A stretch of 48,404 nt of DNA, taken from Burkholderiales bacterium (GTDB taxonomy: Bacteria; Pseudomonadota; Gammaproteobacteria; Burkholderiales; Casimicrobiaceae). The notes beneath the pieces were generated by a model. It was not told where the DNA came from. It ran no database searches and worked only from the letters and a program-made list of their open reading frames with translations. Below are positions 1 through 48,404 of this stretch, one piece after another; the stretch's first letter is position 1; each line of letters begins with the position of its first letter. The translations under genes and the position numbers were made by a program. The DNA is taken from positions 1-48,404 of the forward strand of contig JANXNI010000037.1 in assembly GCA_025354165.1 (NCBI GenBank). The letters run 5' to 3'.

Positions 1-31
1 CAATCGTGGGTCGCGGCAAGCCGCTCCTACA
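1..31. repeat. REP-like palindrome half-site
   Basis: Read on the minus strand this is TGTAGGAGCGGCTTGCCGCG followed by ACCC. It is the same kind of sequence as the long palindrome at 19693-19757 (TGTGGGAGCGGCTTTAG arms). Such TGTNGGAGCGGCTT sequences are typical extragenic REP-like elements of Proteobacteria. Only part of it may be in the window. Confidence 0.5.
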
Positions 32-36
32 AGAAA

Positions 37-60
37 AAAGGCCGGAATATCCGGCCTTCT
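37..60 (-). terminator. Rho-independent terminator after the TAXI protein gene
   Basis: An 8-bp stem, AAGGCCGG / CCGGCCTT, with a 5-nt AATAT loop. On the minus strand it is followed by a run of T. It begins about 28 nt downstream of the stop codon at 86-88, in the right place and orientation to end that transcript. The symmetric A/T flanks may let it work in both directions. Confidence 0.8.
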
Positions 61-85
61 TGCGTGTCGCGCACGTCATCGAACC

Positions 86-1045
86 TTACTTCAACAAACC
101 AACTTCTCTATAAAACTTCTCCGCACCCGGATGCAACGGAATGCCCGCTCCCGCAATCGCTCCGGCGCGCACGATGGCCTTGCCTTTGGCGTGCCCCGCA
201 TCCAGTGCCTTGCGCGCGTTGTCACTCCACAGTGCTTTGGTGATGTTGTAGACCAGCGTCGTGTCCTGTTTGGCGCTGGTCACCCACTGTGCGCCAACAG
301 CCAGCGTCTTTACTGCGCCGACGCCTTTGTAGGTATCGGCGGGGATGTTGTCCACTGCGTAAAAGCCAAACTGCTTCACCAGTTTTTCAGCTTCCGGCCC
401 AGCGATCGCGATGATGTCAATGCCACCGGTTGCCGCGAGTTCGGCAATCGCACCTGCTGGATAACCACCGACAAAAAAGAACGCGTCGAGCGAGTTGTCC
501 TTTAGTTTTTCACCTGCTGCATTCGGTTTCAGAAATTCTGGTTTGATGTCTTTTTCGGTGACACCGTAAGCCGCGAGAATGGCGCGTGCATTGACTAGCG
601 TGCCCGAACCCGGCTCGTCGAGCGACACCCGCTTGCCTTTGAGATCAGCGATTGTTTTGATATTCGCGCCTTTGCGTGCCACGAGGTGAAAACTCTCGGG
701 ATACAGGTTTGCGATCAGGCGAAGATCCGCTACCTTTGGTTTGCCTTCATACGTGCCTGTCCCGGTGAATGCCCAATACGCTACGTCGGCCTGCGTGAAG
801 CCCGATTCCGCGCCGCCGCCCTGAATAGCGTTAATGTTGGCGACCGAGCCGTTAGAGGCGACTGCCGAGGCCACGAGACCCGGAACAGCGGGTTGCGAAA
901 TCGCATTGGCAATCAAACCACCGATAGGGTAGTAAGTGCCCGCGACGCCGCCAGTGTTGATACGGAAGAAGCTTTGCGCCGAGACGGTGGAGGCAAGCAA
1001 CAACCCTGCGGAGACCAGCAGAGCCGGAAGAAGACTACGTTTCAT
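86..1045 (-). CDS. TAXI family TRAP transporter solute-binding protein
   Basis: A periplasmic binding protein of the TAXI subfamily of TRAP transporters, which delivers a small organic acid or amino acid to a TRAP permease. The product is about 319 aa with a clear signal peptide (MKRSLLPALLVSAGLLLAST, cleavage near VSAQS). The mature start FFRINTGGVAGTYYPIGGLI is the family hallmark, followed by the DLKGKRVSLDEPGSGT and DAFFFVGGYP motifs. I chose the ATG at 1045 because GAGGA lies 8 nt upstream; a TTG five codons further out is also open but has no such site. No permease gene is next to it on the right, so a partner would have to lie left of the window or elsewhere. The ligand cannot be told from sequence. 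Confidence 0.88.
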   Translation of the reverse strand: MKRSLLPALLVSAGLLLASTVSAQSFFRINTGGVAGTYYPIGGLIANAISQPAVPGLVASAVASNGSVANINAIQGGGAESGFTQADVAYWAFTGTGTYEGKPKVADLRLIANLYPESFHLVARKGANIKTIADLKGKRVSLDEPGSGTLVNARAILAAYGVTEKDIKPEFLKPNAAGEKLKDNSLDAFFFVGGYPAGAIAELAATGGIDIIAIAGPEAEKLVKQFGFYAVDNIPADTYKGVGAVKTLAVGAQWVTSAKQDTTLVYNITKALWSDNARKALDAGHAKGKAIVRAGAIAGAGIPLHPGAEKFYREVGLLK

Positions 1046-1163
1046 CAGGAAGATCCTCAAAATCGGTTAACGCGCGCTTTCATGGGTCAGCAGCGCAGCA
1101 GCCTGTAGTCTATTCCCGAGTCGCCCAGACAGGCCCCTCGCGTTTTGATTAACAATCAATTCG

Positions 1164-1379
1164 TCACAGGTAAACGCCGTCGAGAACGCGGCAATGCTGG
1201 CCCTGATGCCGCCGGTCACGAAGCGCGGTGAGCGCACGCATGTCATCCAGATTGCCCGCGAAGCTCGCGCAGTCGGTGCTCGTGGTCAGCCTACGCGTGA
1301 CGTGATCGGCAACGTCAGCATGGTTGGTTGGTGTCAGCGCGATTGCCGCGAATAGCACCAACGCGACGCAGAACGTCAT
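1164..1379 (-). CDS. Possible small secreted protein, function unknown
   Basis: A 71-codon frame. It starts with a hydrophobic stretch (MTFCVALVLFAAIALTPTNHA) that reads like a signal peptide, followed by a short polar domain with two Cys residues (near TDCASF and QHCRVL). It lies 35 bp downstream of the DegV-like gene on the same strand, so it could be cotranscribed. I see no good ribosome binding site before the ATG and recognise no family. The evidence is the signal-like N-terminus and its position in an otherwise empty 350-bp gap. It could be spurious. Confidence 0.35.
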   Translation of the reverse strand: MTFCVALVLFAAIALTPTNHADVADHVTRRLTTSTDCASFAGNLDDMRALTALRDRRHQGQHCRVLDGVYL

Positions 1380-1414
1380 TGCTGACGTCGACGTTTTTTT
1401 ACGAGTCGGAGGCG

Positions 1415-2521
1415 CTATTGGAAGTCGAGAGAACTGGCCAACGAAATCAACACGCCACCCGCGCCGAGCAACGCGGCATTGGTCATGCTCATGGTGCTGG
1501 TAAGCAGCATAACGCCGTGCTTTGCGCATGTTGCCGAGAGCTGAACGAACGCGTTGATGTGTCGCAAATCGGCGGTGTCGCCGGCATAGCTTATGCACAC
1601 GAACGGCGCGTCCAATCCGGTTTTTACACTGCGTGTTGCCTGATCAAATGCCGCTTTCGCAGCCGCAGCAAAGCCGCTTTGCGTGCTCAGTATTCGCAAG
1701 TCATCGCCATCGGCCACAGCCACCGGCATACGGTCAAACAATTGCCCCACATTGCGGCTCAACCAATGTGAAACTGGCGCTTCCGGCAAGGCCGCACAAT
1801 GATGAAACCGCCTCAAATCGCGGGGTACCACCAGCGTTTTCACCTGTCGGCGCAGTGCGTCCACCTGCTGCACTATCTGCGGCACGGCGACATTCTCGCT
1901 CCGCAGCCGCGCGCATTCGGCGATCAAAACGCCGTGCCCATTAAACGACGCGCCAGAGTCCACGACCCACATTTTGAAAGGTCGCGTATTGCCTGCACGA
2001 CGGCGATCACGCGCGCCTTGCACCATGAGCTTTTGGGCGGCTGTCAGCGAGTTGGCGTAGCTATTACTGCGCATCGAACTCATGGCAATTTGCAACACAA
2101 AATCGGTGCTGTCATTCGAGTGCCGATTGATCAGCTCTCCCGTGGTTTCGGCGCTAGCAGCGAGCGTATGCGTCGGGCCATCAAATTGCGCCACATTTTT
2201 TGCAGCGAAGTGCGCTGCTGCCACCTCATCGCCATCGTCGATGCGCGACACTTCTCCGTTGCGTAGCTTGATCGGCAACAGCAAAACCCCCGCCTTCGCC
2301 CGCCATGTGGCTGGCAAATCGCTCGCGGCATCGGTGACCAGTAGCGTACTTTTGTGCCGACTGTGGTCATGCGACAGCGGACGTTCGGTAGTATGTTCGA
2401 CATCGCTCGCGCCATGCACTGACGATTCATCGCGTACCGTCCCCAGAAGGTTGTGACCAAACGTCTCGTGCCCATCGCGCGTGACGCGGCGGCTGGCGGT
2501 GGTTGAAAGGTTGGTGAACAT
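1415..2521 (-). CDS. DegV family protein
   Basis: DegV proteins bind a fatty acid; bacterial relatives include fatty-acid kinase subunit B. Family features visible here are the N-terminal strand LLVTDAASDLP (normally TDSxxDLP), the VLLLPIKLRNGE stretch, the HTLAASAETTGEL segment where the family usually has TSxPS, the VDSGASFNGHGVLI motif and a C-terminal half typical of the second lobe. From the ATG at 2521 the protein is 368 aa, longer than the usual 280-300, with about 45 extra N-terminal residues. The frame stays open to 2704, but that part does not look like protein. The binding motif is degenerate, so ligand binding is doubtful. The neighbouring genes say nothing about its role. Confidence 0.7.
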   Translation of the reverse strand: MFTNLSTTASRRVTRDGHETFGHNLLGTVRDESSVHGASDVEHTTERPLSHDHSRHKSTLLVTDAASDLPATWRAKAGVLLLPIKLRNGEVSRIDDGDEVAAAHFAAKNVAQFDGPTHTLAASAETTGELINRHSNDSTDFVLQIAMSSMRSNSYANSLTAAQKLMVQGARDRRRAGNTRPFKMWVVDSGASFNGHGVLIAECARLRSENVAVPQIVQQVDALRRQVKTLVVPRDLRRFHHCAALPEAPVSHWLSRNVGQLFDRMPVAVADGDDLRILSTQSGFAAAAKAAFDQATRSVKTGLDAPFVCISYAGDTADLRHINAFVQLSATCAKHGVMLLTSTMSMTNAALLGAGGVLISLASSLDFQ

Positions 2522-2704
2522 GTTGGACGGATCGGGGGAAATCTGACGAACCCTAAGGCGCGCGCATTGACGACGCGTGTGGAGCCACGTCCTCAGTATT
2601 TCTGCGGACTCGTGTTCAAAAACGATTTTGATTGTGTTTTCGCGCCACAACGCTGTGTACTGGACCGCCGGGAGCCACGCACTCGCCAATGGATCAGCCA
2701 ACAA

Positions 2705-3070
2705 AACTGGAAGCTGCTATGCGTCAACGGTTTTTCTACAAAGGTTTTATTAAGTAAACCTCGATGTCAGATTTTTTCAACAGTCGACATTTGATAAAAA
2801 TCGCGCTAATGCAGAAGTTTCTATGGGCCAATTAGAAAAGCTGCTGGCCAGGAAGCCGCTCTTGTGCCGGGTCCAACTTGGACAATTTGCATGCGTGCGC
2901 TTTGGCGTGAGAAATCCTCCCGATATTTCGTTGTGTTTGCTCCATTTCGCGAAAAAAGGCCTTATGCAATGCGCTTAGAGGTGCGATACTTTCGGTCGGC
3001 ATAAGGTTGCACCGGGCCGCCGCGCAGCTCAAGCGTCTGTGTTCATTCAACAGGTTCGGGGGAGAAACAA
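2705..3070. other. Intergenic region between divergent genes
   Basis: About 370 bp between the DegV-like gene and the large secreted protein. It is more A+T-rich than its surroundings (for example near 2740-2830) and should hold promoters for both genes. I see no convincing -35/-10 pair, RNA gene or repeat. Short frames here lack ribosome binding sites and family signatures. Confidence 0.5.
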
Positions 3071-6000
3071 GTGAATCGTTCTTTTTTTACGGCCGCGTTT
3101 GCCGCGCTGCTTTTTGTATCCCCTGCGCGCGCGCAACCTGAAGACGTATTCAACCAGGCGGCCGCTGCGCCAAAGGTGATTTCGGTCGCAAGGGCGAACG
3201 GCGGATCGTTGATTCGGGCGGCTAGCACCGAAATCGATTTGCGATCGTTGTCGCCCGCGCCGCCACCTCTCAGAGAGCGCCCCGAATCGGAAGATCCTTA
3301 CGTGGAGTGGGTAGAGCTTCCGGGAGGTGTGCCTCCTGGCCTAGCGGTCGGCTCGATCTCCGGCCCGAGCGCTCCGGCCCCGGCACCAATCAAGAACTTC
3401 CCAGGTCTTGATTTCGCAAGCTGGGGCGCGGGTCACCCGCCAGATACCAACGGTGACGTGGGGCCTGTGTACTACATCCAGACGATCAACGCGTCGATGG
3501 GCGTGTATGACAAAGCCAGCGGTACACGGATTGCGGCTTTCTCGTTCAACACCTTCATGAGTCAGGGCAACTTCGGAAACCTCTGTGACACGGCTAACTT
3601 TGGCGATCCGGTCACCTTGTATGACTCGTTTGAGGATCGCTGGATTGTGACGGATTTTGCATTCGCGCTGAGCGCTGGTGCGGTCGTCAGTCCGGCCTTC
3701 CAGTGTTTCGCCGTTTCGAAGACCGGCGACCCTGTCACGGGTGGCTGGAACTTCTACTCGATGCAATTCACCGATGGCCTGAATGACTATCCAAAGCTTG
3801 GCATCTGGCCCGACGGTCTTTACATGTCAGCCAACATGTTCGGGTTTGGTGCTAGCGGGGCTTTTCAGGGCCCACGCGTGTGGGCATTGAACAAAGCGCA
3901 GATGTATGCCGGCGCGCCGAGCGTCCAGATCGTTTCGTTTAACGCACCGACGTCCGATTTCACCCTGCTGCCGAGCAATGCGAGGCTTCAGTCGGGCGCG
4001 CCTCCCGCGGGCACCCCCAATTATTTCGTGTCGACCTGGCAGTTTACGAATGCGCTGACCGTCTATAAATTTCACGTGGACTGGGCGCGAACGACTCTGT
4101 CTACGTTTACCGGGCCGGATTCTCCGCTCGCGGCGACCAGTTGGCCGAACGCCGGCGTAGCAAACGCACCTGCGCTGGGTGGTAACTCGCTGGATGTTTT
4201 GCAGATCCGCGCGATGGCGCAAAACCAGTACAGCAACATTGGTGGGGCCGAGTCGCTTTGGACCACACACACGGTTCGACGTGCAAGCACCACGGGTTTT
4301 GCGGCGCCACGGTGGTATCAGGTCAATGTCACTGGCGGCACCGTTGCGGCCAACCTTCCCCAAGCGACTACATGGGATCCCGATGGCGCGGACGTGCTGC
4401 ATCGTTTTATGCCGAGTCTTGCCGTCAATCGCGCCGGTGACCTGGCGCTGGGCTACAGCAGCTCAAGTGCAACCACCAAACCTGCGATCAAATATGCCGG
4501 ACGTCTCGCGACTGATCCCGTCAACACTTTTAGCCAGACCGAGCAGCTTTTGTTCCAGGGCACTGGTGCCCAGACCGGCAATTGCGGTTCGTCTGCTTGT
4601 ATTCGCTGGGGCGACTACAGCCTAATGACCCTCGACCCAGACGGCTGCACGTTCTGGTACACCAATATGTATTACGCGGTTGACGGGCTTGACCATCAGA
4701 CGCGAATCGGGTCATTTTCGTATCCGTCGTGCGTGCCTGTTGGCGGCGGAGGAACGGTTTCCGGCACCGTGACCGCATTGACCGGCGGCGCGCCGATAGC
4801 GGGTGCGACGGTGACATTGGGTAGCCGTACCACCACCACCAATGGCAGCGGGTTCTACACGTTCACGGCGATCCCGGCGGGCAGCTATGCGAATGTGATT
4901 GGAAGCGCGCCCGCTTTCAGCAGCGGTTCAGCAACACCAGTTGTCGTGGCCGACGCCACAACAACCACCAAAAACCTTGTTCTGGCCGGTGCGCCAATCA
5001 GCGCCTGCCTGGTGGACACGGCCCAGGCAGACTTTCAGACCGGACTTCTCAATAGCGTGGATTTGATTACCAGCCCTGGCGCCGTCCTGATTAATGCCGC
5101 ACCTGACACCGCGCAACAAAACGCAACTCTAGGCAACAGTGGGGTCGGCATCTCGATCACGACGTTCGGTGGACAGACATTTACCCCGAGTGTTACGGGA
5201 ACGCTTACCAAGGCAGATATCAATCTATTCTGTAGCGGCTGTACCGGCACAACGCCCAGCTTGACGCTCAGCCTGCGCGCAACCAGTGGAGGGTTGCCCA
5301 CCGGGGCCGATCTGGCATCGGCGACCATCGTCGGATTTAGCAGCGGTGCGTCGGCGTACTACACCGGCACTTTTGCGTCGCCGCCAACGCTGACCGCTGG
5401 CACCCAATATGCACTGGTCGTTAGCCCTACTTCCAATCCGTCGGCCGGCATATACGCGTTGACACGTAGTGGAACTTCCACGGCGGGCGCCGACGTCTAT
5501 GCGGGCGGCGCTCGAGTCTCGGGTGCAACGAGCGGCACCGTATGGTCTACCCCGCTAACAGGCGGTGTGAGCACCGATACCGGCTTCAAGATATATATCA
5601 ATTATGGGTTCGCGCCTGCTGGTGATCTGGTTTCGGGATTGAAGGACGCTAACCCAGCCGCTGGACGTCTGCCGACGTGGACGACGCTTTCCTGGGCGGC
5701 TGCGACCCCTGCTAATACGGCGCTGAAGTTCCAGATCGCGGCCAGCAACTCGGCAACCGGTCCCTTCAATTTCGTCGGACCGGACACCACTGCGGGAACT
5801 TTCTTCACGACCAGCGGCGCGTCGCTTGCTCAGTTCAACGGATTCCGCTATCTCAAGTACAAATCCTATCTAAGCACCACCAATTCGACCGTGACGCCAG
5901 CGGTTAACGACGTGACAACCTGTTTTGTCGTTCTCGGGCCTCCGGATTTGGCGCTGACCGTGTCTGATGGCGGCGCGACCGTCGCGCCCGGTGCTACGGT

Positions 6001-7726
6001 GGCATACACGCTTGCCTACTCGCACGCTGGCGGACAAGCGGCGACCGGCGTGGTTTTGACCGAGACCGTGTCGGCGAATTCGACGTTCAACGCCGGTGCC
6101 AGCACGGCAGGCTGGGCTTGCGTACCGAACAACAATGCCGGTTCAACCTGCACGCTCGTCGTAGGTGCGGTGGCCATTGGCGGCGTTGGTAGCGCGACTT
6201 TTGCGGTTACCGCAGCCAATCCGGTGCCGGCAGGCGTGATCCAGCTTTCCAACACCGCGACGATCGCCGACGACGGTAGCCACGGCACAGACCCGATACC
6301 CGGCAACAACACGGGTACCGATATCACCCCCATTCCGAATGCCGATCTTTCGATCACAGTGACGGACGGCGTCACCAGTGCCACTCCCGGTGGTTCAGTG
6401 ACGTACACCATCACCGCAAGCAATGCTGGACCGAGCCCGGCGACGGGAGCCACCGTGGCCGACACCTTCCCGGCATCGCTTACCTGCACCTGGACCTGCA
6501 TCGGCGCGGGCGGCGGCACGTGTGCGGCTTCCGGTTCGGGAAACATCAACAGCAGCGCCAATCTACCGAACGGCGGTAGTGTGACCTACACCGCCAGCTG
6601 CGCCATCTCGGCCGCAGCCACCGGGACGCTAAGTAACACCGCCACGGTGACGGCACCGGCAACTTTGACGGATCCAACGCCAGGCAATAACTCGGGGACG
6701 GACGCCGACACGCTAACTGCGAGCGCCGATATCGCCGTCGCGATAGTCGATTCGCCGGACGGCGTCGCAGCGGGTGCGAACATCACGTACACGATCACGA
6801 CGTCAAACCTTGGCCCGAGCAGCGCAGTATCTGCGACTCTTGTTGATAACCTGCCGGCCGAAACAACCTTTGTTTCGCTGGTTACACCCGCAGGCTGGTC
6901 GTGCACCAACCCGGGGGTTGGCGTGAACGGTACCGTGTCGTGCTCAAGGTCGTCGTTTGCAGCGGGCAGCTCGGTCTTCACTTTAGTCGTTCAGGTCGCA
7001 CCGGCAACAGTGACAGGCACCGTCATAACGAATAGCGCAACCGGTTCGTCGGTTGCTATCGACCCGAATACGGGCAATAACAGCGCAACCACGACCACAA
7101 CGGTCGGTCCGAGCTCAGCATTGACGGTACTTCTGGCCGGCTCCGGCGGGGGCTCGATCGTGTCAAGCGTAGGCACTATCAACTGCCCGGGTACTTGCGT
7201 GAATAGCTATTCCTACAACGTCATGGTTACGCTCTCCGCGACACCGGTGGCGGGCTCTACTTTCATGGGCTGGTTGGGTAGTGGATGCACGGGTACGGCG
7301 GCTTGCGTGGTCACCATGAACGCGGCAAAAACGGTCACCGCCTACTTCGCGCTTACCAGTGGCGGGCCATTCACGCTCAACATTGACCTGACCGACCCCA
7401 ACACAAAATATGACGCACAAACGGACGGCATCATGGTGGCGCGCTATCTGTTCGGATTGCGCGGTGCAGCTATAACGGATAACGCTATGGGTGTCTCGCC
7501 GGCGCGTTCTGCGGCGCAAGTACCAGGATTCCTGGCTGACATACTGCCTTTGCTTGACATCGACGGCAATGGCCAAGTTGATGCTCTAACCGACGGGCTG
7601 TTGATCCTTCGCCACATGCTTGGTCTCAGCGGCCCGGCGTTGACCAGTAACGCAATTGGAGCGGGCATCGCGCTCAGGCCCGATGCAGCAAGTGTGCGAT
7701 CCTATTTGCTGGGGCTGACACCGTAG
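3071..7726 (+). CDS. Large secreted multidomain protein with DUF11 repeats and dockerin-like C-terminus
   Basis: 1551 aa, starting at a GTG preceded by GGGGGAGAA. Domains in order: signal peptide MNRSFFTAAFAALLFVSPARAQ; a roughly 500-residue N-terminal region I do not recognise (contains PPDTNGDVGPVYYIQTIN, so possibly a propeller-like surface domain); a carboxypeptidase-regulatory-like beta-sandwich about 560-645 (GTVTALTGGAPIAGATVTLG); a second unassigned region; three DUF11 repeats starting near 958, 1090 and 1218 (each with ATVAYTL-like and PGNNTGTD-like motifs); an InlB-type beta repeat about 1350-1432 (GWLGSGCTGTAACVVTM); and a dockerin-like tail about 1437-1551 with the calcium loop DIDGNGQVDALTDG followed by LLILRHMLGL. 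It is probably extracellular. No cohesin, sortase or dedicated secretion gene is nearby. Acquisition as accessory DNA is possible but unproven. Confidence 0.8.
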   Translation: MNRSFFTAAFAALLFVSPARAQPEDVFNQAAAAPKVISVARANGGSLIRAASTEIDLRSLSPAPPPLRERPESEDPYVEWVELPGGVPPGLAVGSISGPSAPAPAPIKNFPGLDFASWGAGHPPDTNGDVGPVYYIQTINASMGVYDKASGTRIAAFSFNTFMSQGNFGNLCDTANFGDPVTLYDSFEDRWIVTDFAFALSAGAVVSPAFQCFAVSKTGDPVTGGWNFYSMQFTDGLNDYPKLGIWPDGLYMSANMFGFGASGAFQGPRVWALNKAQMYAGAPSVQIVSFNAPTSDFTLLPSNARLQSGAPPAGTPNYFVSTWQFTNALTVYKFHVDWARTTLSTFTGPDSPLAATSWPNAGVANAPALGGNSLDVLQIRAMAQNQYSNIGGAESLWTTHTVRRASTTGFAAPRWYQVNVTGGTVAANLPQATTWDPDGADVLHRFMPSLAVNRAGDLALGYSSSSATTKPAIKYAGRLATDPVNTFSQTEQLLFQGTGAQTGNCGSSACIRWGDYSLMTLDPDGCTFWYTNMYYAVDGLDHQTRIGSFSYPSCVPVGGGGTVSGTVTALTGGAPIAGATVTLGSRTTTTNGSGFYTFTAIPAGSYANVIGSAPAFSSGSATPVVVADATTTTKNLVLAGAPISACLVDTAQADFQTGLLNSVDLITSPGAVLINAAPDTAQQNATLGNSGVGISITTFGGQTFTPSVTGTLTKADINLFCSGCTGTTPSLTLSLRATSGGLPTGADLASATIVGFSSGASAYYTGTFASPPTLTAGTQYALVVSPTSNPSAGIYALTRSGTSTAGADVYAGGARVSGATSGTVWSTPLTGGVSTDTGFKIYINYGFAPAGDLVSGLKDANPAAGRLPTWTTLSWAAATPANTALKFQIAASNSATGPFNFVGPDTTAGTFFTTSGASLAQFNGFRYLKYKSYLSTTNSTVTPAVNDVTTCFVVLGPPDLALTVSDGGATVAPGATVAYTLAYSHAGGQAATGVVLTETVSANSTFNAGASTAGWACVPNNNAGSTCTLVVGAVAIGGVGSATFAVTAANPVPAGVIQLSNTATIADDGSHGTDPIPGNNTGTDITPIPNADLSITVTDGVTSATPGGSVTYTITASNAGPSPATGATVADTFPASLTCTWTCIGAGGGTCAASGSGNINSSANLPNGGSVTYTASCAISAAATGTLSNTATVTAPATLTDPTPGNNSGTDADTLTASADIAVAIVDSPDGVAAGANITYTITTSNLGPSSAVSATLVDNLPAETTFVSLVTPAGWSCTNPGVGVNGTVSCSRSSFAAGSSVFTLVVQVAPATVTGTVITNSATGSSVAIDPNTGNNSATTTTTVGPSSALTVLLAGSGGGSIVSSVGTINCPGTCVNSYSYNVMVTLSATPVAGSTFMGWLGSGCTGTAACVVTMNAAKTVTAYFALTSGGPFTLNIDLTDPNTKYDAQTDGIMVARYLFGLRGAAITDNAMGVSPARSAAQVPGFLADILPLLDIDGNGQVDALTDGLLILRHMLGLSGPALTSNAIGAGIALRPDAASVRSYLLGLTP

Positions 7727-7984
7727 GCGTGTTACGACTAGCATTCAACGAAGCGCGTTGTCAGTTGCCGACACCCGAGCCTGACAACGCCGTATCTGGA
7801 GTAGTTCACCCTGATGTGCGCAGGTGTAATTATGAGTTTCCACATAAGCATGTCACTGCAAACCAGGGGTTAAAGTCCTTCCGGTGTGCCACACGGGATC
7901 GGCACCCTGACTATCGAAATGCTGTCCCACGTCAGGGCACTGCACTCTCGTTGAGCCTTCGTTTTACTGCCGCTGCGAGATATC
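7727..7984. other. Intergenic region with no recognised gene
   Basis: Downstream of the large secreted protein gene I see no U-tailed hairpin and no credible gene up to the Bug remnant. Together with 8209-8377 this makes a gene-poor interval of about 650 bp before typA. Confidence 0.5.
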
Positions 7985-8208
7985 GCGATCCGCGCTTTGC
8001 ACCCGCGCGCAGTTTGCCCGAGCTGCGTTGAGAGTTTATGCGCCAGCGCGGGGCCAATCAGGCCGGTCGCGCCGCCAGGCGGAAACGGGATGGTCGGGCG
8101 GCTTGGCTTCGACGGCCAAGCCTCAGCCAATGCTACGTGCCGCACAGCGAACGAGGAGAAACATCGGGTGGCGAGCACCTGGAAACACGTTTTCACGGGC
8201 GTAAACAC
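7985..8208 (-). pseudogene. Remnant of a Bug/TctC periplasmic binding protein (N-terminus only)
   Basis: The minus strand encodes AWPSKPSRPTIPFPPGGATG followed by LIGPALAHKLSTQLGQ. This is the diagnostic N-terminus of Bug/TctC proteins (compare YPTKPIKFLVPFPAGSATDV at 38556-39509), preceded by a decayed signal-peptide-like stretch ending ALAEAWP. After LSTQLGQ the similarity stops and the frame ends within about 60 codons, against the usual 310-330 aa. I read it as a truncated fossil gene. Confidence 0.65.
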
Positions 8209-8377
8209 TGGGGAGACGACGCGCCTGACCGTAGAGCAAGCGGCCTATATCACAACGAAAAGACATCATTTCTCGCCAAATCGTGTTGCGGCGCAGTAAA
8301 ATCGAGGGTTCTCTTTCCCAGCCCTGCCGCTGCCCGCCTTTGGGTCTCTCGCGTTTTAGGGTGTTTCAGGCGTCCAC

Positions 8378-10228
8378 ATGACAACCACCGTAAGCGCGAA
8401 CCTCGGTCTTCGCAACATCGCCATCATTGCCCACGTTGACCACGGCAAAACCACGCTCGTCGACTGCTTGCTCAAGCAATCCGGCACTTTCGCTGCGCAC
8501 GAGCAGGTCGGTGAGCGCGTGATGGATAGCAACGATATCGAGCGAGAGCGCGGCATCACGATTCTGGCAAAAAACTGCGCCGTGACCTACAAAGGCTCGC
8601 GCATCAACATCGTCGACACGCCTGGCCACGCTGACTTCGGCGGCGAAGTGGAGCGCGTACTCTCGATGGTCGACGGCGCGCTGTTGCTGGTTGATGCGGT
8701 TGAAGGCCCGATGCCGCAAACGCGTTTTGTGACGAAAAAAGCGCTCGCGCTAGGCCACAAAATCATCGTCGTGGTGAACAAGATTGATCGTCATGGCGCA
8801 CGTCCTGACTGGGTCGTCAACCAGACCTTTGAGCTGTTCGACAAACTCGGTGCAACCGAAGAGCAGCTTGACTTCCCCGTTGTTTACGCCAGCGCACTCA
8901 ATGGTTGGGCGACGCTCAATGCCGATGAAGTAACGACGACGATGGAGCCGTTGTTTGACACCATTCTGAGCAAAATCCCCGCACCGAAACTGGACGACAA
9001 CGCGCCATTGCAACTGCAAATTTCCGCGCTCGATTACAGCACCTACGTCGGTCGCATCGGCATTGGCCGCATCCATCGCGGCACCATCAAATCCGGCGCG
9101 TCGTACACCATGCGTTTGGGTGATGAAGACAAAGGCATGTGCAAAGTCAACCAGGTGTTGACGTTCAAGGGCCTGACGCGCAGCGAAGCTGAATTCGCCA
9201 CTGCGGGCGACATCGTTGCGATCACTGGCATCCAGGATCTCGGCATTGGTTACACCATTTGCGACAAGGAAAAAGCCGAAGGCCTGCCCGCGATTGCGGT
9301 TGACGAGCCAACGCTGACCATGAGCTTTTGCGTTAACACGTCGCCGCAAGCCGGCCGTGAAGGCAAGTACGTGACGTCGCGTCAGATTCGCGAACGTCTG
9401 CAAAAAGAATTGCTCGCGAACGTCGCGTTGAAGGTGGAGGACACCGAAGACGCCGACGTATTCCGCGTCTCCGGCCGTGGCGAATTACACCTCACGATTC
9501 TTGTGGAAAACATGCGTCGCGAAGGCTACGAACTCGCAGTCGGCAAGCCCGAAGTGCTGTTCAAAATGATCGACGGCGTGCAGAACGAGCCGATGGAAGC
9601 GCTCACCGTTGACCTCGAAGAAGGCCATCAGGGCGGCGTGATGCAGGCGCTCGGCGAGCGTCGCGGTGAACTTACCAACATGGAAAACGACAGTCGTGGT
9701 CGTGCCCGTCTGGAGTACCGCATCCCTGCGCGTGGCCTCATCGGCTTCCAGAACGAATTCATGAACTTGACGCGCGGCACTGGCCTCATCAGCCACATTT
9801 TTGACGGCTACGCGCCGCACCGTGGCGACATGCCGGGCCGTCGTAACGGCGTGCTGATTTCACAGGACGATGGCAACGCCGTCGGCTTCTCGCTGTTCAC
9901 GCTGCAAGATCGCGGTCGCCTGTTTGTTGCCCCCGGCGACATCGTGTACGAAGGCATGTTGGTCGGCATCCACAGCCGCGACAACGATCTCGTCGTCAAC
10001 CCGATCAAAGAGAAAAAGCTCACCAACGTGCGCTCTTCCGGCAAAGACGAAAACATCCTGCTAACACCGCCCGTGAAGCTCACGATTGAATACGCCGTCG
10101 AATTCATCGAAGACGACGAAATGGTCGAAATCACACCAAAATCGATCCGCCTGCGCAAGCGCTACCTGAAAGAGCATGAGCGTAAATCGTCAATGCGTCG
10201 GGCGGAAGCGGCGGCGGTTGCGGCTTAA
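8378..10228 (+). CDS. typA: Ribosome-associated GTPase TypA/BipA
   Basis: A translational GTPase of the EF-G/LepA group that binds 70S ribosomes and supports ribosome assembly and stress or cold growth. 616 aa against about 605-610 usual. G1 is AHVDHGKTT (residues 19-27), the switch region RERGITI is the family effector motif, G3 is DTPGHADF and G4 is NKID. The C-terminal domain ends [20 protein letters not shown], as in other TypA proteins. The ATG at 8378 has only a weak upstream purine stretch (CAGGCG). The gene is monocistronic here: it is preceded by a gene-poor stretch and followed by a repeat-filled gap. Confidence 0.97.
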
Positions 10229-10251
10229 GTCGCCAACTGTCTTGACGCGAA

Positions 10252-10279
10252 TGTAGGCACGGCTTGGCCACAGCCTACA
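10252..10279. repeat. Short palindrome downstream of typA
   Basis: TGTAGGC and GCCTACA form an inverted pair around a 14-nt G+C-rich loop, 24 bp after the typA stop. No U-run follows. It could help end typA transcription or be a distant member of the REP-like family at 1-31 and 19693-19757. Confidence 0.45.
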
Positions 10280-10361
10280 TCTACTCCGCGACGACAGCGC
10301 ACCGCGCGGCGCCACTGGCCTCAGAGCCATAGTCACGCCGCACGCGGTGTCCGGTGAGGGT

Positions 10362-10481
10362 TACAGCTTTTAGCTGAAACCCTTCTTGCTATGGGGGTGA
10401 GACGCGTTTATGGCTAATATCGATTCTTGGCCAAATCGCTCCCTAGCCCCTATGCAAACGTCGATACAGAGAAAAGCTGTA
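10362..10481. repeat. Dispersed intergenic repeat, copy B, with 10-bp terminal inverted repeats
   Basis: It starts TACAGCTTTT (10362-10371) and ends AAAAGCTGTA (10472-10481), a perfect 10-bp inverted pair about 120 bp apart. Inside is TAGCCCCTATG (10444-10454). The right part shares TAGCCCCNATG followed by CAGNGAAAAGCT at identical spacing with the intergenic element at 21106-21195. It fills most of the gap between typA and surA and encodes nothing. Confidence 0.55.
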
Positions 10482-10489
10482 CGTTAGAA

Positions 10490-11809
10490 CTAGCCTTCAG
10501 TGAGCTTCGTTTCAACCGTCGCGCGGTCGCGCAATTCACGTAGCCACGTCTGATAAGCCTCGTCGGCTTTGCGGTCGCGCAGGGTGACGCGGGCGCTTTG
10601 GCGGCTTTTCTCGGCGGTGACGTCCTGCTTGCGACGTTCGGTGACTTCGATCAGATGAAAGCCGAATTGCGTACGTACCGGGCCGACAATCGTGTTGAGT
10701 GGGGCTGATTTCACGGCAGCTTCGAATTCAGCGACGGTATCGCCTGGCGACACCCAGCCCAACTCGCCGCCTTTCGGCGCGCTGCCGTCTTCGCTGCCGA
10801 GCTTGGCGACTTCCTCGAAGTGCGCTCCGCCGCCGATACGATCTTTCATGCGCTCGATCTTCGCTTTGGCTTCTGCCTCGCCGACAAGATCGTTCACCCG
10901 AACCAGAATATGCCGCACTTTGTTTTGGTCGACAATCGCTTTTTGTTCGCCGACACGTTTGTCGAGCAGGCGCACGATGTGAAATCCGTTGGCGCTGCGC
11001 AGCACTTCGCTGGTCTCACCGGCCTTCATGTTTTCCGATGCCTTCGCGTACAGAACCGGCAGGCGGTCCCCTTGCCGCCAGCCAAGCGCACCGCCTTGTG
11101 TCGCATCATTGGCATCCGAGAACACGGCGGCCACTTGCGCAAAAGGGGTGCCCGCTTTCAGCTGGCGCGCCGCTTCTTCAGCGCGTTTCCTACGAGTCTC
11201 CACCTGATCGGGCGTCGCCTGCTCAGGCACCAGCACCAAAATGTGGGCGAGCTGATATTCCGATTGATTGGAACCGGCCAGCTTGGCCTGCGCGAGATAC
11301 GCCTCAATCTCGGAATCCGTCACCACGACGCGCGATTCGACTTCGCGATCACGCAGGCGCGACAGCACAATTTCGTTCTTCAACTCATCACGGAATTTTT
11401 CCAGTGTGACGCCGTCCTGCTTGAGCGCAGCGGTGAACTGAATCATCGACATTTTGTTGTCGCCCGCGATGCGCTGGAGCGACGCGTTCACCGTTTCGTC
11501 ATCCGCACGAACACCGTTTTCCCTGGCGTATTGCAGTTGCACCTTTTCGTTGATAAAGCGTTCCAGCACCTGCGCATCCAGCTCCGCATCCGGCGGCATG
11601 GTGACGCCTTGTCGCTTCAGTTGGGCGGTGACAGCGCGTTTCTGTTCCGTCAATTCGTAGCGCGTGATGACTTCGTCGTTGACAACAGCCACGACGCGAT
11701 CAACGAGCTGAATGCGCGTCGATTGTGCGAGCACGGGAAGCGCGGTGACGCTTAGCAATCCGGCGATGGCAACGGCGCAAGCCTTGGGAAAGAGGGAGAT
11801 CGATTTCAT
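10490..11809 (-). CDS. surA: Periplasmic chaperone and peptidyl-prolyl isomerase SurA
   Basis: SurA escorts outer-membrane beta-barrel proteins, including LptD, across the periplasm to the BAM complex. 439 aa. Signal peptide MKSISLFPKACAVAIAGLLS ending ALPVLAQ; SurA N-terminal domain (IQLVDRVVAVVNDEVITRYE and the following helices); two parvulin domains, the first opening with YQLAHILVLVPEQ near residue 184 and the second with VRHILVRVNDL near 297 and containing GELGWVSPGDTV. It lies 43 bp downstream of lptD on the same strand, the conserved lptD-surA order. The pdxA/ksgA genes that often follow surA elsewhere are absent. The ribosome binding site before the ATG is weak. Confidence 0.96.
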   Translation of the reverse strand: MKSISLFPKACAVAIAGLLSVTALPVLAQSTRIQLVDRVVAVVNDEVITRYELTEQKRAVTAQLKRQGVTMPPDAELDAQVLERFINEKVQLQYARENGVRADDETVNASLQRIAGDNKMSMIQFTAALKQDGVTLEKFRDELKNEIVLSRLRDREVESRVVVTDSEIEAYLAQAKLAGSNQSEYQLAHILVLVPEQATPDQVETRRKRAEEAARQLKAGTPFAQVAAVFSDANDATQGGALGWRQGDRLPVLYAKASENMKAGETSEVLRSANGFHIVRLLDKRVGEQKAIVDQNKVRHILVRVNDLVGEAEAKAKIERMKDRIGGGAHFEEVAKLGSEDGSAPKGGELGWVSPGDTVAEFEAAVKSAPLNTIVGPVRTQFGFHLIEVTERRKQDVTAEKSRQSARVTLRDRKADEAYQTWLRELRDRATVETKLTEG

Positions 11810-11852
11810 AGTTCGGCGGAGATCTTTTGAGGCACTTTTAGGGCAAATGGGG

Positions 11853-14306
11853 CTAATTGGGGTTCAGCGGCGAGCCGGGCGTCCACGGAGTGAACTCGGG
11901 GCCGGTCAGCGGCGCATCATCCAGACGGCGTCGGGTAGGATTATCGTAGAGAAGCGAATAGCCAGGAATATTTCGTTTGAGCACGTCCAGCGGGTTAGAA
12001 CCGACAGTGCCCAATCCGTTCAATTCGAGTTGCAGGAAGAACGTGTTGGTCGCGGTGGTTGTCGAGGTTGCCAGACGTTGCGCAACGGCGCGGATCACGT
12101 AGCAGCAACCGTCGTATTCGATGCCAAACACACCTTCGGTCAGGCGACGATCAGCGATTGAGTAGTTGACGCGGCCAACCGCATAAATGCCGCGATAAAT
12201 CGGCCATTGTCCGGCGACATCGATTTGCTTAACCCGTACGTTGCCGGACTGGGTTGCCAGCTCGCGGATGGCTCGGTAATTGATGTTGATCGTACGCGAG
12301 CGCTCGGGCGAGTAGCGCAGCCCCAGAGAATAACGCTCGGTCTGGCCGATATTGGCGTTGAATTGCGTGTTCGCCTCGACGTAGAGCGCGTCAGTGACCC
12401 GCCCTTGCGCCGAAAACAGCAAGTCTGAACTGTTGCGGTCACGCTCGACCTCACCGGGTAGAACTACCCGCTGATTGTCGAAATAGATTCGTCCGCCCAA
12501 GGCAAAGCGCAGCCGCTCCTTCTGCGACTCAGGATCGAGCAGCCGCGAGGTGATACCCACCGACAGCTGTTGGGCATCGCCAATCCGATCCTGCCCGATG
12601 TAGCGGTTCTGGTTGAACAGTTGCAGGTAATTGAAGTCCGCGAGCGCCGAATCAAACACCGGCGTCTCGTTTTGATTGCGGTACGGGATGTAGACGAACA
12701 TTGCGCGCGGCTCAAGCGTCTGGGTAAACGGCGTGCCGAAAATCGATGAATTGCGCTCAAAGCGCATTCCGGCATCAATGCTGCTGATGGGTACGATACG
12801 CGTCGAATTGCGATAGTCGTCGAATTCGCCGATCAGGTTGTAGCGCGTCGCGTGCAGCCCAATTTGCGGGATCACAAAATAACCAGGCTGATCAAAACGG
12901 TAAGCTGCCGTGCCATAGGTATAAGCGCGATACCCGGACGGCAGCGACCCATTCGGATACTCAAATCGTGTCGTGTCGGCGGTCACTTTCAGTTCAAGCC
13001 GCTGATCAGTAATCGGGCGATAGACCGGGGACGTGGCAGTCAATTGAGGCACCCTGTTATACGGCGGCAACACCAATGCCGCAGGATCCTGCAACGTCTG
13101 AAAACGTTGCGCTTTCGCGGTGAACACCCAGTCGAATTTGCGATAGGTCAGCGTCGCATCTCGTGGCAACGTCGTGATTGAAGTGATTGAAACGAAGTCT
13201 GACAAATCCACAAAATAGCGCGCATCGGACACATGGTTGTAGTTCACCACCAGCGTCAGGTTCGGCGAGAATAGCTGCGTGTGGCGAACGTTTGTCGCAT
13301 CGCGCGTCAAACCAGCCAGCCGGTCTTTCGGCAAAATTTCGCCGTCCCAGACGCCCCCGCCCACACCGAATGGCGTGTCAAAAATGTAGCGCGCCTGTCC
13401 GTTGAATAACATGCCTCGCTTGCTCAGCAGACGCGGCGTCAATGTTGCATCGTAATTGGGCGCAAGATTGAAGTAATACGGCAACTGAATGTCGAGGCCA
13501 CGATTACCGCTGGTACCGTACGTGGCCGCGAGGAATCCACTCTTGCGCTCATTGCTAAGCGGAAAACTGAATTCTGGCAACCACGCCACCGGGATCGAGC
13601 CGAGGTAAATCTTTGCGTCGCGCGCGATGCCGGTCGACGCGCCCTCATCAATATCCAGCTGCCCCATTTCGATCCGCCATGCAGGCGCATCACCGACGCA
13701 GGTTGAATAACTGCCGTGCAACACCCGATACTTTTCCGGGCCGGTGAACTGCAGCTCGTCCGCCTTGCCACGGCCTTTGTACAGGCCCAGCACAAACGTT
13801 GGACGCTTCATGTAGCCGGTCTCGGTATCACGCTTGTACTCCAGCTCAGGCCCTTCAATCAGGTCCTGCCACGAGCGAATGGCCACGTTGCCGCGCGCTT
13901 TGATCGTATCAATCGAAAACTCATAGCGCATCCAGTCGGACAACACCTGCTTCGACGGTGATTGCAGATTGACCGAACCCGTCGCCTCGAAGAACTCGTT
14001 GTCGACGCCCGATGTTTCGAGTGCGTTAACGTTGGTGATTTCGCCCGCTTCTTTGCCGTCCTTTCCCTTTGGTATCGGCGGCTTCAGCTGCACCGGATAA
14101 CTGCCGTTCGATGAAATGGCCGACGGGCAATAAGGACGCAATTCCGGCATGCCGCGCGCGTTCAAAGGCGTAATCACACCGGCCGCCGCCAAAGCGCCCG
14201 CCACGGGAGTAGCGATGCAGGAAGTTTGCGCATGCGTCGCCGCTGACGAGCACAGAGCAAACGCAAACACAGTAACGGGCCGGGGAAATGAGAGCAAAGC
14301 TGGCAA
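11853..14306 (-). CDS. lptD: LPS assembly outer-membrane protein LptD
   Basis: LptD forms the outer-membrane beta-barrel that, with LptE, inserts lipopolysaccharide into the outer leaflet. 817 aa. Signal peptide ending THAQ; a short N-terminal region; an OstA/LptA-like beta-jellyroll (GVDNEFFEATGSVNLQ ... IKARGNVAIRSWQDLIEGPE); then the long C-terminal barrel. Cysteines fit the family pattern: N-terminal Cys residues (TSCIATP, PYCPS) and the consecutive pair in DGCCYVIR near the C-terminus, which form the interdomain disulfides in studied LptD proteins. It is the first gene of an lptD-surA operon, divergent from amgK-murU across about 120 bp. The start could be a few codons off. Confidence 0.95.
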   Translation of the reverse strand: MPALLSFPRPVTVFAFALCSSAATHAQTSCIATPVAGALAAAGVITPLNARGMPELRPYCPSAISSNGSYPVQLKPPIPKGKDGKEAGEITNVNALETSGVDNEFFEATGSVNLQSPSKQVLSDWMRYEFSIDTIKARGNVAIRSWQDLIEGPELEYKRDTETGYMKRPTFVLGLYKGRGKADELQFTGPEKYRVLHGSYSTCVGDAPAWRIEMGQLDIDEGASTGIARDAKIYLGSIPVAWLPEFSFPLSNERKSGFLAATYGTSGNRGLDIQLPYYFNLAPNYDATLTPRLLSKRGMLFNGQARYIFDTPFGVGGGVWDGEILPKDRLAGLTRDATNVRHTQLFSPNLTLVVNYNHVSDARYFVDLSDFVSITSITTLPRDATLTYRKFDWVFTAKAQRFQTLQDPAALVLPPYNRVPQLTATSPVYRPITDQRLELKVTADTTRFEYPNGSLPSGYRAYTYGTAAYRFDQPGYFVIPQIGLHATRYNLIGEFDDYRNSTRIVPISSIDAGMRFERNSSIFGTPFTQTLEPRAMFVYIPYRNQNETPVFDSALADFNYLQLFNQNRYIGQDRIGDAQQLSVGITSRLLDPESQKERLRFALGGRIYFDNQRVVLPGEVERDRNSSDLLFSAQGRVTDALYVEANTQFNANIGQTERYSLGLRYSPERSRTININYRAIRELATQSGNVRVKQIDVAGQWPIYRGIYAVGRVNYSIADRRLTEGVFGIEYDGCCYVIRAVAQRLATSTTTATNTFFLQLELNGLGTVGSNPLDVLKRNIPGYSLLYDNPTRRRLDDAPLTGPEFTPWTPGSPLNPN

Positions 14307-14425
14307 TTCTGGAAATGCTGAAAAGTAATGCCCAGCGCGCTGGCGAAGGCTGGGAAAGGCTGGCTAAAATTGCAAGTTTAGCCGACGAATCTTGACCTCA
14401 CGGATGCGCGAGACATCGTATAGCC

Positions 14426-15526
14426 GTGCGTCATCCGCAATTCGCGTTAACCAGCGACCTGATGCAACGAATCGACCTGCCTTCACCCGCAACGGATGCC
14501 CGCCTTGATCAGGCCATTTTCTGGCTCGCGAGCATTCCTCTGACCGATCAATCCGCTGGTGAGTGGAAATCGATTGCCACAGCTTCCACGGATGCCAGCT
14601 TCCGGCGCTATTTCCGCGTGACCTCGGGGTCGGGGGCGACCGCGATTGTGATGGACGCACCGCCGCCGCAAGAGGATGTGCGGCCGTTTGTGAACATGAC
14701 ACACTTGCTCGCCGACGGTGGCGTCCATGTGCCGGAACTGCTGGCGGCGGACGAAGCGCGGGGATTTTTGCTATTGGCAGACATGGGTTCGACCACTTAT
14801 CTGTCCGCCCTGCAAACGGCTAACGCAGGCGAACGAGACGCATTGTTTGTTGACGCCATCGCCACGCTCGTGCAGTTGCAGCGCATCGATCCGGGCCGTT
14901 CGCGCACCGCGTTGCCGCACTACGATGCCGCGCTACTGCGGCGCGAGATCGCGCTGTTTCCGGATTGGTACCTCGATCGACATTGCAATGCGCAGCTCAC
15001 CAACGATGAAAAAAATTCGCTGGACCGTGTCTATGCCGCTTTGATCGCAAGTGCTCTGGCGCAACCGACTGTGCTCGTGCATCGCGATTACATGCCACGC
15101 AATTTGATGGTGACGGCGGCGCGAAATCCCGGAGTGCTGGATTTTCAGGATGCGGTGATTGGCCCGATTACCTATGACGTTGCCTCGCTCATGCGCGATG
15201 CGTTTTTGAGCTGGGAAGAGCCGCAGCTGATCGACTGGGTGGTGCGCTATTGGGATCAGGCAAAAAAGGCCGGATTGCCGGTGCGGGCGGATTTCTCCGA
15301 GTTTTATCGTGAGATGGAATGGATGGGTTTGCAGCGGCACCTTAAAGTGATGGGTATTTTCGCGCGCATCAACTATCGCGATGGCAAGCCGAAGTATCTG
15401 GCGGATACGCCGCGTTTTGTGGCCTACGTGCGCCATGTCGCCAAGCGCTATCAGGCGTTCGCGCCGCTGCTCCGGTTGTTTGATCGACTCGAAGGTAATG
15501 CGGCGAAAATGGGCTATACGTTTTGA
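14426..15526 (+). CDS. amgK: Anomeric N-acetylmuramate/N-acetylglucosamine kinase (AmgK-like)
   Basis: An aminoglycoside-phosphotransferase-fold kinase. In Pseudomonas-type cell-wall recycling AmgK phosphorylates MurNAc and GlcNAc at C1. 366 aa. Visible motifs: ATASTDASFRRYFRVT (nucleotide-binding strand), the catalytic loop HRDYMPRNLMV and the metal-binding DFQDAVIGP. Its stop overlaps the start of murU by 4 nt (TTGA), which implies translational coupling and supports the assignment. The start is uncertain: GTG at 14426 or ATG at 14462 (354 aa, closer to family length). Neither has a strong Shine-Dalgarno sequence. Confidence 0.88.
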   Translation: MRHPQFALTSDLMQRIDLPSPATDARLDQAIFWLASIPLTDQSAGEWKSIATASTDASFRRYFRVTSGSGATAIVMDAPPPQEDVRPFVNMTHLLADGGVHVPELLAADEARGFLLLADMGSTTYLSALQTANAGERDALFVDAIATLVQLQRIDPGRSRTALPHYDAALLRREIALFPDWYLDRHCNAQLTNDEKNSLDRVYAALIASALAQPTVLVHRDYMPRNLMVTAARNPGVLDFQDAVIGPITYDVASLMRDAFLSWEEPQLIDWVVRYWDQAKKAGLPVRADFSEFYREMEWMGLQRHLKVMGIFARINYRDGKPKYLADTPRFVAYVRHVAKRYQAFAPLLRLFDRLEGNAAKMGYTF

Positions 15527-16215
15527 ACGTGCCAATCGATGCGATGATCCTAGCTGCGGGTCGCGGTGAGCGCATGCGGCCCTTAACCGACACGCTGTGC
15601 AAGCCACTAGTGCCCGTGCGTGGCGCGCCGCTGATCGAATATCACATCAAAAAGCTGGTTGCGATTGGCGTCAAGCGCATCGTGATTAACGTGAGTTATC
15701 TCGCAGAGCAATTGATGCAGACGCTGGGCTCGGGCGAGCGCTTTGGTTGCGAGTTGATTTATTCCGTGGAGCGCGAACCGCTGGAATCGGGCGGCGGCGT
15801 AGCGACGGCCAGCACGCATTTTCGCGGAGCGGCGATCATCCTCGTGAGCGCCGATATTTACAGCGATTTTGACTATGCGCGGCTGCTGCCACCCGTCCGC
15901 GCTATTGAAAATGGTGCCGCTCGCGCCCATTTTGTTTTGGTGAAACCCACGGCGGGCGAGCCCGGAGGTGAATTTGCGCTGGATGCCGCTGATCGCGTGC
16001 ATTCAGGTCAACCGCGACTGACGCTCGCTAATATTGCGGTGTTGGCTGCAGAGCCATGTCGTACATGGCCTCGCGGCGAACCCTTCAAGCTGCTGCCACA
16101 CTACCAACAATGGGTGGACAGCGGTGCCGTTACCGGCGAATTGTTCACCGGACTGTGGCGGAACGTAACCACCCCCGCCGATGTCGACATCCTTAATTTG
16201 TCCCTGAAAATGTAG
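15523..16215 (+). CDS. murU: N-acetylmuramate alpha-1-phosphate uridylyltransferase (MurU)
   Basis: A nucleotidyltransferase that makes UDP-MurNAc from MurNAc-1-phosphate, the step after AmgK in the recycling route that bypasses de novo UDP-MurNAc synthesis (and so fosfomycin's target). 230 aa. The N-terminal signature AMILAAGRGERMRPLTDTLC matches the GxGxRxxPxT motif, followed by KPLVPVRGAPLIEYHI and the later LVSADIYSDFD. The start is TTG at 15523, overlapping the amgK stop; GTG at 15529 is an alternative. Family members begin almost directly at the AAG motif. Confidence 0.9.
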   Translation: MNVPIDAMILAAGRGERMRPLTDTLCKPLVPVRGAPLIEYHIKKLVAIGVKRIVINVSYLAEQLMQTLGSGERFGCELIYSVEREPLESGGGVATASTHFRGAAIILVSADIYSDFDYARLLPPVRAIENGAARAHFVLVKPTAGEPGGEFALDAADRVHSGQPRLTLANIAVLAAEPCRTWPRGEPFKLLPHYQQWVDSGAVTGELFTGLWRNVTTPADVDILNLSLKM

Positions 16216-16219
16216 TTTT

Positions 16220-18247
16220 ATGATGAATCCGTTGCTCGATTTTTCTGCTTTGCCCCGCTTTTCCGAGATCAAACCGGAGCACGTCAATCCCGCCGTTGAG
16301 CAATTGATTGCCGAGGCGCGAGCGGCCATCGTGCAGATCGAAAAATCGGAGTCCGTATCGTGGCAAACTATCGTAGAACCGTTGCAGGATGCGACCGAAC
16401 GATTGGGACGAGCATGGGGCGCTGTGGCGCATCTGAACGCCGTAATCAGCAGTCCCGAATTGCGTGATGCGCACAACGCGGCGCTGCCGAAAGTCACTCA
16501 GTTCTACACTGAACTTGGCCTGAATCGCGGCTTGTTTGAGCGCTACAAGGCGCTTTCGGTAAACGCCGCTACGCTTAGCGAAGAACAACGCGCATTGCTA
16601 CACCACGAGCTGCGCGATTTCCGCTTGAGCGGTGTCGAACTCGAAGGTACCGCACGCGAACGCTATGCCGCGATTCAGGACGCGCTTGCGGAAGCGCAAT
16701 CGAAATTTGAAGATAACGTCCTTGACGCGACCAATGCGTTCACGCTCGATGTCGCCGAGGCAGAACTGAAAGGCGTGCCCGCCGACGTAGTGACCACAGC
16801 ACGCGAAAAAGCAAAGGAAGCGGGCCTCGCTGAAGGCTTGTGTCGCCTCACGTTGCAAGGCCCCTGCTTTTCGCCGGTGATGCAATATGCCGACTCCGCT
16901 CTTCTTCGCGCGCAGATGTATCGTGCTTATTCCACGCGCGCCAGCGACGAGGGCGATGTGCGCTTCGACAACGGCGCGCAGATCGAAAAGATCATGTCAC
17001 TGCGCGCTGAAGAAGCAAAGCTCTTGGGCTTCGCGAACTTCGCGGAACAGTCGCTCGTCACCAAGATGGCGGATTCGCCGAAGCAGGTGCTCGATTTCAT
17101 CCGCGACATCGCGCAGCGCGCACGACCTTTCGCTGAAAAGGATTTGTCGGAGCTAAAAGCTTTCGCCGCGAGTGAACTCGGCATCGACGATTTGCAGTCG
17201 CCCGACGTCGGCTACGCATCAGAAAAATTGCGCCAGAAGCGCTATGCATTCAGCGACGAAGAGCTACGCCAGTATTTCCCGGAAGATCGCGTGTTAGCGG
17301 GTCTATTCCGTGTTGTGCAGGGGATTTATTCGGTCAAAATCGTTGAAGGAAAATCGACCTCCTGGCACAAGGACGTTCGCTTTTTTGAAGTGCTCGATGC
17401 CGACGGCGCGCGTATCGGCGAGTTCTACTTTGACCTGTATGCGCGTGAGAACAAGCGTGGCGGCGCTTGGGCCGATTCCGCGCGTGATCGTCGTATCGCG
17501 CATGCCAAATTGCAAACTCCCGTCGCTTACATGACCTGCAATTTTCCGGCCCCGGTGGGCGGTAAACCTGCGCTCTTCTCGCATGACGATGTAATTACGC
17601 TGTTCCACGAATTCGGTCACGGCCTGCATCTGCTGCTCACTGAAGTTGCGACGCTCGGCATTTCTGGTTTCGGGCACGTCGAATGGGATGCCGTGGAATT
17701 GCCGAGCCAGTTCATGGAAAACTACTGCTGGGAATGGGACGTGTTGGCGCACATGACGCAGCATGCTGAAACGGGTGCGCCGTTGCCACGCGAACTGTTT
17801 GACAAAATGATTGCTGCCAAGAATTTTCAGGCGGGACTTGGCGCGCTGCGGCAGATGGAGTTTTCGTTGTTCGACATGCGTTTGCATGCAGAAGGACAAC
17901 CCGCAGATCGCACCAATTTGCTCAAATTATTGAGCGAAGTTCGCGCTGAAGTTTCAGTGCTGTCGCCCCCCGCTTACAACCGCATGCCGTGGTCGTTCGC
18001 CCATATTTTTGGCGGTGGCTATGCGGCTGGTTACTACAGCTACAAATGGGCTGAAGTGCTCTCGGCCGACGCGTTTGGACGATTTGAAGAGGAAGGCGTG
18101 TTATCGCCCGTTGCGGGTAGCGCGTTTCGAAAGGAAGTGCTCGGTCGTGGCGGCAGTCGCGACGCGATGACGAATTTCGTGGCGTTTCGTGGTCGTCCGC
18201 CCACGGTAGACGCGCTTTTGCGGCACAATGGCATGACTGCAAATTAG
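16220..18247 (+). CDS. prlC: Oligopeptidase A (M3 family zinc metallopeptidase)
   Basis: A cytosolic peptidase that degrades short peptides, including cleaved signal peptides. 675 aa, the usual size. Zinc motif HEFGH at 463-467 (within LFHEFGHGLHLLL), with the downstream Glu ligand in GHVEWDAVELPSQFMENY. The C-terminal AYNRMPWSFAHIFGGGYAAG with YYSYKWAEVLSAD is the M3A substrate-binding segment. It starts 4 bp after the murU stop, so it is probably cotranscribed with amgK-murU. A tandem ATG-ATG at 16220/16223 leaves the exact start open. Confidence 0.95.
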   Translation: MMNPLLDFSALPRFSEIKPEHVNPAVEQLIAEARAAIVQIEKSESVSWQTIVEPLQDATERLGRAWGAVAHLNAVISSPELRDAHNAALPKVTQFYTELGLNRGLFERYKALSVNAATLSEEQRALLHHELRDFRLSGVELEGTARERYAAIQDALAEAQSKFEDNVLDATNAFTLDVAEAELKGVPADVVTTAREKAKEAGLAEGLCRLTLQGPCFSPVMQYADSALLRAQMYRAYSTRASDEGDVRFDNGAQIEKIMSLRAEEAKLLGFANFAEQSLVTKMADSPKQVLDFIRDIAQRARPFAEKDLSELKAFAASELGIDDLQSPDVGYASEKLRQKRYAFSDEELRQYFPEDRVLAGLFRVVQGIYSVKIVEGKSTSWHKDVRFFEVLDADGARIGEFYFDLYARENKRGGAWADSARDRRIAHAKLQTPVAYMTCNFPAPVGGKPALFSHDDVITLFHEFGHGLHLLLTEVATLGISGFGHVEWDAVELPSQFMENYCWEWDVLAHMTQHAETGAPLPRELFDKMIAAKNFQAGLGALRQMEFSLFDMRLHAEGQPADRTNLLKLLSEVRAEVSVLSPPAYNRMPWSFAHIFGGGYAAGYYSYKWAEVLSADAFGRFEEEGVLSPVAGSAFRKEVLGRGGSRDAMTNFVAFRGRPPTVDALLRHNGMTAN

Positions 18248-18302
18248 ATAGATAGACCAATTACAGCAATTGGCACGCCGGAAAAATTTCAGGAGCTTTG
18301 GC

Positions 18303-18893
18303 ATGAAGATGTGTGTTTCGTTACCAGCGATCTCAGCGATCGCACTTTCTCTCGCTCTGGTGAGTTCCGCTTCCGCGCAACAGGTCTATCGCTGGGTCGA
18401 CGCCAGTGGTCGCGTGCAATATTCTGACCAACCTCCGCCCGCCGGCACTAAAGGCGTGGAGGAAAAAAACGTCAGTGGCAGTTCTATTCAGAACAACGAA
18501 CTTTCGCTCGTCGCTCAGGATGCGCAAAAGAAAAATCCGGTCACGGTTTACCTCAGTGAATGCGGTGAATCGTGCGACGCCGCAAAGGCGTACCTGAACA
18601 AGCGCGGTATTCCACACACGGTTGTCGATCCTACGCGCACCATCGAATTGAACAAGAAATTCAAGGAAGAAACCGGCGGCACCGTCGTTCCCGTGATCAA
18701 GATTGGCGAAAAGCGCCTATCGGGCTGGAGCGAATCTGCGTGGTCCGGCGCGCTCGACGCAGCAGGCTATCCGAAGACGCCTCCGTTCTCCAAACCAAAA
18801 CCAGTTGAAGATCGCGCTGGTATGGATGCGCCTGCGTCGAAAGCGCCAGCGGCAGACGCCGACAAGGCAAAAGCCACGCCTGCTAAAGGCTAG
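18303..18893 (+). CDS. Periplasmic DUF4124 plus glutaredoxin-like domain protein
   Basis: 196 aa from the ATG at 18303, which follows an AGGAG site by 7 nt. Signal peptide MKMCVSLPAISAIALSLALV ending SASAQ; DUF4124 about residues 23-60 (VYRWVDASGRVQYSDQPPPA); glutaredoxin/thioredoxin-like fold about 78-150 with CGESC in place of the usual CPYC, followed by KAYLNKRGIPHTVVD and the cis-Pro loop TGGTVVPVIKIGEKRLSGW; Lys/Ala/Pro-rich tail. The pairing of DUF4124 with a glutaredoxin fold is common in Betaproteobacteria. The redox partner is unknown. The xth start lies 8 bp after its stop. Confidence 0.85.
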   Translation: MKMCVSLPAISAIALSLALVSSASAQQVYRWVDASGRVQYSDQPPPAGTKGVEEKNVSGSSIQNNELSLVAQDAQKKNPVTVYLSECGESCDAAKAYLNKRGIPHTVVDPTRTIELNKKFKEETGGTVVPVIKIGEKRLSGWSESAWSGALDAAGYPKTPPFSKPKPVEDRAGMDAPASKAPAADADKAKATPAKG

Positions 18894-18901
18894 TTGCCGT
18901 C

Positions 18902-19684
18902 GTGACGTTGAAGATCACCACGTGGAACGTCAATTCACTGACCGCTCGCCTCGCACGCGCTGAGGCGTGGCTACGCGCTAACCAATCGGATGTTTTGTGC
19001 TTGCAGGAACTGAAGCTCGAAACGCATAAATTCCCCCACGAAACGTTTGCAGCGCTCGGTTATCGCGCTGCCGTGTATGGTCAAAAGACCTACAACGGCG
19101 TTGCCATTCTCGCAAAGAATACATTGCCCGAATTCACCGATGTGTTGATGGGCGTGCCGGGATTCGCCGACGAGCAGTGCCGCGCGATTGCGGTCACGAT
19201 AGGTGATTTGCGTGTGATCGACCTCTACGTGGTTAACGGTCAGACCGTTGATTCCGACAAGTATCAATACAAGCTGCGCTGGCTAGATGGCGTGAGCGCA
19301 TGGCTGGCCGAAGAGCGCGTCAAGTACGAAAAACTCGTGGTGGTCGGCGACTTTAATATCGCGCCGACGGATGCCGACGTTCATGACCCTGCGCTGTGGG
19401 CCGGTCAGGTGCTCTGCACCGACAAGGAGCGTGCTGCGTACGAGCATTGGGTCAGTCTCGGCTTGGTCGATTGCTTCCGCAAATTCGATCATCCACCGAA
19501 GACCTTCACCTGGTGGGATTACCGCATGCTGGGCTTCCCGAAAAATCTCGGTATGCGCATCGATCACATCCTCGCATCGCCCGCAGTCGCCGACACTTGC
19601 ACGGCCTGTGTGATTGATCGCAACGAGCGTAAAGGCGAGAAGCCGTCGGATCATGCGCCGGTGACCGCGAGCTTTGAACTTTGA
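18902..19684 (+). CDS. xth: Exodeoxyribonuclease III
   Basis: An AP endonuclease / 3'-5' exonuclease of the EEP family acting in base-excision repair. 260 aa. Motifs in order: TTWNVNSLTAR, LQELKLE (metal Glu), VVGDFNIAPTDAD (catalytic Asp/Asn), FTWWDYR and the final SDHAPVTASF (catalytic His). The GTG at 18902 has AAAGG about 13 nt upstream; a TTG two codons later is the alternative. It is the last gene of the run that starts at amgK and is followed by a long palindrome that could act as transcript end. Confidence 0.95.
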   Translation: MTLKITTWNVNSLTARLARAEAWLRANQSDVLCLQELKLETHKFPHETFAALGYRAAVYGQKTYNGVAILAKNTLPEFTDVLMGVPGFADEQCRAIAVTIGDLRVIDLYVVNGQTVDSDKYQYKLRWLDGVSAWLAEERVKYEKLVVVGDFNIAPTDADVHDPALWAGQVLCTDKERAAYEHWVSLGLVDCFRKFDHPPKTFTWWDYRMLGFPKNLGMRIDHILASPAVADTCTACVIDRNERKGEKPSDHAPVTASFEL

Positions 19685-19692
19685 GTTGAAAT

Positions 19693-19757
19693 TGTGGGAG
19701 CGGCTTTAGCCGCGATGAACGGTGCCGTTACCCTTCGCGCCTAAAGCCGCTCCCACA
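19693..19757. repeat. Long REP-like palindrome with perfect 17-bp arms
   Basis: TGTGGGAGCGGCTTTAG at 19693-19709 and its exact reverse complement at 19741-19757 surround a 31-nt centre that itself has CCGCGA/TCGCG complementarity. It lies 9 bp after the xth stop and 51 bp before the next gene. It has the structure of a paired REP element; the same core occurs at the window's left edge. It probably forms a stable mRNA 3' end. Confidence 0.75.
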
Positions 19758-19807
19758 TTGCGACATGCGCATGGAGCTGCTACCAGCGCCTGCATTGTGA
19801 CCGCAGA

Positions 19808-21085
19808 ATGAAAGTCATCGTTCTCGGTGCTGGCCTGATCGGCGTCGCCACCGCGTACTACCTGTGGCGCGATGGTCACGAAGTCGAAGTCATCGACGAA
19901 CAGGCGCAACCCGCAAGCGTGACAAGTTACGCCAACGCGTGTCTGATTTCATCATCCAGAGCGCTGCCGTGGCCCACGCCGGCCGCCGCAAAAACCGTGT
20001 GGCGCGCGCTGACTGATTCATCCGCGCCGATGCGCATCACCAAGCCCTTCGATCCTGCGCTCTGGCGCTGGGGGCGCGAGTTCATGTCGTATGCGAACGC
20101 GCACGACTACAAGCGCCTGACGCGTGCGAAGCTTTCATTCGCCCGCTTTTGCCAAACCGAACTCGAAGCGACCTTGCAGGACACCGGCGTCGATTGTGGT
20201 TATCAGCGCGATGGTTTGCTCTATGTCTGTCGTAGTGACGCTACGATGACTGCGGCGCGTGGGCGCGCTGCGCTGGTTGCTGCGCACCGTTACGAGATGC
20301 GCGTGCTTACGCGCGACGAGGTGATCGCATTGGAGCCGTCGCTTTCGTCATCAACCGTCGTCGGCGGCACGCTAGCGGTGAGCGACGCGCAAGGTGATTC
20401 ACGCGCGTTCACACGAGCTTTGGCGAAGTGGCTCACGGACCAGCAGCAACGTCCCGTGCGGTTCACATTTGGCGCAAGAGCGGAGGCTCGCATGACGGGA
20501 GGCGGTCGTTCATGTCGAATTTATGGACCGAATGGTGAGCTTGGTGCTGACGCTTATGTCGTCGCGCTCGGACCGAAAACTCGTGCCTTTGCAAACTCGG
20601 GCTGGCGGGTGACTGGACGTATCCCAATCTATCCGGTCAAGGGCTACTCGGCCACAGTGCCGGTGAAAGACGCGTCGCGCGCTCCTCAACGCGGCGGCAT
20701 TTGCGAGGACTCGCTGATTGCCTATTGCCCGCTAAACACCGCCCTCGGGCCGGTCATACGCATCACGACCGGTGCCGTCTTCGCGGGTGATGACAACGGG
20801 TTCGCCGACGCTGATTTCGCGCCGCATCGCGAGCATTTTGAAGCACTGTTTCCCGGCGCACTCGATTGGTCAAGCCCGGCGGTTGAGCATTGGGCCTGTC
20901 AGCGCCCGATGACACCTTCGTCGCTACCAATAATTCAACAAGACCCTTACTATGATCGGCTCTACTGGAACTGCGGCCAGGGTCACATTGGCTGGACGAT
21001 GAGCTGTGGTTCGGGGCGAGTGATGGCCGATTTGATTGCGGGCCGCACGCCGTCATTTGACCTGTCGGATATGCAGCAACTTTAG
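19808..21085 (+). CDS. D-amino acid dehydrogenase-like FAD oxidoreductase (DadA family)
   Basis: A DAO-family flavoprotein of 425 aa that starts directly with the dinucleotide-binding motif MKVIVLGAGLIGVATAYYLW (GxGxxG) and the acidic strand end EVEVIDEQ. The DadA-like TSYANACLISSSRALPW corresponds to the usual SFANAGQISPGYASPWA, but with several substitutions. The conserved C-terminal NCGQGHIGWTMSCGSGRVMADLI closes the FAD site. DadA enzymes oxidise D-amino acids to 2-oxo acids and pass electrons to the respiratory chain. The degenerate substrate-side motif makes a different amine or amino acid substrate possible. No alanine racemase (dadX) lies next to it. Confidence 0.85.
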   Translation: MKVIVLGAGLIGVATAYYLWRDGHEVEVIDEQAQPASVTSYANACLISSSRALPWPTPAAAKTVWRALTDSSAPMRITKPFDPALWRWGREFMSYANAHDYKRLTRAKLSFARFCQTELEATLQDTGVDCGYQRDGLLYVCRSDATMTAARGRAALVAAHRYEMRVLTRDEVIALEPSLSSSTVVGGTLAVSDAQGDSRAFTRALAKWLTDQQQRPVRFTFGARAEARMTGGGRSCRIYGPNGELGADAYVVALGPKTRAFANSGWRVTGRIPIYPVKGYSATVPVKDASRAPQRGGICEDSLIAYCPLNTALGPVIRITTGAVFAGDDNGFADADFAPHREHFEALFPGALDWSSPAVEHWACQRPMTPSSLPIIQQDPYYDRLYWNCGQGHIGWTMSCGSGRVMADLIAGRTPSFDLSDMQQL

Positions 21086-21105
21086 CGTGAAATCTGGGCT
21101 ACGCT

Positions 21106-21195
21106 GGGGCTAGATCGTCAAATCAACGAAAGTCGATAAGCAGCTATATCTGCTGTTAGCCCCGATGAAATAGAGCTTTCAGCGAAAAGCTATTG
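21106..21195. repeat. Dispersed intergenic repeat, copy A
   Basis: A hairpin-forming unit: GGGGCTA (21106-21112) pairs with TAGCCCC (21157-21163), with a nested AGCAG/CTGCT stem inside. Then follow ATG, 12 nt and CAGCGAAAAGCT, with AGCTTT/AAAGCT forming a second hairpin. The right part matches the element at 10362-10481 at identical spacing, and the left part (GGGCTAGATC ... CGAAAGTCGAT) matches the element near 48235-48270. It fills the gap between two convergent genes. Confidence 0.55.
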
Positions 21196-21196
21196 C

Positions 21197-22450
21197 TTAG
21201 TTTTGCTTTGGCATGGGAATTGGTCGCGGGCTTGGAATCCACGGCCGATAGCCGTAATACGGATACGGCCACCACATTGGCGGCGGTTCAATCACGTAGG
21301 AAACAGTGGGCCTCGGCTCGATGATCTCGAATGCCAGAAACTGGTTCAACTGGCTGGCGCGGAAGTTGTCGTCGCTGACGAACACGAGCGTGCGGTTGCC
21401 ATTGGGCAAACGCGGGCCGAAGGTCATGCCCTCGGTGTTGTCGAGTTTCTTCAATTTCAGGCTGTCGAAATTGACGAGCAGGCGCTTGGTGGCAGGCGTG
21501 TAATTACCGTCGCGCAGCACCGGCACCGCCAGCACGTCGCTGCCATCGCGCGTATCGATCAGATACAGTCGCAGTGAGTTGCCTGGCCCCGGCGAATAGC
21601 TGCGCTCCAGCACCAGCATGCGGAATTGATCGAGCATCAGAATTTCGGGGATGCCGTTATCGGCGTCACCCTTCGCGGTGGGCTTGAGTGGAACCGCGTC
21701 GGGAATGTAGGCAATCTGGCGAATCGCGTTTCCGGAGTTGGCGTGATAGAGCGTGATGCGCAACGGACCACCCGCTTTGTCGACTGTTGGTGGCTGGCCG
21801 TCTTCAAAACGCGCTGTTTCCATCGACACCCAGAACGCCTTGCCATCCGGCGTCAGCGTCATGCCCTCGAAGGTCAGATTGTCGCGCGGGCCGCTGTCGC
21901 CGGGTTGCATGCGAAACATGGGCAGCGTCGGCATGTCGCGAATGAAAGTGCCGTCCAGTTTGATCTCGCGCACCGATGGATCAATGCTGAGCGTCTTGTC
22001 GCCCTCGCTAGTCCAGAACAGCGTATCAGTGTCGGCACGATAGCGAATCGACTCGGGATCGGGAACGTCCTTTGCCCCCGACTTCTCGCTGCCATAATCG
22101 GTGCCGTCGGGACGCTTCAGCGTCACCACCGAGGTGATCTGGGGCACTTTGATTTCTTTGCCTGTAATCGCGATTTTGGCGGTATAGAAGCGCGCAGGGC
22201 TGTACTCTGAACGATCATCGGAGAGCAGGTAATACTGATCGCGCGCTTCGTCGTAATCGATGCCAGAAATGCCGCCGAAGATCGTGCCGCCGACGGCCAT
22301 CCGGTGTGGCACAACCGCTTCACCGATGAAACGCAGCGACACGCCCGTGGCGTTCGGTACGTCTGTGTTTGAACCAGGAGCGTTGGCACAACCGGTCAAG
22401 AACAGCGAAGACAGGGCGCATAGGGCTGGAACGAAAAATTGACGCATCAC
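21197..22450 (-). CDS. Phytase-like (esterase-like) domain lipoprotein
   Basis: 417 aa with a lipoprotein signal: hydrophobic MRQFFVPALCALSSLFLTGC, lipobox LTGC. The body matches the phytase-like beta-propeller family (esterase-like activity of phytase): GISGIDYDEARDQYYLLSDDR, DPESIRYRADTDTLFWTSEGDKT, NLTFEGMTLTPDGKAFWVSME and EGMTFGPRLPNGNRTLVFVSDDNF. The C-terminus is Pro/Tyr-rich. Proposed roles include phosphoester or sugar-phosphate hydrolysis; the substrate is unknown here. The start is GTG at 22450 or ATG at 22447. Confidence 0.85.
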   Translation of the reverse strand: MMRQFFVPALCALSSLFLTGCANAPGSNTDVPNATGVSLRFIGEAVVPHRMAVGGTIFGGISGIDYDEARDQYYLLSDDRSEYSPARFYTAKIAITGKEIKVPQITSVVTLKRPDGTDYGSEKSGAKDVPDPESIRYRADTDTLFWTSEGDKTLSIDPSVREIKLDGTFIRDMPTLPMFRMQPGDSGPRDNLTFEGMTLTPDGKAFWVSMETARFEDGQPPTVDKAGGPLRITLYHANSGNAIRQIAYIPDAVPLKPTAKGDADNGIPEILMLDQFRMLVLERSYSPGPGNSLRLYLIDTRDGSDVLAVPVLRDGNYTPATKRLLVNFDSLKLKKLDNTEGMTFGPRLPNGNRTLVFVSDDNFRASQLNQFLAFEIIEPRPTVSYVIEPPPMWWPYPYYGYRPWIPSPRPIPMPKQN

Positions 22451-22497
22451 GTTCTGGGCAGCGTTGTTAACGAGGGCAATTTTGACACTTCGGCGGT

Positions 22498-23391
22498 CTA
22501 CTTGGGCGGCTTGGCGTCACGCAGTCGCTCGCGCCACCACGCCAGCGCACGCCCGCGATTACCACTCTTCCAGGCGATCACGACGTTGCCCGGGGGCTTG
22601 GGCTCCGCCACTTCTTTCACGATCAGCGATTTATCTTTGAGATATGGACGTGCGAACCAGCTCGCCAGATAGCCTGCGCCGAGCGCCTGAACCTGTGCTT
22701 CCACCTTCGCCTGCATCGAAGGCACGACCAGAATGTCCTGCTCCGAAAGCAGGCCGCTCGTCCGCAGCGGCAAGTGACGCGCGCTGTCGCCTACGGCGAT
22801 GGCACGATGCAATTTCAATACTTCTTCCGGGATCGGCGCTTTCGCCTGGGCCAGCGGATGTTTGGGCGATACGCAAAAGTCAAAGTCGAGCGCGAACAGC
22901 GGTTGCGTGCTGATGCCCATCCCGTTTGGCGGGTCGCTGCTGGCCCCTATCACGAGGTCAGCGCGGCCGTCGAGCAGGGCGTCCCAGGTGCCCGCCAACG
23001 TCTCTTCGTTGATGCGCAATTTGGCTGAACAAGCGTCGCTGAAATACGCTTCAACGTGCGACTGCAACCAGCGCCACGGCAGGATGCCGTCAAGCGCGAT
23101 TCGTAGCTCAAGTTCCCAGCCTTTGGCAGATTGCGCGATCTGCGATTGCAGCAAATCGGCGCGTGCCAGCAACTCGCGCCCCTGTTCCAGCAACATCTGG
23201 CCGACGGGCGTCAATTCCGCCCGGTAGCCGCGCCGATCAAAGATCAGCGTATCGAGATCATCTTCCAGTTTGCGCACGGCATACGTGACCGAAGAAGGCA
23301 CTCGGCCCAACGCTTCTGCGGCGCGCCCGAAGCTGCCAAGCCTCGCAATGGCGTCCAGAATTTCCAGCGATTCGAGCGTTAATTTCAACAT
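22498..23391 (-). CDS. LysR family transcriptional regulator
   Basis: 297 aa. N-terminal winged helix-turn-helix about residues 1-62 (LEILDAIARLGSFGRAAEAL and RVPSSVTYAVRKLEDDL), followed by the LysR effector-binding domain from about 90. It is transcribed away from the pirin and flavodoxin-like genes across a 104-bp gap, the usual LysR arrangement, and so probably controls them in response to oxidative or electrophile stress. LysR/pirin/flavodoxin clusters recur in Proteobacteria. The effector is unknown. Confidence 0.93.
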   Translation of the reverse strand: MLKLTLESLEILDAIARLGSFGRAAEALGRVPSSVTYAVRKLEDDLDTLIFDRRGYRAELTPVGQMLLEQGRELLARADLLQSQIAQSAKGWELELRIALDGILPWRWLQSHVEAYFSDACSAKLRINEETLAGTWDALLDGRADLVIGASSDPPNGMGISTQPLFALDFDFCVSPKHPLAQAKAPIPEEVLKLHRAIAVGDSARHLPLRTSGLLSEQDILVVPSMQAKVEAQVQALGAGYLASWFARPYLKDKSLIVKEVAEPKPPGNVVIAWKSGNRGRALAWWRERLRDAKPPK

Positions 23392-23495
23392 AGTCAGTAT
23401 TTTTGAACAAGTGTGTCAGTTAAGCAAGGTTGTCTACGTTGTTTGTCGCGTCCATAATTCGTTCTGTACCAACCGTAACCCGAAAGGAAATCATC
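23392..23495. promoter_or_regulatory. Divergent LysR-pirin promoter region
   Basis: 104 bp between the divergent starts at 23391 and 23496. AAC-N10-GTT (AAC AAGTGTGTCA GTT, within 23404-23425) is a short dyad of the kind LysR regulators bind. The pirin-side ribosome binding site GAAAGGAAATC is clear. I assign no -10/-35 boxes. Confidence 0.35.
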
Positions 23496-24203
23496 ATGTT
23501 GACACTCAGAAAATCCGAAGATCGCGGCCAAGCCGACCACGGTTGGTTGCAAAGCCGATTCAGCTTCTCGTTTGCTGAATATCAGGACGACAAGCATGTG
23601 CATTTCGGGCCGCTGCGTGTGATCAATGACGACTACATCTCACCGGGCCAGGGTTTTGGCACGCATGGCCACAAAGACATGGAAATCGTCACCTACGTGC
23701 TCGAAGGCGCGGTGGCGCACAAGGATTCGCTCGGCAACGAAGGCAATATCGTGCCCGGTGAAGTGCAGCGCATGAGCGCGGGCACGGGCATCCGGCACAG
23801 CGAATTCAATCCGAACGCCGATCAGCGCACACATCTCCTGCAAATCTGGATCATCCCGGATCGCACCGGTAGCTCGCCTTCGTACGAACAGAAGTTCTAC
23901 GAAGCAGTGGACAAGCGCGGCAAATTGCGCCTCGTCGCTTCACCGGATGGCGCGAGCGGCTCGGTGACGATTCAGCAGAATGCGCTGATGTTCGCTGGTT
24001 TATTCGATGGTGATGAGTCCGCGACGCACGATTTGGCGGCCGGTCGTCAGGCCTATGTTCACGTCGCTCGCGGCTCGGTCATCGTTAACGGCACCGCATT
24101 GTCAGAGGGCGACGCTGTCATGATCGAAAAAGAATCGCGCGTCAGCATCAGCGGCGGCGACGAAGCCGAAGTGTTGCTGTTCGATCTCGGTCAGCTTCAA
24201 TAA
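23496..24203 (+). CDS. Pirin family protein (YhhW-like bicupin)
   Basis: 235 aa from the ATG at 23496, after a clear AAAGGAA site. The N-terminal cupin carries the metal-binding pattern FGTHGHKDMEIVTYVLEGAV and later PGEVQRMSAGTGIRHSEFNP, which supply the His/His/Glu/His ligands. The C-terminal cupin is shorter, as in YhhW. Bacterial pirins of this type can show quercetin 2,3-dioxygenase activity; others act as redox-sensing co-regulators. The frame is open 22 codons further upstream, but that stretch lies in the promoter region. It is followed 43 bp later by the flavodoxin-like gene. Confidence 0.92.
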   Translation: MLTLRKSEDRGQADHGWLQSRFSFSFAEYQDDKHVHFGPLRVINDDYISPGQGFGTHGHKDMEIVTYVLEGAVAHKDSLGNEGNIVPGEVQRMSAGTGIRHSEFNPNADQRTHLLQIWIIPDRTGSSPSYEQKFYEAVDKRGKLRLVASPDGASGSVTIQQNALMFAGLFDGDESATHDLAAGRQAYVHVARGSVIVNGTALSEGDAVMIEKESRVSISGGDEAEVLLFDLGQLQ

Positions 24204-24246
24204 TTTCCCTACTCCTACACTTTTTTTCATCCACTCAGGAATCATC

Positions 24247-24810
24247 ATGGCATCAGTTGCAATCGTTTATCACTCCGGCTACGGCCACACCAAGGCCGTC
24301 GCGGAGGCCGTGCAGAAGGGCGCAGCCAGCGTCGCTGGCACCACCGTGCATCTCATCAGCGTCGCCGATGCGGACGCGAACTGGGACACGCTGGCCGCTG
24401 CCGACGCCATCATTTTCGGCGCGCCGACGTACATGGGTGCAGCCTCGGCGGAAATGAAAAAATTCATGGAAGCCAGCGCCAAGGTTTGGTTCACCCAGGG
24501 CTGGAAAGACAAGCTGGCTGCGGGTTTCACCGTGTCCGGCGCATATTCGGGCGACAAACTGGCTACGCTGCAACAGCTCATGATTTTTGCCGGACAACAC
24601 ACGATGTTGTGGGCACCGCTGGGTCAGATGCCGGGCTTTAATAACAGCAAAGGCAGCGTTGACGACTTGAACCGCGTTGGCTCCTACAGCGGCCTGATGG
24701 TGCAGGCAAATATTGATCAGGGCGTTGAGGGCATCGCCGCCAGTGACTTCAAAACGTCAGAAGTGTTTGGCGCTCGCATCGCTGCGCTGGCGGTCAAATT
24801 GGCGGGCTAA
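24247..24810 (+). CDS. Flavodoxin-like NAD(P)H-dependent FMN oxidoreductase
   Basis: 187 aa. FMN-binding phosphate loop SGYGHTKAVAEAV near residues 10-22 and the isoalloxazine loop FGAPTYMGAASAEMKKFME, then FTVSGAYSGDKLATLQQL, as in the WrbA-type flavodoxin-like family. Such proteins reduce quinones by two electrons. An AGGAATCATC site precedes the ATG. It is probably cotranscribed with pirin under the LysR regulator, together a plausible quinone/electrophile response module. Confidence 0.9.
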   Translation: MASVAIVYHSGYGHTKAVAEAVQKGAASVAGTTVHLISVADADANWDTLAAADAIIFGAPTYMGAASAEMKKFMEASAKVWFTQGWKDKLAAGFTVSGAYSGDKLATLQQLMIFAGQHTMLWAPLGQMPGFNNSKGSVDDLNRVGSYSGLMVQANIDQGVEGIAASDFKTSEVFGARIAALAVKLAG

Positions 24811-24840
24811 GTCATTCTTTTTAGCCATTAACTTTATTGC

Positions 24841-24948
24841 GCAATGACGTTTGCACGGGGGCTGACGCTTAATAATGGCATAAGTTGACTTATTGGCTTT
24901 TAGCCGCTTAGCCCATTTAAGCGCAGGGGTTTAGAGAAAAGCTGATGG
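24841..24948. repeat. Dispersed intergenic repeat, copy C
   Basis: It contains GACGTTTGCACGGGGGCT (24846-24863), which matches GACGTTTGCATAGGGGCT on the minus strand of the element at 10362-10481. It ends in TTAGAGAAAAGCTGAT, matching that element's CAGAGAAAAGCTGTA end. The two shared parts are not in the same relative orientation, so this copy looks rearranged. It lies between convergent genes. Confidence 0.4.
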
Positions 24949-24951
24949 TAA

Positions 24952-25581
24952 CTACTTGGGCGTTGTTGTTGTCGTTGTTGTCGTTGTTGCCGTCGTTGCC
25001 GTCGTTGCCGTCGTTGCCGATGTTGGCACCAGCTTGATGACGCCACAGCTCACGCGAGTACCTGCGTTGCCGAGCGGTTGCGACACGTAATCGTCTGGAT
25101 TGCGCGTAATAACGATCGGCAGACCCATCACGCTGTACTTGTCGGAGCCCAGCGAAATGGTATCCACTTCCTGGCGCGTGGTTCCGACGCCGGCGGCGTC
25201 GGTCTTGATGTTGAACATGGCGCCAGCGTGGCGCAATATGTACGACGGATCGCCATGCGGATTGCCGTCAGGATTGAAATGCGCACCCGTTCCCGCCCCG
25301 TTACCCGAACAGTCGGGCACGGTATGAATGTGAAATCCATGCTCTGAAAACGGCTTGAGCCCGTTGATCTCCGCCTTGACCAGCACACGATTGGTGCCGA
25401 CCTGAGTCAATGTCACGGCACCGGTGGGCTTCAGATCGGCAGCGGCGGCAGCGGTCGTGGGCATCATTTCTGCAATCGCGACGATAGGTTTTTTCTCTTC
25501 TGACATGCTTTTGCAACCCGCCAGATTTAGCACGGCGAGGGCGGTTAAGGCTGTGCTGGTCGCGATGAAAGATCGTGTCAC
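24952..25581 (-). CDS. Cu/Zn superoxide dismutase-like lipoprotein with altered metal site
   Basis: 209 aa from a GTG at 25581 with AAGGAGA 8 nt upstream. Lipoprotein signal: FIATSTALTALAVLNLAGC, lipobox LAGC. The SodC fold is clear: HGFHIHTVPDCSGNGAGTG, AHFNPDGNPHGDPSY, HAGAMFNI and the C-terminal GNAGTRVSCGVIKLV with the catalytic Arg. By human SOD1 numbering His46, 48, 63, 71 and 80 are present, but the zinc ligand Asp83 is Ala (HAGA instead of HVGD) and the copper ligand His120 is Thr (VIT instead of VVH). Classical activity is therefore doubtful. The tail is a run of about 20 Thr/Ala residues from a 9-nt repeat. It converges with the flavodoxin-like gene. Confidence 0.85.
   Translation of the reverse strand: MTRSFIATSTALTALAVLNLAGCKSMSEEKKPIVAIAEMMPTTAAAAADLKPTGAVTLTQVGTNRVLVKAEINGLKPFSEHGFHIHTVPDCSGNGAGTGAHFNPDGNPHGDPSYILRHAGAMFNIKTDAAGVGTTRQEVDTISLGSDKYSVMGLPIVITRNPDDYVSQPLGNAGTRVSCGVIKLVPTSATTATTATTATTTTTTTTTPK
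24962..25019. repeat. 9-bp tandem repeat encoding the Thr/Ala tail of the SOD-like protein
   Basis: Plus-strand units GTTGTTGTC (two to three copies) grade into GTTGCCGTC (three to four copies). On the coding strand this gives repeated Thr-Thr-Ala and Thr-Thr-Thr. The unit is a multiple of three, so slippage would change tail length without breaking the frame. Confidence 0.8.
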
Positions 25582-25763
25582 AGGTGAATCTCCTTGAAAT
25601 TGGCAGGGCTGTCGTTTCATGCGCCGCATCTCTGCGCCGACGGGTGGAATCGATGGTGTAGAAAGTGACGGTAGCACAGAGGCTGGCGTTGCTACCGTGA
25701 TTGTTCGCCTTGCTCACACGGGCGCGAACTGCTACGCTCGCGACGCTAAAAGGAGTACCACGC

Positions 25764-26282
25764 ATGACATCGAAATTTACCCAAACCGCATTGGCGATCG
25801 GCCTGATTCTGACGCTTGGCGCATGTGCGCAAAACAGCGCCATGTCAACCACCCCGGTCACTTCATTCGCACCCACGGTGCCAATGAAGGTCACGGTGAG
25901 CACGCCGAAGCTCGCCGCCGGTTACGAAAAAGTCCCCGCAGCACCGGGCGCGACTCTGTATTTCATCAACCTGAAAAACGGTGACAGTGTTGCCTCGCCG
26001 GTTACGGTTCAATTCGGGCTGAGCGGCATGGGCGTTGCGCCTGCGGGCGTCGAAAAAGCGGGCACCGGCCATCATCATCTGCTGATTGATGTCGACTCTC
26101 TCGATGTCAACTCGCCGATTCCGAACAGCGATAGCACTCGCCATTTTGGTTTGGGGCAGACGGAAGTGACATTGCCGATGACGACGGGCAAACATACGCT
26201 GCAATTGCTGCTGGCCGATCAAAACCACATCCCGCATCACCCCCCGGTGATGAGCGAGCGGATTACCATCAACGTCAGGTAA
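25764..26282 (+). CDS. DUF4399 domain lipoprotein
   Basis: 172 aa from the ATG at 25764, preceded by AAGGAG. Lipobox LGAC in MTSKFTQTALAIGLILTLGAC. The C-terminal DUF4399 domain is well conserved: FINLKNGDSVASPVTVQFGL, GTGHHHLLIDVDSL, HFGLGQTEVTLPMTTGKHTL and LADQNHIPHHPPVMSERITI. The many conserved His residues could bind metal, but the family function is unknown. It diverges from the SOD-like gene (about 180 bp between starts), which may mean shared control of two periplasmic proteins. Confidence 0.88.
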   Translation: MTSKFTQTALAIGLILTLGACAQNSAMSTTPVTSFAPTVPMKVTVSTPKLAAGYEKVPAAPGATLYFINLKNGDSVASPVTVQFGLSGMGVAPAGVEKAGTGHHHLLIDVDSLDVNSPIPNSDSTRHFGLGQTEVTLPMTTGKHTLQLLLADQNHIPHHPPVMSERITINVR

Positions 26283-26334
26283 TCGTTGATTGCGGTGAAG
26301 TAATTTTCGGGAATGCAGGAGGGCGCGAGCCGCC

Positions 26335-26928
26335 CTATTTCCGAATCTGAAACACCGCTGTCTCGCCGCGCACATTCGGCAAAAACGTAATCGCGCGACC
26401 ACCGGCCAGCGCGACGCGACGTTCTACCGTGATGCCCTTGTCGGCACAAAACACGTCGAAGTCGGTGATCGTTGAAAAGTGCACGTTGGGCGTGTCGTAC
26501 CACTGATAGGGCAGCCGCTTCGACACCGGCATCCGGCCGCCGACACCCAGCTGCCAGCGGACGGACCAATGCCCGAAATTCGGCAGCGTCACAATCGCGC
26601 TTTTGCCCACGCGCAACACTTCACGCACCAGCGCCTCGGTGTGCCGCGTCGCCTGCAACGTCTGCGACAAAATCACCACGTCGAACGCGCCATCAGCAAA
26701 CAGGTTGAGGCCGCTTTCGATATTGCCTTGCAGGACGTTGAGCCCGCGATTTAGGCAGGCCAGCACCGCGCTATCTTCAATCTCGACGCCGTAGCCAATG
26801 CTGCCGCGCTCACGCTTCAGCCGCGCCAGCAACTCACCGTCGCCGCAGCCAAGATCGAGTACCGATGCGCCTTGCGGCACCCAGTTGGTGACCACGTCAA
26901 AGTCGGGGCGGACATAGGCAGCGCTCAT
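26335..26928 (-). CDS. metW: Methionine biosynthesis protein MetW
   Basis: 197 aa. A class I methyltransferase-like fold with motif [16 protein letters not shown] and the MetW-specific [27 protein letters not shown] and [14 protein letters not shown]. In Proteobacteria MetW is encoded directly after MetX and supports its homoserine acyltransferase activity. The ATG overlaps the metX stop by 4 nt, so the two are translationally coupled. Confidence 0.95.
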
Positions 26929-28064
26929 ACTTTGATCCCCTCGAAGGTGGAGCGCAAGAGCGCGTGGTACTGCGGGATCGGCATGAGGAATGAGTCGTGG
27001 CCCTCCACCGATTCAATTTCTGCGAAGCTGACATCGTGTTTGTTAGCCAGCAGCGCTCGCACAATTTCTTTCGAGCGCGCTGGCGAAAAACGCCAGTCGC
27101 TGGTGAAGGCTGCGATGAAAAATTTCGCCTTGCTTTTGGCAAATGCCGCGCTCAAATTATCGTCAAACGCCCGCGCCGGATCGAAATAATCGAGCGCTCG
27201 CGTCATCAGCAAATACGTGTTCGCATCAAAGTATCCAGCGAACTTGTCGCCCTGATAACGCAGATAACTCTCCACCTCAAATTCTGCTTCGAAACCGAAT
27301 TGATAGTCCTCGCCTTTCAGCACACGGCCAAACTTTTCGCCCATCAAATCGTCGGACAAATAGGTGAGATGACCGAGCATGCGCGACAGTCGCAAACCGC
27401 GCTTCGGCACGACACCATGCGCGTAAAAATTGCCGTCGTGAAAATCAGGATCGGTGCGAATGGCCTGCCGCGCGACTTCGTTGAAGCCGATATTTTCGGC
27501 AGAGAGCTTTGGCGCAGCAGCGATGGCCAGCACGTTGCGAACGCGTTCCGGGAAATCAATCGCCCACTGCATCGCCTGCATGCCGCCGAGCGAGCCGCCG
27601 AGAATGGCCGCGAAGGACTCGATGCCGAAATGGTCGGCCAATTGAACCTGCGTGCGTACCCAATCGGGCACCGTCACAATCGGAAATTCATTTCCGAATG
27701 GCTTGTCGGTCGCCGGGTTGAAAGTGCCCGGCCCGGTCGAGCCATGACAACCGCCCAGATTATTCACGCCAATGATAAAAAATTTGCGGGTATCCAGCGG
27801 TCGACCCGGACCGATCAGGTTGTCCCACCAGCCTTCGGATTTTGAAGGATCCGGCGCATCCTTGTAGAAACCGGCAACGTGGTGATGCCCGGATAACGCG
27901 TGGCAAACAAGTACAGCGTTGGACCGCGAAGCATTGAGCTCACCGTAGGTTTCCACCATCAGGTCAAAACGGGGAAGCGTCGCCCCCGAGACGAAATTAA
28001 GCGGAGTTTCGAACGCAATTTTTTGCGGCGTGACGTATCCGACCGAGTCAGTAGCTATATCCAT
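26925..28064 (-). CDS. metX: Homoserine O-acyltransferase MetX (probably succinyltransferase)
   Basis: First committed step of methionine synthesis: acylation of homoserine. 379 aa, alpha/beta-hydrolase fold. The acyltransferase signature is complete: [32 protein letters not shown], the nucleophile elbow [12 protein letters not shown] (Ser), and C-terminal catalytic Asp/His in FTSDWRFSP and [10 protein letters not shown]. MetX proteins paired with MetW are usually succinyltransferases despite the MetX name. The start ATG lies 2 bp from the inner edge of a MITE-like element (28067-28222), which supplies the upstream sequence, including a weak AGAAG Shine-Dalgarno. Confidence 0.96.
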
Positions 28065-28066
28065 AA

Positions 28067-28222
28067 GGGCACTTCTAATAATTCATTTGTGGCGCGCATT
28101 GTGTCGTCGCGCGGTGCTCGCGCATTTGCCAAAATGCGCTCACGTACCAGCGCGGTAACGAAGGTTGCTGGCTCCGGGCTCCTAACACTGCATCCCCAAA
28201 AAATGAATTATTAGAGATGCCC
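28067..28222. mobile_element. MITE-like element with 22-bp terminal inverted repeats
   Basis: The left end is GGGCACTTCTAATAATTCAT (continuing TT; 28067-28088). The right end, read inward on the other strand, is GGGCATCTCTAATAATTCAT (continuing TT; 28222-28201). They match at 20 of 22 positions. The 156-bp unit has no transposase and is inserted immediately before the metX start codon. A third, diverged copy of the end sequence occurs at 28690-28711. I could not identify a target-site duplication. Confidence 0.7.
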
Positions 28223-28238
28223 ACAAATCATTAGCAAC

Positions 28239-28284
28239 AAAAAAGCCCGGGAGCCAAATACCGTGAGGTGGGCTTGCGGGCTTG
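28239..28284 (-). terminator. U-tailed hairpin upstream of metX
   Basis: On the minus strand AAGCCCG (28283-28277) pairs with CGGGCTT (28249-28243), followed by a T-run. It could terminate a small RNA starting near 28390, act as a metX leader attenuator, or end the accessory operon transcribed from the right. A competing pairing of the same 5' arm exists: GCCCGCAAGC (28281-28272) with GCTTGCGGGC (28366-28357), a perfect 10-bp match. Confidence 0.65.
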
Positions 28285-28393
28285 TCGTGAGACGAATAGA
28301 GGAGTCTGCTCTGACGTCGCTTTAGCAATTTTGATCACAGTTGGTACTGCAATCTCGCCCGCAAGCTGTTTCTTTCAAATCGGCGATGCTCAA
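28239..28393 (-). ncRNA. Candidate Fur-linked small RNA or metX leader/attenuator
   Basis: A roughly 155-nt minus-strand segment that begins beside a Fur-box-like site (28392-28404), carries two mutually exclusive hairpins and ends in a U-tract. It sits in a 645-bp stretch without a convincing protein gene. A TATCAT -10-like box lies at 28398-28393, with no matching -35. I do not recognise it as a named RNA family and see no SAM-I or SAM-II core. Confidence 0.4.
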
Positions 28394-28403
28394 TGATAAC
28401 CAT
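28335..28403 (-). CDS. Possible 22-codon leader peptide
   Basis: ATG to TGA, beginning MVIIEHRRFERNSLRARLQ and ending YQL. AAGGA abuts the ATG, which is too close for a normal Shine-Dalgarno. The codons for S-L-R-A contain GCTTGCGGGC, the strand that pairs with 28281-28272, so translation would directly affect the competing hairpins. It is Arg-rich (five Arg) and has no Met cluster. It may be accidental if the Fur-like site marks a promoter here. Confidence 0.25.
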   Translation of the reverse strand: MVIIEHRRFERNSLRARLQYQL

Positions 28404-28404
28404 T
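28392..28404. promoter_or_regulatory. Fur-box-like palindrome
   Basis: AATGATAACCATT matches the Fur core AATGATAATCATT at 12 of 13 positions. It overlaps the TATCAT box of the candidate small RNA on the minus strand. No iron-uptake gene is adjacent. Confidence 0.45.
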
Positions 28405-28422
28405 CCTTACGGCGATGGCGAA

Positions 28423-28689
28423 TCAATGTGTTTTTGTCGGAGTGGATGTGTGCGACCCGACATGAGCATGTAGCCAACGGCGGTCGCGGTTGCCAATCCA
28501 TGTTTCAAGAATGAGGTCGGATGGAATCCCGGCGCGAACCCAAGTTTTCACGAGCTGCCGTCTGACCGATGGGGCGAGTTCGTTTGCGTCGACTCGGCGC
28601 GAGTGAATCGTGCTGGCAGGCTCGATGCCGGTCAGCGGTGGATCGGTGGCCCGCATCTGTCGCGGCCTTACGACTACAGGGCCCTCCAA
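28423..28689 (-). CDS. Hypothetical 88-aa frame, doubtful
   Basis: The only long frame between the SDR gene and the candidate small RNA. The start has no convincing ribosome binding site and I recognise no family. It runs from the edge of the end-repeat copy at 28690-28711 and could be the decayed inside of an inserted element. I list it because the interval is otherwise unassigned. Confidence 0.15.
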   Translation of the reverse strand: MEGPVVVRPRQMRATDPPLTGIEPASTIHSRRVDANELAPSVRRQLVKTWVRAGIPSDLILETWIGNRDRRWLHAHVGSHTSTPTKTH

Positions 28690-28711
28690 AAATGAATTTT
28701 TAGAGGAGCCC
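28690..28711. repeat. Third copy of the MITE end sequence
   Basis: AAATGAATTTTTAGAGGAGC followed by CC. It matches the right end of the element at 28067-28222 at 19 of 22 positions, in the same orientation as that right end. It runs into the SDR stop codon at 28711-28713. With the left end at 28067 it would bound a 645-bp unit; alternatively it is a separate insertion. Confidence 0.55.
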
Positions 28712-29508
28712 TACAGCCGCCCGCCGCCATCCATAGCGATGTCGGCGCCGGTAATGAAGGCTCCAGCGGGTGCCGCTAGCAACGCGGCAACCTCTGCAAC
28801 CTCTTCCGGCGTCCCCGCGCGGCCCATCGGATTTGCCGACTTCTCGATGCGCGCCCATTCGTCCATGTCCTTGCGCCGAAAGTCGTTGCGCGGCGTCCGG
28901 ATGAGGCCGGGCGAGATGGTATTAGCCGTGATGCCGCTTGCCGCATGCTGTTTCGCGATGCCGATGACGAGGTTGTGCTGTGCGGCCTTGAGCGCAGCGT
29001 AGATCGACAGCTCCGGGTGTGGCCGAACCTGATTGACGCTGCCGATTGCCACGATACGACCGAACCTTTGGCGAACCATCACCGGAATGATCGATTGCAG
29101 CAACTCGACGGTTGCATCGAAGTCAATGCGAACCTGTTTGCCAAGCGTTTCAGCGCCGATATTGTCGAACGCCTCGCGCACCTGGACTGACGCGGCATGA
29201 ACGAAGATGTCGATGTCGCCAAGCGCGGCCATCGCATCGCCGACGACTCGTCCGCCAGAGCCCGGCTGCGCGAGATCGACGTCGATTCGTGCGACGCAGG
29301 CTCCTTTGCTACGCAGCTCGTCGTGCAACTGCGCAGCGGCGTCGGGATAGCCCATCGCCGTGTCAACGCTGCTCGCGTGGTGTATGACGATGTCCGCGCC
29401 GCGACGTGCGAAAAGCTGCGCGATCGCGCGACCGATGCCGAGGCTGCCGCCGGTGATGAGTACGCGTCGGCCATCAAGGGATAGTGCGTCGTAGAGGCTG
29501 GTGTTCAT
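28711..29508 (-). CDS. SDR family NAD(P)-dependent oxidoreductase
   Basis: A classical short-chain dehydrogenase of 265 aa: cofactor motif TGGSLGIG (19-26), catalytic Ser157, Tyr170 and Lys174 (SIYAALK), then PGLIRTPRN and the C-terminal GADIAMDGGG. By context (secreted glycosidase, sugar-acid-type dehydratase) it may oxidise a sugar to a lactone or act on a sugar-acid intermediate; the sequence does not fix the substrate. It is the last gene of the leftward accessory operon, 6 bp after the GntR gene. Its stop codon abuts a repeat copy. Confidence 0.9.
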   Translation of the reverse strand: MNTSLYDALSLDGRRVLITGGSLGIGRAIAQLFARRGADIVIHHASSVDTAMGYPDAAAQLHDELRSKGACVARIDVDLAQPGSGGRVVGDAMAALGDIDIFVHAASVQVREAFDNIGAETLGKQVRIDFDATVELLQSIIPVMVRQRFGRIVAIGSVNQVRPHPELSIYAALKAAQHNLVIGIAKQHAASGITANTISPGLIRTPRNDFRRKDMDEWARIEKSANPMGRAGTPEEVAEVAALLAAPAGAFITGADIAMDGGGRL

Positions 29509-29514
29509 CGTGGA

Positions 29515-30300
29515 TCATGCCGCATCAGCGAGGCTCGCGGAATCGACCGTATCCTGGGCGACGCGGGTCATCAATTCCTGCTTCGCCTTCGTGACGTGCG
29601 CGGCGATGATGGACGTCGCCGCATCGGCATCGCGTCGCCGGATTGCCCGGAGTAGATGCTGGTGGTCTGACACCATCGTCTGGAAACGCGCGGGTGCGTA
29701 GCCGTATCGTCGCCACAGCGCGGCGTTCAGCACCCAGTAGCGCTTCACCACGGCCAGTGCATCGGGATTGTCGGCCGCGAGATAGATGGCGTGATGCAGT
29801 CGGCGGTTCGCGTCGTGCACGGCCGGCGCGTTGCCATCACGCAGATGTGCTTCCAGTTCTTCCTCGATTGCTTCCATCTCGTCGCAGGCCGCATCGCTGC
29901 GACGCATCGTGGCGCGGCGCGTCAACATGATTTCGAGTGCACCACGCGTATCGAACATGCATTCGACGAAGTGCGCGTCGACCGGGCGCACACGTGCGCC
30001 CCGGTTCGGTTCCGCGAGCAGGAGGCCTTCACCACTGAGTTCGCGGAGCGCTTCACGGACGGGCATGTGACTGATGCCGTAGCGCGCCGCTAGACCATCA
30101 ATCGTCAGCCGAGATCCGAACGGCAATGCGCCGGACACGATGTCGTCGATGATTCGCTGGCGAAACGCGCCCGTGCTCCGTTTTTCCTTCTGAACCAAGT
30201 CAGTCTCGCGATCGGTAGTTGCCGGAAGCACATCGTATCCCAATTGATGGTGAACGGCCGCGGCACGAAGGGGCGGCCTGCTAGAAGGTCTTGCGGACAT
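29515..30300 (-). CDS. GntR family (FadR-type) transcriptional regulator
   Basis: About 261 aa from the ATG at 30300. Winged HTH: RQRIIDDIVSGALPFGSRL, IDGLAARYGISHMPVREALR, LSGEGLLLAEPNRGARV. The C-terminal all-helical FCD domain contains the metal-site pattern DANRRLHHAIYLAADNP and HQHLLRAIRRRDADAA. FCD regulators usually bind organic or sugar acids and repress catabolic genes. The gene overlaps the end of the TorF-type gene by about 20 bp. Other starts (GTG/TTG near 30250-30200) are possible. Its likely targets are the two TTATTTGATCAAAT palindromes in the 33266-33501 divergent promoter. Confidence 0.9.
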   Translation of the reverse strand: MSARPSSRPPLRAAAVHHQLGYDVLPATTDRETDLVQKEKRSTGAFRQRIIDDIVSGALPFGSRLTIDGLAARYGISHMPVREALRELSGEGLLLAEPNRGARVRPVDAHFVECMFDTRGALEIMLTRRATMRRSDAACDEMEAIEEELEAHLRDGNAPAVHDANRRLHHAIYLAADNPDALAVVKRYWVLNAALWRRYGYAPARFQTMVSDHQHLLRAIRRRDADAATSIIAAHVTKAKQELMTRVAQDTVDSASLADAA

Positions 30301-31108
30301 AAGCGACGCTACGTCCACGCGCCGTGTTGTAGCCGGCGAGATCAGTGTAGAAGGCCCGTTCAGCGTTATTGCCCGCGTAGTAAGCACCGATTTCCAGCCC
30401 TTTCATCCAGCCGTCCGGGAGTTGGTATGCGATGCCCAACTTCCAGTCGCCATACGACGCCTTGAACGGTCCAGACCCATCGTTGCTGACGCGCAGATAG
30501 CCGTAGTGCGCGATCACCGACAGCCGCGTATCGGCGATCGGATACGCGGCGGACACATCGAGATACCAGGTCCCACGCGATTTATCGCCTCTCGGACGCA
30601 CGCCGAACGAGTCGTCGCTGACGGTGTACGACCACTTCGCGCTCGCCCATTTCCAGCCCAGCCCTGCGTGAACCTCCCAAGTGTTGAGGTCGAATGCGCC
30701 TTTGTTGCGACTGCCGGGAAAATAGTAGTAACGCGTCCCGAGTTCGTATGTCAGGCCAGTGCTGCCTCGCAGTGCCTGCTTGAACCCGCCGTAGAAGTCC
30801 CACTCGGCGCGGCCGTTCGAGTACAAGCCGAAGTCGGTGGGCCAACTGACGTTGGATGCCCACGTGCCGGCATAAAAGCCGCTCGCGTGGCGATAGTCGG
30901 CTCCGCCCTGAACAGCGGGATCGCCGCTGCTCTGTGAGACGCCGCGAAACACGTAGTCGCTGACTACTCCCAAATTTGCGCTAAGGCCTGCATTGGGTAA
31001 ATCAGGAGGCGTGGCCATCGTTGTCGCGCTGCTTTGGGCGTACGAAGCACCCGGCATCAGGTTCGCCGCTGCGCAAACCAGCAAAATGCAAAGCATTGAT
31101 TTATTCAT
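30281..31108 (-). CDS. TorF family putative outer-membrane porin
   Basis: 275 aa. Signal peptide MNKSMLCILLVCAAANLMPG ending ASYAQ. The family hallmark SDYVFRGVSQSSGDPAVQGG is followed by YRHASGFYAGTWASNV, then alternating amphipathic strands ending in an aromatic residue (VRKTF), typical of an outer-membrane beta-barrel. It starts 9 bp after the glycosidase stop. In this operon it is the natural candidate for passage of released oligosaccharide or sugar acid across the outer membrane. Function in this family is largely untested. Confidence 0.85.
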   Translation of the reverse strand: MNKSMLCILLVCAAANLMPGASYAQSSATTMATPPDLPNAGLSANLGVVSDYVFRGVSQSSGDPAVQGGADYRHASGFYAGTWASNVSWPTDFGLYSNGRAEWDFYGGFKQALRGSTGLTYELGTRYYYFPGSRNKGAFDLNTWEVHAGLGWKWASAKWSYTVSDDSFGVRPRGDKSRGTWYLDVSAAYPIADTRLSVIAHYGYLRVSNDGSGPFKASYGDWKLGIAYQLPDGWMKGLEIGAYYAGNNAERAFYTDLAGYNTARGRSVAYVRKTF

Positions 31109-31117
31109 TTCGATTCC

Positions 31118-33265
31118 TCAGAGCGGACATGTAAGCAGCGCGCCGATCAGGCTCGCGTTATAGAGCAACGTATTCGCCCGGCTTGGGGCGATTTGCAAAC
31201 CGGTTTGTGCCTTCAGGTGGACCAGGTAGCTGGAGAGCTGCGCGCAGGCTCCCGGGATATTCCCGCTGGCGATTTCAGCGTTCATCGCATTTAGCTGCGC
31301 ATTGAACGAAATGGCGCGTCCGCCGGAGCCGGTGGACCCCAGTAGGGCGATCTGCTCGTCGATCAGCTCCGAAGGCTGCGCCGGGGTGAACCTGAAGCCC
31401 GTCACCGAGTGGGCCGGGAACAGATAGGGGAACGCACCGACGTGCCCGACGTCGATCCGGGTCGGCACGAGGTCGACGAGTCGCGGATTGTCAGGCGTGT
31501 TGTAAGAAGTGATCGCCGGGCCGTTGACGGTGAGGATGTCGACCGCGCGGGACCGGATCAAATTCTGTGGATTGAGGGATGCCCCTACATCGATGGTCGC
31601 ACTTTGGTTGACGACGATGATCCCGATCGTCCCGTCATCCCACTTGGTCGGCAGGACTTGGAGAACCGGCAGTTGGCCCCAGCTCCCTACTTCGAGGGGG
31701 TTTTCGACGATGTCGCCCTGAAGCCGCGCTGTCCCCATCGTGCGACTGAAAAGACCAAACACTTTGGCCTGCGGCTCTGCGATGAAAGGAGCGGGGCCTG
31801 CGATCATCGAGTTGTCCGAAGCGCCGACGTTCGCGGCACCGGGCGGCAATGGAGTAAACACCCAATCGACCAGACGATGGCGCTGTGCGAAAGGTTGGTT
31901 CAGCGCTGCCCACCGCATCACGGCGTTCGCCGTAAATAGCCCTTCGCTCAGGGACAAATGGAAATGCGTCGGGAAGTCGGAGGCGCCGCCCCCGCCCAGA
32001 TGCCCATACTCGGTGATGATGACCTCGGCTTTAGGTTGATACGGCGCGATCTGGGCCTTCAACGCCGTTACGATAGCCGCCGCGTCGTTGGCCGCCAGCA
32101 TCAGCATCGGGTGATAGTTGATCAATGGAACTGTCGCGGCGGGTCCCGAGATGTAAGGATGGGACACGATGCAGTCGTACTTCGGTGCGTTCGCGATGAA
32201 GTAGGGATCACCGTTGAGTCCGAGTGCGGAGCAGACGCGGGCGTTGGGATTCACCGCCTTGATCGCATCGTAAAACTGAACGAATCCGTCATGCGGCCCC
32301 GAATCGTAGGAAACAGTGATCTTCGTTCCGGAAGGCGGAATCGCCCCATTGCTTCCGTCCCCGAAACGAATGGCACCCGATGCGGCATCAAGCGTATAAA
32401 CCTTGCCCTGTCCAGACAGCGAGCTGACTAGGTTCCACGTTTCGGTGCCGACGGTTACGCTGACGCTTGACGCGACCACTGGCGGATACTGGATAAACAA
32501 GGTCTGGCTCGCCGCACCGGTGCTCAACGACCGCGCAGCCGTGAAATCGTTGAACGCCCCGACGGCCTGATTGTTGAAGTGACCGAACCCGCCGAAGGTG
32601 TAACGGCACGAACTGGTTGTGCAGTTGCGCGCGATATCGTATGCCGTGGGGGTTCCGCCCAACCAATATGAACCACTATTGGCAGCGATCTCGTTACCCA
32701 ACTCCCAGTAATCAATAGGATAAGGATCGGGGTGTCCATTCTGAGCCCTGAGCTTGGCGAAGCCGCGAGCGTCGTTGCCCACCTTCGCCGTCATGTACTC
32801 GACCCAATCGGCGGCTTCCTGCGCGGTCCCTGTCGCGAAGTTGACTACGATGTTGCCGGACATCTTGTAGGTGTCGAGCATGCGTCCATACTCATCCGGA
32901 CCGAAGACATTGTCGAACGGCACAGTCGTGGTGCTGGTCTGCCCGATTCGTTGGCTCTGAGGTCCGATCGCGCGCTGCCAGTGAAAAAGATTGCCTACGG
33001 TGCCCCCAGGATAGCGGAGCGTAGTAATGCTTGCCTCTCGTAACGCGACATCAAACGAGGGCTCGACCGTAAACGTTTTCAGGTCGAGGGCACCGGCCAT
33101 TCCGAGCGGCCATACCTCGTTCGCGCCAAGGATCCTTCGATCAATGGGTGCAGCGACGGCCTTCGTGTCGACGTTGATGACGGTCGCCGCCGCGACCGCG
33201 CTTGACTGTAGCAACGGCACCGCTGCAACAACCGTGGCAACGCAGGCTCTCCAGATCATTTTCAT
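31118..33265 (-). CDS. Secreted GH51-like glycosidase (alpha-L-arabinofuranosidase-like)
   Basis: 715 aa with a signal peptide (MKMIWRACVATVVAAVPLLQ ... VAAATVINVD). The (beta/alpha)8 clan GH-A pattern is visible: ITTLRYPGGTVGNLFHWQRA with IGP (the GH51-type RYPGG...HW segment), the acid/base Glu192 in YWELGNEIAAN and a nucleophile candidate Glu419 in VIITEYGHLGGGG. About 70 residues between 240 and 310 look like an inserted beta domain (VTVGTETWNLVSSLSG, GAIRFGDGSNGAI). The last 75 residues form a small helical module with two Cys. Unlike most GH51 enzymes it is exported and has extra modules, so GH51-like is as far as I go. First gene of the leftward operon. Confidence 0.75.
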   Translation of the reverse strand: MKMIWRACVATVVAAVPLLQSSAVAAATVINVDTKAVAAPIDRRILGANEVWPLGMAGALDLKTFTVEPSFDVALREASITTLRYPGGTVGNLFHWQRAIGPQSQRIGQTSTTTVPFDNVFGPDEYGRMLDTYKMSGNIVVNFATGTAQEAADWVEYMTAKVGNDARGFAKLRAQNGHPDPYPIDYWELGNEIAANSGSYWLGGTPTAYDIARNCTTSSCRYTFGGFGHFNNQAVGAFNDFTAARSLSTGAASQTLFIQYPPVVASSVSVTVGTETWNLVSSLSGQGKVYTLDAASGAIRFGDGSNGAIPPSGTKITVSYDSGPHDGFVQFYDAIKAVNPNARVCSALGLNGDPYFIANAPKYDCIVSHPYISGPAATVPLINYHPMLMLAANDAAAIVTALKAQIAPYQPKAEVIITEYGHLGGGGASDFPTHFHLSLSEGLFTANAVMRWAALNQPFAQRHRLVDWVFTPLPPGAANVGASDNSMIAGPAPFIAEPQAKVFGLFSRTMGTARLQGDIVENPLEVGSWGQLPVLQVLPTKWDDGTIGIIVVNQSATIDVGASLNPQNLIRSRAVDILTVNGPAITSYNTPDNPRLVDLVPTRIDVGHVGAFPYLFPAHSVTGFRFTPAQPSELIDEQIALLGSTGSGGRAISFNAQLNAMNAEIASGNIPGACAQLSSYLVHLKAQTGLQIAPSRANTLLYNASLIGALLTCPL

Positions 33266-33355
33266 TTGTTGTTCCTCCTAAGAACGGGTTTTTCCAAGCA
33301 CGTATGCAGTGCGCAATCGCCGCTCCAGCTACTTCTGGGAAACTGGCCAATTGAG

Positions 33356-33373
33356 TTATTTGATCAAATGTAA
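33356..33373. promoter_or_regulatory. Candidate GntR operator 1, over the leftward promoter
   Basis: TTATTTGATCAAATGTAA has a perfect 12-bp dyad ATTTGATCAAAT (33358-33369). It overlaps the putative -10 of the glycosidase operon: minus-strand TTGACA at 33396-33391, 17-nt spacer, TTACAT at 33373-33368. Its centre is 75 bp from operator 2, about seven helical turns. Confidence 0.7.
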
Positions 33374-33430
33374 TTCTCAATATTCGACGATGTCAAGGCT
33401 ATTTGCGCTTATGATCCTGACATATGCGAA

Positions 33431-33446
33431 TTATTTGATCAAATAA
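33431..33446. promoter_or_regulatory. Candidate GntR operator 2, upstream of the Bug-dehydratase promoter
   Basis: TTATTTGATCAAATAA is a perfect 16-bp palindrome immediately upstream of TTGACT (33451-33456), the putative -35 of the rightward promoter. It shares the 12-bp core and flanking TT with operator 1. The only regulator gene in the cluster is the GntR protein at 29515-30300. Confidence 0.75.
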
Positions 33447-33450
33447 GCGT

Positions 33451-33478
33451 TTGACTTCAACAACGGATTCGGATACTT
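33451..33478 (+). promoter_or_regulatory. Putative sigma-70 promoter of the Bug-dehydratase pair
   Basis: TTGACT (33451-33456) and ATACTT (33473-33478) are 16 nt apart and about 24 bp before the start codon at 33502. Its place next to operator 2 fits repression by the GntR protein. The -10 is a weak match. Confidence 0.5.
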
Positions 33479-33501
33479 TTCCGCATTGACTAGGAGACCC
33501 C

Positions 33502-34440
33502 ATGTACTGCCGATTCATTACAACTGTCGCGTTGGCGACCGCGATTTCGTTGCCGACACACGCCGTCTATCCAGAGCGAGCTGTCGAATTCATCGTCCCG
33601 TTTCCCGCAGGCGGCACCCTTGACATCGTCGCTCGGAAGTTCGGCGAAGCGGTGACGGAAGCCATCGGACAGCCGGTGGTCGTTGTCAATCGCGATGGCG
33701 GTTCCGGCATCGTCGGCGTCCAATCAGTCGCCAACGCGTCGGCCGACGGCCACACCATCGCATTCACGCCGAACGGTCCGCTGACGGTGCAGCCGTCGTT
33801 GCGAAAGACGGCGTTCAGCCTGGCGTCGTTCCGTCCGATCTGTCAGGTGTTCACGTATTCGATCGTGCTCGCCGTCGCCGAGAACAGCCCGATCCTGACG
33901 CTCAAGGATTTCATCGCGAAGGCGAAAGGGGGCAACGTCAACTACGCATTCGGCGGCGTCGGGACCGCGCCGCAGTTCGCCGCGCTGCAGCTCTCGCAGG
34001 TAGCAGGTGTCAAGTTGCTGGGCGTTCCGTATCGTGGCGACCCGCCCGGCGCGTTGGCGCTCAGGAGCGGCGACGTTCAGTCGGCGATCCTGACCGTCGA
34101 GATCGCGCGTCAACAGAAATTCAGGATCCTCGCGGTGTTCGCCGAGCAGCGGATTGCGGCGCTGCCGAATGTCCCGACTGCGCGCGAACAGGGGTACGAC
34201 GTGATCGCCTCGACGATGGCCGGGCTGGTCGGACCGGCGAAGATGGCGGACGACGCGGCGAAGATGCTCGAAGCAGCATGCGACAAGGCGACGCGTAGTG
34301 TGAAATTCGCGGCTGGAATGAAACAGATCGAACAGACCGTCGCGTATCTGCCTGCCTCGGCGTTCTCGGCTGTCCTGGCGAGCGACGCCGAATCGAAGCG
34401 CAAGCTGATCGAGTCGAGCGGCATCCGGACGGAGCAGTGA
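33502..34440 (+). CDS. Bug/TctC family tripartite tricarboxylate transporter binding protein
   Basis: 312 aa. Signal peptide MYCRFITTVALATAISLPTH ending AVYP; then the family pattern YPERAVEFIVPFPAGGTLDI, GGSGIVGVQSVANASADGHT and GGVGTAPQFAALQLSQVAGV. It binds a carboxylate ligand in the periplasm. An AGGAG site precedes the ATG. No TctA/TctB membrane proteins are near, as is usual for Bug proteins, so it may use a distant permease or act as a sensor. Its stop overlaps the dehydratase start (GTGA). In this regulon the expected ligand is a sugar acid. Confidence 0.93.
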   Translation: MYCRFITTVALATAISLPTHAVYPERAVEFIVPFPAGGTLDIVARKFGEAVTEAIGQPVVVVNRDGGSGIVGVQSVANASADGHTIAFTPNGPLTVQPSLRKTAFSLASFRPICQVFTYSIVLAVAENSPILTLKDFIAKAKGGNVNYAFGGVGTAPQFAALQLSQVAGVKLLGVPYRGDPPGALALRSGDVQSAILTVEIARQQKFRILAVFAEQRIAALPNVPTAREQGYDVIASTMAGLVGPAKMADDAAKMLEAACDKATRSVKFAAGMKQIEQTVAYLPASAFSAVLASDAESKRKLIESSGIRTEQ

Positions 34441-35591
34441 TTAGCACTGCGCGTATTGACCGAGTGCAGTGGCAGCAACTGCGGGTGTCGCCTAAGACGG
34501 TGTGGAGCTTCATTGAGCTTACCGATGGCGACGGACGCGTCGGCACCGGCGAAGCGACACTTGGCCAGCGCGAACCGCAGATGCGCGACGCGTTGAAGCG
34601 TTTCGAGGGCACCGTCATCGGTCGCGTCCCATCCGTCGTCGATCTCGATGCAATCCGATCAGCTGCAGGGGCGATGCCTGAGTTCGCGGTGATCTCGGCG
34701 CTCGACCAGGCCGTCTGCGATCTCAACGCGCAGCAGCGAGGGATCAGCGTTGCCGAGTTGCTCGGCACGGTGCTGCGCGAGCGTATCCCGGCCTACGCCA
34801 ACATCAATCGCGGCATTGCGCAGCGGACGCCGGAAGGCTTTGCGGCGCAGGCGCGGCAAGCGATTGCCGATGGGTTCACGTCGATCAAGATCGCGCCGTT
34901 CGACGAAGTCAATCTGTACGGCAAGGCAAACGACGACGCCGCAACATGGAACATCGAACCCGGTCTTGCGCGCATCGCCGCGGTGCGCGATGCGGCGGGC
35001 GCTGATGTCGAGCTGATGGTCGATTGCCACTGGCGACTCAATCGCGCCGCCGCAGAAGCGGTGCTCGCGGCGACGGCGTCGCAGCAGCTCTACTGGCTCG
35101 AATGTCCGGTGCCTGAGGAGCCCGAACTGTTCGACACCATCAGGCACCTGCGTGTTCAGGCCAACGCGCTCGGCGTGCGACTGGCAGGCTGCGAGCAGAT
35201 GTCGATGCTGGCCGGATTCCAGCCGTTCCTCGACTCAGACGCCTACGACGCGATGATGCCCGACGCCAAATACGTCGGCGGCTTGCGGGAGATGCTTCGA
35301 GTGGGCGAGGCGCTGAAAGCCCGCGGCGTCGCCTTCTCGCCGCACAATCCGAGCGGACCGGTGTGTCACGCGGCGAGTCTTCACGTGTGCGCGGTGTCGT
35401 CGGCGTTCACGCGCCTGGAGGTGCAATATGCGGAGACGCCGCTCTTCGACGAAATCGTCGGCGGTGTGCTGCCGCCGGCGGTCGACGGCGCGTTTGCGTT
35501 GCCCGCTGGGACGGGACTCGGTGTAAGGCTCGACATCCTGATGGCAAAGACGCTTGCAACGGAAGACGGATTCGCGAGGCACGCCTCGTAA
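34437..35591 (+). CDS. Enolase superfamily dehydratase (mandelate racemase / muconate lactonizing-like)
   Basis: 384 aa from a GTG overlapping the Bug stop. N-terminal capping domain to about 125, then the modified TIM barrel. Candidate catalytic Lys151 is in FTSIKIAPFD; the usual second Lys of the KxK motif is Ala153. Metal ligands fit Asp196 (MVDCHW), Glu222 (WLECPVPEE) and Glu253 (AGCEQMS). His303 in FSPHNPSGP is the barrel-end general acid/base. His198, next to the first metal ligand, also recalls sugar-acid dehydratases. A dehydratase of an aldonic or uronic acid is likely; the substrate is undetermined. Confidence 0.88.
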   Translation: MISTARIDRVQWQQLRVSPKTVWSFIELTDGDGRVGTGEATLGQREPQMRDALKRFEGTVIGRVPSVVDLDAIRSAAGAMPEFAVISALDQAVCDLNAQQRGISVAELLGTVLRERIPAYANINRGIAQRTPEGFAAQARQAIADGFTSIKIAPFDEVNLYGKANDDAATWNIEPGLARIAAVRDAAGADVELMVDCHWRLNRAAAEAVLAATASQQLYWLECPVPEEPELFDTIRHLRVQANALGVRLAGCEQMSMLAGFQPFLDSDAYDAMMPDAKYVGGLREMLRVGEALKARGVAFSPHNPSGPVCHAASLHVCAVSSAFTRLEVQYAETPLFDEIVGGVLPPAVDGAFALPAGTGLGVRLDILMAKTLATEDGFARHAS

Positions 35592-35812
35592 GTTGTTGTA
35601 ATTCGCATGGCGACTGGTTGCTCAAGCCTTACTGAGACAGATTGCCAATCAGGCGTTGACTAATGATAAATATCACCATCGGCCCCAATGAGAAACCCGA
35701 CGGAGTAGATAGAGCTGGAGGGCTCCTGTCAGGGCTGTGTTCTCCCTGAGCAACGCGCCACGGCCCACTTCGGGGCGACGACGATCCATTGATCAATGAT
35801 CTGGATCCAGAA
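35592..35812. other. Intergenic region at the right edge of the accessory cluster
   Basis: 221 bp between two convergent genes. It contains AGGGCTCCT (35707-35715), which equals the outermost 9 bp of the repeat copy at 28690-28711 read in the opposite direction, but the similarity does not continue. A minus-strand stretch FLIGADGDIYH followed by a stop (about 35661-35695) may be a gene remnant; I cannot assign it. I see no clear terminator. Confidence 0.4.
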
Positions 35813-37591
35813 TTACAGCGCGTTGAGCCGGAATAACGCTGCCGTGATTTTGTCCGGCTCGTCGGTACGCAAAATCCGATTCGCGACTGCTTCACAATCG
35901 GCGATGCTCGACGTCAAAACCCGCTGTTTGATGGTTAATAGCTGCGCCGGATGCATCGAAAAATTGCGCAACCCAAAGCCTAGTAGCAAGCGCGTCAAGC
36001 GAAGTTCGCCAGCCATTTCGCCACACAACGCAATCGGCGTATTTGACTTGTTTGCGGAGCGAATGGCTTGCGCGATGAGCTTTAACACAGCCGGGTGCAG
36101 CGGATCGTACATGTGCGCGACGGCGTCGTCGGTACGATCAATGGCGAGCGTGTACTGGATCAAATCGTTGGTGCCAATCGACAGGAAATCGAGGCGTTCA
36201 GCGAAGTAAGACAGGGACAGCACCGAGGCCGGAATCTCGATCATGCCGCCCACCGGCACATCGTTATCGAATGGAATCCCCAGCGCCACGAGCTCTGCTT
36301 TGGCGCGCGCAATGAACCCGAGCGTTTGCGTGATTTCGTGCGCATTCGCGATCATTGGAATCAGGATGCGCAGTCGCCCGTAGGCGCTGGCCCGCAGGAT
36401 AGCGCGCAGCTGCGTCATGAAAAGTTTCGGCTCGGCCAGACAGAGACGGATCGCACGCAGTCCGAGCGCCGGGTTGTCACTGCGGCGATCACCCAATCCG
36501 GGCATGCGCTTGTCGGCACCGAGATCGAACGTGCGAATAGTGACGGGACGGCCCTGCATCCCTTCAACCACTGCACGGTAGGATTCGAATTGTTCGTCTT
36601 CGGTCGGCAAATCCTCGCGGTGCATGAAAAGGAATTCAGAGCGGAACAGGCCGACACCGTCGGCGCCGTTTTCGAGGCAGCCGGGAATATCGGACGGCAG
36701 CTCGATGTTGGCGTTGAGGTCAATCGGCGTGCCGTCCAGCGTGACCGCACGCGTACTGACCAGACGCTTGAGCTTCTTTCGTTCCAGCAGGTGGCTGCTC
36801 TGCTTGTGTTCATATTCGGCGAGCACATGCTGATCAGGGTTGACGATTACCAGACCGCTGTCACCATCAACAATCAAAAGCTCGGATTCGCGCAGCAGGT
36901 AACGCGCGTTATGCAGCGCAACCACGGCTGGAATGCCGAGCGAGCGGGCAACGATGGCGGTGTGCGAAGTCGCGCCACCCACGTCGGTGACGAACGCGGC
37001 GAATGCGGATTCCTTGAAGTGAATCGCGTCGGCGGGGGACAAATCATGTGCCACCAGCGCGGTCGAGTGATTTGGATTAAGGAGCGGTAACTCACTCGGT
37101 TTACCCATCAGCGCCTTGACGATGCGCTCGACGACTTGCACCACGTCGTGGGCTCGCTCACGCAGATACGGATCCTCAAATTGCTCGAACTGTTCGACCA
37201 GTTCGTTCATCTTTTGCGTGACTGCCCATTCGGCGTTGCAGCGCAATTCGGCAATCGCGACTTTGGGATCTTTCGCGATGTGCGTATCGGTCAGGATCAT
37301 CCAGTGGACATCAAGAAACGCGCCGAATTCAGCGGGCGAGTCGTTGCCTTTCATGCGTTCGTGCAAGGCCTCGAATTGGGCTCGCACCGTCGCAAGCGCA
37401 GTGTCGAAGCGGAGCAGTTCGGCGTCGACCTGCTCGGGCGCGATGTCGTAGTGCGCGACTTCCAGTGTGGCGTGTGAAACGAGCTGCGCGCGAGCAATCG
37501 CAATGCCCGGCGCTGCGGCCACACCGTGCAGCACAAACGAAATTTTGCTGCGAAGTGCGGTGGATGAGAGAGGTTCAGTCATTGCGTTCAC
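35813..37591 (-). CDS. ptsI: PTS enzyme I (phosphoenolpyruvate-protein phosphotransferase)
   Basis: 592 aa (GTG at 37591, or ATG at 37582). Enzyme I takes phosphate from PEP and passes it to HPr. The phosphorylated His lies in GGATSHTAIVARSLGIPAVV (His210 from the first start). The N-terminal HPr-binding helices precede it, and the C-terminal PEP-binding barrel has the conserved GADGVGLFRSEFLFM, IRTFDLGADK, GGMIEIPAS, SIGTNDLIQYTLA and LCGEMAG segments. In many Betaproteobacteria ptsI follows ptsH directly. Here ptsH is 8.8 kb away with aceE-aceF-lpdA and two other genes between. Confidence 0.97.
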   Translation of the reverse strand: MNAMTEPLSSTALRSKISFVLHGVAAAPGIAIARAQLVSHATLEVAHYDIAPEQVDAELLRFDTALATVRAQFEALHERMKGNDSPAEFGAFLDVHWMILTDTHIAKDPKVAIAELRCNAEWAVTQKMNELVEQFEQFEDPYLRERAHDVVQVVERIVKALMGKPSELPLLNPNHSTALVAHDLSPADAIHFKESAFAAFVTDVGGATSHTAIVARSLGIPAVVALHNARYLLRESELLIVDGDSGLVIVNPDQHVLAEYEHKQSSHLLERKKLKRLVSTRAVTLDGTPIDLNANIELPSDIPGCLENGADGVGLFRSEFLFMHREDLPTEDEQFESYRAVVEGMQGRPVTIRTFDLGADKRMPGLGDRRSDNPALGLRAIRLCLAEPKLFMTQLRAILRASAYGRLRILIPMIANAHEITQTLGFIARAKAELVALGIPFDNDVPVGGMIEIPASVLSLSYFAERLDFLSIGTNDLIQYTLAIDRTDDAVAHMYDPLHPAVLKLIAQAIRSANKSNTPIALCGEMAGELRLTRLLLGFGLRNFSMHPAQLLTIKQRVLTSSIADCEAVANRILRTDEPDKITAALFRLNAL

Positions 37592-37659
37592 GGGTTAATG
37601 GTAACCCGTAAATCGCCCGACCGAACCTGTTCTAGACGATCAACTCAGCGGCGTCGCGC

Positions 37660-38397
37660 TTAGCGGAAGCGATAGGTCAAACCGAGCGACACGAGGTCGT
37701 AATTGAGCTTGCCGTTCGAGCGATCAGGATCTGTTCCGCCAAAGCTGAAGTTGCGTCCGACACCGGTCGTGCGTTCCCAGCCCAGCTGCGCGCCTATCGC
37801 GGGTGCGATGTCATAACCGAGCCCGACGCCAAAGTGTGGACGCGTTTGATGATCGGTCGGCGCATTGAACGGATCAAGACCGGCTGGTACGGTGTCGTGG
37901 CTGTATTTAAGTGAGCTGCGCATCACGCCCACGCGTCCTGAAACCGTCAGCTTAGGCATGACTTCGGCGCTGGCGACGAGGTCGAGCGCGATGCCATCAG
38001 CACGCCAGTTGGCTGCATATTGCCGCGTAAAGCTATTAGGCCCGGAGAATTGGTAGGCACCGTTGAATCTGCCGAAATCGACGTAGCTCATTTCGGCTGC
38101 GAGATTGCGGTGGAATTGATAGCCGGCGAAGAATTTGCCGCCGTTGTCGCTGCGGTCGCTTCGGATGTTGGAAAGGGCGTTGCCACCGGTCAGGCTCTGT
38201 CCTGCACTGGACACTTGTCCATTGAAGTCACCCTGCGCGTTGGTGACGCCGTATGCGCCGCCAATGTAGGCATGAGGCGCAAAAGACTGTGCATTGACGA
38301 CACCCACTGCTGCGATTGCTGCCGCCGCTGAGAGTAACGTGAACACCGAACCTGTAACCGAGCGTTTGCGCGTGTGCGCTTGACAATTTTTATGCAT
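37660..38397 (-). CDS. Outer-membrane beta-barrel protein (OmpA/OmpW-like)
   Basis: 245 aa from the ATG at 38397, which has GGAGAG just upstream; 17 further codons upstream are open but lack a ribosome binding site. Basic n-region MHKNCQAHTRKRSVTG, hydrophobic segment and cleavage near VNAQS. The mature part shows an eight-strand barrel pattern: YIGGAYGVTNAQGDFN, KFFAGYQFHRNLAAEMSYVD, LTVSGRVGVMRSS, FGVGLGYDIAPAIGAQLGWE, and a C-terminal strand LVSLGLTYRFR ending in Phe-Arg. There is no peptidoglycan-binding OmpA domain. Ligand and role are unknown. Confidence 0.8.
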   Translation of the reverse strand: MHKNCQAHTRKRSVTGSVFTLLSAAAAIAAVGVVNAQSFAPHAYIGGAYGVTNAQGDFNGQVSSAGQSLTGGNALSNIRSDRSDNGGKFFAGYQFHRNLAAEMSYVDFGRFNGAYQFSGPNSFTRQYAANWRADGIALDLVASAEVMPKLTVSGRVGVMRSSLKYSHDTVPAGLDPFNAPTDHQTRPHFGVGLGYDIAPAIGAQLGWERTTGVGRNFSFGGTDPDRSNGKLNYDLVSLGLTYRFR

Positions 38398-38555
38398 GAT
38401 CTCTCCGAGAGTTATTCGCGTCGGACGCCAAAAAAATGCGTCCAGCACTTATAAGACCCGGTAGGGGCGAAAAGTTTCCCGGTTGGCGGTTCCGACGTGT
38501 CTTTTCGCTGTCATGTCCAGCGTGGGCGCAAGCGCTCCCCTACACAATCGCTGAT

Positions 38556-39509
38556 CTATTCGGCTTCGATTTTTGCTGTTTTTGTGAGCTGGCCCCAGCG
38601 TTTGACTTCGGAGTCAATCAGTTTGGCCAGACCGGCCGCATCGCTGGGATCGAGGTCAAATCCACCCGCGTTTAACTTTTGCTTGACCTCAGGCAGCGCC
38701 AATACTTTCAGCAGCGCAGCGGAGAGTTTTGCTGTGACCTCTTTCGGCATATTCGCCGGGCCGACGAGCGCGAACCACGGCACCAGTTCATAGCCTGGAA
38801 CCTGCTCGGTGATCGCTGGCAAATCAGGCAATGCTGCGGAACGCTTGAGGCTGGTGACACCGAAGGCTTTGACCTTGCCGCCCCTGATCTGCGCCTGTGC
38901 GTTGCCTAGATCAGCGAATACGACTTCGATCGATCCACCGAGCATGTCGGTGATCGCGGGCGGGATGCCTTTGTACGGAATCATCTGCATATCGCCGTGA
39001 ATCATCGAGCCGAACAGCGAGCCGGACACCCATGAGCCCGATGAGCCCTGACCGAAGCGAACCTTGCCCGGATTGGCTTTGACGTAGGCGATGAAGCTCT
39101 TCAAATCCGTCGCTGGCACTTTGTCATTGGTGATCAGCACAAACGGCGTCGTGGCGATTTTACCGATGGGCGTGAAGTCTTTTGCCGGGTCGTACGGCAC
39201 CTTTTTCAGCAGACTCACGACGGCGGCCTGGGTCGTGCTGGTGGTGACCATCAGCGTGTAGCCGTCCGGCGCGGCGTTCTTCACTTCTGTTGCGCCAATT
39301 GTGCCCTGCGCGCCCGCCTTGTTGTCGACAACGATGGATTGTCCAAGCTCTTTGCCCATGACGTCGGCGAGCTGGCGCGCCACCACGTCGGTGGCGCTTC
39401 CGGCTGGGAAGGGTACGAGGAATTTGATCGGTTTGGTCGGGTAAGTCTGCGCGAATGTGACTGCGGCGGCGAGCATAGAGCAAGCAGCGATAAGCGGGGA
39501 AAGTCGCAT
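38556..39509 (-). CDS. Bug/TctC family periplasmic binding protein
   Basis: 317 aa from the ATG at 39509 (AAAGG 10 nt upstream). Signal peptide MRLSPLIAACSMLAAAVTFA; mature N-terminus TYPTKPIKFLVPFPAGSATD, KAGAQGTIGATEVKNAAPDG, FGQGSSGSWVSGSLFGSMIH and MIPYKGIPPAITDMLGG, all family hallmarks. It presumably captures a carboxylate; no TctA/B genes are nearby. It lies upstream of and divergent from aceE, with no obvious functional link. It is the third Bug sequence in the window, counting the remnant at 7985-8208. Confidence 0.93.
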   Translation of the reverse strand: MRLSPLIAACSMLAAAVTFAQTYPTKPIKFLVPFPAGSATDVVARQLADVMGKELGQSIVVDNKAGAQGTIGATEVKNAAPDGYTLMVTTSTTQAAVVSLLKKVPYDPAKDFTPIGKIATTPFVLITNDKVPATDLKSFIAYVKANPGKVRFGQGSSGSWVSGSLFGSMIHGDMQMIPYKGIPPAITDMLGGSIEVVFADLGNAQAQIRGGKVKAFGVTSLKRSAALPDLPAITEQVPGYELVPWFALVGPANMPKEVTAKLSAALLKVLALPEVKQKLNAGGFDLDPSDAAGLAKLIDSEVKRWGQLTKTAKIEAE

Positions 39510-39785
39510 GGAAAATGCCTTTAAGAGAACGCGCCGAGGCGCTTCGGTGCGTTGATCGGGTGGAAAAGTCTGCTCACATTGTAGAAACGATGCAAATTTC
39601 GACATCATCATCAACCCGATTGCGCCTTATGGCTTTTCGATAAAAGCACCCGCGCACGGGGGTTGGGTCGCCAATAATTAAATAGTCGACTTGTCATTAA
39701 ATTGACAGCCAGCCCCCGCAATATGGGAGCTGATCTTAGAAAGCTAAGTATCCCGTGAAGCGAATGAATAAATTTTGGAAGACGC

Positions 39786-39800
39786 TTCCATAATATGGAA
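39786..39800. promoter_or_regulatory. Palindromic candidate operator upstream of aceE
   Basis: TTCCATAATATGGAA is a perfect 7-1-7 palindrome, overlapped on its left by GGAAG-ACG-CTTCC. A TAGAAT box (39808-39813, one mismatch to TATAAT) lies just downstream, so the palindrome would cover the -35 region of an aceE promoter. It does not resemble the Escherichia coli PdhR site as I know it. Confidence 0.5.
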
Positions 39801-39825
39801 TTCTCGTTAGAATGGCTTTTATGAC

Positions 39826-39847
39826 GTGCGATTAACGCACCTTTTTT
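39826..39847 (+). terminator. Small U-tailed hairpin in the aceE leader
   Basis: A five-base-pair stem, GTGCG/CGCAC with loop ATTAA, followed by CTTTTTT, about 100 nt before the aceE start and downstream of the TAGAAT box. It could be an intrinsic terminator or a leader attenuation site. The stem is short, so the effect may be small. Confidence 0.4.
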
Positions 39848-39943
39848 ATTGTGCAATGCACACACGCGACAATGACGATGAGGCGTCGCGTGACAGTGCG
39901 CTATGCACGTGAACGGCACCCGAAAACTGTAAGGAGGAGTGAC

Positions 39944-42616
39944 ATGCAGAACCCATCAGGTCCGAGCGATCTTGACCCTAAAGAAACCAGTGACTGGCTC
40001 GATTCGCTCGATAGCGTGATCGCAAATGAAGGCTACGAACGCGCGCATTACCTGTTGGAGGCGCTGTTCGACAAAGCGCGTCGCACCGGTGGTAATGCGC
40101 CGTTCTCGCCCAACACCGCCTACCTGAACACTATCCCGACGCATCTGGAGGCGAAGAGCCCGGGCGACCATGAGATGGAGCACAAGCTGCGTAGCTACGT
40201 GCGCTGGAACGCGGCGATGATGGTGCTGCGCGGTGGCAAAAAAGATTTGGAACTGGGTGGTCACATTTCGTCATTCGCGTCCGCTGCGACGCTGTACGAC
40301 GTCGGCTTCAATCATTTCTGGCACGCGCCGTCCGCCGATCATGGTGGCGATCTGGTGTACGTTCAGGGTCACAGCTCGCCGGGCGTTTACGCACGCGCTT
40401 TCATGCTTGATCGGCTGTCGCAGGAACAGATGGATAACTTCCGCCAGGAGGTTGATGGCAAGGGCATTCCGAGCTATCCGCACCCGTGGCTGATGCCGGA
40501 CTTCTGGCAGATGCCAACCGTGTCGATGGGCCTCGGCCCGTTGATGGGTATTTATCAGGCGCGCTTCCTCAAATATTTGCATGCGCGCGGTCTCGCCAAC
40601 ACTGAAGGCCGCAAGGTCTGGGTGTTTTGTGGTGACGGCGAAATGGACGAACCGGAATCGCTCGGCGCGATCAGCATGGCGGGTCGCGAAAAGCTCGACA
40701 ACCTGGTGTTTGTTATCAACTGCAACTTGCAGCGGCTGGACGGACCCGTACGTGGCAACGGCAAGATCATTCAGGAGCTTGAAGGCGACTTCCGTGGCTC
40801 CGGCTGGAACGTGCTCAAGCTCATCTGGGGCGGCTATTGGGATCAACTGCTGGCGCGCGACAAAGACGGCCTGCTCGTCAAGCGCATGGAAGAAGTGGTC
40901 GATGGTGAATATCAGGTGATGAAGGCGCGCGACGGTGCTTACGTTCGCGAAAACTTCTTCGGCAAATATCCGCAGTTGCGCGAGATGGTTGCCAATATGT
41001 CGGACGACGACGTGTGGCGTTTGAACCGTGGCGGCCATGATCCGCACAAGATTTATGCGGCTTACGATTCGGCTGTTAAGCACAAGGGTCAGCCGACCGT
41101 GATCCTCGCCAAAACGGTGAAGGGCTATGGCATGGGCAATAGCGGCGAGGGCCTCAACATCGCGCATCAGGCCAAGAAGATGGATATCGAATCCTTGAAG
41201 CAGATGCGAGATCGCTTCGGCATTCCGGTCAAGGACGAAGACCTCGCGAGTTACCCGTATTACAAACCCGCTGCGGATTCGCCCGAGATCAAGTACATGC
41301 GTGGCCGTCGCGAGTCGCTTGGCGGCTATCTGCCACAGCGTCGTATGAAAAGCGTGTCGCTGCCAACGCCAGAACTCTCAGCGTTTGAGGCGCAACTCAA
41401 GGGCTCCGGCGAGCGCGAAATCTCGACCACGATGGCCTTCGTTCGTATTCTGAACACGCTGGTTAAAGACAAAAATATTGGCCGCAATGTCGTGCCTATC
41501 GTGCCAGATGAATCGCGCACTTTCGGCATGGAAGGCATGTTCCGCCAGCTCGGCATCTGGAACCAGCAGGGCCAGAACTACGCGCCGGTCGATGCCGACC
41601 AACTCATGTTCTACAAAGAGGCCAAAGACGGCCAGATTCTGCAGGAAGGCATCAACGAGCCCGGCGCAATGGCCGACTGGATCGCAGCGGCCACGAGCTA
41701 CAGCAATAACAACGTGCCGATGTTGCCGGTCTACATTTTCTATTCGATGTTTGGCGTGCAACGCATCGGCGATCTGTGCTGGGCAGCGGGTGACATGCGC
41801 GCGCGAGGCCTGCTCGTTGGCGGCACGGCTGGCCGCACCACATTGAACGGTGAAGGTCTGCAACACGAAGACGGTCACTCGCATGTGTGGTTCAGCGCGA
41901 TCCCGAACGTGCGCACGTACGACCCGACGTTCTCCTACGAAGTCGCCGTTATCACGCAGCACGCCGTGAAAGGCATGCTCACTGATCAGAAGGATGAGTA
42001 CTACTACCTGACCGTGATGAATGAAAATTACACGCATCCGGATATGCCGGTGGGTGCCGAGGCGAACATCATCAAAGGGATGTATCTGTTCAAAGAAGGC
42101 GGCAAGGACAAGAAAAAAGGCATGCGCGTTCAGCTCACCGGCTCGGGCACCATCTTCCGCGAAGTCATCGCTGCGGCGGATTTGCTGCGCGACGACTGGG
42201 GCGTTGAATCCGACATCTGGAGCGCACCTAGTTTCAACGAATTGCGTCGCGACGGCATCGATTGCGAACGCTGGAACCTGCTGCATCCAATGGACGAACC
42301 GCGCGTGCCGCACGTCGCGGCCTGCGTCAATTCGAAGGCAGGCCCGCTGATTGCCGCGACCGACTACATGCGTATTTACGCGGACAGTGTGCGTCCGTAC
42401 ATCAAGAAAACATTCAAGGTGCTCGGCACCGACGGCTTCGGTCGTTCGGACAGTCGTGACAACCTGCGGCGGTTCTTCGAAGTGAATCGTTTCTACGTCA
42501 CGCTCGCTGCGCTCACCGCGCTGGCGGAAGATGGCGTGATCGAGCGCAAGGTGCTCGCCGAGGCCATCAAAAAGTACGGCATCGATCCGAACAAACCCAA
42601 TCCAACAACGGTTTAA
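39944..42616 (+). CDS. aceE: Pyruvate dehydrogenase E1 component, homodimeric type
   Basis: 890 aa from the ATG at 39944, preceded by a strong AAGGAGGAG. It decarboxylates pyruvate with thiamine diphosphate and acetylates the lipoyl groups of E2. Visible: GGHISSFASAATLYDVGFNH, HSSPGVYARAF, the ThDP motif region VFCGDGEMDEPESLG ... NCNLQRLDGPV, and the C-terminal Rossmann-like domain ending KVLGTDGFGRSDSRDNLRRF. First gene of the aceE-aceF-lpdA operon: a 15-bp gap to aceF, then an aceF/lpdA overlap. The frame is open 31 codons upstream, but only the chosen ATG has a ribosome binding site. Confidence 0.97.
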   Translation: MQNPSGPSDLDPKETSDWLDSLDSVIANEGYERAHYLLEALFDKARRTGGNAPFSPNTAYLNTIPTHLEAKSPGDHEMEHKLRSYVRWNAAMMVLRGGKKDLELGGHISSFASAATLYDVGFNHFWHAPSADHGGDLVYVQGHSSPGVYARAFMLDRLSQEQMDNFRQEVDGKGIPSYPHPWLMPDFWQMPTVSMGLGPLMGIYQARFLKYLHARGLANTEGRKVWVFCGDGEMDEPESLGAISMAGREKLDNLVFVINCNLQRLDGPVRGNGKIIQELEGDFRGSGWNVLKLIWGGYWDQLLARDKDGLLVKRMEEVVDGEYQVMKARDGAYVRENFFGKYPQLREMVANMSDDDVWRLNRGGHDPHKIYAAYDSAVKHKGQPTVILAKTVKGYGMGNSGEGLNIAHQAKKMDIESLKQMRDRFGIPVKDEDLASYPYYKPAADSPEIKYMRGRRESLGGYLPQRRMKSVSLPTPELSAFEAQLKGSGEREISTTMAFVRILNTLVKDKNIGRNVVPIVPDESRTFGMEGMFRQLGIWNQQGQNYAPVDADQLMFYKEAKDGQILQEGINEPGAMADWIAAATSYSNNNVPMLPVYIFYSMFGVQRIGDLCWAAGDMRARGLLVGGTAGRTTLNGEGLQHEDGHSHVWFSAIPNVRTYDPTFSYEVAVITQHAVKGMLTDQKDEYYYLTVMNENYTHPDMPVGAEANIIKGMYLFKEGGKDKKKGMRVQLTGSGTIFREVIAAADLLRDDWGVESDIWSAPSFNELRRDGIDCERWNLLHPMDEPRVPHVAACVNSKAGPLIAATDYMRIYADSVRPYIKKTFKVLGTDGFGRSDSRDNLRRFFEVNRFYVTLAALTALAEDGVIERKVLAEAIKKYGIDPNKPNPTTV

Positions 42617-42631
42617 GGAGCGGGAAAGATC

Positions 42632-44287
42632 ATGGCAAAGCAAGAATTGAAAGTCCCGGACGTCGGTGACTACAAAGATATTCCGGTCATCGAAATATTG
42701 GTGAAAGTTGGCGACGTCGTGGCGAAGGAGCAATCGCTCGTCACCCTCGAATCCGACAAGGCCACGATGGAGGTGCCCGCCGACACGGCGGGTACGGTGG
42801 TCGAACTGCGCGTAAAGTTGGGCGACAAGGTCAGCGAAGGCACAGTGGTGGCAGTGATTGATACGGGCGCTTCGGCCCCTGCGGCAGGTCTAGCGCCGCA
42901 ACCTGAACCCGCAAAAGCGGCGGCGGCGCCAGCACCTGCGGCTGGCGGTGGTGCGGTCGATGTGAAGGTGCCCGATATAGGCGACTACAAAGACATTCCT
43001 GTTATCGAAATCCTAGTGAAAATCGGCGACACGGTCAAAGTCGAACAGTCCCTCGTGACGCTCGAATCAGACAAGGCGACGATGGAGGTTCCGTCGTCAG
43101 TGGCGGGCGTTGTCAAGGCGATCAAAGTGAGTCTCGGCGACAAAGTTTCCGAGGGCTCGGTCGTTGTAGTGGTTGAATCGGTGGGTGCTACAAGCGCTGC
43201 TAGTTCGACCCCATCTCCCCTCGCGGGAGAGGGCGGGGGTGAGGGGGCTGGGGGCATAAAAGCCACAGTAGCTGGTCCGCCACCGTCACCCTCACCCCAA
43301 CCCTCTCCCGTCAAGGGAGAGGGGGCAAACCCCGCGCCCACGGGTGCCATCAACGAAGCTAATTTCAGTAAAGCGCACGCCTCGCCATCGATCCGAAAGA
43401 TTGCGCGCGAACTTGGCGTGGATTTGGGGCGAGTGAAACCCACAGGCCCAAAAAACCGCGTCATGCTTGAAGACGTCCGCGCGTTCGTGAAAGGCGTGAT
43501 GAGTGCGCTTCCGACCGCTGCAACTGGCGTGGGTGGTGGCGATAGTGGCGCTGCGCTTGGCTTGTTGCCGTGGCCAAAAGTGGATTTCGCGAAGTTCGGC
43601 GCGATAGAAGCCAAACCGCTGTCACGCATCAAGAAAATCTCGGGCGCGAATTTGCATCGCAACTGGGTGATGATTCCGCACGTCACCAATCACGACGAAT
43701 GCGATATCACCGATCTCGAAGCGCTGCGTGTGCAGCTCAACACTGAGAATGCGAAGTCGGGTACCAAGGTCACGATGCTCGCATTCGTGATCAAAGCCTG
43801 TGTCGCTGCGTTGCAAAAGTTCCCGGATTTCAACGCATCGCTCGACGGTGACAACCTCGTCTACAAGAAGTATTTCAACATAGGCTTCGCGGCCGACACG
43901 CCGAACGGGCTCGTCGTTCCAGTCTTAAAAAATGCCGATCAAAAAGGCATCATGCAGATCGCCAAAGAGATGGGTGAACTTTCGCTCAAGGCGCGTGAAG
44001 GCAAGCTCGGCCCGGCCGACATGCAGGGCGGCTGCTTCTCGATCAGCTCGCTCGGCGGCATTGGCGGCACGGCGTTTTCGCCCATCATCAACGCGCCGGA
44101 AGTAGCGATCCTTGGGCTGTCGCGCGGCGAAATCAAGCCTAAATGGAATGGCAAAGAGTTCACACCCAAGCTCATGTTGCCGCTGTCGCTGTCGTACGAT
44201 CATCGCGTCATCGATGGTGCAACGGCTGCGCGATTCAACGCGTATCTCGGCTCGTTGCTCTCGGATTTCCGCAGGGTGGCGCTATGA
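42632..44287 (+). CDS. aceF: Pyruvate dehydrogenase E2, dihydrolipoyl acetyltransferase
   Basis: 551 aa, the core of the complex. Domains: lipoyl 1 about 2-78 (lipoylated Lys43 in ESDKATMEVP), Ala/Pro linker, lipoyl 2 about 109-185 (Lys148), a linker containing a translated palindromic repeat (195-232), peripheral-subunit-binding domain about 248-288 (SPSIRKIARELGVDLGRVKP), second linker, and acetyltransferase domain about 315-551 with the catalytic motif HRVIDG (His524, Asp528). Two lipoyl domains are normal for Betaproteobacteria. The final ATGA overlaps the lpdA start, so expression is coupled. Confidence 0.97.
   Translation: MAKQELKVPDVGDYKDIPVIEILVKVGDVVAKEQSLVTLESDKATMEVPADTAGTVVELRVKLGDKVSEGTVVAVIDTGASAPAAGLAPQPEPAKAAAAPAPAAGGGAVDVKVPDIGDYKDIPVIEILVKIGDTVKVEQSLVTLESDKATMEVPSSVAGVVKAIKVSLGDKVSEGSVVVVVESVGATSAASSTPSPLAGEGGGEGAGGIKATVAGPPPSPSPQPSPVKGEGANPAPTGAINEANFSKAHASPSIRKIARELGVDLGRVKPTGPKNRVMLEDVRAFVKGVMSALPTAATGVGGGDSGAALGLLPWPKVDFAKFGAIEAKPLSRIKKISGANLHRNWVMIPHVTNHDECDITDLEALRVQLNTENAKSGTKVTMLAFVIKACVAALQKFPDFNASLDGDNLVYKKYFNIGFAADTPNGLVVPVLKNADQKGIMQIAKEMGELSLKAREGKLGPADMQGGCFSISSLGGIGGTAFSPIINAPEVAILGLSRGEIKPKWNGKEFTPKLMLPLSLSYDHRVIDGATAARFNAYLGSLLSDFRRVAL
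43214..43327. repeat. Palindromic repeat translated within the aceF linker
   Basis: CGGGAGAGGGCGGGGGTGAG (plus GG) on the left pairs with CCCTCACCCCAACCCTCTCC (plus CG) on the right, a stem of about 22 bp with some 50 nt between. Translated in frame as SPLAGEGGGEGAGG ... PSPSPQPSPVKGEGA. The same element lies in lpdA (44539-44652). This type of CCCTCACCCCAACCCTCTCC sequence is a well-known dispersed intergenic palindrome in Betaproteobacteria; here it is coding. Confidence 0.85.
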
Positions 44288-46116
44288 GTCAGGTTGAACT
44301 CAAAGTCCCCGATATCGGCGATTTCAAAGACATTCCCGTCATTGAAATTCTAGTGAAAGTGGGCGACACCGTTGCGCTTGAGCAATCCGTCGTCACACTC
44401 GAATCCGACAAAGCCACGATGGAAGTGCCTGCCGATACAGCGGGCGTCGTGAAGGAAATTCGCGTCAAACTCGGCGATAAGGTGTCGCAGGGCGTGGTGG
44501 TTGCCGTCATCGAGGCGGCGGCTGCCGGTTCTGCTCCCTCTCTCCTCGCGGGAGCGGGCGGGGGTGAGGGGGCTGGTGGCGTCAAGGCCAACGCGGTTAC
44601 TCCGCAACCGTCACCCTCACCCCAACCCTCTCCCGTCAAGGGAGAGGGGGCCAAACCAGCAAGCGCTTACGCGGGCAAAGCCGACATCGAATGTGAAATG
44701 CTCGTACTCGGCGCGGGTCCCGGTGGCTATAGCGCCGCTTTTCGGTCCGCTGACCTTGGCATGAAGACTGTACTCATCGAGCGCTACGCCACGCTCGGTG
44801 GCGTGTGCCTCAACGTCGGTTGCATTCCATCCAAAGCGCTGTTGCACACTGCTGCCGTAATGGAAGAAGTCAAAGCGCTCGGCAAACACGGCATCAGCTA
44901 CGGCGAACCGACGATTGAAATTGGCAAGCTGCGCGAGTTCAAAGAAGGCGTGATCAAAAAACTCACCGGTGGCCTCGCGGGCATGGCGAAGGCGCGCAAA
45001 GTGGACGTCGTGCGTGGTGTCGGGAAATTCCTCGACGCCAATCATGTCGAAGTTGAAATGACGAGCGGCACATCGTGGGACATGACGGGCGAGAAAAAAG
45101 TCGTCAAGTTCCAGAAGTGCGTCATCGCCGCGGGCTCGCAGGCCGTGAAGCTCCCCTTCATGCCGGAAGACCCGCGCGTGGTGGACTCCACGGGTGCGCT
45201 GCTGCTCAACGTCAAACCCGACCGCATGCTGGTGATCGGCGGCGGCATCATCGGCCTTGAAATGGCCACGGTGTACTCGTCGCTCGGCGCACGCATTGAC
45301 GTCGTTGAGATGCTCGATCACGTGATGGCTGGCGCAGATCGCGACCTCGTTAAAGTGTGGGAAAAGCACAATGCGCCGCGCTTCGACAACATGATGTTGA
45401 AGACGAAAACGGTGAGCGCTGAGGCGAAACCCGACGGCATCTACGTCAAATTTGAAGGCGAAAAGGCACCTGCAGAAGCGCAGCGCTACGACTTCGTGCT
45501 GGTCGCCGTCGGTCGCTCACCGAACGGTAAAAAGATCAACGCCGAAGCAGCAGGCGTCGCCGTTACGGATCGTGGCTTCATCAACGTTGACAAGCAAATG
45601 CGCACCAATGTGCCGCACATCTTCGCCATCGGTGACATTATCGGCAACCCGATGCTCGCGCACAAAGCCGTGCACGAAGGTCACGTCGCCGCCGAAGCCG
45701 CGCATGGTGAAAAGGCGTACTTCGACGCGCGCCAGATTCCAAGCGTCGCCTACACCGATCCCGAGGTAGCCTGGGCTGGCAAAACCGAAGACGAATGCAA
45801 GGCGCAGGGCATCAAGTACTCAGTTGGCAAGTTCCCGTGGGCGGCAAGTGGTCGCGCGATTGCGAACGGTCGCGATGAAGGCTTCACCAAGCTCATCTTC
45901 GATGACGAATCGCATCGCATCATCGGCGGCGGCATCGTCGGCACCCATGCGGGGGATTTAATTGGCGAGGTTTGTCTAGCCGTCGAGATGGGCGCAGACG
46001 CAGTAGACATCGGCAAGACGATCCACCCGCATCCGACACTCGGTGAATCGGTGGGAATGGCAGCGGAGATATGGGAAGGGGTTTGCACGGACGTGCCGCC
46101 CGCTAGGAAGAAGTGA
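44284..46116 (+). CDS. lpdA: Dihydrolipoyl dehydrogenase with N-terminal lipoyl domain (E3)
   Basis: 610 aa. It reoxidises dihydrolipoamide with NAD+. N-terminal lipoyl domain 2-78 (Lys43 in ESDKATMEVP), a linker with the translated palindromic repeat (86-123), then the flavoprotein disulfide reductase: FAD motif VLGAGPGGYSAAF, redox disulfide Cys175/Cys180 in GGVCLNVGCIPSKALLH, NAD motif VIGGGIIGLEMATVY, second FAD motif IFAIGDIIG and the dimer-interface His583/Glu588 in HPHPTLGES. The fused lipoyl domain is typical of Neisseria/Burkholderiales-type complexes. The ATG overlaps the aceF stop. About 47 further in-frame codons upstream belong to aceF, not to this protein. Confidence 0.97.
   Translation: MSQVELKVPDIGDFKDIPVIEILVKVGDTVALEQSVVTLESDKATMEVPADTAGVVKEIRVKLGDKVSQGVVVAVIEAAAAGSAPSLLAGAGGGEGAGGVKANAVTPQPSPSPQPSPVKGEGAKPASAYAGKADIECEMLVLGAGPGGYSAAFRSADLGMKTVLIERYATLGGVCLNVGCIPSKALLHTAAVMEEVKALGKHGISYGEPTIEIGKLREFKEGVIKKLTGGLAGMAKARKVDVVRGVGKFLDANHVEVEMTSGTSWDMTGEKKVVKFQKCVIAAGSQAVKLPFMPEDPRVVDSTGALLLNVKPDRMLVIGGGIIGLEMATVYSSLGARIDVVEMLDHVMAGADRDLVKVWEKHNAPRFDNMMLKTKTVSAEAKPDGIYVKFEGEKAPAEAQRYDFVLVAVGRSPNGKKINAEAAGVAVTDRGFINVDKQMRTNVPHIFAIGDIIGNPMLAHKAVHEGHVAAEAAHGEKAYFDARQIPSVAYTDPEVAWAGKTEDECKAQGIKYSVGKFPWAASGRAIANGRDEGFTKLIFDDESHRIIGGGIVGTHAGDLIGEVCLAVEMGADAVDIGKTIHPHPTLGESVGMAAEIWEGVCTDVPPARKK
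44539..44652. repeat. Palindromic repeat translated within the lpdA linker
   Basis: It aligns without gaps to 43214-43327: by eye 15 differences in 114 positions, most of them in the central 35 nt. The right-hand 43 nt before the last base are identical. It is translated as SLLAGAGGGEGAGG ... PSPSPQPSPVKGEGA. Confidence 0.85.
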
Positions 46117-46347
46117 CGTAGTCATGGTGTCGACCCCAGCGCAAGCTGAGGGTCCAGTTCGTATTCCGCGCCAAGCGATACAACTCTTCGTGGTGAGCTG
46201 TCTCGCCGCAACCGCCGCCAGATGTGCACGACCTTTAGGGGAGTTCCACGTTTGAAATAGCGAACCAACGGTGCGCACTATGGCGCACACCGTACGATGG
46301 CCTGCCTAAGCGTGGCCGAACCTGCCTCCTGCCGGGCGGGTCACGTC
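46117..46347. other. Intergenic region between convergent lpdA and ptsH
   Basis: 231 bp. It contains an imperfect dyad ACGGTGCGCAC-TATG-GCGCACACCGT (46269-46294), which may form an end-of-transcript hairpin without a U-run. Short frames on both strands have no ribosome binding site or family match. Confidence 0.4.
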
Positions 46348-46617
46348 TTATTCCCCTTCGCCGAACTTGTCCTCAATCAGCGCGACCAATGCGGTCATTG
46401 CATCGGCCTCGTCATCGCCTTCGGTTTCCATCTGAATCGTGGTGCCTTTTCCGGCGGCCAGCATCATGACGCCCATGATGCTTTTGGCGTTGACGCGGCG
46501 GCCGTTGCGCTCAAGGTTGACTTCGCATTTGAAGCGGGTGGCGGTTTGCGTGAGTTTCGCCGATGCTCTGGCGTGCAGGCCCAGTTTGTTGACGATTTCG
46601 ATGTCGCGCTTTTGCAT
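46348..46617 (-). CDS. ptsH: HPr family phosphocarrier protein
   Basis: 89 aa, the standard size. The phosphorylated His15 is in NKLGLHARASAKL, and Ser46 lies in NAKSIMGVMMLA, the regulatory site phosphorylated by HPr kinase where that enzyme exists. The C-terminal DDEADAMTALVALIEDKFGE helix fits the family. It accepts phosphate from enzyme I (35813-37591) and passes it to the EIIA encoded 22 bp upstream on the same strand. No sugar-specific EIIB/EIIC is seen, so this looks like a regulatory PTS. Confidence 0.97.
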   Translation of the reverse strand: MQKRDIEIVNKLGLHARASAKLTQTATRFKCEVNLERNGRRVNAKSIMGVMMLAAGKGTTIQMETEGDDEADAMTALVALIEDKFGEGE

Positions 46618-46639
46618 CCTGTTGTTATATCAGTGACGG

Positions 46640-47095
46640 CTAATGACGATTGAGGACAGGCGCGCCCTCGTTTGCCGCAGAGTGTGCGACTTGCGGCCCG
46701 AGGATTGGATCGGCTTCGATGTGAAATACGCCTTCGCAGCCGCCGGAGACGACGCGTTTGAGCAATACATCCATGCTGCGTTCGCGATACGTGATGGCGC
46801 GTACAAGCATCGGCACGTTGGCACCGGCGACGGCCTCGACGTGTCCGCTGACCAATAGTTTGCACGCGAGGTTTGACGGACTGGAGCCGAAGATGTCGGT
46901 GATGATGAGTACGCCGCTGCCGTCGTCGAGCGCGTTGACCATGCGCTGGGCGGAGGGCATGAGTTCGCGCGGCGAATCGGTGCCCGCAACCTGAATGGCG
47001 GCGATGCCGTCAGGCTTTTTGCCGAGCACGTGGGTCATGCACTGAATCAGTGAATCACCGAAATTTCCGTGCGCAATAATGAGAATGCCGATCAA
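46640..47095 (-). CDS. PTS EIIA component, mannose/fructose (EIIA-Man) family
   Basis: 151 aa. The N-terminal IGILIIAHGNFGDSLIQCM carries the phosphorylated His9. VLIITDIFGSSPSNLACKLL is the conserved second motif. It is a stand-alone EIIA without EIIB/C partners, cotranscribed with ptsH. In Proteobacteria such orphan EIIA-Man proteins work in regulatory phosphorelays linking PEP status to gene expression rather than sugar uptake. The 127-bp gap to gshB may hold a promoter for this pair. Confidence 0.94.
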   Translation of the reverse strand: MIGILIIAHGNFGDSLIQCMTHVLGKKPDGIAAIQVAGTDSPRELMPSAQRMVNALDDGSGVLIITDIFGSSPSNLACKLLVSGHVEAVAGANVPMLVRAITYRERSMDVLLKRVVSGGCEGVFHIEADPILGPQVAHSAANEGAPVLNRH

Positions 47096-47222
47096 GATTA
47101 AATCCCTAACCCTCGTACGCTTAGGCCACCCACACGTATCGCTATCTACACAGCGCTAGTGTGACATTTTCGTGACGACGATGGTAGCAGGGATTTTGCT
47201 GCGGTGCGGCAAAATGCCCGAT

Positions 47223-48167
47223 TTAGGGGCCGACGACTGACTCTAATTTGCGTATAAACAAATCCGCCACGTCAAAACCGGTCTGCGCCTTGATCTCCAC
47301 GAAACCGGTCGGGCTGGTCACATTGATCTCGGTGACTTTGTCGCCAATCACGTCGAGACCCACAAGGAACAAGCCTTCCGCCCATAATCGCTTGGCCATC
47401 GTTTCCGCGATGCGCTTGTCGGATTCGCTGAACGGGCGCGCTTCGGGGCGACCACCAGCGGCCATATTGCCGCGCGTCTCGCCAATCATAGGAATACGGG
47501 CAAGGGCAAACGGCACGACTTCGCCTGCAATCAGAAGAATCCGTTTATCGCCGTCGACAATTTCCGGCAAATAGCGCTGCGCCATCATGCTCTGCGTGCC
47601 AAGCTGCGTCAGGGTTTCGATGATGACGTTCAGGTTGGCGTCATTCTCGCGCACGCGGAAAATACCGCTACCGCCCATGCCGTCGAGCGGTTTGAAGATG
47701 GCGTCCTTGTGCTCAGCGACAAATTGCTTGAGCACTTCTGCCGAGCGGGTGACCACGGTGGGCGCGATCATGTCGGAATGCTTGAGGATCGCCATTTTTT
47801 CGTTGTTGTCGCGGATCGCACCTGGGCGATTGAACACCCGAGCACCCTGATCGCAGGCGCGCTCGAAAAGATAGGTGTGATAGACGTATTCCATGTCGAA
47901 CGGCGGATCCTTGCGTTCGATCACCGCGTCGAATTCGGATAAGGGCGTCACCGGTACGGCGTGGGCTTCGTACCACTGGCTGTCGTCGTTGTTGACGGTC
48001 AGTTGCAGGGGGTTGGCCTGCACGACGCCATTGCGGCTGAATACATTGCCCGGCTCAATGGCGAACAAACTGTGACCACGGGCCTGGGCGGCGCGCATCA
48101 TGGCGACAGAGGTGTCTTTGTACGCCTTTAGTTTGGCGAGGAGGTCAAGGTGAAATGCAATCTTCAT
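47223..48167 (-). CDS. gshB: Glutathione synthetase
   Basis: 314 aa. ATP-grasp ligase joining gamma-glutamylcysteine and glycine. Motifs: DAVIERKDPPFDMEYVYHTY, NRPGAIRDNNEKMAILKHSD, the ATP-grasp loop FKPLDGMGGSGIFRV, MAQRYLPEIVDGDKRILLI, GETRGNMAAGGRPEARP and the C-terminal GLDVIGDKVTEINVTSPTGF. Same strand as and upstream of EIIA-Man/ptsH, the order usual in Betaproteobacteria. Confidence 0.97.
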   Translation of the reverse strand: MKIAFHLDLLAKLKAYKDTSVAMMRAAQARGHSLFAIEPGNVFSRNGVVQANPLQLTVNNDDSQWYEAHAVPVTPLSEFDAVIERKDPPFDMEYVYHTYLFERACDQGARVFNRPGAIRDNNEKMAILKHSDMIAPTVVTRSAEVLKQFVAEHKDAIFKPLDGMGGSGIFRVRENDANLNVIIETLTQLGTQSMMAQRYLPEIVDGDKRILLIAGEVVPFALARIPMIGETRGNMAAGGRPEARPFSESDKRIAETMAKRLWAEGLFLVGLDVIGDKVTEINVTSPTGFVEIKAQTGFDVADLFIRKLESVVGP

Positions 48168-48225
48168 GATGAAGAAGGATAGCGGCGAGCGGTGCGCGCC
48201 TTCAACTTGATCGTGAAATGACCGC

Positions 48226-48290
48226 TGATAAAGGGCTAGATCATGAAAACGGCGAAAGTCGATTCCTGATTAGCAAGCTGTCTCAGGAAG
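48226..48290. repeat. Dispersed intergenic repeat, partial copy D
   Basis: GGGCTAGATCATGAAAACGG then CGAAAGTCGAT matches GGGCTAGATCGTCAAATCAA then CGAAAGTCGAT in the element at 21106-21195 with the same spacing. The second half, with TAGCCCC and the AAAAGCT end, is missing; an IS element begins close by and may have interrupted it. Confidence 0.45.
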
Positions 48291-48301
48291 GGTTGAAACG
48301 T

Positions 48302-48404
48302 AGGCTGTATCTATGTACAGTTGCGCTTTTCAAGCCACTCCGGAGTCATCCATGCCCATGAACCGCATCCAGTTTCAGCCCGGTTTGTCGCTTTCAGCGT
48401 TCCT
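48302..48404 (+). mobile_element. Left end of an IS1595-like insertion sequence
   Basis: The transposase start at 48352 marks an IS that continues past the window. The end may lie at the GGCTGTATCTATGTACAGTT starting at 48303, which has the look of an IS1595-group terminus, but the inverted partner is outside the window. Confidence 0.55.
48352..48404 (+). CDS. IS1595 family transposase, N-terminal 17 residues (cut by window edge)
   Basis: The ATG at 48352 follows CCGGAG by 6 nt. The visible product MPMNRIQFQPGLSLSAF closely resembles the usual start of IS1595-family transposases (MPMNRVQFQxGLS...F), which continue into a Cys-rich zinc-binding domain. Only 53 bases are present, so intactness cannot be judged. 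Confidence 0.75.
   Translation, partial: MPMNRIQFQPGLSLSAF

Follow-up and report, generated by a model that had tools for sequence, protein, structure and literature searches.

In-frame copies of a palindromic repeat family in the inter-domain linkers of pyruvate dehydrogenase E2 and E3 of a Burkholderiales bacterium

The window, a stretch of 48,404 nucleotides from an uncultured Burkholderiales bacterium, was found to contain the aceF and lpdA genes of the pyruvate dehydrogenase (PDH) complex, the stop codon of aceF being overlapped by the ATG of lpdA (Table 1). A preliminary description had placed two 114-nt copies of an inverted repeat in frame in the linkers of these genes; both copies were real, and Pfam domains supported the identity of AceF and LpdA. 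In the reading frame the repeat gives PSPLAGEGGGEGAGG...PSPSPQPSPVKGE in aceF and PSLLAGAGGGEGAGG...PSPSPQPSPVKGE in lpdA. Alignment of the two copies gave the 15 differences counted earlier by eye, without any gap, and the longest identical run, at the right, was 43 nt. No repeat was seen in the peptide or DNA of aceF linker 1 (42860–42961), and the RNA fold of nucleotides 42870–42985 had a z score of 0.03.

Table 1. Features of the aceF-lpdA region; positions are those of the window.
Feature	Position	Strand	Evidence
aceF, pyruvate dehydrogenase E2 (2 lipoyl domains, E3-binding, catalytic)	42632..44287	+	ORF; Pfam PF00364 x2, PF02817, PF00198
aceF linker 1, joining its two lipoyl domains, 34 aa, Ala/Pro type	42860..42961	+	peptide and DNA
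aceF last linker, 64 aa, repeat-bearing	43175..43366	+	peptide and DNA
Repeat copy 1, TM-type inverted dimer, in aceF last linker	43211..43324	+	core search and alignment
Copy 1, left half	43211-43248		
Copy 1, spacer	43249-43285		
Copy 1, right half	43286-43324		
lpdA, lipoyl domain fused to dihydrolipoamide dehydrogenase (E3)	44284..46116	+	Pfam PF00364, PF07992, PF02852 on 44287-46113
lpdA linker, 57 aa, repeat-bearing	44512..44682	+	peptide and DNA
Repeat copy 2, in lpdA linker	44536..44649	+	core search and alignment
Copy 2, left half	44536-44573		
Copy 2, spacer	44574-44610		
Copy 2, right half	44611-44649		

The repeat of both linkers corresponded to the TM triplex motif, of which we found 74 matches at 64 places in this genome (G000), many of them outside PDH; a number of the matches formed inverted pairs about 65 bp apart. 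With up to 3 mismatches allowed, a 20-nt core of the repeat matched the window 4 times and none of 100 shuffles. The palindromic stems of both linkers exceeded those of codon-shuffled controls (p 0.01 each, in a test that misses B-type linkers and also picked out L146, an ordinary linker). PDH linkers are of low complexity and highly variable among relatives, as would suit an ordinary Ala/Pro-type linker that resembles a repeat through chance or codon bias; the shuffles, the stem test and the number of copies refuted this origin, to which we give almost no credence.

The repeat had been described as normally intergenic, and this did not hold for the present genome, where 12 of the 64 places were in frame inside conserved genes, for example leuS, ureC, icmF, and dnaX. 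Places with the repeat near a start codon (L012, L027, L045, L046, L047, L052) or after the only domain (L037), frames without a Pfam domain (L013, L054, and the minus-strand frame of L040) and the open frames of L039, L044, L049, and L056, which were left out of the domain search, are not among the 12. The stop-poor CCAACC form was present at 10 of the 12 in-gene places as against 7 of the 52 others (Fisher p 7e-6).

The TM/TMECO intrastrand triplex motif is reported from more than 260 genomes in the text available of Holder et al. (2015; PMC4666352). It shares with the present repeat the CCCTCTCCC-loop-GGGAGAGGG-NN-GGGGTGAGGG pattern, the many copies and the inverted pairs, and the right halves of both window copies, read on the minus strand, fit by eye entries of Table 1 of that paper; the left halves carry a few changes from the TM core. 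In the same text the motif of E. coli MG1655 is always intergenic, whereas here it was found in the PDH linkers and in about 10 other conserved genes. Intergenic placement describes E. coli and is not a sequence criterion. Rickettsia palindromic elements, palindromes of about 150 bp, are described in the parts available of PMC10969869 and PMC3733652 as inserted in frame in unrelated genes. The present copies resemble them by placement, in that they lie in frame in conserved genes and keep the reading frame open, but they belong to another organism, and several families share the linker slots and were apparently copied between them. Intragenic GTAG/CGTC REPs also lie inside ORFs, and flexible linkers or loops are mentioned as possible sites (Di Nocera 2013; PMC3733652); the targets that it names in the parts available do not include PDH linkers.

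No TM core was found beside a Y1 transposase at 30 Y1_Tnp loci (of 44 matches in 17 genomes), in flanks that reached 1.5 kb at most and were shorter near contig ends, and the only Y1_Tnp match of G000 had an internal stop. RAYT/TIRYT mobilisation was thus rejected, and no mobilising enzyme was found at these 30 loci. One of the 30 loci (L292) adjoined a B/D repeat. The TIR motif GGGGWSAS given in the available text of PMC3733652 is compatible with GGGGTGAG, a resemblance and no more. With regard to a MITE, inverted halves were seen; the flanking linkers were too diverged for target duplications to be read.

The comparison set consisted of 17 genomes, most of them fragmented and some incomplete (G004 87%, G003 85%, G015 80%). 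The linker counts cover the 16 genomes of the genus that had a PDH aceF and leave out G006, where none was found. Repeat-encoded PDH linkers, with families assigned by eye, were present in 10 of the 16 (aceF last linker in 8, lpdA linker in 10), and no repeat was found in the PDH linkers read in the other 6. These linkers contained at least two unrelated repeat superfamilies, namely the TM-like A, C, and E, and B and D. TM-type lpdA linkers also occurred in named strains of Dyella and Rhodanobacter. In the sucB-type (2-oxoglutarate E2) linkers read, judged ordinary by eye, no repeat was found in any of 13 genomes, a count that omits L114 (another E2 type) and G003, G008, G011, and G014. With species treated as independent, the difference from sucB had a Fisher p of 0.003 for the aceF last linker and 0.0004 for the lpdA linker. 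Relatives thus differed in carrying the repeat, and G000 had many copies outside PDH. This goes against inherited linker sequence as named in the preliminary description, for which linkers with ordinary codon divergence in all close relatives and no intergenic copies would be expected.

The preliminary description had also proposed recent gene conversion between the two linkers. The differences between the copies were distributed unevenly, with 3/38 in the left half, 12/37 in the spacer and 0/39 in the right half, and the identity ended at the element edges. Among codons for the same residue, synonymous changes amounted to 3/29 in the element and 31/56 in the lipoyl-2 domain of aceF and the lipoyl domain of lpdA (Fisher p 5e-5), so that, as had been suspected, divergence is greater in the neighbouring domains. 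This agrees with a recent conversion in G000 itself as the source of the 87% match, and so does the left-half variant, whose single exact genomic copy is that of aceF and from which the lpdA copy differs by one base. However, the spacers differ, most of the 43-nt run belongs to the half that the repeat family conserves, and a third genomic locus (L013) holds 40 nt of the identical right half as well. The lpdA copy of G001 was nearer to both window copies (102/113 and 102/114) than these were to each other (99/114). In a four-way site test of the G000 pair against the G001 pair, 0 sites supported within-genome copying, 0 orthology and 1 the cross pairing. E2-E3 copying within the window's own genome is possible, and we regard it as an improbable account of the match if taken as a recent event. 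The part of the preliminary interpretation that stands is the mobile-type repeat reading as a Gly/Pro/Ser linker; copying among linkers as a general process is supported by the relatives.

The linker form CCCTCACCCCCGCCCTCTCCC had one exact site in G000 and one in G004, each in the aceF linker, and three in G001, two of which were the PDH linkers. The A linker variant was present outside PDH as one exact copy each in G001, G006, G011, and G015 and as two in G016. The spacers of the A linker copies resembled one another (mean 0.68, n=10) little more than they did other G000 copies (mean 0.57, n=85), the best linker-other value being 0.74. These similarities and the non-PDH copies tell against a spread of A cassettes between linkers.

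Each linker may have been hit separately by the active repeat family of its genome, flexible linkers tolerating the insertion. The linker family was mostly one with at least 10 matches in that genome and in several species followed the abundance of the families there, in-frame copies also lie in other genes of the same genome, and the E2 last linker and E3 of G004 and G015 differ in family. Against insertion alone, all six B-type linker elements found, in five species and three slots (E2 linker 1, E2 last linker, and E3), were 102 nt long, and their spacers were closer to one another (0.53–0.76) than to any of the 12 non-linker B pairs (up to 0.54), which came from G001 and G015 and measured 69–93 nt. 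Four non-linker pairs of G005 had start distances of 49–72 compared with 78 in the linkers; none were obtained from G003 or G012. The B-type linker copies thus form a lineage of their own. The constant B length is partly imposed by the reading frame, and the B-type repeat letters had no match in a literature search. A nested 28-mer of the G004 composite occurred exactly twice, each time in a PDH linker, and a search that allowed up to 3 mismatches gave no further site, so that this composite is limited to two linkers of a single genome. Both linkers of G011 were C in spite of 205 B/D and 61 C matches, and lpdA of G015 carried C in spite of 143 A, 122 B/D and 33 C matches (the A and C patterns overlap). 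The repeat-free sucB linkers, which are of the same kind, also tell against insertion alone. The E2 last linker and E3 were of the same family in 6 of the 8 genomes where both carried a repeat (mean under permutation 1.6; p 0.002, with by-eye families and species treated as independent). Separate insertion alone is an unlikely, though not negligible, account.

The stems had further been suggested to form hairpins in the operon mRNA. Strong hairpins were predicted for both copies (-83.6 and -86.5 kcal/mol, z -7.4 and -7.6), as against z -1.6 for an Ala/Pro linker of G008. These folds, and the triplexes that TM oligonucleotides are reported to form in vitro in the available text of PMC4666352, would agree with retention of the repeat for a structural role as nucleic acid, in which a hairpin of the operon mRNA or a triplex of its DNA slows translation or tunes E2:E3 output. 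However, any palindrome yields structure automatically, repeats of differing sequence replace one another, and the linkers read in six genomes lack a repeat; we consider such a role very unlikely. An Rfam scan gave 26 matches up to E 1, none reaching the gathering score. The sub-threshold matches were miRNA-type on long hairpins, with one weak COG3860 match at 42882–42942.

Members of a multi-copy repeat family thus lie in frame in the two PDH linkers and elsewhere in conserved genes of the genome, and the same linkers of relatives carry other repeats. The aceF and lpdA segments are probably copies of a mobile palindromic repeat (an inverted TM triplex dimer) that PDH E2 and E3 took up as translated linkers between their domains and that later spread between slots. 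Entry of repeats into PDH linkers would be rare. Capture may have been tolerated where the stop-poor form reads as a flexible Gly/Pro/Ser peptide fit to replace an Ala/Pro linker, and the repeats would be retained because they are readable in this way. The cassette may then have been copied among the three linker slots by recombination, possibly with the help of the repeat itself or of the similar lipoyl modules nearby. The greater part of the old linker would have been lost afterwards, because the repeat-bearing linkers are only about 10–14 aa longer than ordinary ones despite elements of 38 aa (A) and 34 aa (B). More tentatively, and with rather less than even confidence, the PDH operon may be a recurrent capture site, in which any abundant palindromic repeat is domesticated into a translated linker cassette and cassettes move between E2/E3 slots and species.

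The best-known in-frame palindromic elements are those of Rickettsia, which are scattered insertions. The present case would concern one central enzyme complex of free-living relatives, in which the same linker slots captured unrelated repeats time after time, the E2 of the sibling 2-oxoglutarate complex serving as a matched negative control. Mobile palindromic DNA repeats, of different families in different species, would thereby, here and in many relatives, supply the flexible connectors of pyruvate dehydrogenase, junk-like repeats becoming parts of a protein. This may offer a natural experiment, with cases that can be counted, on the conversion of mobile DNA into protein and on the requirements that a linker must satisfy. 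If the recurrent-capture reading is true, these linkers would evolve by cassette exchange and not by point mutation.

The window was found to contain two palindromic repeat copies of 114 nt, both in frame, one in the last aceF linker (pyruvate dehydrogenase, PDH, E2) and the other in the lpdA linker (lipoyl domain-fused E3). Re-measurement gave the same figures as the preliminary description, with 15 differences between the copies and an identical run of 43 nt. Each copy was an inverted dimer, with a spacer separating a half that contains a short G+C-rich hairpin from its inverted counterpart. This half fits the TM (TMECO) triplex motif of Holder et al. (2015; PMC4666352), and the core occurred in the window beyond chance expectation. 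The mRNA hairpins suggested earlier were predicted for both copies; on folding, each gave a single long hairpin, one at -83.6 kcal/mol (z -7.4) and the other at -86.5 kcal/mol (z -7.6), vs z -1.6 for an ordinary linker, and an effect on translation is possible.

Coordinates of the repeat copies and neighboring open frames in the window
Feature	Position	Strand	Remark
Open frame, presumably PDH E1	39851-42616		before aceF
aceF	42632-44287		
Repeat copy	43211-43324		aceF last linker
lpdA	44284-46116		start overlaps aceF end
Repeat copy	44536-44649		lpdA linker
Open frame, presumably PTS EIIA-type protein	46640-47095	minus	no oddity observed
Open frame, presumably glutathione synthetase	47223-48167	minus	no oddity observed

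The genus set comprised 17 genomes, 16 of which contained PDH aceF. In the comparison of relatives proposed earlier, the presence of the repeat varied; of the 16 genomes, 8 had a repeat-derived aceF last linker and 10 a repeat-derived lpdA linker. The linker repeats were assigned by eye to family A (TM), B (VRAEPVEA...STSSVRTE), C (SPPPPGGEGLGERV...PSPQPSPPGGGS), D (RGEPVEPQRQ...AHGSTGSQRTE), and E (TM-like, in G016, with hairpins visible on DNA). C and E resemble A, and B resembles D, giving two clear superfamilies. The aceF last and lpdA linkers were A/A in the genome of the window (G000) and in G001, B/B in G003, A/C in G004, D/D in G007, C/C in G011, B/C in G015, and E/E in G016, ordinary/B in G005 and G012 (lpdA of the latter from record JAPUER010000042.1, loci L129 and L318 showing no difference in 1500 bases), and ordinary/ordinary in G002, G008, G009, G010, G013, and G014. 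Linker 1 of aceF, read in eight genomes, was ordinary in six; that of G001 contained B and that of G004 contained C. The linkers of the sibling 2-oxoglutarate-type E2, read by eye, looked ordinary in all 13 genomes; PDH vs 2-oxoglutarate-type linkers gave Fisher p values, with kinship ignored, of 0.003 (aceF last) and 0.0004 (lpdA).

The aceF last linker measured 48-60 aa when ordinary (6 genomes) vs 60-67 aa when repeat-bearing (6), and the lpdA linker 40-47 aa (5) vs 49-64 aa (9). Since an A element accounts for 38 aa and a B element for 34 aa, most of the former linker seems to have been lost. Matches to A numbered 74-143 in G000, G001, G004, G006, G011, and G015 (at most 23 elsewhere), and those to C 61 in G011, 33 in G015, 20 in G001, 11 in G012, and 10 in G004, with no more than 5 in any other genome, the A and C search patterns overlapping at the mismatch levels used. 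The B/D pattern gave 205 in G011, 122 in G015, and 40-50 in G001, G003, G005, and G007 (at most 25 elsewhere). The linker family was mostly one numerous in that genome, not always its commonest.

Copying between the two G000 linkers, suggested earlier as recent gene conversion, is possible, not proven, since 12 of the 37 spacer sites differ, the match continues past the element borders by 0 nt on the left and 2 nt on the right, a 40-nt stretch of the right half recurs at another locus (L013), and the G001 lpdA copy is closer to each G000 copy than these are to one another. Among the relatives, six of the eight genomes with repeats in both linkers contained the same family in both (permutation mean 1.6, p 0.002; with B and D merged, 2.0 and 0.005). 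All six B linker elements were 102 nt long with a 54-nt spacer, vs 69-93 nt in 12 non-linker B pairs, which were drawn from 30 fetched loci among 208 matches in three genomes (seven pairs in G015, five in G001, and none from six fetched G003 loci outside PDH). Spacer identity was 0.53-0.76 between linkers and at most 0.54 between linker and non-linker pairs. Four G005 pairs with listed coordinates had start distances of 49, 51, 53, and 72 vs 78 in linkers. The linker form CGTTCGCGCTGAGCCCGTCGAA was found in 1 of 49 G005 B/D matches, namely the lpdA linker; in G001 it was present outside PDH as well. A nested 28-nt palindrome of G004 occurred in aceF linker 1 (L286 1470-1640, inside a type C repeat) and in the lpdA linker and was absent from the rest of that genome when up to 3 mismatches were allowed; in G001, three matches with 2-3 mismatches were found elsewhere. 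The A-family left-half variant of linkers was mostly linker-confined in G000, G001, and G004, with exact non-PDH copies in G001, G006, G011, and G015 (one each) and G016 (two). In the E2 catalytic domain tree, G000, G001, G003, G004, and G008 formed one clade (100/100), the order within it being mostly unresolved.

The TM repeat gave 74 matches in G000 (at most 2 mismatches), script-grouped into 64 places. Described earlier as normally intergenic, it is not purely so here: 12 of these places, aceF and lpdA included, were in conserved genes. For coding status, 58 stretches around non-window matches were translated, open frames of at least 180 codons were considered, and 20 resulting proteins were scanned with Pfam, 10 of them also with NCBIfam. 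Ten non-PDH conserved families contained the repeat inside, between, or just ahead of domains: IcmF, urease alpha (L014), acyl-CoA dehydrogenase, Nnr/YjeF, an HODM-like protein (immediately ahead of the matched part), QueG, a hydantoinase fusion, LeuS (L041), DnaX (L065), and an Lhr-type helicase. Where solved homologues were compared, the repeat accounted for extra sequence: some 20 aa in urease alpha, some 35 aa in LeuS, and a net 10 aa or so in IcmF. The structural match of QueG starts only downstream of the repeat, so this case rests on Pfam and NCBIfam, the matched domain being about 20 aa longer than the profile. The CCAACC form, without the CTAA/CTAG stop trap, was found at 10 of 12 conserved-gene places vs 7 of 52 others (Fisher p 7e-6), as expected if those copies are translated. 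In G015, a TM repeat was in frame at about codon 452 of a 661-codon open frame (L247, contig C260), which presumably encodes isoleucyl-tRNA synthetase; thus, in-frame TM copies are not confined to the window's genome. The repeat of the G000 DnaX (contig C96), located in the tau linker, matches type C exactly (CCCTCTCCCCAACCCTCCCCC). Of 30 fetched Y1 transposase loci, none had the TM repeat alongside. The sole Y1-type transposase match in G000 (L067, G000:C58:14400-14648) contained an internal stop, and the TM repeat was absent nearby.

Beyond the genus, one scan covered 80 named loci, of which four genus members (L127, L128, L129, and L131) were set aside. From the other 76, 12 TM-like-looking lpdA linkers were chosen (L130, L133, L134, L137, L138, L141, L142, L143, L149, L152, L173, and L187), L138 being a weak case and similar candidates such as L177 lying outside the set, which includes Dyella, Rhodanobacter, Pseudorhodoferax, Variovorax, and Sulfuritalea records. 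Ten of the 12, read on DNA, contained a stem beyond codon-shuffled controls. TM cores, counted in 11 of these genomes (without L138), gave 22-75 matches in ten and 1 in that of L173, vs 0, 0, 0, and 1 in four chosen control genomes with ordinary linkers. The TM-type lpdA linkers of L130, L133, L134, L149, L152, and L187 belong to Dyella, Rhodanobacter, and a Lysobacterales MAG, distant from the genus; these are perhaps separate captures.

In-frame palindromic elements are already known, as PMC10969869 and PMC3733652 on RPE and intragenic REPs indicate. The open-licence papers searched yielded no report of PDH linkers recurrently capturing several repeat families. In our study, the PDH linkers point to such recurrent capture, with signs of movement from linker to linker.
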